Origin: Microlunatus elymi
GTDB lineage: Bacteria > Actinomycetota > Actinomycetes > Propionibacteriales > Propionibacteriaceae
Assembly (NCBI RefSeq): GCF_007362775.1
Contig: NZ_CP041692.1
Coordinates: forward strand, 3,224,001-3,288,000
Direction: 5' to 3'
DNA length: 64,000 nucleotides
Shown: in pieces, positions 1-64,000 of the stretch
Layout of the letters: every line of letters begins with the position of its first letter
How positions within the stretch are numbered: the first letter of the stretch is position 1
The notes under the pieces: model-generated
Databases searched by the model: none
What the model was told of the DNA's origin: nothing
The model's input: the letters and a program-made list of their open reading frames with translations, nothing else
Made by a program: the position numbers and the translations under genes

Positions 1-611
1 CCGTAGGCGAACATCGGCACCGCCTGGGAACCGCCGACCGCGTAGACCTCGTCCACCCCGAGCAGGGCGCACAGTGCCAGGATGCTCGGGTGCGGGAGCC
101 CGCCGAACTCCCGCTGCGGCGTCGAGGCCAGCGCCAGCGAGCCGACTCCGGCGACCTGGGCCGGCACCACGTTCATGATCACCGTCGAGGCCAACGGTGC
201 AACGCCACCGGGGACGTACAGGCCGACCCGATCCACCGGGGTCATCCGCTGACTGACCCGCGCGCCGGAGGCGACGTCGACGTCGACCTGATGATCACCG
301 AGCTCGGCCCGGCTGACCAACCGGCGGCGCTCGATCGAGATCTCGAAGGCCCGCCGCAACTGCGGGTCGAGGTCATGCAGGGCCTTGTCCAAGGCATCGG
401 CCGGCACCCGGAAACTCGGCGGCACGACGTGATCGAACTTCTCGGCGTACTTCCTCAGCGCGTGCACCCCGTGCTGCGCGATGTCGGAACAGATCGGTCG
501 GACCGCCTCAACAGCGGCCTCGACATCGAACTCGGCGCGCGGCAGCACGGACGCCAACGCGTCCGGTTCTGCGGGCGCACCCGATGCGCGAAGATCGATA
601 CGTCGTAGCAC
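1..611 (-). CDS. hisD: Histidinol dehydrogenase, 5' part (truncated by window edge)
   Basis: Oxidises L-histidinol to L-histidine in two NAD-dependent steps, the last reactions of histidine biosynthesis, in the cytosol. Only the first 203 or so of the usual ~435 residues are present; the gene runs off the left edge. The translation starts VLRRIDLRA from a GTG at 611 and contains the family stretches PADALDKALHDLDP, RVSQRMTPVDRVGLYVPGG and VDEVYAVGGSQAVPMFAYG, which match the conserved nucleotide-binding face of HisD. No ATG lies nearby in frame, so GTG is preferred. It is transcribed away from the hydrolase that follows at 670. A second histidine gene, hisI, lies 28 kb away with the trp genes, so his genes are split in this genome. 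Family assignment is secure; the start is fairly secure. Confidence 0.95.
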   Translation of the reverse strand, partial: MLRRIDLRASGAPAEPDALASVLPRAEFDVEAAVEAVRPICSDIAQHGVHALRKYAEKFDHVVPPSFRVPADALDKALHDLDPQLRRAFEISIERRRLVSRAELGDHQVDVDVASGARVSQRMTPVDRVGLYVPGGVAPLASTVIMNVVPAQVAGVGSLALASTPQREFGGLPHPSILALCALLGVDEVYAVGGSQAVPMFAY

Positions 612-669
612 GGTCGAATTCTACGAGTACGCCGCCGGCCGCCGCCTTCGCACGTCAGAGGGTGGACCC

Positions 670-1563
670 TCAGCCGGCCTCCGTTCGGGGGATGAGCACC
701 TGCTCGGCCACCCGGCGCGGCGCGTACGGGTCGATCAGAGGCTCGCCGGAAACGTGCGCGGCGACCAGATCCGCGATCACCTCCGGCTGACTGTGATTGA
801 GCGCATGCGCACCGGGCACCTTGACCGCGCGGACGTGCGGAACAGTGGCCAGCACGAACGCCCGGGACAGGTTCACCAGCGGGTCGCGCTCGCCGACCAC
901 CACCAGGGTCGGGGCGTCGAGATGATGTAGCCGTTCCAGCGTCGGATAGTGCGTCATGGCCTTGAAGAGGTCCAGACTCTGGATCACGCCGAACCGCAGG
1001 TAGTCGCGGACGGCGATCCGCAGCATCGGCGGTGACTCACGGAATCCGTCCAGCGCCATCTGACGGATCGCCCGTACGAGCGGCAGATTGTTGGGGCCGC
1101 CGGCCGGCGACACCAGCACAGCATGGCTGATCCGATCGGGGTACTGGGAGGCGAACTCGATGATGATGGACCCGCCCAGGGAGTTGCCGACCAGAATCGG
1201 GCGTTCCACCCCAACGGTGTCGCAGTAGGAGACGAGCGCGCGGGCCATCCCGCCCAGATCGAGCCCGTGGCGCGGCCGGATGCTGCGCCCGACACCGGGC
1301 AGATCCGGTACGAAGGTCCGGTAGCGGGTGGCCAGCAGCGCCGCGGTCGGCTCCAGGTAGGTGCCGGACACCCCGAAGCCGTGAACGTGGACGATCGCGG
1401 GTGCGTCCGGTCCGGCCCGCAGCGCCATGCGGTGGAACAACGGCAGCCCGTCGACGATCAGCCACTCGGGTTCGAGCGGTGGCACCGGCCGCCGGCCCGG
1501 GATCGTCGTCGGCCGGTCCGGGGTCGTCGTCGAATTGTCGGTCGATTCGCCCACGTGAGTCAT
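670..1563 (-). CDS. Alpha/beta-fold hydrolase
   Basis: A 297-residue serine hydrolase of unknown substrate. Visible elements are the oxyanion HG motif (VHGFGVSGTYLEP), the nucleophile elbow GNSLGG, the acid in VVVGERDPL and the catalytic His in KVPGAHALNHSQP, in the usual order and spacing. The fold resembles small esterases, epoxide/haloalkane hydrolases and meta-cleavage hydrolases; nothing in the sequence selects among them. I start at ATG 1563 (MTHVGEST) because the upstream in-frame extension runs into the divergent promoter region of the next gene; the first 35 residues are low in complexity and probably disordered. There is no signal peptide, so it is probably cytosolic. Confidence 0.85.
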   Translation of the reverse strand: MTHVGESTDNSTTTPDRPTTIPGRRPVPPLEPEWLIVDGLPLFHRMALRAGPDAPAIVHVHGFGVSGTYLEPTAALLATRYRTFVPDLPGVGRSIRPRHGLDLGGMARALVSYCDTVGVERPILVGNSLGGSIIIEFASQYPDRISHAVLVSPAGGPNNLPLVRAIRQMALDGFRESPPMLRIAVRDYLRFGVIQSLDLFKAMTHYPTLERLHHLDAPTLVVVGERDPLVNLSRAFVLATVPHVRAVKVPGAHALNHSQPEVIADLVAAHVSGEPLIDPYAPRRVAEQVLIPRTEAG

Positions 1564-1641
1564 TGTCCTTCGCCCGGAAGCGCGATGTGCGCGGTTCGGA
1601 AACCAACCGGTCGATCGTCCGGGCGGAGAATGAATCACATC

Positions 1642-2136
1642 ATGGCCAAGAAGAACAAGCCCGACGCCGCCGGCACGCCGGCCACCGTGGCGCTCACCCG
1701 GAGCAAGATCACCTACAGCCTGCACCCGTACCGGCATCAGCCGGACACGACCTCGTACGGAGAGGAGGCGGCCGAGCAGCTCGGCATCGACCCGGGCCGC
1801 ATCTTCAAAACCCTGGTCGCCGAGGTCGGCGATCGGCTGGTGGTGGCCGTGGTGCCGGTGGCCGGCCGGCTGGACCTGAAGGCGCTGGCCCAGGCGCTCG
1901 GCGGCAAGAACGCGGCGATGGCCGATGCCGACCGGGCGGCGCGCAGCAGCGGGTACGTGCTCGGCGGGATCTCGCCGATCGGTCAGCGCACCCGGCTGGC
2001 CACGGTGATCGACTCCAGTGCCCGCAACTACGAAACGATCTTTGTCAGCGCCGGCCGTCGCGGCCTCCAGGTGGAGCTCTCCCCCGATGATCTGATCGTC
2101 GTCACCGACGCCAGCACGGCCGACATCGCCGGTTGA
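1642..2136 (+). CDS. ybaK: YbaK/EbsC-type aminoacyl-tRNA deacylase
   Basis: A 164-residue protein of the YbaK (Cys-tRNA(Pro) deacylase) family, which removes mis-attached amino acids from tRNA in trans. The family marks are visible: GRIFKTLVAEVGDRLVVAVVPV with the conserved Lys, and SGYVLGGISPIGQ followed by a hydrophobic strand with D in the TVIDSSAR segment. Two starts are possible: ATG 1630 sits only one base after a GGAG, whereas ATG 1642 (MAKKNKPDA) has that GGAG about 13 bases upstream; the basic MAKK start looks more natural. It diverges from the hydrolase across 78 bp and is followed within 30 bp by ligD. EbsC and ProX-like subfamilies are alternatives. Confidence 0.88.
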   Translation: MAKKNKPDAAGTPATVALTRSKITYSLHPYRHQPDTTSYGEEAAEQLGIDPGRIFKTLVAEVGDRLVVAVVPVAGRLDLKALAQALGGKNAAMADADRAARSSGYVLGGISPIGQRTRLATVIDSSARNYETIFVSAGRRGLQVELSPDDLIVVTDASTADIAG

Positions 2137-2165
2137 GCAACCGCCGGTACGGCATCATGGGCCGC

Positions 2166-4745
2166 ATGGCCGCCGAGCAGGAGCAGTCGCAGACCGTTTC
2201 GGTCGACGGCATGCTGCTCAAGATCAGCAATCTGGACAAGGTGTTGTACCCGGCGACCGGCACCACCAAGGGCGACGTGATCGCGTACTACACCGAGATC
2301 GCGCCGATCATGGTGCCGCACCTGAACGGCCGGCCGGTCACCCGCAAACGCTGGGTGCACGGGGTCGGCACCGAGGCCGAGCCGGGCGCGGTCTTCTTCC
2401 AGAAGAATCTCGATCCGCGGTCGACGCCGGACTGGGTGCGCCGCTTCGCGATCGAGCATCGCAGCGGAACCAACGAATACCCGATCGTGAACGATCTGGC
2501 CACGCTTGCCTGGTTGGCCCAGTTGGCCTCGTTGGAGATCCACGTGCCGCAGTGGCGATTCGACCGAGACGGATCGGTCGGCAATCCGGACCGGCTGGTT
2601 CTTGATCTTGATCCCGGTCCGGGCGTCGGTCTGGCCGAGTGCGCGCAGGTGGCCCACTGGGCCCGGGATGCCTTGCAGGCTGTGGGTCTGGAGCTGTTCC
2701 CCGTCACCAGTGGCAGCAAGGGCATCCATCTCTACGCGCACTTGGACGGCAGCCACAGTTCGGCCGACGCGTCCAAGATCGCCAAGGAACTTGCCCGATC
2801 CCTGCAGTCGGTGCATCCCGAGCTGGTGGTCTCGGAGATGGCGAAGGCTCAGCGCAAGGGCAAGGTCTTCATCGACTGGAGCCAGAACAACGCGAACAAG
2901 ACCACCATCTCGCCGTACTCGCTGCGGGGCCGGATGCGGCCGACGGTCGCCGCGCCGAGGACCTGGGACGAGCTGGACGAGGACCTGGAACAGCTGGACT
3001 ACGAAGAACTGTCGGCACGGGTCGGCGAGCTCGGTGACCTGCTGGCTCCGCTGATCCCAGCCGAGGTCGACGGGCCGGTCGCGGCCGACTCCGGCGCGCG
3101 CGACCGGGCGTCGGTCGATCGGCTGGCCAAGTATCGGAGCATGCGCGACCCGGACCGTACGCCGGAACCGGTGCCGGCCGAGGCGCCCCAGGTCCGCGAC
3201 GGCGATCAGCCGATGTTCGTCATCCAGGAGCACCACGCCCGCCGGTTGCACTACGACTTCCGACTGGAGCACGACGGCGTGCTGGTCAGCTGGGCGGTGC
3301 CGAAGGGGGTGCCGACCGGCACCAAGACGAACCATCTGGCGGTGCAGACCGAAGATCATCCGATCGAGTACGGCAGCTTCTCCGGGATCATCCCGCAAGC
3401 CGAGTACGGCGGCGGCGAAGTGATCATCTTCGACACCGGGACGTTCGAACTGGAGAAGTGGCGCGACGGCCGGGAGGTGATCGCCACTCTCAACGGCACC
3501 AAACCCGGCGGCGTCGGCACCGACTGCAAGATCGCGTTGATCCACACCGGTGGTCGCGGCGGGCAGCCGGAGAACCACTGGCTGATGCACCTGATGTCCG
3601 GCTCCCCCACCGAGCCCGTGCCGGCGACACCGGACGAGCTGACAGCGCTGCACGAGCAGGCGGCTCGTGATGATGATCTTGTCTGGCATTCCAATCGCGA
3701 CGAGGACGCCGGACCCGAGAATCCCAAGCCAGCAAGGGTTTCTGAGCCTGTCGAAGGACCGTCGAGCGTCGTGGATTTTCCGCCCGAGATCAAACCGATG
3801 CTCGCCAGCACGGCGGAGGAGACCGACTTCTCCGACGAGCGCGACTGGGCGTTCGAGATGAAGTGGGACGGCGTACGGGCGGTCTGCTATCTGGCCGGCG
3901 GGCAAGCGAAGATCCTCAGCCGGCGCGGACTGGAGAGTTCGGTCAGCTACCCCGAGATCGTCGACGCACTGAGCGGGATCGCGGTCGACAACGCGATCCT
4001 GGACGGCGAGATCGTCGCCCTCGATGATCATGGTCGGCCGAGTTTCTCCCGCCTGCAGAATCGGATGAACCTGACTCAACCGACCGATGTCGCCCGGGCC
4101 CGGCGGACCACACCCGTGCAGTTGGTGATCTTCGACGTCCTTTACCTGGACGGCCGTTCGCTGGTCAAGGAGCACTACGTCGACCGACGCCGCCGGCTGC
4201 AGGAGTTGATCACCGACGGCGGCCGGATCCAGGTGCCGCCGAGCTTCGACGGTGATCTCGAGACGGCACTGTCCGCCAGCGAATCCCTCGGCCTGGAAGG
4301 CGTGGTGGCCAAGCGCCGGACGTCGATCTACCAGGCCGGCAGCCGTGGGCGTACCTGGCTCAAGATCAAGAACTTCAAGACCCAGGAGGTCGTGGTCGGC
4401 GGTTGGCGGGACGGCAACGGTCGCCGCGCCGGCACCGTCGGCGCGCTGCTGATCGGCGTCCCGGACGAGGTCGGCCGGCTGCGCTATGCCGGCCGGGTCG
4501 GCAGCGGCTTCTCCGACGCCGAGCTGGAACGGATCGCGAAGCAGTTCCGTTCGATGGCCCGGGACGACTGCCCGCTGGACGACGTACCGCGGATCGATAC
4601 CCGCGACGCCCACTGGATCGAACCGAGGTTGGTCGGCGAGGTCAGCTACGGCGAATGGACCGATGATCACCGCCTCCGCCACCCGGTCTGGCGCGGCTGG
4701 CGCCCCGACAAGACCCCAGACGACGTCCGGATGGAGCCGAACTGA
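2166..4745 (+). CDS. ligD: ATP-dependent DNA ligase LigD (polymerase-phosphoesterase-ligase)
   Basis: Multifunctional enzyme of bacterial non-homologous end joining that works with Ku. At 859 residues it has the mycobacterial domain order: primase-like polymerase (about residues 15-290, acidic VLDLDPGPG near 145-150), 3'-phosphoesterase (about 345-500, EHHARRLHYDFRLEHDG and EDHPIEYGSF), then ATP-dependent ligase (about 545-850) with the adenylated Lys in EMKWDGVRA near residue 566 and the later motif EGVVAKR. Start is uncertain among ATG 2157, ATG 2166 and an upstream TTG; 2166 (MAAEQEQS) is chosen. No ku gene lies in this window. The linker between phosphoesterase and ligase domains contains a short REP-like word (positions 3736-3760). 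It ends 20 bp before the convergent OsmC gene. Confidence 0.95.
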   Translation: MAAEQEQSQTVSVDGMLLKISNLDKVLYPATGTTKGDVIAYYTEIAPIMVPHLNGRPVTRKRWVHGVGTEAEPGAVFFQKNLDPRSTPDWVRRFAIEHRSGTNEYPIVNDLATLAWLAQLASLEIHVPQWRFDRDGSVGNPDRLVLDLDPGPGVGLAECAQVAHWARDALQAVGLELFPVTSGSKGIHLYAHLDGSHSSADASKIAKELARSLQSVHPELVVSEMAKAQRKGKVFIDWSQNNANKTTISPYSLRGRMRPTVAAPRTWDELDEDLEQLDYEELSARVGELGDLLAPLIPAEVDGPVAADSGARDRASVDRLAKYRSMRDPDRTPEPVPAEAPQVRDGDQPMFVIQEHHARRLHYDFRLEHDGVLVSWAVPKGVPTGTKTNHLAVQTEDHPIEYGSFSGIIPQAEYGGGEVIIFDTGTFELEKWRDGREVIATLNGTKPGGVGTDCKIALIHTGGRGGQPENHWLMHLMSGSPTEPVPATPDELTALHEQAARDDDLVWHSNRDEDAGPENPKPARVSEPVEGPSSVVDFPPEIKPMLASTAEETDFSDERDWAFEMKWDGVRAVCYLAGGQAKILSRRGLESSVSYPEIVDALSGIAVDNAILDGEIVALDDHGRPSFSRLQNRMNLTQPTDVARARRTTPVQLVIFDVLYLDGRSLVKEHYVDRRRRLQELITDGGRIQVPPSFDGDLETALSASESLGLEGVVAKRRTSIYQAGSRGRTWLKIKNFKTQEVVVGGWRDGNGRRAGTVGALLIGVPDEVGRLRYAGRVGSGFSDAELERIAKQFRSMARDDCPLDDVPRIDTRDAHWIEPRLVGEVSYGEWTDDHRLRHPVWRGWRPDKTPDDVRMEPN
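3736..3760. repeat. REP-like word inside ligD linker
   Basis: The reverse complement contains CCTTCGACAGGCTCAG. The same word with one change (CCTTCGACAGGTTCAG) occurs at 49335-49351 inside another coding linker, and a shorter variant is repeated at 54893-54928. Here it encodes SEPVEGP in the flexible segment before the ligase domain. Confidence 0.5.
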
Positions 4746-4764
4746 TCCGAGTGCCGGGCCGCCC

Positions 4765-5253
4765 TCAGCCGGCGACTGTGATCGCCGGGTGGTGGCGGAC
4801 TTCGAAGTTCACCGAGTTGGCGATGAAGCACATCCGGTGGGCGGTCTCGTGGGCCTGCATCGCCTGCTCCGGGTCGCTGTCGGCGGAGATCGTCACCCGC
4901 GGATTCAGCATCGCCTCGGTAAAGCGGCCGCTGCCGTCGACCTCGGTGATCATGGTCGCGGTGGCGTCGTCGGTGTAGGCGACCACGGTGACGTCGGCCA
5001 GCACGCAGGCATGCAGGTAGGACAGCATGTGGCACTGGCTCAACGCTGCGAGCAGCAACTCCTCGGGGTTGAATCGGGCCGGATCCCCGCGGAAGGCCTG
5101 GTCGGCCGATCCCGGCAGCACCTGGTCGGGCTTGGTCGCCATCCGTACTTCGTGATCACGGGAGTAGTCGCGGTAGGACGAGGTGCCGCTGCCGCGGTTG
5201 CCGGTCCAGCGCGTCTTCACCGCGTAGCGATGCTGCTTGCCGCTGCTGCTCAT
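4765..5253 (-). CDS. OsmC family protein
   Basis: A 162-residue OsmC-fold protein, a family of small cytosolic thiol peroxidases that reduce organic hydroperoxides. The conserved core is present: FNPEELLLAALSQCHMLSYLHAC carries the first cysteine of the family, and the second conserved position is reached in AHRMCFIANSVNFEV; both Cys are retained, which favours a working redox centre. The N-terminus HRYAVKTRWTGNRG is typical of the actinobacterial OsmC subgroup. Start ATG 5253 (MSSSGKQ). It is convergent with ligD and lies downstream of the dnaE-membrane protein unit, from which a hairpin at 5291-5317 probably separates it. Confidence 0.88.
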   Translation of the reverse strand: MSSSGKQHRYAVKTRWTGNRGSGTSSYRDYSRDHEVRMATKPDQVLPGSADQAFRGDPARFNPEELLLAALSQCHMLSYLHACVLADVTVVAYTDDATATMITEVDGSGRFTEAMLNPRVTISADSDPEQAMQAHETAHRMCFIANSVNFEVRHHPAITVAG

Positions 5254-5290
5254 CGTCCCGCCCCCAATCGGCGCCCAGTGTAATGACGAG

Positions 5291-5317
5291 CGGCACCGCA
5301 ACCCGAGGCCGGTGCCG
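5291..5317 (-). terminator. Probable terminator hairpin after the dnaE unit
   Basis: Perfect 8-bp stem CGGCACCG / CGGTGCCG with an 11-nt loop, beginning 2 bp after the stop codon of the membrane protein at 5320. No T-run follows, which is common for actinobacterial terminators. Confidence 0.5.
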
Positions 5318-5319
5318 GC

Positions 5320-5904
5320 TCACCGGCGGCGGGTACGCCGGCGCGGCGGCAGCGCCGCTTCCTCTTCGTCCTTACCCAGCGAGGACCGCAGCAGCACCGG
5401 GATGATCGCACCGAACGCCCACACCACCAGCGCCACCGGTGAGCGCAGATTCAGCGCAATCGGGACCACGTCGCCGGGACCGGCGGTGGCCAGACGGCGT
5501 TCGAAGTCGCCCGGCCCGAGTTGATAGCCGATGTACCAGCAGACCAGTCCGGCGCACACCGCACCCAGGATCGCCACCACCACGACCGGCCAGCCGAGCT
5601 TGCCGAACCACTTCCAGCAGACGATGCCCAACCCGATCGAGATCAGGAAGCCGAGCACACAGAACCAGGCATCCGAACCGAAGAATTCGGTCAGTCCCCG
5701 CTCCGTCGTCGACGCGGTTCCGTTCGCGGCGACCGTGTACGTCGGCAGCCTGACGATCTTCTCCCACAGCGCCCCGGCGCCGACGCCGACCAGTAGACAC
5801 AGCAGCAGATAGCCGGCCAACCAACCGGCCGCCCGGCTGACCGAGATCTCGGGCCGGCCGGGCAGTCCCACCGTCGGCGGCTGGACGACTTCGGGTTCGG
5901 CCAC
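5320..5904 (-). CDS. Small membrane protein linked to dnaE
   Basis: A 194-residue protein with four hydrophobic segments (beginning WLAGYLLLCLLVGVGAGAL, then WFCVLGFLISIGLGI, WPVVVVAILGAVCAGLVCW and PVALVVWAFGAIIPVLL), a short N-terminal tail and a basic C-terminus ending RRRTRRR. I recognise no named family with confidence; it resembles uncharacterised four-helix actinobacterial membrane proteins. Start GTG 5904 (VAEPEVVQ) lies 2 bp after the dnaE stop, which indicates co-transcription and perhaps translational coupling; a longer frame exists upstream inside dnaE but reads as shadow sequence. The first loop (TYTVAANGTASTTERGL) is probably outside the membrane. Confidence 0.8.
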   Translation of the reverse strand: MAEPEVVQPPTVGLPGRPEISVSRAAGWLAGYLLLCLLVGVGAGALWEKIVRLPTYTVAANGTASTTERGLTEFFGSDAWFCVLGFLISIGLGIVCWKWFGKLGWPVVVVAILGAVCAGLVCWYIGYQLGPGDFERRLATAGPGDVVPIALNLRSPVALVVWAFGAIIPVLLRSSLGKDEEEAALPPRRRTRRR

Positions 5905-5906
5905 GG

Positions 5907-8900
5907 TCAGCCGGCCAGGCAGGACGGGCCGAGCTCGGCCTTCAGATCGGCCATCAACGGTTGGGACGAGGTCACCCGGAATTCGTTGCCGATCCGCATG
6001 ACGGTGGTCTTGTTCGGCGCCTTCAGCTTCAGCTGCACCTCGGTCATCCCCGGATGGGCCCGCAGGATCTCGGCCAGTTTGTCCACCGTCGCCGGTGTGC
6101 ACCGCGTCGTCGGCAGCGAGATCACCACCGGCCCGGTCGGGCCAGAGGTGATGTCGGGCAGGGTGAGCTCCTGACCGATCAGTGCGATCGAGTCGTCGTC
6201 GTCACGGATCCGGCCCTTCACCGTGACCACGGTGTCCTCGGCGATCACCGTTGACACCAGGTCGTACGCCTTCGGGAAGAGCAGCACCTCGATCGAGGCC
6301 TCCAGGTCCTCGACGCTGATCACCGCCCAGATGTCGCCCTTCTTGGTCGTCTTACGGGTCACCGAGGTGATCATGCCGGCGATGTTGATCATGCCCTCAC
6401 GCGGACCGTCGTCGGCGATCAGGTTGCCGATGCTGATGTCGCGTTCGCGTTCGATCACGTGCTCCAGGCCCTGCAGCGGATGATCACTGACGTAGAGGCC
6501 GAGCATCTCCCGCTCGAAGGCGAGCTTGGTCCGCTTGTCCCAGTCCTCCAGGTCGGGCACGGTCACGCTGACCGGCGAATGATCGGCACCCAGATCACCG
6601 AACAGGTCGTCCTGGCCGTGGGCCTCGTTCCGCTTGAGATCGATCACACCGTCGACGGCGGCCTCGAAGACGCTCATCAACGCCCGCCGGGTGTGCCCCA
6701 TCGAGTCGAACGCACCGGCCTTGATCAACGATTCGGTGACCCGCTTGTTGCAGGCGATCAGCGGAATCTGATCGAGATAGCCGTTGAAGTCCTTGGCCTT
6801 GCCGTGTTCGGTACGCGCGGCCACGATGCCGTCGACCACGTTGCCGCCGACGTTGCGGATCGCGGTCAGCCCGAAGCGGATGTCGGAACCGACCGGGGTG
6901 AAGTTGGCCTGCGACTCGTTCACGTCCGGCGGCAGCACCTTGATGCCGAGCCGACGACATTCGGACAGGTAGATCGCGATCTTGTCCTTGTCGTCCTTGA
7001 CCGACTCCAGCACGGCGGCCATGTACTCGGCCGGGTAGTGCGCCTTCAGATAGGCGGTCCAGTACGACACCAGCCCGTACGCGGCCGAGTGGGCCTTGTT
7101 GAACGCGTAGCTGGAGAACGGCACCAGCACGTCCCACAGCGCGATGATCGCGGCGTCGGAGAAGCCGTTCTTCCGCATCCCCTCCTGGAACGGCGGGAAC
7201 TCGGCGTCCAGCACCTCCTTCTTCTTCTTGCCCATCGCCTTGCGGAGCAGGTCTGCTGTGCCGAGCGAGTAGCCCGCCAGCTCCTGCGCGATCTTCAGCA
7301 CCTGCTCCTGATAGATGATCAAGCCGTACGACTCGGACAGGATCGGTTCCAGAGCCTCGGCCAGCTCCGGATGCAGATACTCGACCTGCTGCTGGCCGTT
7401 CTTCCGCTTGGCGTAGTTGGTGTGACTGTCCGCACCCATCGGGCCCGGTCGGTACAGCGCGCCGAGCGCGGAGATGTCGTTGAACTCGGTCGGCTTCATC
7501 AACCGGCAGAGCTGCCGATAACCCGAACTATCGAACTGGAATACACCGAGTGTTTCGCCGCGCGCCAGCAGATCGTAGGTCGCCTGGTCGGTCAGGTCCT
7601 TGGCCAGCGCATCAAGATCGACTTCGATCCCCCGGTTCAGCTTCACGTTGTCCAACGCGTCACCGAGGATGGTCAGGTTGCGCAGACCCAGGAAGTCCAT
7701 CTTGACCAGACCCAGCGACTCACAGGTCGGGTAGTCGAACTGGGTGATGATCGCGCCGTCCTGCTCCCGCTTCATCAGCGGGATGATGTCGATCAACGGG
7801 TCGGAGCTCATGATCACGCCGGCCGCGTGCACGCCCGGCTGGCGGACCAGACCCTCCAGACCCATCGCCGCGTCGACGACCTTGCGGACGTCGGCCTCGG
7901 TCTCGTACAACTGACGGAATTCGCCGCCCTCGTTGTAGCGGTCGTGCGACTTGTCGAAGATCTTCGGCAGCGGCACGTCCTTGCCCTGCACCGGCGGCGG
8001 CATCGCCTTGGTCAGCTTGTCGCCCATCGCGTACGGGTAGCCCATCACCCGGGCGGCGTCCTTGACCGACTGCTTCGCCTTGATCTTGCCGTAGGTGACG
8101 ATCTGGGCGACCCGGTCGTTGCCGTACTTCTCGGTGACGTACCTGATCACCTCGCCGCGCCGGCGGTCGTCGAAGTCGACGTCAAAGTCCGGCATCGACT
8201 TGCGTTCCGGATTCAGGAAGCGCTCGAAGATCAGGCCGTGCTCGAGCGGGTCGAGGTCGGTGATCCGCATCGCGTACGCGCAGATCGAACCGGCGCCGGA
8301 ACCTCGCCCGGGACCTACGTGGACGCCGTTGTTCTTAGCCCAGTTGATGAAGTCCGCGACCACAAGATAATAGCCCGGATATCCTTTTCCGACGATGACC
8401 TCGGTCTCGTAGTCGGTCTGCTTGCGGACCTCCGGGGTGATGCCGTCGGGGTAGCGCTCGGCCAGCCCGGTCTCCACCTGATGCAGGAAGAAGCTGGTCT
8501 CGTCGTGGCCCTCGGGCACCGGGAACCGCGGCATGTAGCGGCCCTCGCCGTGCACGAAGTCGACCTGGCAGCGCTCGGCGATCTCCAGGGTGTTGTCGCA
8601 GGCCTCCGGCAGCTCGCGGAACAGTTCCCGCATCTCGGCCGGCGACTTCAGGTAGTAGCCGCCGCCGTCCAGCTTGAACCGGTTCGCGTCCGCCATGGTT
8701 GCGCCGGACTGCACGCACAGCAGCACCTCGTGCGCGTCCGCGTCGTCGGCGCTGGCGTAGTGCAGGTCGTTGGTCGCCAACAGCGGCAGCTTCAGATCCT
8801 TGGCCAGCTTGAGCAGATCGTCGCGGACGCGTTTCTCGATGCCGAGCCCGTGGTCCATCAGCTCGACGTAGTAGTTGCCGGCGCCGAAGATGTCGCGGAA

Positions 8901-9452
8901 TTCGGCCGCGCTGGCGACCGCTTCCTCGTACTTGCCCAACCGCAGGTAAGTCTGCACCTCTCCCGACGGGCAGCCGGTGCTCGCGATCAGCCCTCCTGCG
9001 TACTCGCTCAACAGCTCCCGGTCGGCGCGCGGCTTGTAGAAGAAGCCCTCGGTGGAAGCGCGGGTGCCCAACCGGAACAGGTTGTGCATGCCCTCGGTCG
9101 ACTCCGACCACAGCGTCATGTGCGTGTACGCGCCGCCGCCGGACACGTCGTCGCCGCCGCCGTCGCCCCAGCGGACCCGTTTGCGTTCGCTGCGATGGGT
9201 CTTCGGCGTGATGTAGGCCTCCAGGCCGATGATCGGCTTCACCCCGGCCTTGGTCGCGGCGGCGTGGAACTCGTGCGCACCGAACAGGAAGCCGTGATCG
9301 GTCAGCCCGATCGCCGGCATCTCCATCTGCTGACAACCCTTCATCAGGTCATCGATCCGGGCCGCCCCGTCGAGCATCGAGTACTCGGAGTGAACATGCA
9401 GATGAACGAACGAATCCCGGCTGTACGAGCTGGGGCTGCCGGATGCAGACAT
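5907..9452 (-). CDS. dnaE: DNA polymerase III alpha subunit, replicative
   Basis: Catalytic subunit of the chromosomal replicase. The 1181-residue product has an N-terminal PHP domain (FVHLHVHSEYSMLDGAARI and LTDHGFLFGAHEF), the polymerase palm with the acidic PDFDVDFDDRRR motif preceded by GPGRGSGAGSICAYA, the finger element FAFNKAHSAAYG-like FNKAHSAAYGLVSYWTAYL, and a C-terminal OB-fold region (INIAGMITSVTRKTTKKGD). PHP metal ligands look intact, so proofreading by this domain is possible as in mycobacterial DnaE1. Start ATG 9452 (MSASGSPSS) has a GGAGG about 13 bases upstream; a longer frame exists but lacks family similarity. It is followed after 2 bp by the membrane protein. Confidence 0.97.
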   Translation of the reverse strand: MSASGSPSSYSRDSFVHLHVHSEYSMLDGAARIDDLMKGCQQMEMPAIGLTDHGFLFGAHEFHAAATKAGVKPIIGLEAYITPKTHRSERKRVRWGDGGGDDVSGGGAYTHMTLWSESTEGMHNLFRLGTRASTEGFFYKPRADRELLSEYAGGLIASTGCPSGEVQTYLRLGKYEEAVASAAEFRDIFGAGNYYVELMDHGLGIEKRVRDDLLKLAKDLKLPLLATNDLHYASADDADAHEVLLCVQSGATMADANRFKLDGGGYYLKSPAEMRELFRELPEACDNTLEIAERCQVDFVHGEGRYMPRFPVPEGHDETSFFLHQVETGLAERYPDGITPEVRKQTDYETEVIVGKGYPGYYLVVADFINWAKNNGVHVGPGRGSGAGSICAYAMRITDLDPLEHGLIFERFLNPERKSMPDFDVDFDDRRRGEVIRYVTEKYGNDRVAQIVTYGKIKAKQSVKDAARVMGYPYAMGDKLTKAMPPPVQGKDVPLPKIFDKSHDRYNEGGEFRQLYETEADVRKVVDAAMGLEGLVRQPGVHAAGVIMSSDPLIDIIPLMKREQDGAIITQFDYPTCESLGLVKMDFLGLRNLTILGDALDNVKLNRGIEVDLDALAKDLTDQATYDLLARGETLGVFQFDSSGYRQLCRLMKPTEFNDISALGALYRPGPMGADSHTNYAKRKNGQQQVEYLHPELAEALEPILSESYGLIIYQEQVLKIAQELAGYSLGTADLLRKAMGKKKKEVLDAEFPPFQEGMRKNGFSDAAIIALWDVLVPFSSYAFNKAHSAAYGLVSYWTAYLKAHYPAEYMAAVLESVKDDKDKIAIYLSECRRLGIKVLPPDVNESQANFTPVGSDIRFGLTAIRNVGGNVVDGIVAARTEHGKAKDFNGYLDQIPLIACNKRVTESLIKAGAFDSMGHTRRALMSVFEAAVDGVIDLKRNEAHGQDDLFGDLGADHSPVSVTVPDLEDWDKRTKLAFEREMLGLYVSDHPLQGLEHVIERERDISIGNLIADDGPREGMINIAGMITSVTRKTTKKGDIWAVISVEDLEASIEVLLFPKAYDLVSTVIAEDTVVTVKGRIRDDDDSIALIGQELTLPDITSGPTGPVVISLPTTRCTPATVDKLAEILRAHPGMTEVQLKLKAPNKTTVMRIGNEFRVTSSQPLMADLKAELGPSCLAG

Positions 9453-9648
9453 GGACGCCGCTATACCTCCGCAATTCGTCGACGCCACAGCGCCGGGGAC
9501 GGGTCGCGTCGGCGTCGGACACTGTGGGTGGATCTGAACAATAGCCGCGGGGAAGGACAGCTAGACAGCCACCCTAGTCGTGCCCTCGGACACCACCCCG
9601 GCACGACACGGGCCCGCGCCGCCCCCGGTTGCCGCACCAGCCCCAGCG

Positions 9649-9695
9649 TCCCGCACCGCCTACACCCGGTGCGCGGTGCTGCAGGTGGTGCGGGA
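9649..9695 (-). terminator. Probable terminator hairpin after the DUF1697 gene
   Basis: Arms 9649-9661 (TCCCGCACCGCCT) and 9683-9695 (AGGTGGTGCGGGA) form a 13-bp stem with one mismatch and a 21-nt GC-rich loop. It starts one base after the DUF1697 stop codon and separates that gene from dnaE. Confidence 0.55.
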
Positions 9696-9696
9696 A

Positions 9697-10215
9697 TCAC
9701 TCCGCGGCCAACTCGGCCAGTTTGGTGACCGTACGGATGTTGCGTGCGGTGGTGGTCTGGCCGGCCGTCCTGGGCAAGGTGGCGGCGAGCTTGCTCCTGG
9801 CCAGACCGCCGGCGAAATCGACGTAGACCTCTCGGCCGTGGATCTCGAACCGCTCCTGGTCGCTCGCCAGCGCCGCCATCCGCTGGGCCGCGTCCGCCGC
9901 GATCGGCTCCTTGGCGAAACCAACGGTGACCTGCTTGGGATCCCCTTCAGGGTAGGGATTGCGGGCCACCACCTCGGCCAGCTCGGCGCCGGTCCGCACC
10001 ACCACGTCGACGTCGAACCCGAACCGATCGGCCAGTGCCTGCTCGAATCCCGCCGCGATCTCGGTCGGCGTCTGGTCGGAGGAGCAGATCACGTTGCCGC
10101 TGTTGATGTACGTCGATACGTCCCTGTGCCCGAGCTCGGTAGCGACCTCCTTGAGGTCCGCACTGGGCACCCGCCGGCCCGCCAGATTCACCCCGCGCAA
10201 CAGCACCACGTACAT
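9697..10215 (-). CDS. DUF1697 family protein
   Basis: A 172-residue member of the DUF1697 family, small cytosolic proteins without assigned activity. The match rests on the N-terminal MYVVLLRGVNLAGRRVPSAD, the central YINSGNVI stretch and the C-terminal TARNIRTVTKLAELA, which is the usual end of this family, and on normal length. Start ATG 10215 has a good GGGGA ribosome site just upstream. It sits alone between a palindrome at 10231-10288 and a hairpin at 9649-9695, so it is probably its own transcription unit, unless readthrough from gltD passes the palindrome. Confidence 0.85.
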   Translation of the reverse strand: MYVVLLRGVNLAGRRVPSADLKEVATELGHRDVSTYINSGNVICSSDQTPTEIAAGFEQALADRFGFDVDVVVRTGAELAEVVARNPYPEGDPKQVTVGFAKEPIAADAAQRMAALASDQERFEIHGREVYVDFAGGLARSKLAATLPRTAGQTTTARNIRTVTKLAELAAE

Positions 10216-10230
10216 GGATCTCCCCTTCGT

Positions 10231-10288
10231 TCCCGACTTGTCAGCGTCAGGAAGCGTTATAGCGCGTCCTGACGCTGACAGGTCGGGA
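10231..10288. repeat. Long palindrome P1 after gltD; shared family with 39.66 and 60.33 kb
   Basis: Arms 10231-10252 and 10267-10288 are 22 bp each and complementary except for one G.U-compatible position. The centre reads AGCGTTATAGCGCG. It abuts the gltD stop codon (10289) and ends 15 bp before the DUF1697 start, so it probably ends gltBD transcription. Outer word GACTTGTC and central GCGTTATAGCGC recur in P2 (39631-39697) and P3 (60304-60353). Confidence 0.8.
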
Positions 10289-11744
10289 TCAGTGGCCGAT
10301 GGGTTGGGCGGTGGCTGCGACCGGGTGGGGCAGTTTGCTGCTGCCGGACAGGTATTTGTCCACGCTGGCGGCGGCGGCCCGGCCCTCGGCGATCGCCCAG
10401 ACGATCAGCGACTGCCCGCGGCCGGCGTCACCGCAGACGAAGACGCCCTCGGCGTCGGTGCTGTAGTCGGCGTTGCGTACGGCGTGGGTGCGAGCGTTGG
10501 TCGGTACGCCGAGCTGTTCCAGCAGGTCGGCCTCCGGGCCGGTGTAGCCCATCGCCAGCAGCACCAGGTCGGCCGGCAGGATCTGCTCGCTGCCTTCCAC
10601 GGCGGTGTTCACCCCGTTCTCCCGGATCACCTCGATGATCTTGATCCCGGTGACGTTGCCGTCCTCGTCGCCGAGCACCTCGATGGTGGAGGACTTGAAG
10701 ACCCGCTCGCCGCCCTCCTCGTTGGCCGGCGACACCCGCAGGATCCGCGGGAAGGTCGGCCACGGCTCGTGCGGCGCCCGCGCCACCGGCGGTTCGACGT
10801 TGTGCTCCAACTGCATGATCGTCTTCGCGCCCTGCCGGGTCGCGGTGCCGAGGCAGTCGTTGCCGGTGTCGCCGCCACCAATGATGATCACGTTCTTGCC
10901 GGCGGCGCAGATCTGATCACGAACGGTCTCGCCGACCGCGACCCGATTCGCCTGGGTCAGGTACTCCATCGCATGGTGAACGCCGTGGAACTGTCGCCCC
11001 GGCACCTCCAGCTCACGCGGCACGGTTGCGCCGGTGGCCACGATCACCGCGTCGAACCGGGCCCGCAAGGCGGCACCGGTGATGTCCTTGCCGACCTCGA
11101 CGTTGCACTTGAAGTGGGTGCCCTCGTCCTTCATCTGATCGAGCCGACGGTCCAGCACCGACTTCTCCATCTTGTATTCGGGGATCCCGTAGCGCAGCAG
11201 GCCGCCCGGCTTGTCGTCCCGCTCCAGCACCGCGACGGTGTGGCCGGCGCGGGTGAGCTGCTGGGCGGCCGCCAGTCCGGCCGGGCCGGAGCCGATCACC
11301 GCGACGGTGCTGCCGGTGTGCCACTCGGTCAGCTGCGGCTTGACCCGATGGTCATCCCAACCCTTGTCGATGATGGCGACCTCGACGTTCTTGATCGTCA
11401 CCGCCTCGTCGGCGATCGCCACCACACAGGCGTCCTCGCACGGTGCCGGGCACAACCGGCCGGTGAATTCCGGGAAGTTGTTGGTGGCGTGCAGCCGTTC
11501 CAACGCGACCTCCCAGTCGCCGCGCCAGACCAGGTCGTTCCACTCCGGGATCAGGTTGCCCAGCGGGCAACCCGTGTGGCAGAACGGGATCCCGCAGTCC
11601 ATGCAGCGGCCGGCCTGCTCACTGATGATCGGCAGCAGGGCCCGTCCCGGCGTACCGGGGTAGACCTCTTTCCAGTCGTGGATCCGCTCGTTCACCGGCC
11701 GCCGGGTCGCCGACTTCCGGTCGTACTTCATGAAACCCCGAGGA

Positions 11745-11752
<8 letters not shown>
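10289..11752 (-). CDS. gltD: Glutamate synthase (NADPH) small subunit
   Basis: Beta subunit of glutamate synthase; it passes electrons from NADPH through FAD and iron-sulphur clusters to the large subunit for ammonia assimilation. The 487-residue product has the N-terminal cysteine-rich cluster region ([20 protein letters not shown] and [10 protein letters not shown]), a FAD-binding motif ([15 protein letters not shown]) and an NADPH-binding motif ([15 protein letters not shown]). The start ATG 11752 overlaps the last 8 bp of gltB, so the two are translationally coupled. A long palindrome follows the stop codon immediately. Confidence 0.97.
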
Positions 11753-16274
<4,522 letters not shown>

Positions 16275-16674
16275 GCGTACTCCAGTCGGGTTGGGTCGGC
16301 TCCTCCCGGCAGCCGGGAAGGCTCAGATCAGTGGGTGATGCGTTGCACAGCATGATCACCGGGACTTCGCCGGCCCGGATCGGACGCACAAACCTAACCC
16401 CCAAGGTCTGTGGGGTGACCACCCTTCACCGCGATGTGTGCACGGCTGTACGGGGTCGGCAGCTTGTCAGTACCGCGTCCCGCGAACGGCGATCCGCTGC
16501 AGTTTACTGCCGCGATCTGCCGGATTCGGAATCGAATAGACGCTCCGACGCCGATCCACATCTCGCGACGCAGAGGAAAAACTAGCGTACAGGGCCCGTG
16601 TTCAGGGGCGAGAGCACTAAATTGCCCAGAGTTCGCGGGTCGGACGAGAAATATTACAGGTCGTGACGACTGCG
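16275..16674. other. Intergenic region upstream of gltB
   Basis: About 400 bp with no gene I can support. It should carry the gltB promoter, but I cannot pick convincing -35 and -10 boxes. Two small dyads are visible: CCCGGC-A-GCCGGG at 16305-16317 in the gltB leader, and GTGACG-ACTG-CGTCAC at 16663-16678 overlapping the vapC stop, which could be a regulator site or a weak terminator. Confidence 0.5.
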
Positions 16675-17103
16675 TCACACCGCCGCGATGACCTCGACCC
16701 CAGCCCGCTCCTCAGCGCTGAGCCACTGCACGATTCGCCCGTCGAAGGTCGCGAACACCAGTTCGTTGATCTTCGCGAGGTTGACCAGATGCAGATCGGT
16801 CACCTGCTTCGTGCCCACCAGCATGTCGAGCCCGATCGCGGCATCAGCCAGCGAAGACTCGTCCCCGATGAAGGAATGACCGTCCCGCCCACGGACGCCG
16901 CGAAGAAGCTCGATCGCCTCGGCGCCGGTGACTTCACGGCCGGCGATCCGAGGGTTCATCAGCAACCGGACGAAGCCGCTCTCGGTGATTGGCGTGGTGG
17001 CCCAAGCGCCTACCGTATCCATCCATGCGTGCGCTGCGTTGTGATGGACATGGCCCGGGTGGGTCAGCGCGATCAGAACGTTCACATCGAGGAGATAGGT
17101 CAC
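16675..17103 (-). CDS. vapC: PIN-domain toxin of a VapBC pair
   Basis: Type II toxin, a magnesium-dependent ribonuclease of the PIN fold. The 142-residue product keeps the acidic residues expected of the active site: Asp6 in LLDVNVLIAL, Glu41 in PITESGFVRLL, Asp103 in VTDLHLVNLA and Asp121 in FATFDGRI. The TPITESGF and TDLHLVNLA wording is that of the mycobacterial VapC group whose members cut tRNA or rRNA, though the target cannot be read here. Start is GTG 17103, 2 bp after the vapB stop, so the pair is one operon. It lies between lgt and gltB on the same strand. Confidence 0.9.
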   Translation of the reverse strand: MTYLLDVNVLIALTHPGHVHHNAAHAWMDTVGAWATTPITESGFVRLLMNPRIAGREVTGAEAIELLRGVRGRDGHSFIGDESSLADAAIGLDMLVGTKQVTDLHLVNLAKINELVFATFDGRIVQWLSAEERAGVEVIAAV

Positions 17104-17105
17104 GG

Positions 17106-17330
17106 CTACTCCTCTTCGAGCGCGGATTCGACCATCTCATCAGTGATCACGTGGCCGCTTACACCGCTGATCACCGGAAATCCAGACCGCGTCTTGTTCT
17201 CGCTCGCCGGTCCGGCCAGCCCCCTCAGTGCCAATTCGGACAATGCGCGGCCGACGGAGATGTTCTTGGCAGCGGCAAGCGCGCGAGCCGCCGCGAGTAC
17301 CCGCTCATCCAGATCGAGAGTCGTCCGCAT
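17106..17330 (-). CDS. vapB: Antitoxin of the VapBC pair (ribbon-helix-helix)
   Basis: A 74-residue antitoxin. The N-terminus MRTTLDLDERVLAAARALAAAKNISVGRALSEL is the ribbon-helix-helix DNA-binding domain of VapB; the C-terminal part (GHVITDEMVESALEEE) is acidic and expected to wrap the toxin. ATG 17330 is chosen as start since the MRTT opening is typical; GTG 17336 is possible. It lies 23 bp downstream of the lgt stop codon and could be transcribed from lgt or from its own autoregulated promoter, for which there is little room unless it overlaps the lgt end. Confidence 0.88.
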   Translation of the reverse strand: MRTTLDLDERVLAAARALAAAKNISVGRALSELALRGLAGPASENKTRSGFPVISGVSGHVITDEMVESALEEE

Positions 17331-17353
17331 GGCCACACCATAACATCAGCGCA

Positions 17354-18352
17354 TCATGATGACTGAGGATCGCGGGTCGAGCCCACGGGCTCCTCGGTCT
17401 CCCCCTCTGCCTCGGTAGACGAATCTGGGCTGGACGAATCTGGGCTGGACGAATCTGGGGCGGCCGGGTCGGCGGTGGACGAGTCGTCCGGCGGCAGGCC
17501 GTTCACGAAGCGGAAGTCGCCCTCGACGATCTCCTCCCGGCCCGGCTTGAACTTGACCAACCAGAGGAAGCAGATCAGCGCGGCGAGGAAGACCGCGGCC
17601 GAGACGTAGTCGTTGAGCCGGAAGCCGCCGATGGTGTGGGCCGGATCGATCCGCAGGTGCTCCACCCAGGCGCGGCCGGCGGTGTAGAACATCACGTACA
17701 GCATGAACACCTTGCCGTGGCCGAGCTTGAATCGGCGATCGAGCAGGATCAGTGCGACCGCGACCGCGAGGTCCCAGACCAATTCGTACAGGAAGGTCGG
17801 GTGGAAGGCCGCGTACTGCTCGTAGCCGGGGATCCGATACTGCGGCGCGATCTCCAACGCCCACGGCAGCGTGCTCGGCCGACCGTACAGCTCCTGGTTG
17901 AACCAGTTGCCGAGCCGGCCGATCGCCTGCGCGACCACGACACCGGGGGCAAGCGCGTCGGCCAGTGCCCAGAACCGCATCTTGCGGCGGCGGCAGACCA
18001 GGTAGCCGCCGAGCGCGCCGAAGGCGACGCCACCCCAGATGCCCAGGCCGCCGTCCCACAGGTAGAGCGCCCGGATCGGTTGCTGGCCCGGGCCGAAGTA
18101 GAGCTGATGATCGGTGATCACGTGGTAGATCCGGGCCCCGACGATGCCGAACGGCACCGACACCAGCGCCACCGTCTCGACCGCGTCCCGGCTGCCGCCG
18201 CGCGCGATCCAGCGCCGGGTGGCGATGATGGTGCCGACGATGGCCCCGGTGATGATGCACAGCGCGTACATCCGGATCGGCAGCGGACCGAGGTGGAACT
18301 CCCGGAACGGCGGGCTGGGGATGGCTAGGACGGGAAGGATGTGGTCTATCAC
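17354..18352 (-). CDS. lgt: Prolipoprotein diacylglyceryl transferase
   Basis: Membrane enzyme that attaches diacylglycerol to the lipobox cysteine of prelipoproteins, the first step of lipoprotein maturation. The 332-residue product has seven or so hydrophobic segments and the Lgt signature around IGRLGNWFNQELYG, plus HPTFLYELVWDL and GRAWVEHLRID-like positions carrying the conserved Arg/His residues. Several lipoprotein substrates are encoded nearby (19143, 31045 and 52739). The C-terminal tail is a non-conserved hydrophilic stretch with a PDSSSPDSSS repeat, encoded by a 15-bp tandem repeat at 17419-17459. Start ATG 18352. Confidence 0.96.
   Translation of the reverse strand: MIDHILPVLAIPSPPFREFHLGPLPIRMYALCIITGAIVGTIIATRRWIARGGSRDAVETVALVSVPFGIVGARIYHVITDHQLYFGPGQQPIRALYLWDGGLGIWGGVAFGALGGYLVCRRRKMRFWALADALAPGVVVAQAIGRLGNWFNQELYGRPSTLPWALEIAPQYRIPGYEQYAAFHPTFLYELVWDLAVAVALILLDRRFKLGHGKVFMLYVMFYTAGRAWVEHLRIDPAHTIGGFRLNDYVSAAVFLAALICFLWLVKFKPGREEIVEGDFRFVNGLPPDDSSTADPAAPDSSSPDSSSPDSSTEAEGETEEPVGSTRDPQSS
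17419..17459. repeat. 15-bp tandem repeat in the lgt 3' end
   Basis: The unit GACGAATCTGGGCTG occurs twice, followed by a partial third copy. It encodes the repeated Ser/Asp/Pro tail of Lgt and keeps the reading frame. Confidence 0.85.
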
Positions 18353-18421
18353 GGGCCGCCTGGTTCTCCTGCCTGAGTGGATCGCGGGTCCGTACGCAAA
18401 TAGTTCGGAACCTCTGCGATC

Positions 18422-19153
18422 CTATCCGGCCTTCCCCCGACTCTGGCGCTGCAGCCAGTGCGGCCACAGCCGGCCCGCGACCTCGGTCGGTAACCGGCCG
18501 CCAAGGTGCATCGCCCGCCAGGTGCCGCGATAGCCGGGCAGGATGCCGGAGGCCACCACCACGTGGCCGACGACCATCACCGTGACCGGGTAGGTCACCC
18601 AGAGGTGGATCCGGTAGAGCCAGACGAAGATCGGTCCGCCGTGCAGGGTGGCCAGCCCGGCACCGCTGCCGATCAGCAGGATCAGCCCGCCGACCAGGAT
18701 CAGGTTCGCCAGCCGCTGGGCGGGGTCGAAGTCGCCCTGATGCGGTGGGAACCGGCCGCTGCGTACGGCCTTGGGCCAGCCCAACAACCAGGCCAGATCA
18801 CCGCGGTCCCAGCGCACCGTCTCCCGTACGAAGTCGGCGATCCGGTGATGCCAGGCGATCACCCCCAGCACGCCGATGCCGAGCAGCGCCCAGCCGATCA
18901 GCTTGTGCAGTTGGGTGTCCGGTACGTGCGCCAGCTCGGCCAGGAAGCTGGGATTGCCTTCCTGACCGAACAGCAGCCAGCCGCCGGTGATCAACAACAG
19001 CAACGTGCACAGGTAGATGCCGGCATGCAGCCAGCGACTGTGCCGCCGATTGCGGATGATGATCGTCGGCGGCCGGCCACTCGGGCGATCAGGCCCTTCG
19101 CCCTCGGCGCGACGTGCCGCGGGTGAATCGGACGTGGGCGATTCAGTAGTCAT
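18422..19153 (-). CDS. Cytochrome b561-like membrane protein
   Basis: A 243-residue integral membrane protein with four or five helices and histidines placed as in the cytochrome b561/formate-dehydrogenase gamma type (SRWLHAGIYLCTL, LHKLIGWALLG, IAWHHRIADF, RIHLWVTYPVTVMVVGHV). Such proteins bind two b hemes and pass electrons between quinol and a partner. The partner is not identified, but the gene start overlaps the last 11 bp of the lipoprotein gene upstream, which suggests that the two act together at the outer face of the membrane. No molybdopterin subunit is nearby. Start ATG 19153. It precedes lgt by 69 bp. Confidence 0.8.
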   Translation of the reverse strand: MTTESPTSDSPAARRAEGEGPDRPSGRPPTIIIRNRRHSRWLHAGIYLCTLLLLITGGWLLFGQEGNPSFLAELAHVPDTQLHKLIGWALLGIGVLGVIAWHHRIADFVRETVRWDRGDLAWLLGWPKAVRSGRFPPHQGDFDPAQRLANLILVGGLILLIGSGAGLATLHGGPIFVWLYRIHLWVTYPVTVMVVGHVVVASGILPGYRGTWRAMHLGGRLPTEVAGRLWPHWLQRQSRGKAG

Positions 19154-19637
19154 AGCCGCCGCCCGACGACGACGCCGAGGACGAACTACTGGTGACCGCG
19201 CCGGCCTTCGTCACGGTGACCGTGATCTGGGCCTGCGGTCCGACCGGCGAATGGTCTGCATGTTGCAGGGTGACCTTGATCGTGTGCTTGCCCGGGGCGA
19301 GCTTGCTGATCATGACCGTCGGCTGGGTCTCCACCGTGTAGTCCTGGGCGTTGCCGTCGAAGGTGAGGTGGAAATGATCTTTGCCGGAGGTGGTCGGTCC
19401 GAGCGCCTCGCTGGACTTCACCGTCAGCTTGAACGGCTCGGTCACGCTGGCGTTGTTCTTCGGCGCGGTGATCGAGATGGTGGCGCCGCCCTGGTTGCTG
19501 CCGCTGTTGGAGTTGTTGCTGCCGCTGTTGGTGGTGCTGCTGCCGTAGCCGCCGCCCATCCCGCAGCCGGCCAGCATCAGCAGTGCGCCGGCCGCAGCCG
19601 AACCCATGATCAAATTCTTCTTGCTCGGTGCCGACAT
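19143..19637 (-). CDS. Lipoprotein with Ig-like/DUF4399-like domain
   Basis: A 164-residue secreted lipoprotein. The signal peptide ends in the lipobox LAGC with Cys25, followed by a Gly/Ser/Asn-rich linker. The folded part (about residues 50-145) reads like an immunoglobulin-type beta sandwich; the segment KDHFHLTFDGNAQDY and LAPGKHTIKVTLQHADHSPVG resembles the DUF4399/DUF6130 group, small extracytoplasmic domains with conserved His residues that may bind metal. The tail is poly-Ser with YDY. ATG 19637 is preferred because AGGAGA precedes it at good spacing. It overlaps the cytochrome b gene by 11 bp. Function is unknown; a role in electron transfer or metal handling is inference. Confidence 0.75.
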   Translation of the reverse strand: MSAPSKKNLIMGSAAAGALLMLAGCGMGGGYGSSTTNSGSNNSNSGSNQGGATISITAPKNNASVTEPFKLTVKSSEALGPTTSGKDHFHLTFDGNAQDYTVETQPTVMISKLAPGKHTIKVTLQHADHSPVGPQAQITVTVTKAGAVTSSSSSASSSGGGYDY

Positions 19638-20060
19638 GATGTCTCCTGGTGAGGGTTGAGGAACGCCGTCGGCGAGGCCCTCCATCGGGGTCATCGCCCG
19701 GCTATCCAGGGACACGTGGACCCGAGTCGTCCGGTTCATCTCGGCCGGGCCCGACTCCTTGATGGGCCGGCGAAAGAAGGATCGGACATGGCCGCGGCCC
19801 CAGCACACGCGGAGTGCATAGCTGCGCCGGCCGGGTCTCCACGAACCACACGTCCAGCGTTCATCATTGTGTGGCGGTGTCACAGCTACCGCTGGCAGGC
19901 CTACGTCTGGGTAGATGCCGGGCAGGTCATCCAGGAATGGGTGTCGGCAGAGATGCTCGGCCCAGTCCCCCGTGGTCGAGCGCCAGATGCCTGGAGATCC
20001 GAACTACTTCGCCGACTTCTGACCGGCCCGGATCGGATCCTCCCGCGGACCCCGGTGCGC
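19638..20060. other. Region between the lipoprotein gene and relBE
   Basis: About 420 bp without a gene I can support. Open frames run through it on both strands, but none has a recognisable domain or good ribosome site; one plus-strand stretch (VWVDAGQVIQEWVSAEM, near 19900-19960) looks faintly protein-like and may be a remnant. Confidence 0.4.
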
Positions 20061-20066
20061 TATAAT
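20061..20066 (+). promoter_or_regulatory. -10 box of the relBE operon
   Basis: Perfect TATAAT located 7 bp before the relB ATG at 20074. Transcription would begin at or within a base or two of the ATG, giving a leaderless mRNA. No clear -35 box is seen at 16-18 bp. Confidence 0.65.
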
Positions 20067-20073
20067 TCTGTAC

Positions 20074-20358
20074 ATGACTACGCTCTCAGTGGCGGATGCC
20101 CGCGCAAACTTCTCCAAACTCATCGAGTCGGCCGTAACCACGCACGAGCGGTTCGACGTCACCCGAAACGGCGATCGCGCGGCGGTGCTCCTCAGCGCCG
20201 ACGACTACGACTCGTTGCTGGAGACCGTTGACATCCTGAGCCATCCGGACGAAGTCGCAGCCATACGCGACGGCCTCGCCGACCTGGCGCACGAGGACGT
20301 GTCTTCTGCTGCTGACGTGCGGGCCGCCATGGTCGCGCGCGGCAGGCTCACCGCGTGA
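20074..20358 (+). CDS. Antitoxin, Phd/YefM (RelB-like) family
   Basis: A 94-residue type II antitoxin. The opening TTLSVADARANFSKLIESAVTTHERFDVTRNGDRAAVLLSADDYDSLLET is split here into the familiar parts: SVADARANFSKLIE (DNA-binding Phd fold) and AAVLLSADDYDSL. The C-terminal half is acidic and should neutralise the toxin. Its stop overlaps the toxin start by 4 bp. A TATAAT box 7 bp upstream implies a leaderless transcript; autoregulation would act on the same short region. It is the only plus-strand operon within a long minus-strand block, a sign of later insertion. Confidence 0.9.
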   Translation: MTTLSVADARANFSKLIESAVTTHERFDVTRNGDRAAVLLSADDYDSLLETVDILSHPDEVAAIRDGLADLAHEDVSSAADVRAAMVARGRLTA

Positions 20359-20627
20359 CCGAACCGTACGAGGTCGTTTTCACCCGCGCTGCCCGTCGAG
20401 CCTTGGAGCGCGAACTACCGGAAAAGATCGCCGCCGCTGCATTCGAGTTCGTCATGGGAGCACTGCGCGAGAATCCGCGCAGAATTGGCAAGCCGCTGCG
20501 CGAGCCGTTGGCACCGCTCTACTCCGCTCGGCGAGGCGAATACCGGGTCATCTACCGCATACTCGAGGCGCGTCTCGTCATAGAGGTCGTCTCAATCTCC
20601 CACCGCCGCGACGCCCACCATCACTGA
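20355..20627 (+). CDS. relE: RelE/ParE-superfamily toxin
   Basis: A 90-residue toxin of the RelE fold, ribosome-dependent mRNA cleavage being the usual activity. Visible marks are YEVVFTRAARRALERELPEKIA at the N-terminus, GKPLREPLAPLYSARRGEYRVIYRI in the core with several Arg residues typical of RelE, and IEVVSISHRRDAHH at the end, where the His and Arg could serve in catalysis. Start is GTG 20355, overlapping the antitoxin stop by 4 bp. A dispersed non-coding repeat starts about 70 bp after its stop. YoeB or ParE activity cannot be excluded from sequence. Confidence 0.88.
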   Translation: MTEPYEVVFTRAARRALERELPEKIAAAAFEFVMGALRENPRRIGKPLREPLAPLYSARRGEYRVIYRILEARLVIEVVSISHRRDAHHH

Positions 20628-20694
20628 AGCTCCCACAAAATCTGTGCACAGCGGGTTCCTCCATCCGGATGCCAAGGAAGCGGCGTTCGATAAC

Positions 20695-21010
20695 GTCATC
20701 TGCGCATCGATCACCGGGCGACAGGCGGCAGTTGCGTGAACGCGGACCTGTTGCGTTCCCGCTGGAGCGTGCTGAACCGGTCGCTGCGGACCGGCTTGTC
20801 CGGCGTCGATCCCTGGGATCAGGGCACCAGATCGCGAAAATCGCGGTCCGCAGGCGATTTTGACCATCTGGCGCCTTATATTCAGGTTCCCGGACCCGTC
20901 AACGTCCCCGGGCTTGAAATACGGCCGGCCGTTGCTGCCCGCCCGATTGCCGCTAGACCGGCCCGGCTTCAATGTCCGCAAGGGTGCCTCATACGGACGC
21001 ATTCACGTGG
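20695..21010 (+). repeat. Dispersed non-coding repeat, copy A
   Basis: This ~316-bp segment reappears inverted at 61367-61650. In the best 110 bp (about 20808-20917) I count 12 mismatches by eye, with 1-nt indels outside it that break any shared reading frame. It contains the dyads GATCCCTGGGATC and AAAATCGC / GCGATTTT. No terminal repeats or transposase are seen. It sits downstream of relE. Confidence 0.85.
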
Positions 21011-21225
21011 TTTGGATATTTTGTTGCCGGTCACTCCTCGGTGATGGGTCGTCGACACGCCGGAGCTGGAACAGGACGCGCAGAGCGTACGTACCAAATT
21101 GGCCGTCTGATGAGTGCGGCAGCTCTGCGGATCGATCATCCTCTCGGCGTGTCGACGTCATCACCAGCTGATGAACCCTGCTCGACCGCGGCAATGCAGC
21201 CTGCCGGACGGAACCCGGCCGACGT
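21011..21225. other. Region between the repeat and the DsbA gene
   Basis: About 215 bp with no gene or clear structure. It lies in front of the stop codon of the minus-strand DsbA-like gene. Confidence 0.4.
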
Positions 21226-21963
21226 TCAGGAGGCGGCGGACACGGCCGCCTTCAGCTGATCCGGGGACCACTTCGCCGCGTCCGGCTGCAGCTTGTCGTT
21301 GATGAACACAGTCGGGGTGGCGGTGACGTTGCGCTGATTGGCCACCGCCGCCATCGAGTCGACCCAGCTGCGGTGCTGCTGACCGGTGACGCAGGAGGTG
21401 AAGTCGTCGGAGCTGAGTCCTAGTTGACTGCCGAGTTCGAGCAGTTGCTTGTCGGACCACTCCATGCCGTAGTTGGCGAACAGGCTGGCGTAGAACGGCT
21501 GTCCCTTGCCGGTGGTCGCAGCGCAGGCCATGGCGTTGGCGGCGCTGATCGAGCCGTGTTCGGGGTCGACCCCGCTGAGCGCGAACAACTCGACCTTGAC
21601 CGCGCCGTCGCGCTGCAGACCGGTGATGGTCGGGCCGAGCTTCTCCTCGAAGTCGGCGCAATGCACGCAGCGGAAGTCCTCGAACAGCGTCATCGTCACC
21701 GGGGCGTCGGCCTTGCCGAGCACGATCGGCTGCGCATCGGTGACCTGTACGGGGCCGAAGCTGGGTTGCCCGGTGGCCGCCTCGGGCTTCCGGCCGGCAC
21801 GCCAGGACTGGTAAACCACCGCGGCGATCACCACGACCACGATGATGCCGATCACCGCCACCGCCAGCACCAGACGCTGGCGGCGCCGCTCGGCCTGCTG
21901 TTCGGCCAGCCGCGCCTGGGCCCGCGCCGATCCGGGGTTACCGGTCGGCCTTGTTGACGGCAT
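21226..21963 (-). CDS. DsbA-like membrane-anchored thioredoxin-fold protein (second copy)
   Basis: A 245-residue type II membrane protein: a short basic N-terminus, one helix (about residues 31-51) and an extracytoplasmic DsbA-type domain with the active-site CVHC (Cys99-Cys102) in FEDFRCVHCADFEEKLG and the cis-Pro loop ATPTVFINDK. Two further cysteines (NAMACAATT and FTSCVTG) may form a structural disulphide absent from its neighbour. It resembles actinobacterial DsbA oxidoreductases that oxidise secreted proteins. ATG 21963 lies inside the end of the upstream paralogue, a 26-bp overlap in another frame; the two are tandem duplicates that have diverged. Confidence 0.9.
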   Translation of the reverse strand: MPSTRPTGNPGSARAQARLAEQQAERRRQRLVLAVAVIGIIVVVVIAAVVYQSWRAGRKPEAATGQPSFGPVQVTDAQPIVLGKADAPVTMTLFEDFRCVHCADFEEKLGPTITGLQRDGAVKVELFALSGVDPEHGSISAANAMACAATTGKGQPFYASLFANYGMEWSDKQLLELGSQLGLSSDDFTSCVTGQQHRSWVDSMAAVANQRNVTATPTVFINDKLQPDAAKWSPDQLKAAVSAAS

Positions 21964-22720
21964 CTTTGAGCTGTTGCGGAGTCCAGCCGGCGGCATCGGC
22001 CTGGAGCTGATTGTTGATGAAGATGGTCGGCGTGCCCTGGACGCCGTCGTTGTTGGCCGCGGTGGCCGCCGACTGCATCCAGGATTGGTACTTCATGTTG
22101 TTCACCGCGGAGATGAAGTTGTCGCTCGGGTTGCCGACCTGCTTGGCCAGATCGATCAGCTGTTCGTTGGTCCAGGCCTTGCCGTAGTTCTGCCACAGCC
22201 CGAGGTAGAACGCCTCACCGAAACCGTCCGCCGCAGCCGCGGCCATCGCGTTGCCGGAGCGCAGCGAGCCCTGCTGGCCGTCCTCGTTGTCGATCACCGT
22301 CAGCACGAACAACTCGATCTTGACCTGGCCCTTCTTCTGCAGGTCCAGGATGGTGTCGCCGAGGTTGTCCTCGAACTCCGCGCAGTGCGGGCAGCGGAAG
22401 TCCTCGTACAGCTTCAGCGTGACCGGCGCGTTCTTGTCGCCGAGCACGATCGGCTTGCCGTCGGTGACAGTCACCTTGCCCCAGGTCGGGACGTCGCCGC
22501 TGGCCGTCTTCGGCTTGCCGAAGTTGGTCGCGTAGCCGATGCCGACCCCGATCACCGCGACCACGACGACGACCACCAGCACCAGCAGCCCCAGCCGCCG
22601 CCGCTTGGACTGCCGGGCCTTCTGCTCGGCGGCGAGCCGGGCCCGCTCCCTGGCGTTGCTGCCGTCCTGCTTCGGCGGCTTGTTCTTGCCGCCGTTGGAG
22701 CGGTTGGCGTCGGAGCTCAT
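21938..22720 (-). CDS. DsbA-like membrane-anchored thioredoxin-fold protein (first copy)
   Basis: A 260-residue protein with a charged N-terminal tail (Lys/Arg-rich to residue 42), one transmembrane helix (about 43-63) and an external DsbA domain with CPHC (Cys110-Cys113) in YEDFRCPHCAEFEDNLG and the cis-Pro loop GTPTIFINNQ. It probably acts as a thiol oxidase for exported proteins. Its ATG overlaps the stop of the MauE/DoxX gene by 4 bp, so the membrane partner and both DsbA proteins form one unit downstream of trpA. MauE-type proteins are thought to support disulphide chemistry, which fits. Confidence 0.92.
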   Translation of the reverse strand: MSSDANRSNGGKNKPPKQDGSNARERARLAAEQKARQSKRRRLGLLVLVVVVVVAVIGVGIGYATNFGKPKTASGDVPTWGKVTVTDGKPIVLGDKNAPVTLKLYEDFRCPHCAEFEDNLGDTILDLQKKGQVKIELFVLTVIDNEDGQQGSLRSGNAMAAAAADGFGEAFYLGLWQNYGKAWTNEQLIDLAKQVGNPSDNFISAVNNMKYQSWMQSAATAANNDGVQGTPTIFINNQLQADAAGWTPQQLKDAVNKADR

Positions 22721-23253
22721 GCATTCCCCTCGTCGTCGTCAAATCCGCCGGTCACGGCGTCCAGGCTGAGGCGGGTCCGTGGCTGCAGGAACAGCCAGGC
22801 GGCACCGGCCAGGAAAATAATGTCGCGGATCAGGTCCGGAAGGTAGCTGGTCGCTCCCGGAGCGACCTGCCCGCCGGCACTGAAGCACCCGCAGTCGATG
22901 CTGAGCCCGCGGGCCCAGGCCTGGATCAGTCCGACCACGAACGCCAGCTGGAGCAGGAAACTCAACGCGGCCGCCCATCGGGTGAACAGGCCCGAGATCA
23001 GGACCAGGCCGAGCAGCACCTCCAGGTACGGCAGTGCCCAGCCGACGATCTGCGCCAGCGTGTCGGGGAGCAGTTCGTAGGCCCGAACGGCCGCCACCGA
23101 CTGGGCCGGATCTCCGATCTTCAGCACGCCGGCGACGATCCACACCACCCCCAGACCGACCCGGACGACCGTACGCGCCCACGGGAGCACGACGGCCCAG
23201 TTCACCGCACGGCGGCGTGGTTCGGGCGCGGACTGGCTGGCTGACTCGGACAT
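22717..23253 (-). CDS. MauE/DoxX-family redox membrane protein
   Basis: A 178-residue four-helix membrane protein. The family is recognised from VRVGLGVVWIVAGVLKIGDP in the first helix and the DCGCFSAGGQ loop, whose cysteine pair is the hallmark of MauE-like proteins that work with thiol-disulphide exchange proteins. It is followed with a 4-bp overlap by a DsbA-like gene, which supports a role as membrane electron acceptor or donor for it. Start ATG 23253; it lies 20 bp after the trpA stop, so it is probably in the trp transcription unit. Confidence 0.85.
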   Translation of the reverse strand: MSESASQSAPEPRRRAVNWAVVLPWARTVVRVGLGVVWIVAGVLKIGDPAQSVAAVRAYELLPDTLAQIVGWALPYLEVLLGLVLISGLFTRWAAALSFLLQLAFVVGLIQAWARGLSIDCGCFSAGGQVAPGATSYLPDLIRDIIFLAGAAWLFLQPRTRLSLDAVTGGFDDDEGNA

Positions 23254-23273
23254 CGCAGGCTCAACCTCACAGC

Positions 23274-24157
23274 TCAGACAGAAGTTCCCGCCGGCGACAC
23301 CAAACCGGATCGGATTCCGGTTGCCAGCTCGGACACCACCGTACGAAGGCCGGTCAAGTCGTCCGGTCGGCCGGCCTCGTCGGCCTCGATCAGCCGGCTG
23401 ACCAGGGCCGATCCGACGATCGCGGCGTCGGCGTAGGCGCTGATCTCGGCTGCCTGGGCGCCGGTGGAGACGCCGAGCCCGACGCCGATCCGGGCGCTCG
23501 GCACCGCGGTCCGGATCCGCTGCACCAGCGTCGGCGCGGCCGACGAAGTCTGCGCACGAGCACCGGTGACGCCCATCAGCGAGGTCGCATACACCCAGCC
23601 GCGGCAGGCGGCCAGGGTCTCGGCCAGCCGCCGGTCCGACGAACTCGGCGCCACCAGGAAGACCCGGTCCAGGCCGTGCGCGTCGGACGCGGCGAACCAG
23701 TCCTCGGCCTCGTCCGGGGTCAGGTCCGGCGTGATCAGGCCCGCGCCGCCGGCCGCCGCCAGGTCCCGGGCGAACGCGTCCGGACCGTAGCGCTCGACCA
23801 GATTCCAATAGATCATCACCACGGCGGCGGTGCCGGTCTCGGCCACCGCCTCGACCGCGGAGAACACGTCCCGGACCCGGACGCCGCGTTCCAGCGCACG
23901 GGTGGCGGCCTTCTGGATGGTCGGGCCGTCCATCACCGGATCGCTGTACGGCATGCCGATCTCGACCAGGTCGACGCCCTCGTACTCCTTCTCCCCCGAC
24001 GGGCCGACGCCGCACAGGGCGCGCATCGCCGCCAGCGATCCGGGCACGCTCGGGTAGCCGACGGGCAGATAGCCGACCAGGGCGCCACGGCCATCGGCTT
24101 TCGCCGCGGAGAAGATCTTGCCGCTGATGCCTTCGTCGAATCGATCCTCGTGCGCGC

Positions 24158-24161
<4 letters not shown>
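23274..24161 (-). CDS. trpA: Tryptophan synthase alpha subunit
   Basis: Cleaves indole-3-glycerol phosphate to indole, which is channelled to TrpB. The 295-residue product carries the catalytic Glu and Asp in [21 protein letters not shown] (first 20 of which span the motif), the phosphate-binding [15 protein letters not shown] and the [10 protein letters not shown] segment. The usual FVTAGDP-like strand reads [11 protein letters not shown], a variant seen in actinobacteria. Start is GTG 24161, overlapping the trpB stop by 4 bp. It is somewhat longer than most TrpA, mainly at the N-terminus and in the first loop. Confidence 0.95.
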
Positions 24162-25423
<1,262 letters not shown>

Positions 25424-25430
25424 GATCTTT

Positions 25431-25500
25431 TCCTTACCTGCAAGGGATTGACGGGGAGGACGAGGTCACGCGACGAGCCTCACCATCGACGCAGGAAGGA
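25431..25500 (-). promoter_or_regulatory. Hairpin that hides the trpB ribosome site
   Basis: On the minus strand, TCCTTCCTGC (25500-25491) is complementary to GCAGGTAAGGA (25441-25431) with one bulged T. The 3' arm contains the trpB Shine-Dalgarno AAGGA; the 5' arm lies inside the 19-codon ORF a few bases before its Trp and stop codons. The loop is 49 nt. This is the arrangement expected of translational attenuation; function is inference. Confidence 0.5.
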
Positions 25501-25539
25501 ACCCGCAGCCGTCGTGATCACCGGTGCGTCCATGATCAT
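25480..25539 (-). CDS. Putative 19-residue ORF ending in Trp-stop between trpC and trpB
   Basis: The ORF reads [19 protein letters not shown] followed by TGA. Its ATG overlaps the trpC stop as ATGA, so it would be translated by coupling. It has one Trp codon, the last sense codon. In Streptomyces a small gene (trpX/trpM) occupies the same position, but I see no sequence similarity to it. Ribosomes stalled at the Trp codon would cover the 5' arm of the hairpin that hides the trpB ribosome site. The ORF is too short to judge by composition, and could be chance; position and hairpin are the support. Confidence 0.45.
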
Positions 25540-26339
25540 CGATGGGCCAGCGCCGGGTGGGCACCGGCCGAGACCAGGTCGGCCACGCCCAGGCGCGGAT
25601 CACGTCCGGTCACCAGGGCCTCGCCGACCAGCACCACGTCGGCACCGCTGCGGGCCAGCTCGATCACGTCATGCGGACCCTTCACCCCGGACTCGGCAAC
25701 CTTGACGATGCCGTCGGGGATCCGCGGGGCCAGCCGGGCGAAGGTGCCCGGATCGACCTCGAGGGTCTGCAGGTTGCGGGCGTTCACGCCGATCAGCTTG
25801 GCGCCGGCGGCGACGGCCCGGTCGATCTCCTCTTCGGTGTGGGTTTCCACCAGCGGCGTCAGCCCGATCGACTCGGCCCGCTCGATCAGCGACACCAGCT
25901 CGAAGTCGCTCAGCGCGGCCACGATCAGCAGCGCGAGATCCGCGCCGTTGGCCCGGGCCTCGAACAGTTGGTACGCGGTGACGATGAAGTCCTTGCGGAG
26001 CACCGGGATGTCGACCGCCATCCGGACGTTGACCAGGTCCTCCAGGGATCCGCCGAACCGGCGCCGCTCGGTCAGCACCGAGATCGCCGCAGCGCCGCCG
26101 GAGGCGTACGCCGCCGCCAGCGCGGCCGGATCGGGGATGTCGGCCAGTGCGCCCTTGCTCGGGCTGGACCGCTTGACCTCGGCGATCACCGAGACGCCGG
26201 GCGCGCGGAACCGCGGCATCGGATCCAGCGCCGGGTCGACGTGCAGCACGCGCTCCTTCAGCCGGTCAAGGCTGACCGCGGCTTGGCGGTCGGCAAGGTC
26301 CTGCCGTACGCCGTCGACGATCGTGTCGAGAACGCCCAT
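25536..26339 (-). CDS. trpC: Indole-3-glycerol phosphate synthase
   Basis: Closes the indole ring in tryptophan biosynthesis. The 267-residue barrel has [15 protein letters not shown] with the catalytic Lys, the [18 protein letters not shown] strand, the [14 protein letters not shown] segment and the phosphate-binding [10 protein letters not shown] and [11 protein letters not shown]. Length is normal for the monofunctional enzyme; there is no fused TrpF. Start ATG 26339. The stop codon TGA overlaps the ATG of a 19-codon ORF. It lies 48 bp after the HGxxPAAW gene in the hisI-trpE-...-trpBA operon. Confidence 0.96.
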
Positions 26340-26387
26340 GACCGATTCCCACTCCCTCTTGGCGAACTGGCGCCGTAGCCGGGCCGA

Positions 26388-26699
26388 CTACCGCTTCTTC
26401 TTCTCGTAGATCCCGAAACCCAGGGCCTGCATGATCAGACCCGCGGCGATGCCGATGACGCAGATCGCCCCGCCGATCACGAACAGCGCCCAGTTGGTCC
26501 GCATCACCAGGCCGATCGCGCCCACCAGGAAGCCCAGGAAGATGCAGATGGTCGCCGTCCACATCGCGCCGGTCTGACCGTGGTGCACATGCCGCATCGG
26601 CCGCGAGTCCAGCGGCTGCAGAGCCGGATTGGCGTGCCGCCCGGTCGACACCTCGGGCACCGTCGAGGTCTGCACCGTATCGGCCATCTCGTTCACCAT
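26388..26699 (-). CDS. HGxxPAAW-motif small membrane protein
   Basis: A 103-residue protein with two hydrophobic helices (MWTATICIFLGFLVGAIGLV and LFVIGGAICVIGIAAGLIM) and a basic end (YEKKKR). The segment HVHHGQTGAMWTA is a variant of the HGxxPAAW motif, in which Pro is Gly and Ala is Met. Members of this actinobacterial family are found next to trp genes, as here between the trp-associated membrane protein and trpC; their function is unknown. Start ATG 26699; ATG 26687 is possible. Confidence 0.8.
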   Translation of the reverse strand: MVNEMADTVQTSTVPEVSTGRHANPALQPLDSRPMRHVHHGQTGAMWTATICIFLGFLVGAIGLVMRTNWALFVIGGAICVIGIAAGLIMQALGFGIYEKKKR

Positions 26700-26776
26700 C
26701 CTGACTCCTGCACCCCTGCAATCGGATTGTCCTCAGGGTCATTCTGGCCCAGCGACTCGCGGCGCACCAATCGGGG

Positions 26777-27361
26777 TCAGTTGCCCTGCTTCGAATCCGG
26801 CGGAAGGGTCGGATCCTCACCCGCATCGATCGACTTCCAGACGGCTCCTGCGTCGATCTCCGCGTCCGGATCGGCGGGCAACAGAGTCCGCTGCTGTGCG
26901 GCGGCGCGTTCGAATCGGGACGCCCGCTGCGGCCAACGACCGGCCCGCAGCAGCACGATCACCGCCCCGGCCAGCACCAGCAGGCAGCCGACCGCGTACG
27001 CGATGCTGCCGCCGACCAACTGCAGGTGATAGGAGTCGGCCAGGGTGTGTTTGCGCAGCTCGGTGAAGACCTCGGCGGAGTCCGGACGTTGCAGCGGCAT
27101 GGTGATCACGCCGAGCAGAGCGATCAGGCCGACCAGCACCGCGACGATCCGCCGGCCGGTGGCCCGCAGCGCCAGCATCAGCAGGACGCCCGCCAGGATC
27201 GCCACCCCCAACGCCTGTGCCACCCCGCCGGTGATGTCGCTGCCGCTGAAGTGAACCAGCCCGTCGGCCGAGTACCACGGCACCGCGGCACCGGCGACCA
27301 CCGCGATCGCGCCGATGATCAGCAGAGCGAAGGCGATGGTCCGGCTGCGTTCGGAGGTCAC
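26777..27361 (-). CDS. Trp-biosynthesis-associated membrane protein (TIGR02234-like)
   Basis: A 194-residue membrane protein with about four helices and a charged C-terminal tail. Position directly after trpE and the layout (VAGAAVPWYSADG in the first external loop, then paired helices ending in GCLLVLAGAVIVLL) match the actinobacterial trp operon-associated family whose M. tuberculosis member is Rv1610. Function is not known; aromatic amino acid transport is sometimes suggested, without support here. ATG 27361 overlaps the trpE stop by 4 bp. Confidence 0.85.
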   Translation of the reverse strand: MTSERSRTIAFALLIIGAIAVVAGAAVPWYSADGLVHFSGSDITGGVAQALGVAILAGVLLMLALRATGRRIVAVLVGLIALLGVITMPLQRPDSAEVFTELRKHTLADSYHLQLVGGSIAYAVGCLLVLAGAVIVLLRAGRWPQRASRFERAAAQQRTLLPADPDAEIDAGAVWKSIDAGEDPTLPPDSKQGN

Positions 27362-28905
27362 CGCGGCGAGCCCTCCTCCGAGCCGACCGGAGTGAAGGTT
27401 TCGGCGACCGAGATCGCCCGGATCACCGCGGCCGCCTTGTTCTGCGACTCCTGGTCCTCCAGCAGCGGGACCGAATCGGCGACGATCCCGCCGCCGGCCT
27501 GGACGTAGCCGATGCCGTTCCGCAGCACGGCGGTCCGGATGGCGATCGCCGCGTCGCCGTCGCCGGCGAAGTCGAGATAGCCGACCACACCTCCGTACAG
27601 GCCTCGGCGGGACACCTCGAGCTTGTCGATGATCTCCATCGCCCGCACCTTCGGCGCCCCGGACAGGGTGCCGGCCGGGAAGGCGGCCAAGATCACGTCC
27701 AGCGCGGATCGGCCGTCGGCGATCTCGCCGACCACGGTCGACTCCAGATGCATGATGTGGCTGTAACGCCGTACCTCGGCGAATTCGATCACCTCGACGC
27801 TGCCCGGCCGGCAGACCCGACCAAGATCATTCCGGCCAAGATCAACAAGCATCAGGTGCTCGGCACGTTCCTTCTCGTCGGAACGCAACTCTGATTCCAA
27901 AGCCTGATCTTCGCGGTCGTCGGCGCCGCGCGGTTTGGAGCCGGCGATCGGATGGGTCAGCGCGGTCCTGCCCTTCACGGTGACCAACGCTTCCGGGCTG
28001 GAGCCGACGATGTCGAAGCCGTCCATCCGCAGCAGATACATGTACGGGGACGGGTTGCTCAGCCGCAACACCCGGTAGACGTCCAGCGCATCGGCGGAGG
28101 TCTCCACCTCGAACCGCTGGCTGACCACGATCTGGAACGCCTCGCCGGCCTCGATCTCGGCCACCGCCGCCCGGACCGCGTCCTGGTACTCGTCGGGGGT
28201 CCGCTGCCGGCGGATCGGCAGCCGATGATCCTGGTCGGCGAGCACCGCGGTCGGCGGGGTCGGCCGGCCGAGCGCCCGGGTCATCGCCTGCACCCGCTCG
28301 ACCGCGTCCGCGTACGCCTCGTCGACGCGTTCGTCGGTGTCGTCGTAGTTGATCGCGTTGGCGATCAGCCAGACCTCTCCGGTTTCATGATCGACAACGG
28401 CGACGTCGCTGGCCAGCATGAAGCCCAGCTCGGGGATGTGAAGATCGTCGTGGTTGGTGTCCGGCAGCACCTCGACCCGGCGGACCGCGTCGTAGGAGAG
28501 GTAGCCGACCATGCCGGACGTGAAGGACGGCAGGCCGTCGATCCGCGGCGTGTGCAGCCGCTCCAGGGTGGTTCGCAGTGCCTCAACCGGGTCGCCGCCG
28601 CTGGGCAGGCCGACCGGCGGGTTGCCGGTCCAGAACGCCTCGCCGTTGATTTCGCTCAGGGTGGCCACCGCGCGGACCCCGATGAAGGAGTAGCGGGCCC
28701 AGACGCCGTTGTGCTCGGCCGACTCCAGCAGATAACTGCCCGTCCGGCCGCCGGTCAACTTGAGATACAGCCCGACGGCGGTCTCCGCGTCGGCCAGCAC
28801 GCGGCGATAGACCGGGACCACCCGCCGATCGGCCGCCAGCGTACGGAATTCGGCCAGGCTCGGCGTGATGTTGCACGCTCGTACGGCAGTGGAACCGACA
28901 CTCAT
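27358..28905 (-). CDS. trpE: Anthranilate synthase component I
   Basis: Makes anthranilate from chorismate with glutamine-derived ammonia; the first committed step to tryptophan. The 515-residue product has the Trp feedback-binding LLES motif at residues 59-62 and the chorismate-binding catalytic core: [53 protein letters not shown] and [18 protein letters not shown]. TrpG is not in this window. It follows hisI with a 4-bp overlap and heads the trp genes, so his and trp synthesis share a transcript. No leader peptide rich in Trp precedes it; the only candidate Trp-sensing ORF is before trpB. Confidence 0.97.
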
Positions 28906-29291
28906 CGCTCGTCCCCGCTCAGCAGCACCCGGTCATCGAAGCAGGTCCGGGCACCGGTGTGGCAGGCAGGTCCGGTCTGATCGACCTTGACCAGCAGGGT
29001 GTCCCCGTCGCAGTCCAGCCGCACCTCGCGCACCGCCTGCCCGTGGCCGCTGGTCTCCCCCTTCACCCAGTAGGACTGCCGGCTGCGCGACCAGAAGGTG
29101 GTCCGGCCGGTGGTCAGGGTGCGGTGCAACGCGACGTCGTCCATCCAGCCGACCATCAGCACCTCACCGGTGTCGTACTGCTGGATCACCGCGGCGACCA
29201 GGCCGGCGGAGTCGCGCTTCAGTCGGGCGGCGATCGTCGGGTCGAGTTCACCCGCGGCCCGGGTGTCTTCGGCTGCATTCACGCCGACCAT
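28902..29291 (-). CDS. hisI: Phosphoribosyl-AMP cyclohydrolase
   Basis: Zinc enzyme that opens the purine ring of PR-AMP, the third step of histidine synthesis. The 129-residue monofunctional form has [14 protein letters not shown], the [17 protein letters not shown] segment and the metal ligands in [12 protein letters not shown] and [11 protein letters not shown]. There is no fused HisE domain. Start ATG 29291 ([10 protein letters not shown]) follows a GGGAG at good spacing. It is the first gene of the hisI-trp operon; 73 bp separate it from a divergent gene, so both promoters lie there. Confidence 0.95.
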
Positions 29292-29364
29292 TCTCTCCCG
29301 GACGTTGATGGCGATGCGAACCGTGTCCAGAGTGACCGGGCGTATTCGTCTAGCATCTGCGGTT

Positions 29365-30024
29365 ATGAGCTTTGCCAAGGACGAGCGCGCCAATTTGTGC
29401 GACCTGCTCTCCGAGGTCGGTCCCGATGCGCCGACCCTGTGCGGCGACTGGACCGCCCACGACCTGGCCGCACATCTGTGGATCCGGGAGACCGACCCGG
29501 TCGGCGCGCCGGGGATCCTGGCCAAACCGCTGGCCGGGCTGACCGAGCGGCGGATGGCCGAGGCGAAGTCCCGGTGGTCTTACGAGGAACTCGTCGATCG
29601 GGTCCGCAAGGGGCCGGCCCGATTCTCGGTGTTCGCACTGCCGGGGGTGGACGAGCCGGCGAACACCACCGAGTTCTTCGTCCATCACGAGGATGTACGG
29701 CGAGCCGGCGGGCAGCCGCTGGGGCCGCGTGATCTCGGCGAGGACGTCGAGGAGTGGATGTGGCGGCGGCTGAAGCTGCTCGGCCGCGCGTTCTTCCGCC
29801 GGGCCAAGGTCGGGGTGGTACTGGAACGGGTACCGGCGACGGTCGAACCGGGCAGCGATCCGGAAATCATCCGGGCCCAAGGCGGCAACCCGATCGTCAC
29901 CGTGGTGGGCAAGCCGAGCGAGCTGGTGGTCTTCGCCAACGGCCGGACCCAGGTCGCCGACGTCAAGCTGGTCGGCGAGCAGGAGGCGATCGACGCGCTG
30001 CTGGACAGCGATCTGTCGGCCTGA
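29365..30024 (+). CDS. TIGR03085 family metal-binding protein
   Basis: A 219-residue member of the DinB/maleylpyruvate-isomerase-like superfamily that is restricted to actinobacteria. The N-terminal helix bundle has [32 protein letters not shown], whose His residues belong to the presumed metal site with the later [14 protein letters not shown]. Some superfamily members use mycothiol; the activity of this group is unknown. Start ATG 29365. It diverges from hisI and converges on a secreted protein; the two stop regions are duplicated copies of TCGGCCTGATTCA 21 bp apart. Confidence 0.85.
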
Positions 30025-30049
30025 TTCACTTTCAGTTCGGCCTGATTCA
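30016..30049. repeat. 13-bp direct repeat at two convergent stop codons
   Basis: TCGGCCTGATTCA occurs at 30016-30028 and 30037-30049, period 21 bp. The first copy supplies the stop of the TIGR03085 gene; the second covers the stop of the minus-strand gene at 30047. Confidence 0.85.
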
Positions 30050-31063
30050 GCCGTCGACCACGACCTGCAACTCGCCGATCCGCAGCATCCGGGTACGCGT
30101 CCCGGTGACCGCCTCGTCACCCTGCAGGACCGGGTTCTTGCCGTCGTCGACCCGGTAGTGAATCGACCATCGGGTGGTCATCGAGACCCGATAGTTGCCG
30201 GTCTTCTCGTACACGTGACCGCAGGTCGGTGATGGTGTCGCGGGTTTCATCCCGCGGTGCCACGGCGTACCCATCGAGGAACAGGCGAACGGCTTCCCGT
30301 CACCGGGATCGATACTCAAGCCGGTCGGCCGCAATGACAGCGAAACCGTCATGCCGGCCGCAGTCTTGGTGACCCGTTTGGCCTGCTGGTCGCCGCCGAC
30401 TGCCCAGAACCACAACGGATAACCGACCGCGGAGTCCAGCGGCAGTCCCGTCACCTCACTGCGTACATGATGAACGGAATGGTCCGGCCCGACCCCCGGC
30501 GCCGGCGCATCGAACGTGAGCGAAGCCTTGACCTGTTGGTAAACCTGCTGTGGTGTCAGTCGCGGCTTCGCAGCCTTCTGTGCCCCGCCACCTTGGCCGA
30601 AGTCCCCGACCACGCAATCCGCGTTGTCGGCGCTGTAGATCACCTGGCAACCCGCGGCATCGAACAGCGCCTGCCCGGCAGCTATCTGCGCCTGCACATG
30701 CCCGCTCTGCAACGCCTTCGTAAGCTGCAGCCCCAACTCGTCCAAGGATGGACCCGTAGGTTGACTCTGGCCGTTGGCGACGGGGCCATGGTGGGTCCTG
30801 GAACTACCGGAGGTCTCAGCATTGCCGCTGTTGTTCGGAGGCGCCTGCTTCTGGTCCTTGTTGCCGGCGTCGGGCAGTGGGTCTTTCTCAGAACCATTCG
30901 TGCTGGTGGACTGATCAGCACTTGCCGTGACATGGCCGCCGGACACCAGGTTGTCTTTCATTACCTTCTGCGTGCCGGCCTCAGCTGCTGCCGGTCCCCA
31001 CAGAACCAACAATCCTGTCGCCACCAAGGTCACAGCGACTCTGCCTATCCCCCGAACGTGCAT
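30047..31063 (-). CDS. Secreted protein of actinobacterial PKD-like type
   Basis: A 338-residue exported protein. A signal peptide (GIGRVAVTLVATGLLVLWG, likely cut after AEA) is followed by a low-complexity Ser/Asn/Lys region to about residue 120, then a folded region with LTPQQVYQQVKASLTFDAPAPGVGP, GYPLWFWAVGG and PTCGHVYEKTGNYRVSMTTRW. The last part, with paired cysteines (PFACSSMGTP ... PTCGHVY), matches proteins that are often labelled ATP/GTP-binding in Streptomyces, a label not supported by any motif here. The start, ATG 31063, overlaps the upstream lipoprotein gene by 19 bp. Role unknown; probably surface or envelope associated. Confidence 0.75.
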   Translation of the reverse strand: MHVRGIGRVAVTLVATGLLVLWGPAAAEAGTQKVMKDNLVSGGHVTASADQSTSTNGSEKDPLPDAGNKDQKQAPPNNSGNAETSGSSRTHHGPVANGQSQPTGPSLDELGLQLTKALQSGHVQAQIAAGQALFDAAGCQVIYSADNADCVVGDFGQGGGAQKAAKPRLTPQQVYQQVKASLTFDAPAPGVGPDHSVHHVRSEVTGLPLDSAVGYPLWFWAVGGDQQAKRVTKTAAGMTVSLSLRPTGLSIDPGDGKPFACSSMGTPWHRGMKPATPSPTCGHVYEKTGNYRVSMTTRWSIHYRVDDGKNPVLQGDEAVTGTRTRMLRIGELQVVVDG

Positions 31064-31683
31064 GGCTCTCCCGTGCTCAACTGGTCGGCCGAGTAGACCC
31101 TCCAAGCCTCGGGCGTGGAACGGTCTTTCTTCCCCTCCGCCGCCCGCATATCTACTTTGCTGAGCTCCCAGTTCCCCGGTGACATCGCTTTTCCGTTGAC
31201 CACCGAACGGAGCGCGCGTGCGTCCTCGCACGCCTCGAAGGTGATCACACTTGTGGGTGATTTGGGCGAGTGAAGCTCCGGACCGTTCGTTATCGTCAGC
31301 GCACCGCTAACCACGCGCGCATCCATCTCCTTGTTCTGTGTGAACGCGTTTCTCAACCATTCGTCCATGGGTCCGGCGGGATCTGTCATCGCCAGCAGCG
31401 AGTCTGGCGGCACACCAGTGGGCTTCTTCCGGCCCGCATCGATATAGGCGTTCTCGAAGTTGATGTATTGCTCCTGCGCCGCGGCGACCTGCGCCGCGCG
31501 ACTCGAAGAGGGCGACTGCGACGGAGATGCCGATGGTGTCGGCGACGATGTGGCACGCGAGCTTTCGTGACCGGTCGACGGTGTCGGCGTCGGATCGCCG
31601 TCGGCGGTACCGCAGGCGGCCAGCGTGCACAGCATCAGCGCCGTACCGATCGCCGTTGCGAATGCTGCCCATCGTCTCGACAT
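31045..31683 (-). CDS. Lipoprotein of unknown function
   Basis: A 212-residue lipoprotein: signal peptide, lipobox LAAC with Cys24, then a Thr/Pro/Ser linker (residues 30-62) and a folded part with a pair of Cys in FEACEDARALRSV and EPCTFGG. The NTF2-like layout (QYINFENAYIDAG ... AMTDPAGPMDEWLRN) is common in actinobacterial lipoproteins, but I cannot name a family. Start ATG 31683. It overlaps the next secreted-protein gene by 19 bp, which suggests that they are made together at the cell surface; the pair was probably processed by Lgt encoded at 17354. Confidence 0.78.
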   Translation of the reverse strand: MSRRWAAFATAIGTALMLCTLAACGTADGDPTPTPSTGHESSRATSSPTPSASPSQSPSSSRAAQVAAAQEQYINFENAYIDAGRKKPTGVPPDSLLAMTDPAGPMDEWLRNAFTQNKEMDARVVSGALTITNGPELHSPKSPTSVITFEACEDARALRSVVNGKAMSPGNWELSKVDMRAAEGKKDRSTPEAWRVYSADQLSTGEPCTFGG

Positions 31684-32068
31684 CCCGGTCGACCCCTTCG
31701 TCTGTGCTCAAACTGAGTGGGCAGTGATTCTAGACACGGATCGACCCCGAATCGGTTCTCCCTGTGGATAACTTCGCCGAAAACCGCGAAGAAATATCGA
31801 TCGGCTGACCACAACGTGCTCGGCACCAGCAGAGTGTCGGACGGTGGCACAAGCCTGAATGCTCTCGCCGAGGCCGTCGGTGCTGCCTGACCATCGTCGG
31901 CTGGCGATCCGGGGCGGTAGCGCGCTCCGCCCGAGGTGACGCGAGATTGCGTTCGAGACCAGGTCAGCGTGATCCGCACCGAGTTGCCGGCCGGGTAGTC
32001 CAGCCGGCGGCGACATCTGAGCGCGGAGCGGTCGAACGACGGACCCGCCGACCGGCACGGCGTGCGCG
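31684..32068. other. Non-coding stretch upstream of the lipoprotein gene
   Basis: About 385 bp with open frames on both strands but no recognisable protein, ribosome site or codon pattern. It presumably holds the promoter of the lipoprotein gene at 31683. It is followed by a large inverted repeat. Confidence 0.4.
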
Positions 32069-32167
32069 GATAACTCAGAAATCAACACACTCGTTGGCCC
32101 GGACCGGTCAGATTGAGCGTGCGATCTCCACTGATCGCGCAACGAGAGTGTCGATTCCTGAGTTATC
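32069..32167. repeat. 99-bp imperfect inverted repeat P4
   Basis: Arms 32069-32096 and 32140-32167 are 28 bp and complementary at 25 positions. The 43-nt centre holds its own perfect hairpin, GCGATC-TCCACT-GATCGC (32121-32138). No gene lies inside. It differs from P1-P3 in arm sequence and in its long centre. It could be a structured RNA, a bidirectional terminator or a miniature element. Confidence 0.8.
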
Positions 32168-32343
32168 GCCGGGAGCGAGTGAGCGCGAGGATGCCTCGAG
32201 CGGATCTGGCCGGATCCACCGAGCAGATGGTGCTTGTGCGCACCACCCGCGCGCTGGACCGGAGGGCTTCGGAGCGTTGGGGCACGCTCGCGGTTCGACC
32301 AATGTCCGGGAACGCGCCAGCTCCGCTGATTCGTCGACTGCGG
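32168..32343. other. Short region between P4 and the CoA-transferase gene
   Basis: About 175 bp after the inverted repeat and before the stop codon of the minus-strand CoA-transferase gene; nothing recognisable. Confidence 0.4.
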
Positions 32344-33480
32344 TCAGTTGATCACTCCGGTAGTGCGAAGTTCATCCCGGGCGGCGGCAGTCACACCGAG
32401 CTCGGCCAGGATGCTGTCGGTGTCGCCGCCTTGTTCCGACACCTGTCCCGGCTGGGTCGGGGTTGCCGAGAATCGCGGCACCGGTGCGGCCACCTCGATG
32501 TCATCGACCGCGACGAAGCTTCCTCGGACCTGGTTGTGCGGATGGTCCGGAGCCTCGGCCAAGGTCAGCACCGGCGCGACGCAGGCGTCGGTGCCGGCGA
32601 AGATCGACGCCCAATCGTCCCGGCTCCTGGTCGCGAAGCGATCACTGAGCCAGTCCGCGCAGTCGGCCCACTGGTCACGGTCGAACGGTGACGGAACTTG
32701 ATCAACTTCGGCACCGAGGACAGCGATCAGCTCGGCCCAGAACTTCGGCTCCAATGCACCGACGGCGACGTAGCGATCGTCGGCCGTCCGATAGCAGCGG
32801 TAGTTCGGCGCGCCACCGTCGAGCAGGTTGCGTTCGCGTTCGTCCGTCCACGCCCCCTGTCCGAACAACTGGCGGGTCATCGTGGACAGGTAGGCAGCAC
32901 CCTCAGTCATCGCCGCATCGATCACCTGCCCGGTGCCGGTTGTCCGCGCCTGCAACAACGCGGCCAGGACGCCGCTGACCAAGATCATCGCGCCGCCGCC
33001 GAAATCGGCCAGGTAGTTGGCCGGCGGCACCGGACGTCGATCGTGTTCGCCGATTCCGTGCAGCACACCGCTGACTGCCAGATAGGTGATGTCGTGTCCA
33101 GCATGCCGGCTCAACGGACCGTCCTGTCCCCAACCGGTCATCCGGCCGTAGACCAGGGCCGGGTTGCGTTCCAGCGCAACCTCCGGACCGATGCCGAGAC
33201 GTTCGGCAACACCGGGACGAAAACCCTCGATCAGTACGTCGGCCCGCTCGGCCAAGCGCAGCGCCAGCTCAGCACCGGTCGACTGACGAAGATCAATTCC
33301 GATCGACCGCCGCCCCCGCTGCATCGGCCCGGGCGGCAGATCCAGACCGTCGCTGCTTCCCGGCAACCGGTCGATCTTGATCACCGACGCACCAAGATCA
33401 GCCAGCACCATCCCGGCGAACGGCACCGGCCCGACCGCCGGCAGTTCCAGAACTCGTACGCCGTCCAGCGGTCCGACCAT
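32344..33480 (-). CDS. CaiB/BaiF family CoA-transferase, alpha-methylacyl-CoA racemase-like
   Basis: A 378-residue class III CoA-transferase-fold enzyme. MVGPLDGVRVLELPAVGPVPF, FAGMVLADLGASVIKIDR and DVLIEGFRPGVAERLGIGP are the CaiB N-terminal blocks; GWGQDGPLSRHAGHDITYLAVSG and NYLADFGGGAMILVSGVLAAL match alpha-methylacyl-CoA racemase, where His and Asp in these blocks exchange the alpha proton. The transferase Asp seen in formyl-CoA transferases is replaced by this arrangement, so racemase activity on branched acyl-CoA is the best guess. Start ATG 33480; 16 bp separates it from gatB upstream. Confidence 0.85.
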   Translation of the reverse strand: MVGPLDGVRVLELPAVGPVPFAGMVLADLGASVIKIDRLPGSSDGLDLPPGPMQRGRRSIGIDLRQSTGAELALRLAERADVLIEGFRPGVAERLGIGPEVALERNPALVYGRMTGWGQDGPLSRHAGHDITYLAVSGVLHGIGEHDRRPVPPANYLADFGGGAMILVSGVLAALLQARTTGTGQVIDAAMTEGAAYLSTMTRQLFGQGAWTDERERNLLDGGAPNYRCYRTADDRYVAVGALEPKFWAELIAVLGAEVDQVPSPFDRDQWADCADWLSDRFATRSRDDWASIFAGTDACVAPVLTLAEAPDHPHNQVRGSFVAVDDIEVAAPVPRFSATPTQPGQVSEQGGDTDSILAELGVTAAARDELRTTGVIN

Positions 33481-33495
33481 GATCAGGATCTCCTG

Positions 33496-34989
33496 CTACC
33501 CCAACTTCTCCAAGATCAACTCGCGTACGCGGCCGGCGTCGGCCTGGCCCTTCATCTGCTTCATCACGGCACCGATCAACGCACCGGCGGCCTGCACCTT
33601 GCCCGATTTGATCTTGTCGGCGACATCCGGGTTGGCGGCGATCGCGGCGTCCACGGCCTCGCCCAGCGCACCGTCGTCGGAGACCACGGCCAGCCCGCGG
33701 GCGTTGACCACGTCGGCCGGCCCGCCCTCACCGGCCAGCACGTGCTCGATCACCTGCCGGGCCAGCTTGTCGTTGATCGTCCTCGCGTCGACCAGCCCCT
33801 GCAACTCGGCGACCTGAGCCGGCGTGATCGCGACCGCCTCCAGCTCGATACCGGTGTCGTTGGCGTGCCGGGACAACTCGCCCATCCACCACTTGCGCGC
33901 GGGCTGAGCAGAAGAGCCGGCCGCGACCGTGGCCTCGATCAGATCGAGCGCACCGGCGCTGACCACATCGCGCATCTCCAGCTCGGAGAAGCCCCACTCA
34001 CCCGTCAATCGCTTGCGCCGCTGGGCCGGCGGCTCGGGCAGCGTCGTCCGCAACTCGTCCACCCACTCCCGGCTCGGCGCCACCGGTACCAGATCCGGCT
34101 CGGGGAAGTAGCGGTAGTCCTCGGCCTGTTCCTTGCTCCGGCCCGGGCTGGTGGTGCCGGTCTGCTCGTCGAAGTGCCGGGTCTCCTGATGCACCCGACC
34201 GCCGGACTGCAGGATCGAGCCCTGCCGAGTGATCTCGTACGTCAGCGCCCGCTCGACGCTGCGCAGCGAGTTCACGTTCTTGGTCTCGGTCCGCAGCCCG
34301 TACTCCTGCTGGCCGATCGGCCGCAGGCTGACGTTGGCGTCGCAGCGCAGCGATCCCTGCTCCATCCGCGCGTCGGACACGTCCAGCGCCTTCACCAGAT
34401 CGCGCAGCATCGCCACATAGGCCCGCGCCACCCGAGGAGCCTTGGCGCCGGTGCCCTCGATCGGCTTCGTGACGATCTCGATCAGCGGCGTCCCAGCCCG
34501 GTTGTAGTCCATCAGCGAGTGGTCCGCACCCTGCAGCCGGCCGGTGGAACCGCCGACGTGCTTGGACTTGCCGGCGTCCTCCTCCATGTGCGCGCGCTCG
34601 ATCTCGATCCGGTACGTCTCGCCGTCGACCTCGACCTCGGTCCATCCTTCGAAGGCGATCGGTTCGTCGTACTGGGAGATCTGGTAGTTCTTCGGCACGT
34701 CCGGGTAGAAGTAGTTCTTCCGGGCGAACCGGCACCATTCGGCGATCGAGCAGTTCAGCGCCAGCCCGATCCGGATCGCGGCCTCGACCGCCTTCTCGTT
34801 CACCACCGGCAACGAGCCCGGCAGACCGAGGCAGACCGGGCAGGTGTGGGTGTTCGGTGCGCCACCGAACTCGTTGGTGCAACCGCAGAACATTTTGGTC
34901 GCGGTGTTCAGTTCGACGTGCACCTCGAGCCCGAGGACCGGGTCGTAGCTGGCCAGGGCGTCGTCGTAGTTGATCACTTCGGCACTCAT
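33496..34989 (-). CDS. gatB: Aspartyl/glutamyl-tRNA amidotransferase subunit B
   Basis: Phosphorylates the mischarged Glu-tRNA(Gln) or Asp-tRNA(Asn) in the GatCAB complex. The 497-residue product has the zinc-binding [19 protein letters not shown], the LPGSLPVVN loop, [17 protein letters not shown] and a C-terminal YqeY-like tail ([20 protein letters not shown]). All four zinc Cys are present. Start ATG 34989 overlaps the gatA stop by 4 bp. In mycobacteria pfkA separates gatA and gatB; here they are adjacent. Confidence 0.97.
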
Positions 34990-36509
34990 CGGGCCGCCAC
35001 CTCCGTCGTTGCGAGCTCCGGCACACGGTCGAGCAGGTTGCCGCCCCACTGCGCGGTCAACGCCCGCTCCAGCGCGGCGCCGACCCGATACAGACGATCA
35101 TCGGCCAGCGGCGGCGCGATCACCTGCAGCCCCACCGGCAGTCCGTCCTCGGGCGCCAGCCCGACCGGGAACGACGCACTGGCGTTACCGGCCAGGTTGG
35201 ACGGGATGGTGCACAGGTCGTTCAGGTACATCGCCAACGGGTCGTCCACCTTCTCGCCGATCTTGAACGCGGTGGTCGGAGTCGTCGGCGAGACCAGTAC
35301 GTCGACCTGCTCGTACGCGGTCTTGAAGTCGTTGATGATCAAGGTCCGGACCTTCTGCGCAGATGCGTAGTAGGCGTCGTAATACCCACTGGACAAGGCG
35401 TAGGTGCCGATCATGATCCGCCGCTTCACTTCGGCGCCGAAGCCGGCCCCGCGGGTCTTGTTCATGACTTCCTCGGCACTGGCCACGCCGTCGTCACCGA
35501 CCCGAAGCCCGAACCGCATCGCGTCGAACTTCGCCAGATTGGACGAAGCCTCGCTGGGCAAGATCAAGTAGTAGGCCGGCATGGCGTAGCGGAAGTTCGG
35601 GCAGGACACGGGGACGACCTCGGCACCCAGCTGCTCGAGTTGATCAACGGCCTCGCGGAAACGCTGTTCGACACCGGGCGCGTACCCCTCGCCGGCGAGT
35701 TCCTTCACCACGCCGATCTTCATTCCGGCGACATCACCCGAGCGGGCGGCGCCGACCACATCGGGAACCGGTGCGTCGATCGAGGTCGAATCCATCCGGT
35801 CGTGGCCGGCGATCACCTGGTGCAGCAGGGCGGCGTCCAGCACCGTACGAGCGCACGGGCCGGGCTGATCCAGGCTGGAGGCCAACGCAACCACACCGAA
35901 GCGCGACGTGCCGCCGTAGGTCGGCTTGACGCCGACGGTTCCGGTGACCGCGGCCGGCTGCCGGATCGAGCCGCCGGTGTCGGTGCCGATCGCCAGCGGG
36001 GCTTCGAAGGCGGCCAGCGAAGCCGACGAGCCGCCGCCGGAGCCGCCCGGGATCCGGTCCAGGTCCCACGGGTTGTGGGTCGGCCCGTAGGCGGAGTTCT
36101 CGGTCGAACTGCCCATCGCGAACTCGTCCATGTTGGTCTTGCCCAAGATCACGATGCCGGCCTCGATCAGCCGCTGGGTGACGGTCGCGTTGTACGGCGG
36201 CAGCCAGCCTTCCAAGATCTTCGAACCGCAGGTGGTCGGTGCACCCTGATAGGTCAGCACGTCCTTCAACGCCAGCGGCACGCCGGCCAGCGGACCGACC
36301 TGCTCGCCCTTCTTGATCTTGGTGTCGACGGCGGCCGCCTGATCGAGCGCACGCTCGGAATCCACATGCAGGAAGGCGTGTACGGCCGGGTCGACGCTTT
36401 CGATCCGTTCCAGGTGCGCCTCGGTGACCGCCACCGCAGTGACCTCCTGGCGGGCGATCTTGGCCGCCAGCTCGGCGGCCGTGTTCTTGATCAACTCGTT
36501 CTTGATCAT
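34986..36509 (-). CDS. gatA: Aspartyl/glutamyl-tRNA amidotransferase subunit A
   Basis: Amidase subunit that releases ammonia from glutamine for transamidation. The 507-residue protein carries the amidase-signature triad: Lys82 in PLALKDVL, Ser157 in [11 protein letters not shown] and nucleophile Ser181 in [12 protein letters not shown]. Start ATG 36509 overlaps the gatC stop by 4 bp, and its stop overlaps gatB by 4 bp, a tightly coupled operon that ensures equal subunit amounts. Presence of GatCAB suggests that the organism lacks GlnRS or AsnRS, or both, as most actinobacteria do. Confidence 0.97.
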
Positions 36510-36802
36510 GCTTCCTCCCCCAGGATCCGCGGCACTCGGAAACGATCGTCCTCGGCGACCGGGGCGCCCTCGAGAGCCTCCTCGACGGCCAGCGACGGCC
36601 GGACCTGGTCCTGCCGGAAGACGTTCGTCAACGGCAGCGGATGAGAGGTCGGCTCGACGGCGGAGGCCGCGACCTCGCTCACCTGGGCGACGTGCTCGAG
36701 AATCTGATCCAGCTGTGGTGCCAGATGATCAAGTTCTTCAGGTGTCAACTCGATCCGGGCCAGCCGGCCGAGCGCGGCCACCTCGTCTGGGCTCAACGCC
36801 AC
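36506..36802 (-). CDS. gatC: Aspartyl/glutamyl-tRNA amidotransferase subunit C
   Basis: The 98-residue linker subunit that wraps around GatA and GatB. Family sequence: [21 protein letters not shown] at the start and [23 protein letters not shown] at the end. I choose GTG 36802 as the start, with a strong GGAGAGA a few bases upstream; an ATG farther up would add residues outside the family. It is the first gene of gatCAB and lies 86 bp from the divergent GNAT gene. Confidence 0.93.
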
Positions 36803-36888
36803 GATCTCTCTCCTGCACAGTTTCACCGATGGGGCACGGCCATCCTAGGGCTCGGGATCGGCCGGCCCGCAGCGGATAGGTTGGGCCG

Positions 36889-37665
36889 GTGAGCGAATGG
36901 ACCGCCGATGCCGTACGCCGCGCTGCCGCGGCCTGGGTGTGGCTACCGGACGGCTGCCAGCACGTCGATGCCGACTACCGGTTGATCGACTATCCGAGCT
37001 GGACGAGCGCCGGCTGCCAGGTTTCCGGTGTGGACTCCGACCGGCCGGCCGCGGAGATCATCGACGAGACGGTCGAGCAGGCACTGTCCTGGGGACGGGA
37101 CAGACTCGGCTGGTGGATCACCGAGGAGACCCGGCCCGCGACCCTGGACGCCGAGTTGCTGGCCCGCGGCGCCGTTCACGAGGACACCGTCGACGTGCTC
37201 GCCGTCCGACTGACCGACGAGTTGCCCGATCTGGGGCCGATGCCGGGAATCAGCGTCGAGCGGGTCGAAACCCGGCAGCAGTATCTCGACGCCGACGCGG
37301 TGAACGTCGCGGTCTGGAATCACCAGCCCATCTCCGAGGAGCGACTGCAGGAGCAGGTGTATGCGGAGACCGACGGTGCGGACATCCGGGTGGTGGCCTA
37401 TCTGGACGGTGAGCCGGTCGCCTCCGGCGGCTGCACCGTGGTGGACGGCGTCGGCCGGCTGTGGGGTGCCGCGACGATCGAATCGGCCCGCGGCCACGGC
37501 GCCTACCGGGCCGTGCTCGGACTCCGGATGCGCCTGGCCCGTCGGGCAGGTGCCGGCCTGGCTCTGGTCAAGGGGCGGGTCGACACCTCGGCGCCGATTC
37601 TCCAGCGGGTCGGATTCACCGACTACGGCCAGGAGCGGATCTTCTGGTTGCCGATCAGTCGGTGA
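36889..37665 (+). CDS. GNAT-family acetyltransferase
   Basis: A 258-residue protein whose C-terminal half is a GNAT domain: hydrophobic strands VVAYLDGEPVASGGCTVVDGVGRLWGAATI (acetyl-CoA-binding strand region) and the pyrophosphate loop ARGHGAYRAVLGLRMRLARRAG, followed by LALVKGRVDTSAPILQRVGFTDYG. The N-terminal 110 residues have the layout of a degenerate second GNAT fold. Substrate unknown. Start is GTG 36889. It is convergent with the DUF1015 gene and the two overlap by 11 bp at the 3' ends. Confidence 0.85.
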   Translation: MSEWTADAVRRAAAAWVWLPDGCQHVDADYRLIDYPSWTSAGCQVSGVDSDRPAAEIIDETVEQALSWGRDRLGWWITEETRPATLDAELLARGAVHEDTVDVLAVRLTDELPDLGPMPGISVERVETRQQYLDADAVNVAVWNHQPISEERLQEQVYAETDGADIRVVAYLDGEPVASGGCTVVDGVGRLWGAATIESARGHGAYRAVLGLRMRLARRAGAGLALVKGRVDTSAPILQRVGFTDYGQERIFWLPISR

Positions 37666-38875
37666 GGTCGCGGATCACGAAGCCGGTCTTCAGTTTCGGG
37701 GTGAAGAAGGTCGATTTCGGCGGCATCAGCAGCCCCTCGCGCGCGGTCCGTTCGATCTCTGCCACGCTCACCGGCCGGATCAGGATGCCCGCGGCGGCGG
37801 CCCCGGATTCGACGGCGGACAGCACCTCGTCCACCCCGTGCTGATAGGAAACCTCGGCGTCGACGTCGGCGAAGGTGTGCTCCAGCCACAGCCCGTCCAG
37901 TCGGCGCATCCCGTCGAACGCGCCCGGCCGCGGCGTCAGTGCATACGCCCCGTCAGGGGTGATCAAGGTCAGGAATCCGTCCGCCTCCATCCGCGACAGC
38001 GTGTCCTGATCGGGCCGTCCGATCGGCACCAGTTCGAAGCACCGTGCCAACGCCGTACGAAGTTGATCAAGGTCGACGCCCCGGTAGAGCCGATGGATCG
38101 CGGCCACGCTGAGTTGATCTTCGACCAGTTCGCTGACGAAGGCCAACGTCGCCTCGGCCGCGGTGTCGCGCCGGCCGGTGCGGCTGCGTACCTCGTCGCG
38201 GTAGGTGCGCGCGACGCCGTAGCGGTGGTGACCGTCGGCGATCAGCACATCGTCGGCGGCGATGATCGCGGCGATCGCGGCGATCCGTTCCGGGTCGGTG
38301 ATCCGCTCGATCACATGTTCGACCCCGTCCGGGAATTCGTCGTGATCATGAACGGCGGCAATCGGCTCGGCCGGTTCGACCAGCAACTCGGTCAGGCCAC
38401 TGGACAGCGACAGCCCCCACACCGGCGACAGATTGGCCTGCGTCGCCCGGGTCAGGTCCAGCCGGTCGGTGGACGCCTTCGGCGTGGTGCGCTCGTGCGG
38501 GAGGACGCCGCCTTTCGAGTCCGGGGCGGTCCCCTCGTCCACGACCTCGAGACCACCCACCACCCCGGCGATGGAGCGCAGCGATCCGGTCGCGTCCCGG
38601 AACCGGAGCCGATAGATGGTCAACGTCGGCACCTCGTCGGCGACCAGCACACCGTCGGCGAGCCAACGGCGATACAGCTCACCGGCACGGGTGTAGCGGT
38701 CCGGCCCGACCGGCAGATCGAGGTGGGTGATGTTGTGCGGATGCCGCTCGCGATAGCCGGCAGCCTGGGCTTCGGACAGCACGTCGTACGGCGGAGCGAT
38801 CAGCAACTCGTACGGATCGGTGTCGTACGGCTCGGCTGCGTACCGGACGGCACGGAACCCGGAGAAGCGTGGCAC
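37655..38875 (-). CDS. DUF1015 family protein
   Basis: A 406-residue protein of the DUF1015 family. The family marks are FRAVRYAAEPYDTDPYELLIAPPYDVLS at the N-terminus, the central LIADGHHRYGVARTYRDE with the conserved GHHRY, and the end MPPKSTFFTPKLKTGFVIRDL. In some bacteria members lie near serine biosynthesis genes, but the activity is not known. Start is GTG 38875. It is divergent from the ACT-domain gene across 127 bp and overlaps the convergent GNAT gene by 11 bp. Confidence 0.9.
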   Translation of the reverse strand: MPRFSGFRAVRYAAEPYDTDPYELLIAPPYDVLSEAQAAGYRERHPHNITHLDLPVGPDRYTRAGELYRRWLADGVLVADEVPTLTIYRLRFRDATGSLRSIAGVVGGLEVVDEGTAPDSKGGVLPHERTTPKASTDRLDLTRATQANLSPVWGLSLSSGLTELLVEPAEPIAAVHDHDEFPDGVEHVIERITDPERIAAIAAIIAADDVLIADGHHRYGVARTYRDEVRSRTGRRDTAAEATLAFVSELVEDQLSVAAIHRLYRGVDLDQLRTALARCFELVPIGRPDQDTLSRMEADGFLTLITPDGAYALTPRPGAFDGMRRLDGLWLEHTFADVDAEVSYQHGVDEVLSAVESGAAAAGILIRPVSVAEIERTAREGLLMPPKSTFFTPKLKTGFVIRDLTD

Positions 38876-39002
38876 GAGACCGAGCCTACGGCGCCCGCCC
38901 GCTGGACACCGGAAGCCGTGCTGAGCGACGACCGATAACGTTCACAGACCCGGAACATGTTTCGGGTGGCTCGATCGAGCAGGTCTGCGAGAGGATGTTT
39001 TC

Positions 39003-39632
39003 GTGTTTCTGATGCGGGTGTCACTGCCGGACGTACCGGGTTCGCTCGGCGCCGTCGCGTCGACGATGGGCGCCGTCGGCGCCGACATCCTCGCGGTGGA
39101 AATCGTGGAGAAGCACGACGGCCTGGCGATCGACGACTTCGTCGTCGGACTGCCGCCGGACCGACTGCCCGACGCTCTGATCAGCTCCTGCCAGGGCCTG
39201 GACGGGGTCACCGTGGAGTGGATCTCCCGCTATCCGGAGGGCGGCGGGCTGCTGTCGGATCTGGAGGCCCTGGAGCGAATGACCAACGACCCGGACCATG
39301 CCGCGGAGACGCTGGTGTCCTCGGCGCCGGCGGTGTTCCGCTCGCAGTGGGCGGTGCTGGTCGAGGTCGGCTCCGACGGCGCGGCCAACGCCACCTACAG
39401 CACCCCGATGGCACCGGACCTGAACTCCGACCAGTTGGAGCGACTGGCGCCGTTCGACGAGACGCACCGACTGAGCCTGGACGGCGAGTGGCTGCCGGGC
39501 TACGACGACTCGGTCGTAGTGATCAGCCCGCTGGGCGACGACCACGCGATCGTGATCGGTCGGCTCGGCGGCCCCAGCTATCTGGACTCGGAGATCGCCC
39601 GGCTGCGGCACCTGGCTCGACTCGCCTCATAA
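39003..39632 (+). CDS. ACT-domain protein
   Basis: A 209-residue protein beginning with an ACT domain (MRVSLPDVPGSLGAVASTMGAVGADILAVEIVE), the small-molecule sensor common in amino acid metabolism. The rest is conserved in actinobacteria without named function. The M. tuberculosis homologue by position is Rv3013, beside ligA and gatC as here. There is no catalytic domain, so a regulatory role is inferred. Start is GTG 39003 (VFLMRVSLP). The gene is followed at once by palindrome P2. Confidence 0.85.
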   Translation: MFLMRVSLPDVPGSLGAVASTMGAVGADILAVEIVEKHDGLAIDDFVVGLPPDRLPDALISSCQGLDGVTVEWISRYPEGGGLLSDLEALERMTNDPDHAAETLVSSAPAVFRSQWAVLVEVGSDGAANATYSTPMAPDLNSDQLERLAPFDETHRLSLDGEWLPGYDDSVVVISPLGDDHAIVIGRLGGPSYLDSEIARLRHLARLAS

Positions 39633-39697
39633 CCCCCGACTTGTCAGCGTGAGAAGGCGTTATGGCGCTTCCTGACGCTGACAACTCGGGTGGGTTC
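39631..39697. repeat. Long palindrome P2 between convergent genes
   Basis: Same family as P1. Arms around 39635-39654 and 39669-39689 pair with about three mismatches, with a further AACCC / GGGTT outer match; the centre is GGCGTTATGGCGC. It lies between the stop codons of the ACT-domain gene (39632) and the minus-strand gene at 39697, as expected of a bidirectional terminator. Confidence 0.75.
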
Positions 39698-40068
39698 TAC
39701 TGCGTAGGGCAGCCCAGGCCGAAGCCGTAGCAGCCGGTCATCATGTAGTAGACGTACCAACCGAGCAGGAAGATCGCCAGCATCACCACCGGCAGCGCGA
39801 TCCCGACGTAGATCCGCATCCGCTTCTTCTGCTTGGTGGTGGGCACCTTCTCCGGCCCCCACTCCCCGATCTGCGGCTGCACCCGCGGCGGAGTCCTGCC
39901 GTTCAGGTTCAGGTTGGAGAAGGTGCGGTTCTTGAACCGCTTCCACGGGCCCGGCTTCTTCGGCTGATCGAAGCCCAGCGGCGCGGGCGTCGTCGGCTCA
40001 CCCTGCGGCGGCGCCCACTGCTGGGCGGACGGCTGGCCGGGCTGGAGTTCGCTGCCGGGACTGGACAC
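39697..40068 (-). CDS. Single-pass membrane protein of unknown function
   Basis: A 123-residue protein with a Pro/Gln-rich hydrophilic N-terminus (residues 1-85), one transmembrane helix (YVGIALPVVMLAIFLLGWYV, about 88-108) and a short outer end with two Cys (GCYGFGLGC). Start is GTG 40068. I recognise no family. The cytosolic tail has PTTKQKKRMR just before the membrane, which fixes an N-in orientation. Confidence 0.65.
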   Translation of the reverse strand: MSSPGSELQPGQPSAQQWAPPQGEPTTPAPLGFDQPKKPGPWKRFKNRTFSNLNLNGRTPPRVQPQIGEWGPEKVPTTKQKKRMRIYVGIALPVVMLAIFLLGWYVYYMMTGCYGFGLGCPTQ

Positions 40069-40320
40069 CCGGCAACTCTAGACGAGGGCCGAAAGCGTGC
40101 GTTGATCGCGCCACGCCGGACGCCGTCGTCGACGATGTCAGTGACCTCGGCTATCGTTCTTGCCCATCGGCGTGGCCCACGCCCAACCTCCGTGACCTGC
40201 CCCAGCGCGGGTCGACTTTCCTTGGAGGCAAAGGGATCCCCATATCTCGGGCCGCTGTCCTTGGTCTCTGCTTCGGACCGGTGTGTTGCTGGGGGACCCG
40301 GTCGAGGCGTGGAAGGCCAG

Positions 40321-41331
40321 ATGACAGCGGGAAAGAAGTTCAAACAACGGGTACGAGCCCGGTCGGCCAAGACCGGCGAGTCCTACACCGCTGCCCTGCG
40401 GCACTTCCGTCGAGCATCAGGAGATGCCATGTCGGAGCAATACCTGTCCGAGCAGCACCCGTCGCAATCACCGTCCCTGCGACTGGCGGTCGCGCAGACC
40501 CGGCAACGCGAGGATCCTCGAGATCCGGACCTGCTGCGTGCCAGCGGCGCCGAGGTTCGAGAGTTGATCACTCGGGCGCGCAACGCCGGCGCCCGGCTGG
40601 TGCAATTTCCCGAGGGCGCGCTGTGTTTTCCCCACAAACGCGTGTTGTCCTCACGGCCCGATCGGGTCGGCCCGGCCGACTGGTCGGTCGTCGACTGGGA
40701 CACCTACGCCGCCGAACTCGATGCCACGGCGCGGTTGGCCGGCCGGCTGGGCATCTGGGTCGCGCTGCCGGCGGCCCACCGGTTGTCGGCCGGTCACCGA
40801 CCCCACAACAGCCTGTACGTGATCGATGATCATGGTCGGGTGCACACCCGTTACGACGAACGGTTCGGGTCGCAGACCAAGATCGACTTCATGTACACGC
40901 CGGGCACCGAGCCGGTCACGTTCGAGATCGACGGGCTGCGGATCGGTTGTGCCCTCGGCATCGAGGCGGTGCATCCGAAGAGCTTCACCGACTACGAAGC
41001 CGCCGGTTGCGCGTTGATCATCTTCTCCACCTCCGGCCAGGAGACCCCGGCGCCGCACCCGACGCCGTTCTATCGCAACCTCGCCGTCTACGCCGGAGTG
41101 AACGGCTGCTGGATCAGCATGGCCTCCACCCTGGCCGGGAACACCGCCATCTTCGGACCCGGCAATGTCACGCCGGTGCGAATCACCGACCATCCCGGGC
41201 CGGCCCTCGTGGTGGCCGAGGTGGACCACCGCACCGACAGCAAGCCCTGGCTGGATCGGCTGCGGTCCGGCGCCTACGACGCCAAGATGATCACCGACGA
41301 CGACCGCAGCCTGCAGCGGACGTCGTTCTGA
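40321..41331 (+). CDS. Nitrilase-fold (carbon-nitrogen hydrolase) protein with altered catalytic residues
   Basis: A 336-residue protein. Residues about 52-320 form a nitrilase-superfamily domain: LRLAVAQTRQ, Glu98 in LVQFPEGAL and the strand GLRIGCALGIEAVHP. In a gap-free comparison with the usual strand (..G..ICYD..FP), the nucleophile Cys is Gly213, and the usual Lys in YDK is Glu180; a Lys187 and a Cys210 lie close by. It may belong to an actinobacterial group with shifted residues or be inactive. Residues 4-30 (KKFKQRVRARSAKTGESYTA) are a separate basic motif that I have seen at the N-termini of unrelated actinobacterial proteins. Start ATG 40321 has GGAAGG upstream; ATG 40429 would omit the motif. 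Confidence 0.75.
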   Translation: MTAGKKFKQRVRARSAKTGESYTAALRHFRRASGDAMSEQYLSEQHPSQSPSLRLAVAQTRQREDPRDPDLLRASGAEVRELITRARNAGARLVQFPEGALCFPHKRVLSSRPDRVGPADWSVVDWDTYAAELDATARLAGRLGIWVALPAAHRLSAGHRPHNSLYVIDDHGRVHTRYDERFGSQTKIDFMYTPGTEPVTFEIDGLRIGCALGIEAVHPKSFTDYEAAGCALIIFSTSGQETPAPHPTPFYRNLAVYAGVNGCWISMASTLAGNTAIFGPGNVTPVRITDHPGPALVVAEVDHRTDSKPWLDRLRSGAYDAKMITDDDRSLQRTSF

Positions 41332-41341
41332 TCCACCACGA

Positions 41342-45569
<4,228 letters not shown>

Positions 45570-45573
<4 letters not shown>

Positions 45574-47393
45574 GATTGCTGCGTACGTTGTGGCTGTGGT
45601 TCAGCACGGCGTTCCGGGCGGCGCCCGGGTTGACCCTGCTGATGAGCGCGACCACCATCATCTCCTCGGTGCTCAGCCCGCTGACCGTGCTGGGCATCAA
45701 GTTGGCCGTCGACGGGGCGAGCGGCCACGGCTCACTGCCGCTCGGGATCGCCTTGCTCGGTGGGTCGCTGCTGCTCAGTGCGGTGTCCGGCAGCATCGCC
45801 GGCCCGCTCGGCGACACACTGGACGAACGGGTGCTCCGGCACGTCCGCGACGACCTGATCCGGCTCACCTCCGGCATTCCCTCGATCGCTCATCACGAGC
45901 ACCCCGAGCTGGCCGATCGGGTCGCCCTGATCGAACGGGACGCCTATCAGCTGGGCGGGATCTTCCGGCTGCTGTCGGTGATCGGCGCGGTCACCAGTTC
46001 GATCACCGTGATCGCGATGCTGTGGTCGGTGTCGCCGGTGTTGATCCTGCTGCTGGTGCTGGCCATCGGCACCGCGGCCATCCAGGCCGTGGCGATGCAG
46101 CGGCGCAACACGTTGTGGCGTCGCAACGAGCGCTATCGGCGGTTGGCGACCAAGATCATCGACCTGCTCACCGATCCCGCCGGCGCGATCGAAGTCCGCA
46201 GCTTCGGGCTGAGCCGCCCGCTGTTGAAGATCGCGCATCATGCGCACGCCAGCCGGCACGAGCCCTACTACGGGGTGACCGTCCGGTTCGCGCGGCTGAC
46301 GGCGATCGGCTGGGTGATCTACGGGATCGGCTATGCGCTGGCCGTGTTCTGGGTGTTCGGCCGGGTCCGCGACGGATCCTCCTCGCTCGGCGACCTCACC
46401 CTGCTGCTGTTGATCGGTCCGCAGATCAACACCACGGCGTCGGCGATCACCAGCAACGTCACGATGGTGCTGACGTCCTTCCAGACCTTCGATCGCTACG
46501 CCTGGCTGCGTCGGTGGGCCGATGATCACGACTGGCAGGAGAGCGTCGGCGAGCCGCCGCCGATGCTGCGCCGCGGCATCGCGCTGGAGGGCGTCGGGTT
46601 CCGCTATCCGTCGATCTCGGCCGACCTGTCGCAGATCCCCGCTGCAACGGACGCGGGAACCGACCGCGGTGACCTGGCGCTGCGGCAGGTCGACCTGCTG
46701 CTGCCGGCGGGCAGCACCGTTGCCCTGGTCGGCGACAACGGGGCCGGCAAGTCCACCCTGGTCAAGTTGTTGGCCCGGCTGTACGACCCGACCTCGGGCC
46801 GGATCACCATCGACGGGACGCCGCTGACCGACCTCGATCCGTCGGCCTGGCGGGATCGGATCTCGGCCGGCTTCCAGGACTTCTCCCGGCTGGAGTTCAT
46901 GGCTGCCGAGTCGGTCGGCGTCGGCGATCTCGACCATGCCGCGGACCAGGAACTGCTCGACCGGGCCGTCGCCGCCGGCCACGCCGAGGACGTGGTCGAC
47001 GAGCTGCCGCAGCGGTTGGAGACCCAGCTCGGGATCCGGTTCGACGGCGGGGTCGCGTTGTCCGGTGGTCAGTGGCAGCGATTGGCGTTGGCCCGCGCGT
47101 TCATGCGGACCAGACCGTTGCTGATGATGCTGGACGAACCGACCGCGGCGCTCGACCCTGAGGCCGAGCAGGCGATCTACGAGCAGTACGCCCGAACGGC
47201 CAAGCAACTGGCGGCAGAGACCGGAGCCGTCACGGTGCTGGTCTCGCATCGGTTCTCGACCGTACGGATGGCCGACCTGATCGTGGTGGTGGCCGACGGC
47301 GGGATCCTCGAGGTCGGATCGCACGAGGTGCTGCTCGCGGCCGGCGGACGCTACGCCGAGCTGTTCGAACTGCAGGCCCATGCCTATCGCTGA
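45570..47393 (+). CDS. ABC exporter half-transporter, second subunit
   Basis: A 607-residue permease/ATPase similar in plan to its neighbour: six hydrophobic segments, Walker A GDNGAGKST, signature LSGGQWQRLALARAF, Walker B LLMMLDEPTAALD and VLVSHRFSTVRMAD. Both subunits keep canonical catalytic Glu residues after Walker B, so both ATP sites may hydrolyse, unlike asymmetric exporters with one degenerate site. The ATG overlaps the stop of the first subunit, and an AGGAGG lies about 11 bases before it. Substrate unknown. Confidence 0.92.
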
Positions 47394-47451
47394 CCTCGTA
47401 CGGATCTGCTCGGTCCATCGGGCCGGGCCGTGACTCCGTATGCTCACCCCC

Positions 47452-48879
47452 ATGCCTCAGCGCAGCCCGCGATTGGCCAGGTCGGCCGCCCAGTCCGAGC
47501 TCGCTGCTGCCCTGGCCGAACTGCGTCGACAGCTACAGATCCCCGACGGGTTTCCGGCCGAGGTGCAGAGCGAGGCCACCGAGGCGGCATCGTTCGGTCT
47601 GGATGCCGACGCGATCGACCTGCGTGAGATCGAGTTCCGCACCATCGATCCGGCCGGTTCGACCGACCTCGACCAAGCGTTGCACCTGACGCGGGACGCC
47701 GGCGGGCTGCTGGTGCGCTACGCGATCGCCGACGTCGGCTGGTTCGTCCGACCCGACCGGGCCATTGACCAAGAGGCTCGTCGGCGCGGGCAGACGCTCT
47801 ACGCCCCGGATGATCGGGCCCCGCTGCATCCGACCGTGCTGTCGGAGGGCGCGGCATCGTTGCTGCCCGGACAGGATCGGCTCGCCTACGTCTGGCGGTT
47901 CCGGCTGGATTCGGATGATCAGGTCGTCGACGTCGGTCTCGACCGCGCGATCGTCCGGTCCCGGCGGCAATGGAACTATCAGGATGCCCAGCGCGCCGCC
48001 GACGGATCCGACCCGCCGGAGTCACTGCGGCTGCTGCTCGAGTTCGGCGACGGCCGGCAGCGCCAGGAGTCCGCGCGCGGCGGGGCGAGCCTGAACTTCC
48101 CCAACGGCGAGATCGTGCTCACCGAACGCGGGTACGTGATCGAGCGCCGTACGCCGTTGCCGATCGAGGACGCGAACGCGCAGTTGTCGTTGATGACCGG
48201 GATGGCAGCGGCTCGGATCATGCTCGACGGCGGGGTCGGCATCCTGCGGACGATGCCGCCGGCCGAACCGTCGGCGATCGAGGAATTCCGCCGGCAGACC
48301 CGGGCGCTCGGCCTGGACTGGCGCGAGGGGGTCGCGTACGGCGACTATCTGCGGGAACTGGACCGATCCGAGCCGCGGGCACTGGCGGTGTTGCAGGCGG
48401 CGACGTCGCTCTTCCGCGGTGCCGGTTACAGCGCCTTCGACGGCGAGCCACCGGTGCAACAGGAACAGGCCGCGATCGCGGCACCGTACGCGCACGTGAC
48501 GGCGCCGATCCGCCGGCTGGTCGATCGTTTCGGACTGATCGTCTGCGATGCGCTGGTGCATGATCGCCCGGTGCCGGAATGGGTCCGGGAGGCACTGCCG
48601 ACGTTGCCCCAGATCATGTCCGGTACAGATGATCTTGCGTCCCGACTGGATGCGGCCGCGCTGAATCGGGTCGAGGCAGCACTGCTGACGGACCGGGCCG
48701 ACGAGATCTTCGAGGCAGTCGTGCTGTTCCGCAAGGACGAACGCCGCCGGATCCAGCTGACGGACCCGGTGGTGGTGGCGAATCTCAACGGCGCCGGGAA
48801 TCCCGGCGATCAGCTTCGGGTCAGGTTGGTGTCGGCCGACGTGGCCACCGGCGAGGTCGCCTTCGAACCCGCGCCGTGA
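47452..48879 (+). CDS. RNB-domain (RNase II/R-type) protein
   Basis: A 475-residue protein made almost only of an RNB exonuclease domain, without visible cold-shock or S1 RNA-binding domains. The metal-binding segment reads TIDPAGSTDLDQAL: Asp66, Asp72 and Asp74 match three catalytic acids of RNase II, but the fourth position is Gln75 where Asp is usual. Other landmarks: YAIADVGWFVRPD, SLLPGQDRLAY and the HVTAPIRRLVDRF block. It may be a 3'-5' exoribonuclease with altered metal binding, common in this actinobacterial subgroup as far as I recall. ATG 47452 is preferred to ATG 47440. Confidence 0.88.
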   Translation: MPQRSPRLARSAAQSELAAALAELRRQLQIPDGFPAEVQSEATEAASFGLDADAIDLREIEFRTIDPAGSTDLDQALHLTRDAGGLLVRYAIADVGWFVRPDRAIDQEARRRGQTLYAPDDRAPLHPTVLSEGAASLLPGQDRLAYVWRFRLDSDDQVVDVGLDRAIVRSRRQWNYQDAQRAADGSDPPESLRLLLEFGDGRQRQESARGGASLNFPNGEIVLTERGYVIERRTPLPIEDANAQLSLMTGMAAARIMLDGGVGILRTMPPAEPSAIEEFRRQTRALGLDWREGVAYGDYLRELDRSEPRALAVLQAATSLFRGAGYSAFDGEPPVQQEQAAIAAPYAHVTAPIRRLVDRFGLIVCDALVHDRPVPEWVREALPTLPQIMSGTDDLASRLDAAALNRVEAALLTDRADEIFEAVVLFRKDERRRIQLTDPVVVANLNGAGNPGDQLRVRLVSADVATGEVAFEPAP

Positions 48880-48893
48880 CGAAGGTCTCGATG

Positions 48894-48908
48894 CGCCGAC
48901 AATCGGCG
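48894..48908. terminator. Bidirectional terminator hairpin
   Basis: Perfect stem CGCCGA-CAA-TCGGCG between the convergent stops of the RNB gene (48879) and the MetE-like gene (48915). Confidence 0.6.
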
Positions 48909-48914
48909 GGCTGA

Positions 48915-49994
48915 TCAGTCGGCGAGCTGATCGGTGACGATGTCGGCGGCCTTGCGGACCGCCCGGAGCGCGGTCACCGCGGACCGCTGATCGAAGCGGG
49001 CCAGGCCGCAGGCCGGAGTGATGATCATCCGGCCGGCCACGTCGGGTTCGAGCCCGAGGGTCCGGGTGGCGCGGAGAACCCGTTGCGCGATCTGGTCGGG
49101 CGACCACTGTCGCCCGGTGGAATCGCCGGTCGCGGTGGACAGCCCGCCGGCGCCGAACCAGAGCCCGTCGGTCATCGCCTGACCGATCAGGTCCCAGTCC
49201 CTGGTGCCGAGTTGATCAAGATCGAGGGCAACCGCGCCGAAGCCGGCGTCCTTGATCAACTTCACCGGGACGCCCGGCGCGCAACAGTGCAACCAGGTCC
49301 GCGGCAGTCCTGAACCGACCGGTGGAAGATCCGGCCCTTCGACAGGTTCAGCGGCCAGCCCCGGGAGGGTGCCCATGATCGAGTCGACGACGTCGGTCAG
49401 TCGTTCGCTCAACTCGGGCAGATCAACCTTGCGGTGACGGGAAAACCCGCTGGCAGTGGGCACCTCGCCGGCCAGCACCGTCGGCAGCAGCGGCTCGTCC
49501 AGCTGGATGATCAACTCCAGCTGGGGCAGCCGTCGACCAAGATCAACGACGAGCTGACCGATCCCCTCGGCCAGCGACTGGCCGAGGTCGCGGCGGGCGC
49601 CGTGATCTGCCAGGGCGCGGTCGCCGCGTGGGCGCTCCACCGAGGCCGCCAGTGTCCACGGCCCGCAGATCGCGATCTTGAACGGGCCGGTGTAGTCCTG
49701 CACCGCCTCCTCGAGCTGATCAAGATCATCACGAAGCGTCGCTCTGGCCCGAAGTTGATCACGGCCCGGTGCGTCGGTCAGCCGCCAGCCGGCCGGTTGC
49801 AGGTCGGCGGACAATCCGGAGAGGGCGGCGATGCCGCGGCCGATCATGCCGGACGCGACACCACGGGCGGGCAGCTCGGGCAGGTACGGCAGCTCGGGGC
49901 ATTCGGCGAAATTGATCTTGAGTGCCTCGGCCAGATCGACGCCGGGGAAGGAGCCGATGCCGGTGCTGCGGATGGGTGCGAAGTCGTCGGCCAC
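48915..49994 (-). CDS. MetE C-terminal-like (UROD/MetE-fold) protein
   Basis: A 359-residue barrel protein like the C-terminal half of cobalamin-independent methionine synthase. Visible parts: STGIGSFPGVDLAEALK at the N-terminus, KIAICGPWTLAAS, IIQLDEPLLPTVL, the zinc ligand region TWLHCCAPGVPVKLI and IITPACGLARFD. A His and two Cys in these blocks could hold zinc. The M. tuberculosis neighbour of ligA, Rv3015c, is the likely orthologue; its substrate is unknown, as it lacks the N-terminal half of MetE. Start is GTG 49994, 10 bp after the mnmA stop. A REP-like word in its linker encodes AEPVEGP. Confidence 0.82.
   Translation of the reverse strand: MADDFAPIRSTGIGSFPGVDLAEALKINFAECPELPYLPELPARGVASGMIGRGIAALSGLSADLQPAGWRLTDAPGRDQLRARATLRDDLDQLEEAVQDYTGPFKIAICGPWTLAASVERPRGDRALADHGARRDLGQSLAEGIGQLVVDLGRRLPQLELIIQLDEPLLPTVLAGEVPTASGFSRHRKVDLPELSERLTDVVDSIMGTLPGLAAEPVEGPDLPPVGSGLPRTWLHCCAPGVPVKLIKDAGFGAVALDLDQLGTRDWDLIGQAMTDGLWFGAGGLSTATGDSTGRQWSPDQIAQRVLRATRTLGLEPDVAGRMIITPACGLARFDQRSAVTALRAVRKAADIVTDQLAD
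49335..49351. repeat. REP-like word inside the MetE-like gene
   Basis: CCTTCGACAGGTTCAG; differs by one base from the word in ligD (3736-3760). On the coding strand it gives AEPVEGP, in a presumed loop. Confidence 0.5.
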
Positions 49995-50004
49995 GGGTGT
50001 CGGC

Positions 50005-51078
50005 TCAGACCCGGGCTGCGGAGATGGTCGCGCTGCCGATGACGCGATCGTGGTCGTAGTAGACGACGGCCTGGCCGGGCGCGACGCCGGTCAGCGGCTC
50101 GTCCAGTTCGACCAGAACGGCGTCGCCGTCGACCCGTACGGTGCCGGGCACCGGGTCCCCATGAGCGCGCACCTGGATCTGTGCCGGCCAGCGGCCGGCA
50201 ACAGCCTGCTGGGTCCAGGTCGGCCGGATCGCCTCGATCGTACGGACGTCCAGCGCGTCGCGCGGGCCGACGGTGACGGTGTTGTTCACCGGCGAGATGT
50301 CGAGCACGTAGCGCGGCTTGCCGTCGTCGGCCGGGGTGCCGATCCGCAGGCCCTTGCGCTGGCCGATGGTGAAGTGATGGGCGCCGTCGTGCTCGCCCAC
50401 CGGTTGCCCGTCACGGTCGACGATGCTGCCTGGCTTGCTGCCCAGCCGTTGGTCCAGGAAACCGGCGGTGTCCCCGTCGGCGATGAAGCAGATGTCGTGG
50501 CTGTCCGGTTTGTCGGCCACCGCCAGCCCCCGGCGCTCGGCCTCGGCGCGGACCTCGCTCTTCTGCGATCCGCCGAGCGGGAAGTAGGAACGCTGCAGCT
50601 GGGCCTGGTCGAGCACCCCCAGCACGTACGACTGATCCTTGCCCTGGTCGGCGGAGCGATGCAGCGCGACCCCGTGATCATCTCGGGTCAGCTGGGCGTA
50701 GTGGCCGGTGCAGACGGCGTCGAAGCCGAGGGCGATGCCACGCTCCAGCACCGCGGCGAACTTGATCTTCTCGTTGCACCGGACGCACGGGTTCGGGGTC
50801 CGGCCGGCGGCGTACTCGGCGACGAAGTCGTCCACCACGTCCTCGATGAAGCGGTCGGAGAGATCCCAGACGTAGAACGGGATGCCCAGCACGTCGGCGG
50901 CCCGCCGCGCATCGTGCGCGTCCTCCTTGGAACAGCAGCCGCGGGCGCCGCTGCGGAACGAAAGCGGATTCTTCGACAACGCCAGGTGTACGCCGGTGAC
51001 GTCGTGCCCGGCCTCGACCGCGCGGGCAGCGGCAACGGCCGAGTCCACCCCGCCGGACATCGCAGCCAGCACCTTCAT
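50005..51078 (-). CDS. mnmA: tRNA-specific 2-thiouridylase
   Basis: Adds the 2-thio group to wobble uridine of Glu, Gln and Lys tRNAs. The 357-residue enzyme has the ATP-pyrophosphatase loop SGGVDS (residues 8-13), the catalytic Cys98 in [12 protein letters not shown] and Cys197 in DICFIADGD, and the GQRKGLRIG segment. Sulphur is probably supplied by the cysteine desulfurase at 53700. Start ATG 51078. In mycobacteria mnmA follows iscS directly; here an MFS gene and an SGNH lipoprotein gene on the other strand lie between them. Confidence 0.96.
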
Positions 51079-51293
51079 CTGAGCTCCCACTCCCCTGTCA
51101 CGTACACACGTTCGTCGAACCGCGCCCGATCCGACCACAGCTCCCCATTCTCGCCGTCAATGCGGCTCGTGTCCAAAGCGAACGCTGATACCGCCCGGAT
51201 TGCCGTGTTGATCGGTGGTTGGCAGACGAGATCGGCCGGTATAGCGTTCAACAGACAACTGCAGAGCAACTCATGTTCAGGGATTGAGGTGGG

Positions 51294-51307
51294 CGTCTCA
51301 GGAGACG
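51294..51307 (+). promoter_or_regulatory. Dyad over the ribosome site of the MFS gene
   Basis: CGTCTC-AG-GAGACG ends 7 bp before the ATG at 51315, and its right half contains the AGGAGA ribosome site. It could act as an operator or as an mRNA hairpin that limits translation; no regulator gene is adjacent. Confidence 0.4.
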
Positions 51308-51314
51308 TCTGCCC

Positions 51315-52580
51315 ATGATCAGATCATCCGGTACGCCCGCCGGTTCTGCCCGGCGCAACTTCAACCGGCTGTGGCTGGCCCAATCGACCTCCTTGGTCGG
51401 ACTGCAGACCGGTGCGATCACGGTGCCGCTGCTCGCCGTCGACGTACTGCACGCCGACGCATCGCACGTGGCGTTGCTCGGAACCCTGTCCAGTCTCCCC
51501 TGGCTGATCGCACCAGTGATCGGCGCGGTCGCCGACTGCGTGGACCGCAGACAACTTCTGGTTGTGGCCCACCTCGGCCGGACCCTGTTGTGGTTGAGTA
51601 TCCCGGTCTGCTATCTCGCCGGCGTGCTGACGATCTCTCAACTGTGGTTGGTTTCTGTCGCGGTCGGCGTCCTGGGTGTCGTGTTCGCGGTGGCCTATCG
51701 GGCGTTCCTACCGACCATCGTGCCGGCGTCCGAACTCGGATCGGCCAACGGGAGGATGGGCGGCACCGATGCCGTCGCACGCTCCGTCGGACCCGCGCTG
51801 GCCGGCTACCTGATCCAACTGCTGGGCGCCGTCTGGGCAGTCCTCGTCCAGGTTGTCGCCGCGGCCGTCGCCGGAATCGCCACCGCAACGATCCGATCGG
51901 CACAGTCAAGATCAACAACTGCCGACCATGATCAACAACGAACGCCGGCCGGATGGTGGCGCGGCATCGTCGACGGCTTCCGCTGCGTGTACCGGATCAA
52001 GCCGCTGCGCCGGCTCGCACTCGCCGAGACCGGCTACCTGTTCTTCTTCGAGGTCGGCTTCGCAATCGTCATCGTCTTCTTCCGGAACACGCTCGGCATC
52101 GGCGCCGGCACCATTGGCCTGATCTTCTCGATCGGAAGCCTGGGCGGGATGCTCGGCGCGACGATTGCGAACAGGCTGCGCGCTTTTGCCGGCCTCGACG
52201 CAACGATCAGGACCGCCGCGATCCTCCGCGGCCTCGGCATCGCGGTCCTTCCGCTGAGCGTCGTGGTTCCCGGCCACGTCGTGGTGATCACCGTGCTCAT
52301 CGGCGGCCGCGCTCTCAACGCGGCGGCCTGGAGTGTGTACGAGGTGCTGACCGACACCTACCAGCAGACGACACTGCCCGACCGCCACCGCGGCAGCGCA
52401 ACTGCAGTCATCCTGTGGCTCGGCAACGGCGCGACGACCGTCGGCGCGGCTGTCACGGCGGCCGTCGCCACCACCCTCGACACCACCGTCCTGCTCGCCG
52501 CGGCCGGGATCGGCTGCACCGCGGCCGGGTGTCTGACGGTCCTGGTCCGCACCGAATCGCACTCCGGTCCACGGCAATAG
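51315..52580 (+). CDS. MFS transporter
   Basis: A 421-residue major facilitator with about 12 hydrophobic segments. Loop motif DCVDRRQLLV between helices 2 and 3 and the helix 5 region FLPTIVPASELGSANGRMGG are those of the enterobactin-exporter/macrolide-efflux type (drug and siderophore exporters). Substrate cannot be told. Start ATG 51315. It is divergent from mnmA across 236 bp. Central loop residues ~195-210 are hydrophilic (STTADHDQQRTPAGW). Expression may be controlled at a dyad over its ribosome site. Confidence 0.85.
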   Translation: MIRSSGTPAGSARRNFNRLWLAQSTSLVGLQTGAITVPLLAVDVLHADASHVALLGTLSSLPWLIAPVIGAVADCVDRRQLLVVAHLGRTLLWLSIPVCYLAGVLTISQLWLVSVAVGVLGVVFAVAYRAFLPTIVPASELGSANGRMGGTDAVARSVGPALAGYLIQLLGAVWAVLVQVVAAAVAGIATATIRSAQSRSTTADHDQQRTPAGWWRGIVDGFRCVYRIKPLRRLALAETGYLFFFEVGFAIVIVFFRNTLGIGAGTIGLIFSIGSLGGMLGATIANRLRAFAGLDATIRTAAILRGLGIAVLPLSVVVPGHVVVITVLIGGRALNAAAWSVYEVLTDTYQQTTLPDRHRGSATAVILWLGNGATTVGAAVTAAVATTLDTTVLLAAAGIGCTAAGCLTVLVRTESHSGPRQ

Positions 52581-52738
52581 TGACGCAGGACGTGGGTCCC
52601 GATATTGGTCTGTTCGCCGCGCCATCTGGTCAAACCGCCCATCACGAACAGTTCCCTGCGGATCAAACTGAGAGGAATCTGACCGACCGCCCGTGCCCGA
52701 GGATGGCGCGAGCGGTAGTGAGCCGGGAGGAATCCGCG

Positions 52739-53665
52739 ATGCGATATCGCCGACAAGGACAGCTGGTCCCCGATGGGCCGAATCGGCCCAGCCGGCAGCG
52801 ACCGGTGCTGAGGACGCTGCTCTCGGCACTCGCCGGCTTGCTCATGCTCGCGGGTTGCGCCGGCCCCGGTGATCACCCAGCGAGTGATCATGAGCCGACC
52901 GCGGCTCCGGCGCCCTCGCCAGGACCGAGTGCGACCGGCCGACCGGCACTGAAGCTGGTGGCGATCGGCGACTCCATCCCGTTCAACGCCGCGTTGGATT
53001 GCCCCGGTTGCACCGGCTTCGTCGAGCGCTACGCCACAGCACTGGAGCATGCGACGCAACGCCCGGTCGAGACGAACAACCTGTCCGAACACACCGGCCT
53101 CACGCTGCCCGGACTGATGGCGGAGCTGCCGGTCTACAAACCGGATTTGACGAACGCGGACGCCATCGTTGTCGGAATCGCCCACAACAGCAACGTCCTC
53201 AACGAGGACACCCCGTGCGGAACTCCCTTCAACGAGACCACCTCGACCCTCGAGGACTGGTCGAAGGTGACGCATGCGTGCGCGGCCACGTCCGCCGACC
53301 GCTACCGCCGCCAGTTCGACAAGCTCTACGGCACGATCGCCGCGTGGCGGGCAGGTCGGTCGACCGTGCTGCTCACGATCAACAAGTACAACGACTGGAT
53401 CGGCCTCAAAGCTGCACATCTGACCGGCAGCCAGCAGCGGCAGACGATTTGGGTTCATGACGCCTGGAACAGGATGATCTGCCGATCCGCGGAGCAGCAC
53501 GGTTTCACCTGCGTCGATGTCTACCACGCGTTCAACGGCCCTCAGGGCACCGAATCGCCCGGCTCCTTGTTGGCCGACGACTACACGCATCCCTCGAACA
53601 GCGGCAACGCACTGATCGCCGAGTTGTTGATCGACAAGGGGTTCGATCCCCTGCTACGTCGCTGA
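52739..53665 (+). CDS. SGNH/GDSL-type hydrolase lipoprotein
   Basis: A 308-residue exported esterase-type protein. The signal peptide ends in the lipobox LAGC (Cys40), then a Pro/Ala linker, and the SGNH domain: block I AIGDSIPFN with Ser79, block III GIAHNSNVL with Gly/Asn positions, and block V DDYTHPSNSG with the Asp-x-x-His pair. Several Cys (LDCPGCTGF, DTPCGTPF, HACAATS) suggest disulphides outside the cell. Substrate may be lipid or polysaccharide ester. Start ATG 52739 has GGGAGG 8 bases upstream; the longer frame before it overlaps the MFS gene and is not used. Confidence 0.88.
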   Translation: MRYRRQGQLVPDGPNRPSRQRPVLRTLLSALAGLLMLAGCAGPGDHPASDHEPTAAPAPSPGPSATGRPALKLVAIGDSIPFNAALDCPGCTGFVERYATALEHATQRPVETNNLSEHTGLTLPGLMAELPVYKPDLTNADAIVVGIAHNSNVLNEDTPCGTPFNETTSTLEDWSKVTHACAATSADRYRRQFDKLYGTIAAWRAGRSTVLLTINKYNDWIGLKAAHLTGSQQRQTIWVHDAWNRMICRSAEQHGFTCVDVYHAFNGPQGTESPGSLLADDYTHPSNSGNALIAELLIDKGFDPLLRR

Positions 53666-53699
53666 GTCTGGATCGGTGTTTCAGGCTGAGCCGCGCTCG

Positions 53700-54872
53700 T
53701 TATCGCAACACCCGACGGGCCCGCTCGACCGTGGCCGGCAGGGCGGCCAGCAGTCGGTCGATGTCGGACGCGGTCGTGGTGTGGCCGAGGGAGAACCGCA
53801 ACGCCGACCCGGCCTGCTGCCGGGTCCGGCCCATCGCCTCCAGTACGTGGCTGGGTTGGGACACGCCGGCGGTGCAGGCCGATCCGGTGGAGCAGTCGAT
53901 GCCGGCCTGGTCCAGCAACATCAGCAGGTCGTCGGCCTGGCAGCCGGCGAACCCGACGTTGGCGATCCCCGGCAGGCTGGCGGCCGGGTCGCCGACACCG
54001 TTCAGCACGGTGCCGTCGATCGCCAGAGCACCGGTGATCAACTTCTCCCGGAGGTCACGCAGCCGCCGCGACTCGGCCGCCAGCGCCTCGGTGCTGATCT
54101 TGATCGCCGCCGCCGCACCGGCCACCCCGGCAACGTCCAGGGTGCCGGACCGAAGATCACGTTCCTGGCCACCCCCGTGCTGCACCGGCGCCAGTCGAAT
54201 CTCCTTGCGGGCAAGCAATGCGCCGATCCCGACCGGTCCGCCGAACTTGTGCGCCGACAGCGACAACGCGTCCAGACCGGAGCCGGCGAAGTCGATCGGC
54301 AGCTGACCCACGGCCTGCACTGCGTCCGAGTGCACCAGCACACCCGCCCGTCGAGCGAGACCGGCGATCTCCTCGATCGGCTGCACCACTCCGGTCTCGT
54401 TGTTCGCCCACATCACCGACAGCACGGCGATCCGATCGGCGTGCCGGTTCAAGATCATCCGAAGTTGATCAAGGTCGATCAGTCCGTCCCGATTCACCGG
54501 CAGCAACTCCAGCCGCACGCCATCGGACGCCACCGACTCTGCGGTCTCCAACACCGCATGGTGTTCCACGGTTGTCGTGACCACGACCAGGTCGTCGTCC
54601 GACGTCTTCCGGCGCCGAGCCCGGACCGCGCCGAGCAGGATCAAGTTGTCGGCCTCGGTGGCGCCGGAGGTGAAGATCACTTCGGCGGGTTGTGCGCCCA
54701 GGCACGCGGCGATGACCTCTCGCGATTCCTCCAGTACCCGCCGGGCGTCGCGGCCGGAGGTGTGCAACGAGGACGGATTGCCGACCCGCGTCAGCTCCGT
54801 GGTCATCGCCTCGATCGCCGCGGCACGCATCGGCGTGGTCGCGGCATGATCAAGATAGATCCGCTGCTGCAC
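53700..54872 (-). CDS. iscS: Cysteine desulfurase
   Basis: PLP enzyme that takes sulphur from cysteine for Fe-S clusters and tRNA thiolation. The 390-residue product has YLDHAATTPM at the N-terminus, the PLP lysine Lys209 in SLSAHKFGGPVG, the ETGVVQPIEEI segment and the active Cys333 in CSTGSACTAG, whose short loop suggests a NifS/IscS type I enzyme. It serves mnmA encoded upstream at 50005. Start is GTG 54872 (VQQRIYLDHA). There is no iscU or iscR beside it. Confidence 0.94.
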   Translation of the reverse strand: MQQRIYLDHAATTPMRAAAIEAMTTELTRVGNPSSLHTSGRDARRVLEESREVIAACLGAQPAEVIFTSGATEADNLILLGAVRARRRKTSDDDLVVVTTTVEHHAVLETAESVASDGVRLELLPVNRDGLIDLDQLRMILNRHADRIAVLSVMWANNETGVVQPIEEIAGLARRAGVLVHSDAVQAVGQLPIDFAGSGLDALSLSAHKFGGPVGIGALLARKEIRLAPVQHGGGQERDLRSGTLDVAGVAGAAAAIKISTEALAAESRRLRDLREKLITGALAIDGTVLNGVGDPAASLPGIANVGFAGCQADDLLMLLDQAGIDCSTGSACTAGVSQPSHVLEAMGRTRQQAGSALRFSLGHTTTASDIDRLLAALPATVERARRVLR

Positions 54873-54892
54873 CGGATCAGCGTACCCAGGCT

Positions 54893-54928
54893 GCTTCGAG
54901 GTTCAGCCAGCGTGCTTCGAGGTTCAGC
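54893..54928. repeat. Direct repeat at the esterase stop codon
   Basis: GCTTCGAGGTTCAGC occurs at 54893-54907 and 54914-54928, period 21 bp. The second copy holds the stop codon (TGA on the minus strand) of the esterase gene. The word resembles the REP-like CTTCGACAGGTTCAG less two bases. Confidence 0.8.
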
Positions 54929-55697
54929 GGGCCAGCGCCAGCCAGTCGAGCACCTGCTGGATCTCGGCGTCCCACAGGCCCCACGCGTGTTCCCCGGGCA
55001 CGAACGACGTGCGGAGATCGAGCCCGCGGTCCTCGATCGCCCGGACGAACTCGCGGTTGTCCGGCTCCAACCCGTCCTCGGTGCCGCAGCCGACGTACAG
55101 CTTCGGGCTGCGCTCGACGTCGACCTTTCCCAACAGGGCAAAGAGATCCGCGGACTCCGGGATCGGTTCGTCACCGAAGATCCGCTCGAACATCCGCGGG
55201 TCGTCCGGCCGGGTGCGTCCGGTCCGCAGACCGGTCAGGTTGACCGCGCCGGACAGGCTCGCCGCGGCGGCGAACCGATCGGGCTCGGTCAACGCCCACT
55301 TCATCGCGCCGTAGCCACCCATCGACAGCCCGGCGACGAAGGTGTCCTCACGGCGATCGGAGACGCGGAAGAAGCTCTGCACGAGGGCCGGCAACTCCTC
55401 GGACAGGAAGGTCCAGTAGCGACCCCCGTAGGCCTGATCGGTGTAGAAGCTGCGGTGCACCTGCGGCATCACCACGGCCAGGCCGAGCGGGGCGGCGTAG
55501 CGTTCGATCGAGGTTCGCCGCAGCCAGATCGTGTCGTCATCGCTCAACCCGTGCAGCAGATACAGCACCGGCGGAAGATCGGCTCCGGCACGGCCGGTCA
55601 TGCCGATCTGGGTCTCGGTCTGCTGCGGCAGGATCACCGTCATCGAGGTGCTGAGTCCGATCGCATCGGAATAGAAATCGCATCGCAGATGGGCCAT
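54924..55697 (-). CDS. Esterase, S-formylglutathione hydrolase/antigen 85-type fold
   Basis: A 257-residue alpha/beta hydrolase. PPVLYLLHGLSDDDTIWLRR (oxyanion region), the nucleophile FVAGLSMGGYGAMKWAL, the acid region CGTEDGLEPDN and the His in FVPGEHAWGLWDAEIQQ follow the order of the esterase D/antigen 85 family. There is no signal peptide, so it is cytosolic and a carboxylesterase role is likely. ATG 55697 (MAHLRCDFYS) is the start. Stop codon lies in a 21-bp-period direct repeat. Confidence 0.88.
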   Translation of the reverse strand: MAHLRCDFYSDAIGLSTSMTVILPQQTETQIGMTGRAGADLPPVLYLLHGLSDDDTIWLRRTSIERYAAPLGLAVVMPQVHRSFYTDQAYGGRYWTFLSEELPALVQSFFRVSDRREDTFVAGLSMGGYGAMKWALTEPDRFAAAASLSGAVNLTGLRTGRTRPDDPRMFERIFGDEPIPESADLFALLGKVDVERSPKLYVGCGTEDGLEPDNREFVRAIEDRGLDLRTSFVPGEHAWGLWDAEIQQVLDWLALAR

Positions 55698-55748
55698 GGC
55701 GCTCAGCCTGCCATGGCCCCTCCGCGATCCGGTTGTGGACCCGTCGCG

Positions 55749-58241
55749 TCAGCGCTGACGTCGGCGAAGCAGGATGCCGACGCCGGCCGATACCAGCAGC
55801 GCGCCGATCACCACCGAAAGCAGCCCGGGGCCGCCGGTCTGTGCGAGATCGCCGCCGGCGGGCGGGGTCGACGCCAGCCCGGCGGGATCCGGACTGGTGG
55901 TTGCCGAGGGCCGGGCGATGTCCCGGGATCGGTGCGTCGGGCGAACCGGGTCCGTGGTCGGTATGCGGCTCGGCTTCGGCGTGCTGCTCGCGGGCGGTTC
56001 GCTGGTCGTCGGCCGGCCGGTCGCGGTCGGCCGATCGCTCGGTGCGTCCGTCGCGGTCGGCGAAGCAGTCGGAGTCGGCGACGTGGTGGTCGGCGGTGGG
56101 GTCGTCGGCGGGGGTGGCTCCTGTGCCGGCAGGCTGTCGCCGCCGAGGAACGCCTCGTCGGCCTCCGCGCCGTACTCGACCACGTCGTTCCGGGAAGCGG
56201 TCACCGTGCCGGGCAGTTGCGGATAGTCCCGCTTGAACGTCGCAGCCTTCAGGTTGTCCCGGGGCGATCGGCCGAAGTCCACACCCCCGGAGACGCCGAC
56301 GGTGATCGTGTAGGTCTGATCGCCGTCGGAGTATTCGCGGGTCACCTCGTACTGCACGGTGGTGAACTCCTTGCGCATCTCCTCCCAGACCTCGTGCGGA
56401 TCCCACTCAGTCCGCGCCGGCCAGCGGCTGATGTCGCCGCTGTCGATGATGTCGTGGAAGGCGCCCGGGTGCTTCCAGTCCCGCTCCCGGATCCACTCGG
56501 CGGCCACCCGGCTGGTGTAGACCCGGCGCAGGTCGGCGTACGCGGCGTTGTTGTTGACCGCCTTCTCGACCTCGGGCACCACGTACTTCAGGTACTGCCG
56601 ATGGTTGTAATCCAGCGTTGCCTCGGAAGCGTGGCAGGCCTGTCCTCCCGGCGGCGCGGTGTCGTAGTCCATCCGCTCGGCCGACACCTTCAACGGTGCG
56701 TCCAGGATGAACAGTTCGTCGCCGTGCTGGCGCACGATCGCCGGCTTCGGCTCGATCCAGAACCGTACGCCGGGATAGCAGAGGCTGTGGTTCTCCACCT
56801 TCAGCGCGTCCCAGAACTTCTTGCCCGACGGGGTGTCCGGATGCATCAGCCGTACGTTGTCCCGCTTCATCTGGATGTCTGCCTCGAGCAGCACCCGGCC
56901 GGCGTCGGTCTTGGCGAACGTCTTGTCGATCACCCGATCCGGCTGATCCGGATTGAGGTTGACCCAGAATTTCTCCCGCGGCAACGCGAGCCAGGTGAAG
57001 AACGCGTCCGAGGACAGCTCGGCGGCCTCGAGTCCGCCGTAACCCGGCGCGACCGCATCGTCGTCGGCCTCGTCCGAGTCCTCGAAGCCCGGGATGTCGT
57101 CGGCCCGGAAGGCGTAGTTCAGGCCCTTCGGATCGTCGGCCAGATAGCGCAACTCCATCGACGTCCAGTCGATGCCACCCGGCCTCGGCGGCGGCGCGGC
57201 GCGTGGTCCGGACTCGCGCCAGAGCTGCCGGTTGGCGTCCTGGTAGGACTTCGCCTCCGCCGCGATCTTGCCCGTCCGGTTCACCATGTCCGGCATCGCG
57301 CCCTTGGACGGCTTGTTCGGGTCGGTGGTGAAGAGCTTGGCGGCCGGTGTCCCCTTCTTCGGCGCGGAGCGATTCACCTGTTCGGCATTCGCCTGGTAAT
57401 GCGCGGGAGCGCGCCCGCCGTTGTCTGTCAGGAACTTGGCTGTGGCCTTCGTCGGTTTGCGCGAGTTGATCTGCTGTACGTCGACGCCGGTCCTGGCCTT
57501 GACGTCACGATCGACCAGCACCTGCTTGCGGTCGGTGCCGCTGTAGGCCTTCGCGTCCAGCGCGGCCTTCAACTTCGGGTTGTAGAAGTCGTAGCGACGG
57601 TTGTTGATCGGCTTGCCGTCGGGGCCTTCGATGCCCGCCTGACACCACCAGTCGTCGCCGAGCAGCCCCAACTGCTCGACCAGGTATTTCTCGAACGCCT
57701 TGCCCTTGGCATCGTTGCCCTGGTTGGGGATGTAGGTGTTCAGCCACTTCTTCCAGGGCAGTGGATTGCTCGGCTTCTTCTTGATCTCGCCGTTCTTCCA
57801 CTTCTCCAGGTCGCTGGCCTTGTCCTCGTTGTATTTGTTGAATCGAGCACCGGCCCGCTTGCGCCAGAGTTCTTTGAATTCGGCCTCACTGGTCGCCTTC
57901 TCCGGGTCGTACTGCTTGTAGTCCGAACCCAGCTCGAGCAGGTCGTCGGCCGACATCGCGATGTCGCGGATGACCTCGGCCGGGTTCTCGTAGGAGAACT
58001 TTCTGGTGGAGTTCAGCGACGACTGATTGTTCGACCCCAGACCGGGGATCTTGGTCCGGTCGGTCAGCGGCTTGCCCTTCAGGTCGGGATACACGTCCCG
58101 GCACAGCTTCCCGCCGATCGGGTCACCGGGTTTGGCCCAGGCCGGCGGGGCCCAACTGATCAGGCTCGCGGCGAGCCCGAGGGCCATCGCCACCACCAAC
58201 AAACGGACGCTGTATCTGGACGTTCGGGTCCCACTCAGCAC
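55749..58241 (-). CDS. Large LAXTG-anchored surface protein with nuclease-like region
   Basis: An 830-residue exported protein. Signal peptide to about residue 36 (SWAPPAWA), a lysine-rich segment, then residues about 178-260 with a PD-(D/E)XK-like layout: Glu184 in GKAFEKYLVEQ, Asp218 in NRRYDFYNP, Asp229-x-Lys231 in AALDAKAYSG, and Gln240. Residues ~390-690 match, from memory, an uncharacterised Streptomyces surface family (LFILDAPLKVSAERMDY, YADLRRVYTSRVAAEWI, IIDSGDISRWP, GGVDFGRSP). A long Pro/Thr/Ser stalk leads to LAQTGG (from 799), a hydrophobic helix and RRRQR, a class E sortase signal. Start GTG 58241 with AAGGGA upstream. Role unknown; whether the nuclease-like region is active is inference. 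Confidence 0.85.
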   Translation of the reverse strand: MLSGTRTSRYSVRLLVVAMALGLAASLISWAPPAWAKPGDPIGGKLCRDVYPDLKGKPLTDRTKIPGLGSNNQSSLNSTRKFSYENPAEVIRDIAMSADDLLELGSDYKQYDPEKATSEAEFKELWRKRAGARFNKYNEDKASDLEKWKNGEIKKKPSNPLPWKKWLNTYIPNQGNDAKGKAFEKYLVEQLGLLGDDWWCQAGIEGPDGKPINNRRYDFYNPKLKAALDAKAYSGTDRKQVLVDRDVKARTGVDVQQINSRKPTKATAKFLTDNGGRAPAHYQANAEQVNRSAPKKGTPAAKLFTTDPNKPSKGAMPDMVNRTGKIAAEAKSYQDANRQLWRESGPRAAPPPRPGGIDWTSMELRYLADDPKGLNYAFRADDIPGFEDSDEADDDAVAPGYGGLEAAELSSDAFFTWLALPREKFWVNLNPDQPDRVIDKTFAKTDAGRVLLEADIQMKRDNVRLMHPDTPSGKKFWDALKVENHSLCYPGVRFWIEPKPAIVRQHGDELFILDAPLKVSAERMDYDTAPPGGQACHASEATLDYNHRQYLKYVVPEVEKAVNNNAAYADLRRVYTSRVAAEWIRERDWKHPGAFHDIIDSGDISRWPARTEWDPHEVWEEMRKEFTTVQYEVTREYSDGDQTYTITVGVSGGVDFGRSPRDNLKAATFKRDYPQLPGTVTASRNDVVEYGAEADEAFLGGDSLPAQEPPPPTTPPPTTTSPTPTASPTATDAPSDRPTATGRPTTSEPPASSTPKPSRIPTTDPVRPTHRSRDIARPSATTSPDPAGLASTPPAGGDLAQTGGPGLLSVVIGALLVSAGVGILLRRRQR

Positions 58242-58430
58242 GGAATACGTCCCTTCGAACGCAATTGAAGAAGGTGATCAACTGGGCGTCAGGGGAAGCT
58301 TGTACCCGGGCGGGATACTAACCAGGGATGAGGTGAAGTCGCCACAACTTTGGTTTGTTGATCAATCAGAAGTTGAGCACACAGAAGTTGATCTTGGAAG
58401 CTGAGTTGGGCCCGGGTTAGGCTGCCGGCC
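58242..58430. promoter_or_regulatory. Divergent promoter region of the surface protein and its neighbour
   Basis: 189 bp, AT-richer than its surroundings. The direct repeat CAGAAGTTGA occurs twice about 17 bp apart before the plus-strand gene; each resembles a -35 core (TTGA) or a regulator half-site. Boxes for the minus strand are unclear. Confidence 0.4.
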
Positions 58431-59333
58431 ATGGGATCGGGATCCGAGCTGCAATTGCAGGAATGGCTGGATCAACTTCCGCCGCGCCTGGACGGGTTGA
58501 GCGACTTCGTGCTGCCAGCCGATGTCGGACTCGACTTCAGCCCGGAGTCTCTTCCGCGGGTGGAGCAGGCGCTGCTCATCGACCCCGCCCTTGCCGACTC
58601 GGCAGACCCGATCGCCGGCTATCTGGGCGAGACGTTGATGCGGATCGCCGGTGGCGGGTGGCGTTGGGACGATGTCGCCGGCCGGCCGGTGGTGATCACG
58701 GATCAGGCGCTCGGACTGGCGCCGATCTCCCCGTACGAGTTGATCATGAATGCGCTCGACCGGAAGTCGGGAACGGTCTTCGCCGACACCGCGGCCGAGC
58801 TGGAACGGGCCGTCGCGGATCGGCGAGCACACGATCGGAAATGGCAACCGGAGAAGGAACACACCTCGGGTGTCGACCGGTCCGCCCCCACGGCCCACAT
58901 CGACCCGTGGTTGAGCGATTGGCTCGAGGTACGACGGCGCTCCCATCCGGCCTGGACGGCACAGTTCGGCGCCGCAGACGCCTGGGACTTCTCCGTCGCA
59001 TCCCTCGACCGGCTGGAGCAGCAGTTGCTGGCCAGATTCGGATCGGTCGAGGACCTGCTGGACCCGGCCAACAGCGAACTGGCCGAGGGAGCCTGCTGGT
59101 ATCTCGGCGAGGTCGCCGTCCGGCACCGGGACGCGGCCTGGGTCCACCACCCGGAGGAACCGGACGCTCCGGCAGAGCAGACCGCGGCACAGAATCCGTG
59201 GATCGGCCGGCCGTACGTCAAGCAGAACCACGGCGACCTGCACGCCGAGATCCCGATCGGGCTGATCCGCGCGGTCGTCCGCGCGCGGGAACCGGGCACC
59301 TTGCAGCGCCGGTTCGGCTCCTTCGAGCCGTAG
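58431..59333 (+). CDS. Protein of unknown function divergent from the surface protein
   Basis: A 300-residue soluble protein without signal peptide. The first half ([51 protein letters not shown]) and the second half ([58 protein letters not shown]) have the same internal pattern, so it may be a tandem repeat of one helical-plus-strand domain (L..LE..LL ... YLGE ... W.W). I recall similar Streptomyces proteins but no function; the fold could suit an immunity-type protein. ATG 58431. It shares a promoter region with the LAXTG protein. A link between the two is inference from position only. Confidence 0.7.
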
Positions 59334-59339
59334 CTTGGA

Positions 59340-60287
59340 TCAGCCCTTCTGCTGCTTGACCGCCTCGGTGACGGCGGGCAGCACGGTCTTCAGGTCGCCG
59401 ACGATGCCGAGGTCGGCGAGCGCGAAGATCGGCGCCTCCGGATCCACGTTCACGGCGACGATGGCCTTCGAGGTCTGCATGCCGGCCCGATGCTGGATCG
59501 CGCCGGAGATGCCGGCGGCGATGTAGAGCTGCGGGGAAACCGTCTTGCCGGTCTGGCCGACCTGGTAGCTGTGCGGATACCAGCCCGAGTCGACGGCGGC
59601 ACGGGAGGCGCCGACCGCGGCGCCGAGCACGTCGGCCAACTCCTCCACCGGGGAGAAGTCGCCGCTGGTGCCGCGTCCGCCGGAGACCACGATCGCGGCC
59701 TCGGTGAGCTCCGGCCGGCCGCTGGCCCGCTTGGGCTCCGACGTGACGATCCGGGCCCCCTTGGACGACTCGGCGACCTCGAAGGACAACGCCTCGACCT
59801 CCGGAGTCGCCTGCGCCGCCTCGGGAGCGACCGCGTTCGCCTTCACCGTGATCACCGGGATGCCGTGGGTGATGTTCGACTGCACCGTCCAGTTTCCGGC
59901 GAACACCGACTGGGTGACCAGCGGACCGTCGTCGCCGGCAGCGACATCGACCGCATCGGTGATCAGTCCGGAACCGAGCCGGACCGCCAGCCGGGCCGCG
60001 ATCTCCTTGCCGTCCAGGCTGGAGCCGAACAGCACCGCCGCCGGCTGGACGGACTCGACCGCGGCCTGCACCGCGTCCACCTTCGGGGTAACCAGGTATT
60101 CGGAGAACGCCGGATCGTCGGCGGTCAGCACCTTCACCGCGCCGTACTCGCCCAGAGGTCCGGCGGCGTCCGCGCCGTCCGCTCCGAGCACCAACGCGAC
60201 CGGATCACCGAGCCGACGGGCCAGCGTCAGGAGTTCCAGCGTCGGCTTGGCCACCGCGCCGTCAACCACGACCAAAATCTGCGACAT
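59340..60287 (-). CDS. etfA: Electron transfer flavoprotein alpha subunit
   Basis: With EtfB it takes electrons from acyl-CoA and other dehydrogenases. The 315-residue protein has the FAD-binding C-terminal domain: [37 protein letters not shown] (Arg in SGGRG binds FAD) and [20 protein letters not shown], both split here for length. Start ATG 60287 follows AAGGA at good spacing. It lies downstream of etfB, with palindrome P3 in the 75-bp gap, so the amount of etfA message may be lowered by it. Order etfB-etfA matches mycobacterial fixA-fixB. Confidence 0.96.
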
Positions 60288-60303
60288 CGCCAATTCCTTA
60301 TCT

Positions 60304-60353
60304 GACTTGTCGATGAGTAGTTGCGCTATGGCCCAACTACTCATCGACAACTC
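60304..60353. repeat. Long palindrome P3 between etfB and etfA
   Basis: Arms 60304-60323 (GACTTGTCGATGAGTAGTTG) and 60334-60353 (CAACTACTCATCGACAACTC) pair over 20 bp with one mismatch; the centre is CGCTATGGCC. Outer word and centre match P1 and P2, but the inner 12 bp are different and still complementary. It starts 9 bp after the etfB stop codon. Confidence 0.8.
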
Positions 60354-60362
60354 GATGGTGGG

Positions 60363-61142
60363 TCAGAGGTATTTTCCGTTGATCAAGAACTCGGTCAGTG
60401 CGGCGGCGCCGGAGCCGTCCTCGTCGACGACCTGCCGGCCGGCTTCCTTGGCGGGCTTGGGATTCGTGCTGGCCACCGCCGTCCACGCGTTCTCCAGGCC
60501 GACCTCGAGATCAAGATCAAGATCGTCCAACTCCCACTCCTCGACCGGCTTCTTCTTGGCCGCGAGGATGCCCTTCATCGACGGGTAGCGGGCCTCGCCG
60601 GACTGGTCGGTGACACTGACGATGGCCGGCAACGTGACCTCGACGGTCTGGCTGGCGGCATCGCCGTCGCGGCGGATGGTCGCGGTGTTGCCGTCCAGGC
60701 TCAAGGTGCCGCCGAAGGTCGCGGCCGGCCAGCCGAGCCGTTCGCTGATCATCGCCGGTACGACGCCCATGGTGCCGTCGGTGGACGCCATCCCGGCCAC
60801 CACCAGATCGGGTTCGAGCTTGCGGATCGCGGCGGCCAGAATCGCGCTGGTGGCCGGTGCGTCGGAGCCGTGCACCGCCTCGTCGTTGATGTGTACGCCG
60901 CTGGTTGCGCCCATCTGCAGCGCCCGCTTGATCGCGTCGTCGGCGTCGTCGGGACCGAGAGTCAACGCGACCACCTCGACGTCCTCGCCGTCGTCGGCGA
61001 TCTGGAGCGCCTGCTCGACCGCGTACTCGTCGAGCTCGGACAACAGGCCGTCGGTGGCCTCCCGGTCGACCGTGCCGTCCTCGGCGAAGCCCCGGTCACC
61101 GGTGGCATCAGGTACGTACTTGACCAGCGTGACGATCTTCAT
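60363..61142 (-). CDS. etfB: Electron transfer flavoprotein beta subunit
   Basis: The 259-residue beta subunit, which binds AMP and contacts the dehydrogenase. Family blocks: MKIVTLVKYVPDA at the N-terminus, ADDGEDVEVVALTLGP, DLVVAGMASTDGTMGVVPAMISERL with the recognition segment (often the ETF signature) and a C-terminal tail. Start ATG 61142. It precedes etfA. Upstream, 930 bp without an intact gene follows. Confidence 0.96.
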   Translation of the reverse strand: MKIVTLVKYVPDATGDRGFAEDGTVDREATDGLLSELDEYAVEQALQIADDGEDVEVVALTLGPDDADDAIKRALQMGATSGVHINDEAVHGSDAPATSAILAAAIRKLEPDLVVAGMASTDGTMGVVPAMISERLGWPAATFGGTLSLDGNTATIRRDGDAASQTVEVTLPAIVSVTDQSGEARYPSMKGILAAKKKPVEEWELDDLDLDLEVGLENAWTAVASTNPKPAKEAGRQVVDEDGSGAAALTEFLINGKYL

Positions 61143-61366
61143 CTCTCGCCCTTCTTCGTCGACTCCGCGAGCTTGTTCGGACGCTCATATTACTCACCAG
61201 TAACCTGGCCCCGGCCGGCCTGGTCGCTGTCCGCACCGGCCTATGACCGCGACCCTATTGCCTGCTCCATCAGGATCGCCGCGGTGGGTTCGGAAAGGAC
61301 CTGATGCTATGCCGCACCCCTGCGGGCACCGGAGCCGGGCAGGGCTACCGGACACTCTGCCGTGCC
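61143..61366. other. Region upstream of etfB
   Basis: About 220 bp holding the presumed etfB promoter; ATTACTCACCAGTAA at 61190-61204 includes a TTACT/AGTAA dyad and may be a regulator site. No gene seen. Confidence 0.4.
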
Positions 61367-61650
61367 GCGTGAATCTGCCCCAAACGGGTGTCCCGCTGGG
61401 AAACGACTCTCGGGTGGCAGCAACGTCCGGCTGCACCTCGGGCCCGGGGACGTCGGCGGTCCGGGGACCTGAATATGAGGCGCCAGACGGTCAAAATCAC
61501 CGGCGGACCACGAGTTTCTTGATCTGGTGCCTTGATCCCAGGGATCGATGCCGGACAAGCCAGTCCGCGCGAGCGGTTCCGCACGCTCCAGGGGAATCCG
61601 GCAGGTTCGCGATCACGCAAATGGCGCCCGGTGATCGATCCGCATCTGAC
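61367..61650 (-). repeat. Dispersed non-coding repeat, copy B
   Basis: Inverted copy of 20695-21010. The core shares GGCTTGTCCGG, the dyad GATCCCTGGGATC, GGCACCAGATC, GATTTTGACC and ATATTCAGGT in the same order and spacing. Indels relative to copy A break any shared frame. It ends about 85 bp before a broken addiction-module gene. Confidence 0.85.
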
Positions 61651-61735
61651 ACCGGGCTGACAGTGCTGAGGAGGTTTCTGGCGCTGGTCAGGTTCGTGGC
61701 AGCGCCGACGGCGATCGGGTTACCAGACCGATGCC

Positions 61736-61930
61736 ATGACAGCAGCCGAGGTGATCCGAGCGGCGATGGAACTGTCGCCCATAGAGCGGAGGATGTCGCG
61801 CGGACACTGCTGGACAGCGTTGATGACAGCGGCGTCGATCAGGATGGGATCGACGAGACTTGGAAGACTGTGGTCGGTGACCGCATCAATGAGATCCGCA
61901 GCGATCGCCTGGCACGATCAGGGTGGTTTT
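61736..61930 (+). pseudogene. Frameshifted addiction-module (TIGR02574-like) antitoxin gene
   Basis: Reading from ATG 61736 gives MTAAEVIRAAMELSPIER; then a one-base shift gives AEDVARTLLDSVDDSG and on to IDETWKTVVGDRINEIRSD. Joined, this matches the small addiction-module component family in both parts (ELxPxERAxxAxxLLDSxDD ... W...V..R..EI). So the gene seems to have lost one base near 61786. The C-terminal end is also unlike the family. No toxin gene follows. It adjoins copy B of the dispersed repeat. Confidence 0.65.
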
Positions 61931-62075
61931 GTCGCGGGCGGAATCTCAGCCTCTTGTCTTCGAATGGCGCGGCTGCTGGCCGGGAGGTGCCTCGCGTCCA
62001 CTTGTGTGTACCGACGCGGTACGACGGTGACCAGTTGGCTCAGTGCCCTCCGCATGCGGCTCCGGCCGCCGATGA
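61931..62075. other. Region between the antitoxin remnant and the GH3 gene
   Basis: About 145 bp before the stop codon of the GH3 gene; nothing recognised. Confidence 0.35.
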
Positions 62076-64000
62076 TCAACCCTCGGTGATCTTGACCGGG
62101 GTGTCCAGGATGCGCCGATCGCCGACCTCACGCACGGCGCCGATGATCTCGATCTCGCCGGTCAGCGGGCGATCCTCGCTCGAGCGTCCGATCGACAACT
62201 CGATCGTGCCGGGATCGACGATCCGCCGGTAGTCCGGGCCGAGGTAGCTGAACCGGTCGGCATGCACGGTGAACGTGACCTTCCTGCGCTGACCCGGTTC
62301 AAGATCAACTCGGGCGAAGCCGATCAACTGCTTCAGCGGCCGGGTCACCCGGGCGACCGGATCGGCGGCGTACAACTGGACCACCTCGGAGCCGTGGCGG
62401 TCACCGGTGTTGATCACCGTGGCGGACACCTCGACGGTGCCGTCCGGGGCGATCTCGGTGCGGTCCAGCTCAAGATCATTCAGAGCGAAGTCGGTGTAGC
62501 CGAGGCCGTGTCCGAACGGATACAGCGGCCGCGGGTCGAGATTGGAGACACCGTCGCTGAACCAGCCCAGCGGCGGTGCCAGGTACGTGCCCGGCTGGCC
62601 GCCCGGGTGATCGGGGATGCCGATCGGCAACCGGCCGGCCGGGTTGATCCGGCCGGACAGCACCCCGGCCAACGCGGCACCGCCCTCGATGCCGGGCATG
62701 AACGCCTGGATCACCGCGGCGCTGCGCTCGGCCAGCCCGCCCAGCGCGTACGGACGGCCGGAGATCACCGTCAGCACCACCGGTGTACCGACCGCCAGCA
62801 CCGCCTCGGCCAACTCCCGCTGCAGCCCTGGCAGCGACAGGTCGACGGAGTCGCACCCCTCACCCGAGGTGCCGTGGCCGAACATGCCGGCCCGGTCGCC
62901 GACGGTCAGCACCACGAGATCGGCGGACCGCGCCAACTCGACCGCCCCGGCGATGCCGGAGCGATTCTCGTCCTGGATCGGGACCCCGCCGGCCCAGGTC
63001 ACCCCGGCCCGGTCGAACTCTGCGGACAGGGCCGTGACCAGGTCGTCGCCGGGCAGCCCGATCTCGCTGCTGCCCGCGCGGGACAGCACGTGGTTGGGGA
63101 AGGAGTAGCAGCCGAAGAACGTCCGGATGTCGCCACCGCACGGGCCGATCACCGCGATCTTGGCGCCGTCCGACGGCCGATACGGCAGCACCCCATCGTT
63201 GGCGAGTAAGATCACCGATCGTTCGGCGACCCGGCGGGCGATGTCGCGGTTTCGTGGGCTGTCAAGATCAACATCCGACAGCGTGGGATCCGGCGTCCAG
63301 TCGGCGTCGAGCAGACCCAACTCGATCTTGTGGGTGAGCACGCGGCGTACGGCAAGATCCAACTGCTGTTGGGAGATCAGGCCGTCCTTCAACGCCTGGC
63401 CGAGCCGGTGATAGGCACTGGTCTCGGGCAGTTCGACGTCCATGCCGGCGGCCAACGCCAGCGCGCCGGCCTCGGTCGGATCTCCGGCGACCCGGTGCAT
63501 GGTGTGCAGGAACGGCACCGACCAGTAGTCGGAGACGACGGTACCGTCGAAGCCCCAGCGGTCACGCAGGGTGACCGTCAGCAGCTCGTGATCGGCGGCG
63601 ACCGGCACCCCGTCCACGTCGGAATAGGAGTTCATCACCGACCGCACCCGGCCGAGACGGACCGCCATCTCGAAGCTCGGCAGCATCATCTCGCCGAACT
63701 CCCGGCGCCCCATCGGCACCGGTGCGTGATTGCGTCCGGCCCGCGGCGCCGAGTAGCCGGCGAAGTGTTTCAGGGTGGCGATCACGCCGGCGCCCTGCAG
63801 ACCCTGCACGTACGCGGTGCCCAGAGTGCCGGCCAGGTAGGGATCCTCGCCGATGGTCTCCTCGACCCGGCCCCAGCGGTAGTCGCGGACGACGTCCAGC
63901 AACGGCGCCAATCCCTGATGCACGCCGACCGAGGCCAGATCCGATCCGATCGCGGCGGCCATCTCCTTGATCAACTCCGGATCGAAGGTCGCTCCCCAGG
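62076..64000 (-). CDS. Glycoside hydrolase family 3 enzyme (beta-glucosidase-like), 5' end outside window
   Basis: About 641 residues of a GH3 enzyme are visible; the frame runs off the right edge. The barrel domain has HQGLAPLLDVVRDYRWGRVEE, TLKHFAGYSAPRAGRNHAP and the nucleophile Asp in DGTVVSDYWSV. The alpha/beta sandwich domain includes GTSGEGCDSVDLSLPG, whose Glu is in the region of the acid/base, and the end is a fibronectin III-like domain (VSATVINTGDRHGSEVVQLY). No signal peptide can be judged. Beta-glucosidase or beta-xylosidase activity is possible. It lies next to the non-coding repeat and antitoxin remnant. Confidence 0.93.
   Translation of the reverse strand, partial: WGATFDPELIKEMAAAIGSDLASVGVHQGLAPLLDVVRDYRWGRVEETIGEDPYLAGTLGTAYVQGLQGAGVIATLKHFAGYSAPRAGRNHAPVPMGRREFGEMMLPSFEMAVRLGRVRSVMNSYSDVDGVPVAADHELLTVTLRDRWGFDGTVVSDYWSVPFLHTMHRVAGDPTEAGALALAAGMDVELPETSAYHRLGQALKDGLISQQQLDLAVRRVLTHKIELGLLDADWTPDPTLSDVDLDSPRNRDIARRVAERSVILLANDGVLPYRPSDGAKIAVIGPCGGDIRTFFGCYSFPNHVLSRAGSSEIGLPGDDLVTALSAEFDRAGVTWAGGVPIQDENRSGIAGAVELARSADLVVLTVGDRAGMFGHGTSGEGCDSVDLSLPGLQRELAEAVLAVGTPVVLTVISGRPYALGGLAERSAAVIQAFMPGIEGGAALAGVLSGRINPAGRLPIGIPDHPGGQPGTYLAPPLGWFSDGVSNLDPRPLYPFGHGLGYTDFALNDLELDRTEIAPDGTVEVSATVINTGDRHGSEVVQLYAADPVARVTRPLKQLIGFARVDLEPGQRRKVTFTVHADRFSYLGPDYRRIVDPGTIELSIGRSSEDRPLTGEIEIIGAVREVGDRRILDTPVKITEG

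What the first reader, a model, noticed from the sequence alone, without database searches (positions are those of the whole stretch)
25424..25539. Candidate Trp-sensing translational attenuator between trpC and trpB
Seen: a 19-codon ORF, coupled to trpC by an ATGA overlap, ends Arg-Arg-Trp-stop. Ten bases inside it (25500-25491) can pair with 25441-25431, which hold the trpB Shine-Dalgarno, with one bulge. Known: ribosomes stalled on leader ORFs can free hidden ribosome sites (erm-type control), and Streptomyces has a small gene at this place (trpX/trpM). Inferred: when charged tRNA(Trp) is scarce, a ribosome stalled at the UGG covers the 5' arm and trpBA translation rises. A leader inside the operon acting on trpB alone would be unusual.
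Basis: partly seen in the sequence, partly recalled or inferred. Interest (0 to 1): 0.72.

Follow-up and report, generated by a model that had tools for sequence, protein, structure and literature searches.

The report
Tryptophan-codon leader before trpB genes
Between two tryptophan-making genes, many soil bacteria carry a tiny reading frame with the same unusual slow-codon/tryptophan-codon pair, often set against an RNA hairpin, which looks like an unrecognised switch that turns on the last steps of tryptophan synthesis when tryptophan runs short; this is predicted from sequence and untested.

Summary
The 19-codon ORF ending Arg-Arg-Trp-stop between trpC and trpB is real and not chance. The three nearest relatives all have a short ORF there that begins ATGATC and carries CGA-TGG (Arg-Trp). 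In a wider survey CGA-TGG lies in a short ORF, or in the last codons of trpC, in 97 of 291 distinct trpC-trpB gaps: 30/30 Streptomycetaceae (the C-terminus of TrpM), 43/75 of family f16 (Nocardiopsis/Actinomadura-like), 5/6 of one Nocardioidaceae genus, 5/20 of the window's genus, 0/30 of f17. The Arg codon is CGA in 100 of 117 Arg-Trp pairs, though CGA is 1.4-5.0% of Arg codons in trpC/trpB. A hairpin on or just after the UGG is strong in the Nocardiopsis-like loci, moderate in the other large groups, and not significant in the window's own clade. Shine-Dalgarno sequestration is marginal in the window (p=0.044), significant in one of three relatives, and at chance overall. Best explanation: a ribosome-stalling, Trp-tRNA-sensing attenuator of trpBA that works by blocking an adjacent RNA structure; translation or transcription is open. 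The listings of seven full-text searches showed no prior description.

The parts
25480..25539 (-). leader ORF, 19 aa, [19 protein letters not shown], start overlaps the trpC stop (ATGA)
   Evidence: sequence; short ORF starting ATGATC and carrying CGA-TGG in all three nearest relatives L083-L085
25483..25488 (-). CGA-TGG codon pair (Arg-Trp), the shared core
   Evidence: 97 of 291 distinct gaps, (shuffle expectations); CGA 100 of 117 Arg codons before Trp
25480..25482 (-). TGA stop directly after the Trp codon
25490..25501 (-). 5' arm of the outer stem (TTCCTTCCTGCG)
   Evidence: MFE fold; duplex p=0.044
25430..25442 (-). 3' arm of the outer stem (TGCAGG-T-AAGGAA), contains the trpB Shine-Dalgarno
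   Evidence: MFE fold; duplex p=0.044
25450..25487 (-). inner hairpin: GATGG (25487-25483) and GAGG (25481-25478) with CCTC (25459-25456) and CCGTC (25454-25450)
   Evidence: MFE fold; not significant alone (best stem p=0.18); a downstream partner sequence for GATGG also in L083, L084, L251-L255
25431..25435 (-). trpB Shine-Dalgarno AAGGA
   Evidence: sequence
25421..25423 (-). probable trpB start codon ATT (ATG at the corresponding place in L083)
25536..26339 (-). trpC, indole-3-glycerol phosphate synthase
   Evidence: NF001369, 413 bits
24158..25423 (-). trpB, tryptophan synthase beta (start assumed at ATT)
   Evidence: TIGR00263, 591 bits on the part 25408-24158

Best explanation
It is a ribosome-stalling leader (attenuator) inside the trp operon that adjusts trpBA expression to charged tRNA(Trp). 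Ribosomes coming off trpC start on the small ORF. CGA, read here only by the A34/inosine tRNA(Arg), is a slow codon and leaves a weakly paired tRNA in the P site, which makes the single following UGG unusually sensitive to lack of Trp-tRNA. A ribosome held with CGA in the P site and UGG in the A site covers the first base pairs of the RNA structure that begins on or just after the UGG, and in the window also the upstream arm that pairs with the trpB Shine-Dalgarno. The structure cannot form and trpBA is expressed. With enough Trp the ribosome moves on, terminates a few codons later and leaves, the structure forms, and trpBA is reduced. Shown here by computation: the ORF, the fixed CGA-TGG, the tRNA set of the window genome, and the hairpin and its position in the larger clades. 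Inferred: the stall, the Trp signal, the sign of the response, and whether the structure stops transcription or translation.
For: CGA-TGG in a short ORF or trpC tail in 97 of 291 distinct gaps; dinucleotide shuffles expect 1.3, 1.0 and 0.1 where 30 (f18), 44 (f16, one duplicate still counted in that run) and 4 in-ORF cases (window genus) are seen. CGA in 100 of 117 Arg-Trp pairs, while CGA is 1.4-5.0% of Arg codons in trpC/trpB of the same loci and 2-8% of the other Arg codons in the same ORFs. Leaders run from 10 to over 100 codons with only Arg-Trp in common across groups, and in L086 and L251-L255 the last codons of trpC hold the pair: codon-level rather than protein-level constraint. L204 (Streptomycetaceae) has the CGA-TGG ORF in the gap but that ORF does not match TrpM, and none was found elsewhere in its genome (150 of 461 candidates scored). 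The window genome's Arg anticodons are ACG, CCG, CCT, TCT, no TCG. CGA slows ribosomes in the Salmonella his leader assay (PMC4046918, passages). Downstream structure: mean z -2.08 in N (19 of 25 under -1), -1.51 in S (20 of 30), -0.73 in A (7 of 20), -0.84 in P (4 of 10), control -0.34 (16 of 84); in N 19 of 25 best stems start at the sixth nt after UGG and 13 of 25 are at p<=0.05; A hairpin 75.1% paired against 68.6% shuffled, 0/500, 6 pairs with changes on both sides.
Against: 15 of 20 genomes of the window's own genus lack it. In the window's own clade the hairpin is not significant (P1: 0 of 5 at p<=0.05; window z -0.04); in S only 2 of 30 and in A 5 of 20 single stems reach p<=0.05. Usually only one Trp codon, where the trp leaders surveyed earlier have two or three (PMC1262725 passages). 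No U-tract terminator in the window or in the N group (tail T 0.13 in 17 loci). The introduction of PMC5036795 says S. coelicolor trp genes are not negatively controlled by Trp, and a trpM deletion there was rescued in trans, which a purely cis element would not explain. The RNA structures of the four groups are not evidently homologous.
Confidence: 0.6

Rival explanations
1. One reading: purely translational, erm-like. A ribosome stalled at UGG opens a stem that otherwise hides the trpB Shine-Dalgarno.
For: The window MFE places AAGGA in a 12-bp stem whose other arm lies just before the CGA codon; duplex p=0.044 in the window and 0.002 in L084 with different arm sequences; predicted SD accessibility rises 0.34 to 0.50 in the window and 0.45 to 0.71 in L084 when the ribosome footprint is held open. 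The footprint region supplies over half of the SD pairing in 4 of 10 P loci and 6 of 20 A loci. A trpB starting at AUU would be especially dependent on ribosome access (inference).
Against: Not significant in L083 (p=0.55) and L085 (p=0.56); 6 of 84 loci at p<=0.05, about chance. In L083 the predicted SD accessibility falls, 0.75 to 0.46. Opening by more than 0.15 is predicted in 7 of 81 loci and closing in 5 of 81; over half of the SD pairing comes from the footprint in 0 of 25 N and 2 of 26 S loci.
Confidence: 0.3
2. The ORF encodes a small trans-acting protein, a short TrpM, and the Arg-Trp is a protein motif.
For: TrpM is an NCBIfam family (NF047334) whose model reaches the RW end; the trpM knockout phenotype is rescued in trans and TrpM binds PepA in pull-down and two-hybrid tests (PMC5036795, abstract and section 5).
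Against: Outside Streptomycetaceae many of the ORFs are 10-20 aa and across groups share only RW; five ORFs tested gave no TrpM match while a known-type TrpM in the same call did, and 9 of 11 genomes had none over the cut-off (150 candidates scored per genome); the synonymous codon is nearly fixed as CGA; in six loci the motif sits in the trpC tail.
Confidence: 0.1
3. The structure responds to ribosome supply or growth rate rather than to Trp: a slow CGA-UGG spot times a ribosome against the hairpin, as in attenuators that sense general translation.
For: S. coelicolor trpBA is reported to follow growth rate and phase and not feedback (title of Hu et al. 1999 in a reference list; introduction of PMC5036795); usually only one Trp codon.
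Against: The codon behind the fixed CGA is Trp, in front of Trp-synthesis genes, in 97 gaps; other codons behind CGA were not surveyed.
Confidence: 0.15
4. CGATGG is kept for another reason: as a hidden AUG start, a frameshift site, or a protein- or RNA-binding sequence.
For: cgAUGG contains AUG; in L083-L085 that frame ends within 6 nt of the trpB start, and the +1 frame ends shortly before the trpB start in the window and L083. A binding sequence is not excluded.
Against: Neither alternative frame keeps a fixed relation to trpB: the spacing from UGG to the trpB start takes all three values modulo 3 in each group (A 9/8/3, N 6/14/5, P 5/2/3, S 9/10/10), and the +1 or the AUG frame ends near the trpB start in 20 and 17 of 84 loci (which corrects start positions). 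The Arg-Trp frame stops within 39 nt of UGG in 80 of 84 loci, and as CGA TGG NNN stop in 19 of 25 N loci.
Confidence: 0.08

Closest known systems
Classical trp leader peptides of Corynebacterium and Streptomyces trp operons (attenuation)
   Same: short ORF with regulatory UGG codons, hairpins downstream, controls Trp genes
   Different: those lie upstream of the operon, have two or three UGG and a U-tract terminator with competing hairpins (PMC1262725 passages); this one is between trpC and trpB, has as a rule one UGG after a fixed CGA, and no U-tract in the window or N group
TrpM / TrpX (NF047334), Streptomyces small ORF between trpC and trpB
   Same: same place; the ORF carries the same CGA-TGG near its C-terminus in 30 of 30 sampled Streptomycetaceae gaps (TrpM-like by eye in all but L204) and is followed by structured RNA
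   Different: TrpM is a conserved protein described as acting in trans; the window ORF has 19 aa, no TrpM homology could be shown, and only Arg-Trp is shared
erm-type translational attenuators (ErmC/ErmB leaders)
   Same: ribosome stalled on a leader would open a stem that hides the next gene's Shine-Dalgarno
   Different: antibiotic-induced nascent-chain arrest there; here aminoacyl-tRNA shortage is proposed, and SD hiding is not conserved. erm facts recalled
Mycobacterial polycysteine uORFs (cysteine-responsive attenuators)
   Same: actinobacterial short ORF with codons of the operon's product near its end and no evident terminator (Cys leaders in PMC1262725 passages; the functional study is recalled, not read)
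   Different: runs of Cys codons before cys operons, not a Trp behind a rare Arg codon inside a trp operon
TnaC (tna operon)
   Same: leader with a single critical Trp, UGA stop, no intrinsic terminator needed
   Different: free Trp arrests TnaC at its stop codon and induces breakdown; here the distance from Trp to stop varies from 0 to many codons, so a peptide arrest at the stop is unlikely. TnaC facts recalled

Membership tests
Ribosome-mediated amino-acid attenuator (general kind) | short translatable ORF upstream of the regulated gene with codon(s) for the pathway's amino acid | tested here: met
   97 of 291 gaps; translation itself not shown
Ribosome-mediated amino-acid attenuator (general kind) | RNA structure placed so that a ribosome at those codons alters it | tested here: inconclusive
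   met in N and supported in A and S; for the window clade itself not significant (P1 0 of 5; SD stem p=0.044 in the window)
Ribosome-mediated amino-acid attenuator (general kind) | expression responds to the charged tRNA | not testable with these tools
   needs an experiment; published S. coelicolor work reports no negative control by Trp
Classical trp transcription attenuator | tandem UGG codons | tested here: not met
   one UGG after CGA in the window; nearby second Arg-Trp pair (RWRW) seen in L233, L235, L334 only among the ORFs printed
Classical trp transcription attenuator | GC-rich terminator with U-tract | tested here: not met
   none in window 25300-25900; N tails T 0.13 (17 loci); A tails T 0.32 (9 loci), the only hint
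erm-type translational attenuator | leader arm pairs with the Shine-Dalgarno region of the next gene | tested here: inconclusive
   window p=0.044, L084 p=0.002, L083 and L085 not significant, 6 of 84 overall
TrpM (NF047334) | match to the family model | tested here: not met
   no match found in the window genome (150 of 325 first-look candidates scored) nor in G003, G011, G012; the 19-aa ORF itself is below the scanning tool's minimum length
Rfam families | match to any of 4227 covariance models | tested here: not met
   0 matches at E<=1 for window 22000-31000; in 7 relatives only two hits, both below their gathering scores, read as chance

The most novel reading that the evidence does not exclude
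Actinomycetes carry an unrecognised class of intra-operonic attenuator built on a two-codon sensor, CGA-UGG, in which the I:A-wobble Arg tRNA in the P site amplifies the sensitivity of a single Trp codon. The sensor can sit in a free 10-20 codon leader, in the last codons of trpC, or at the end of a small protein. Streptomyces TrpM would be such a leader that grew into a protein, so part of the phenotype ascribed to the TrpM protein would come from the cis element.
Probability: 0.35. Interest if true: 0.85.

Novelty: new variant of a known kind. Interest (0 to 1): 0.72.

Why it matters
It would give trpBA in Streptomyces, Nocardiopsis- and Actinomadura-like bacteria and some Propionibacteriales its own Trp switch, separate from trpE control. 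It would explain why a tiny ORF sits between trpC and trpB, and recast TrpM, so far studied as a protein. A fixed rare codon in front of a single sensing codon would be a testable way for nature to build a sharp amino-acid sensor from two codons. It also opens a concrete question: is CGA-X used as a sensor pair in other leaders?

Tried and rejected
Overlapping AUG in cgAUGG or a +1 hungry-codon frameshift linking the leader to trpB: looked attractive in L083-L085 and in the window, but the spacing to trpB is free modulo 3 in all four groups (repeated with corrected trpB starts on 84 loci).

Universal Shine-Dalgarno sequestration: tested on 84 loci, at chance. Streptomyces trpB SD hairpins seen by eye were not tested further.

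Pairing of GATGG with a downstream [CT]C[AG]TC: above expectation in P (8 of 10, expected 4.6) and S (17 of 30, expected 9.5), at chance in A (7 of 20, 6.7) and N (5 of 25, 5.5).

Rho-type site: gaps with the leader are C-over-G (0.10-0.16, against 0.042 in 56 gaps without CGATGG). Suggestive only.

Known RNA families, promoters and terminators: nothing above threshold.

Single origin: the TrpB tree of 58 loci that I picked needs 8 gains or losses, at least 6 on well supported branches; deep forks are weak, so gain and loss cannot be told apart.

Caveats on sets: the 85 loci of the structure tests (A 20, N 25, P 10, S 30) were chosen because they hold CGATGG, so CGA counts are conditional; the count not chosen on codon is. 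One of the 85 (L219) had no trpB start by my rule, so later tests used 84. One search gave Arg codon usage with a frame slip in short loci; one search corrects it (1.4-5.0% instead of 1.6-5.8%); the slip also spoilt some trpB starts, and was mended from then on. In one search, 38 loci in the L002-L342 range had no trpC match, 26 of them distant TrpB-like matches that the same searches brought in, and 13 more were dropped (7 duplicates, 4 with gap out of range or no trpB anchor, 1 with N, 1 without a trpC stop). The first tally (292 gaps) held one f16 duplicate; its shuffle expectations were not rerun. L112 and L114 count as positives but sit in long gaps with another ORF and are probably chance (0.5 expected). 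Sampling: loci were taken mostly from the top of lists ranked by TrpB similarity to the window (f18: 30 of 61 genomes searched; f17: 30 of 35; f16: 75 distinct gaps, most from a search of 150 genomes; class: 30 loci plus picked regions of 393 genomes), so frequencies are those of the samples.

Full report
WHAT IS THERE. On the minus strand the order is trpE (28905-27358), a TIGR02234-like membrane protein (below that model's cut-off), an HGxxPAAW protein, trpC (26339-25536), the leader ORF (25539-25480), trpB and trpA (families; trpA by recognition only). The trpE start overlaps the ORF before it (28902; HisI-like by eye, untested), so there is no room for a leader right before trpE; I did not search the rest of the operon or genome for other Trp leaders. 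The leader overlaps the trpC stop as ATGA and reads [19 protein letters not shown].

CLOSE RELATIVES. The collection holds 20 genomes of the window genus, window included. The three with TrpB nearest the window (86-88% identical, 88-90%) all have a short ORF at this place: MIMVALHGRW* (L083), MIAELLRWRH* (L084), MITGQIAGIRTDLRRWRP* (L085). All four begin ATGATC and contain CGA TGG, although the rest has diverged and lengths differ. In L086, a further genome of the genus, trpC itself ends CAC CGA TGG TGA. The other 15 lack it.

WIDE SURVEY. In 291 distinct gaps, CGA-TGG lies in a short ORF or the last five codons of trpC in 97: f18, Streptomycetaceae by tree neighbours, 30 of 30; f16 43 of 75; genus g33 of f2 (near Nocardioides) 5 of 6, all in the trpC tail; window genus 5 of 20; named set 12 of 74 (ten Streptomycetaceae, Nocardiopsis coralli, Actinomadura sp.); other Propionibacteriaceae 2 of 28, probably chance; f17 0 of 30; other class members 0 of 28. 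Dinucleotide shuffles of the gaps give 1.3, 1.0 and 0.1 for f18, f16 and the window genus. In Streptomycetaceae the pair lies near the C-terminus of TrpM (...EPGQVNGRRWQ...). In f16 most ORFs fall into two styles: M..EPLRERWRAYP.. (A, Actinomadura-like) and ..RRW[LRPS]*, in 19 of 25 stopping one codon after Trp (N, Nocardiopsis-like).

THE RARE CODON. Among all Arg-Trp pairs in such ORFs or trpC tails, found without regard to codon, CGA accounts for 100 of 117. CGA is 1.4-5.0% of Arg codons in trpC and trpB of the same loci (one search had a frame slip) and 2-8% of the other Arg codons of the same small ORFs; at the other Arg positions of TrpM the codons are mainly CGC and CGG (a set chosen on CGATGG). 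Protein function does not by itself fix a synonymous codon. The window genome has tRNA(Arg) anticodons ACG, CCG, CCT and TCT and no TCG among the 45 tRNA places found, so CGA must be read by the ACG (inosine) tRNA through I:A wobble. In the Salmonella his leader assay all Arg-Arg pairs with CGA, AGA or AGG gave high de-attenuation (PMC4046918, passages), and in yeast CGA-first pairs stall ribosomes by disturbing the A site (review PMC7829197, passages). That bacterial CGA-UGG does the same is my inference.

THE PROTEIN CAN GO, THE CODONS STAY. L204 is a Streptomycetaceae locus with a 33-aa ORF ending GGRWRRG at this place: it has CGA-TGG but no TrpM match; a genome search found none elsewhere either, scoring 150 of 461 candidates.

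THE STRUCTURE. In N loci the best stem starts at the sixth nt after UGG in 19 of 25, which is the G of the stop codon where a stop stands there, with different base pairs in different species (GGGAACCC/GGGTTCCC, GGGAGTCC/GGACTCCC, GGGGGCC/GGCCCCC, GGCGGTCC/GGACCGCC); 13 of 25 beat shuffles at p<=0.05 and mean folding z is -2.08. In A loci a hairpin starts about 4 nt after UGG; on alignment A1 75.1% of cells pair against 68.6% in shuffles, 0 of 500 as high, covariation score 0.206 against 0.145, 7 of 500 as high (these are not probabilities, since relatedness is not kept), and sliding the partner by one lowers it; single loci reach p<=0.05 in 5 of 20 and mean z is only -0.73. Streptomycetaceae: mean z -1.51, single stems p<=0.05 in 2 of 30. 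Genus g33: the MFE stem includes GATGG itself in five of five, 1 of 5 significant. Window clade with L086: 0 of 5. Control windows in trpC: mean z -0.34. A ribosome with UGG in its A site (about 12 nt protected downstream, textbook value, recalled) would cover the start of these stems.

THE SHINE-DALGARNO ARM. In the window the SD is in the outer stem (p=0.044) and L084 has an equivalent stem with other letters (p=0.002); L083 and L085 do not reach significance, and over 84 loci 6 are at p<=0.05. Holding the ribosome footprint open raises predicted SD accessibility by more than 0.15 in 7 of 81 loci and lowers it in 5. I therefore keep SD release as a possible local mechanism, not as the family's.

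HOW IT MOST LIKELY WORKS. Trp shortage holds the ribosome at CGA|UGG; this blocks the adjacent structure; trpBA rises. Transcription or translation is open: A hairpins have somewhat T-rich tails (0.32, 9 loci), N hairpins do not (0.13, 17 loci), and the gaps are C-over-G rich as Rho sites are.

AGAINST. Patchy distribution; as a rule a single Trp codon; no U-tract; weak structure in the window's own clade; the statement that S. coelicolor trp genes are not negatively controlled by Trp and the title of Hu et al. 1999; rescue of a trpM deletion in trans. The last suggests that TrpM has a protein function as well, at least in Streptomyces.

PRIOR ART. The listings of searches turned up TrpM papers (PMC5036795: outline, two sections, passages; PMC7042404: abstract, passages), the 2005 survey of actinobacterial attenuators (PMC1262725: passages; no trpX; nothing seen between trpC and trpB) and the S. 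lividans reannotation (PMC8079986: passages; two trpL, whose places I did not see in full). Nothing I saw describes a Trp leader between trpC and trpB or the CGA-UGG pair. Most subscription papers are not in the library.

Noticed in passing
window 25423-25421 (-): trpB has no ATG, GTG or TTG start before its conserved N-terminus: between the in-frame TGA (25468-25466) and LPDQTGHFG the best start-like codon by spacing from the AAGGA Shine-Dalgarno is ATT, where L083 has ATG (ATC lies one codon upstream). Either a rare AUU start or a base error in the assembly.
   Followed up: partly
L112 and L114 (Propionibacteriaceae genus g18), between trpC and trpB: A phosphatase-like ORF (HC..G.GRS motif, by eye) lies in a gap of about 760-800 nt between trpC and trpB; L116 (with an N run) and L120 (no trpC match) show parts of a similar ORF.
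   Followed up: no
L029, L037, L040, L043 just upstream of trpB: The trpB Shine-Dalgarno (GTGAGG) can pair with a CCCACGGCGA block a little upstream in these Streptomyces; seen by eye, untested.
   Followed up: no
L233, L235, L334: Two Arg-Trp pairs in a row in the leader (CGATGGCGATGG, or AGATGGCGATGG in L235).
   Followed up: no
L251-L255 and L256 (genus g33 of f2): trpC ends QHRW* in five genomes and QHRG* in the sixth: a natural loss or gain of the Trp codon among close relatives, useful for an experiment.
   Followed up: partly
window 27361-26777 and 26699-26388 (-): Two small genes of the operon, a TIGR02234-like membrane protein (35.7 bits, cut-off 71) and an HGxxPAAW protein (NF041681), between trpE and trpC; functions unknown to me.
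   Followed up: no
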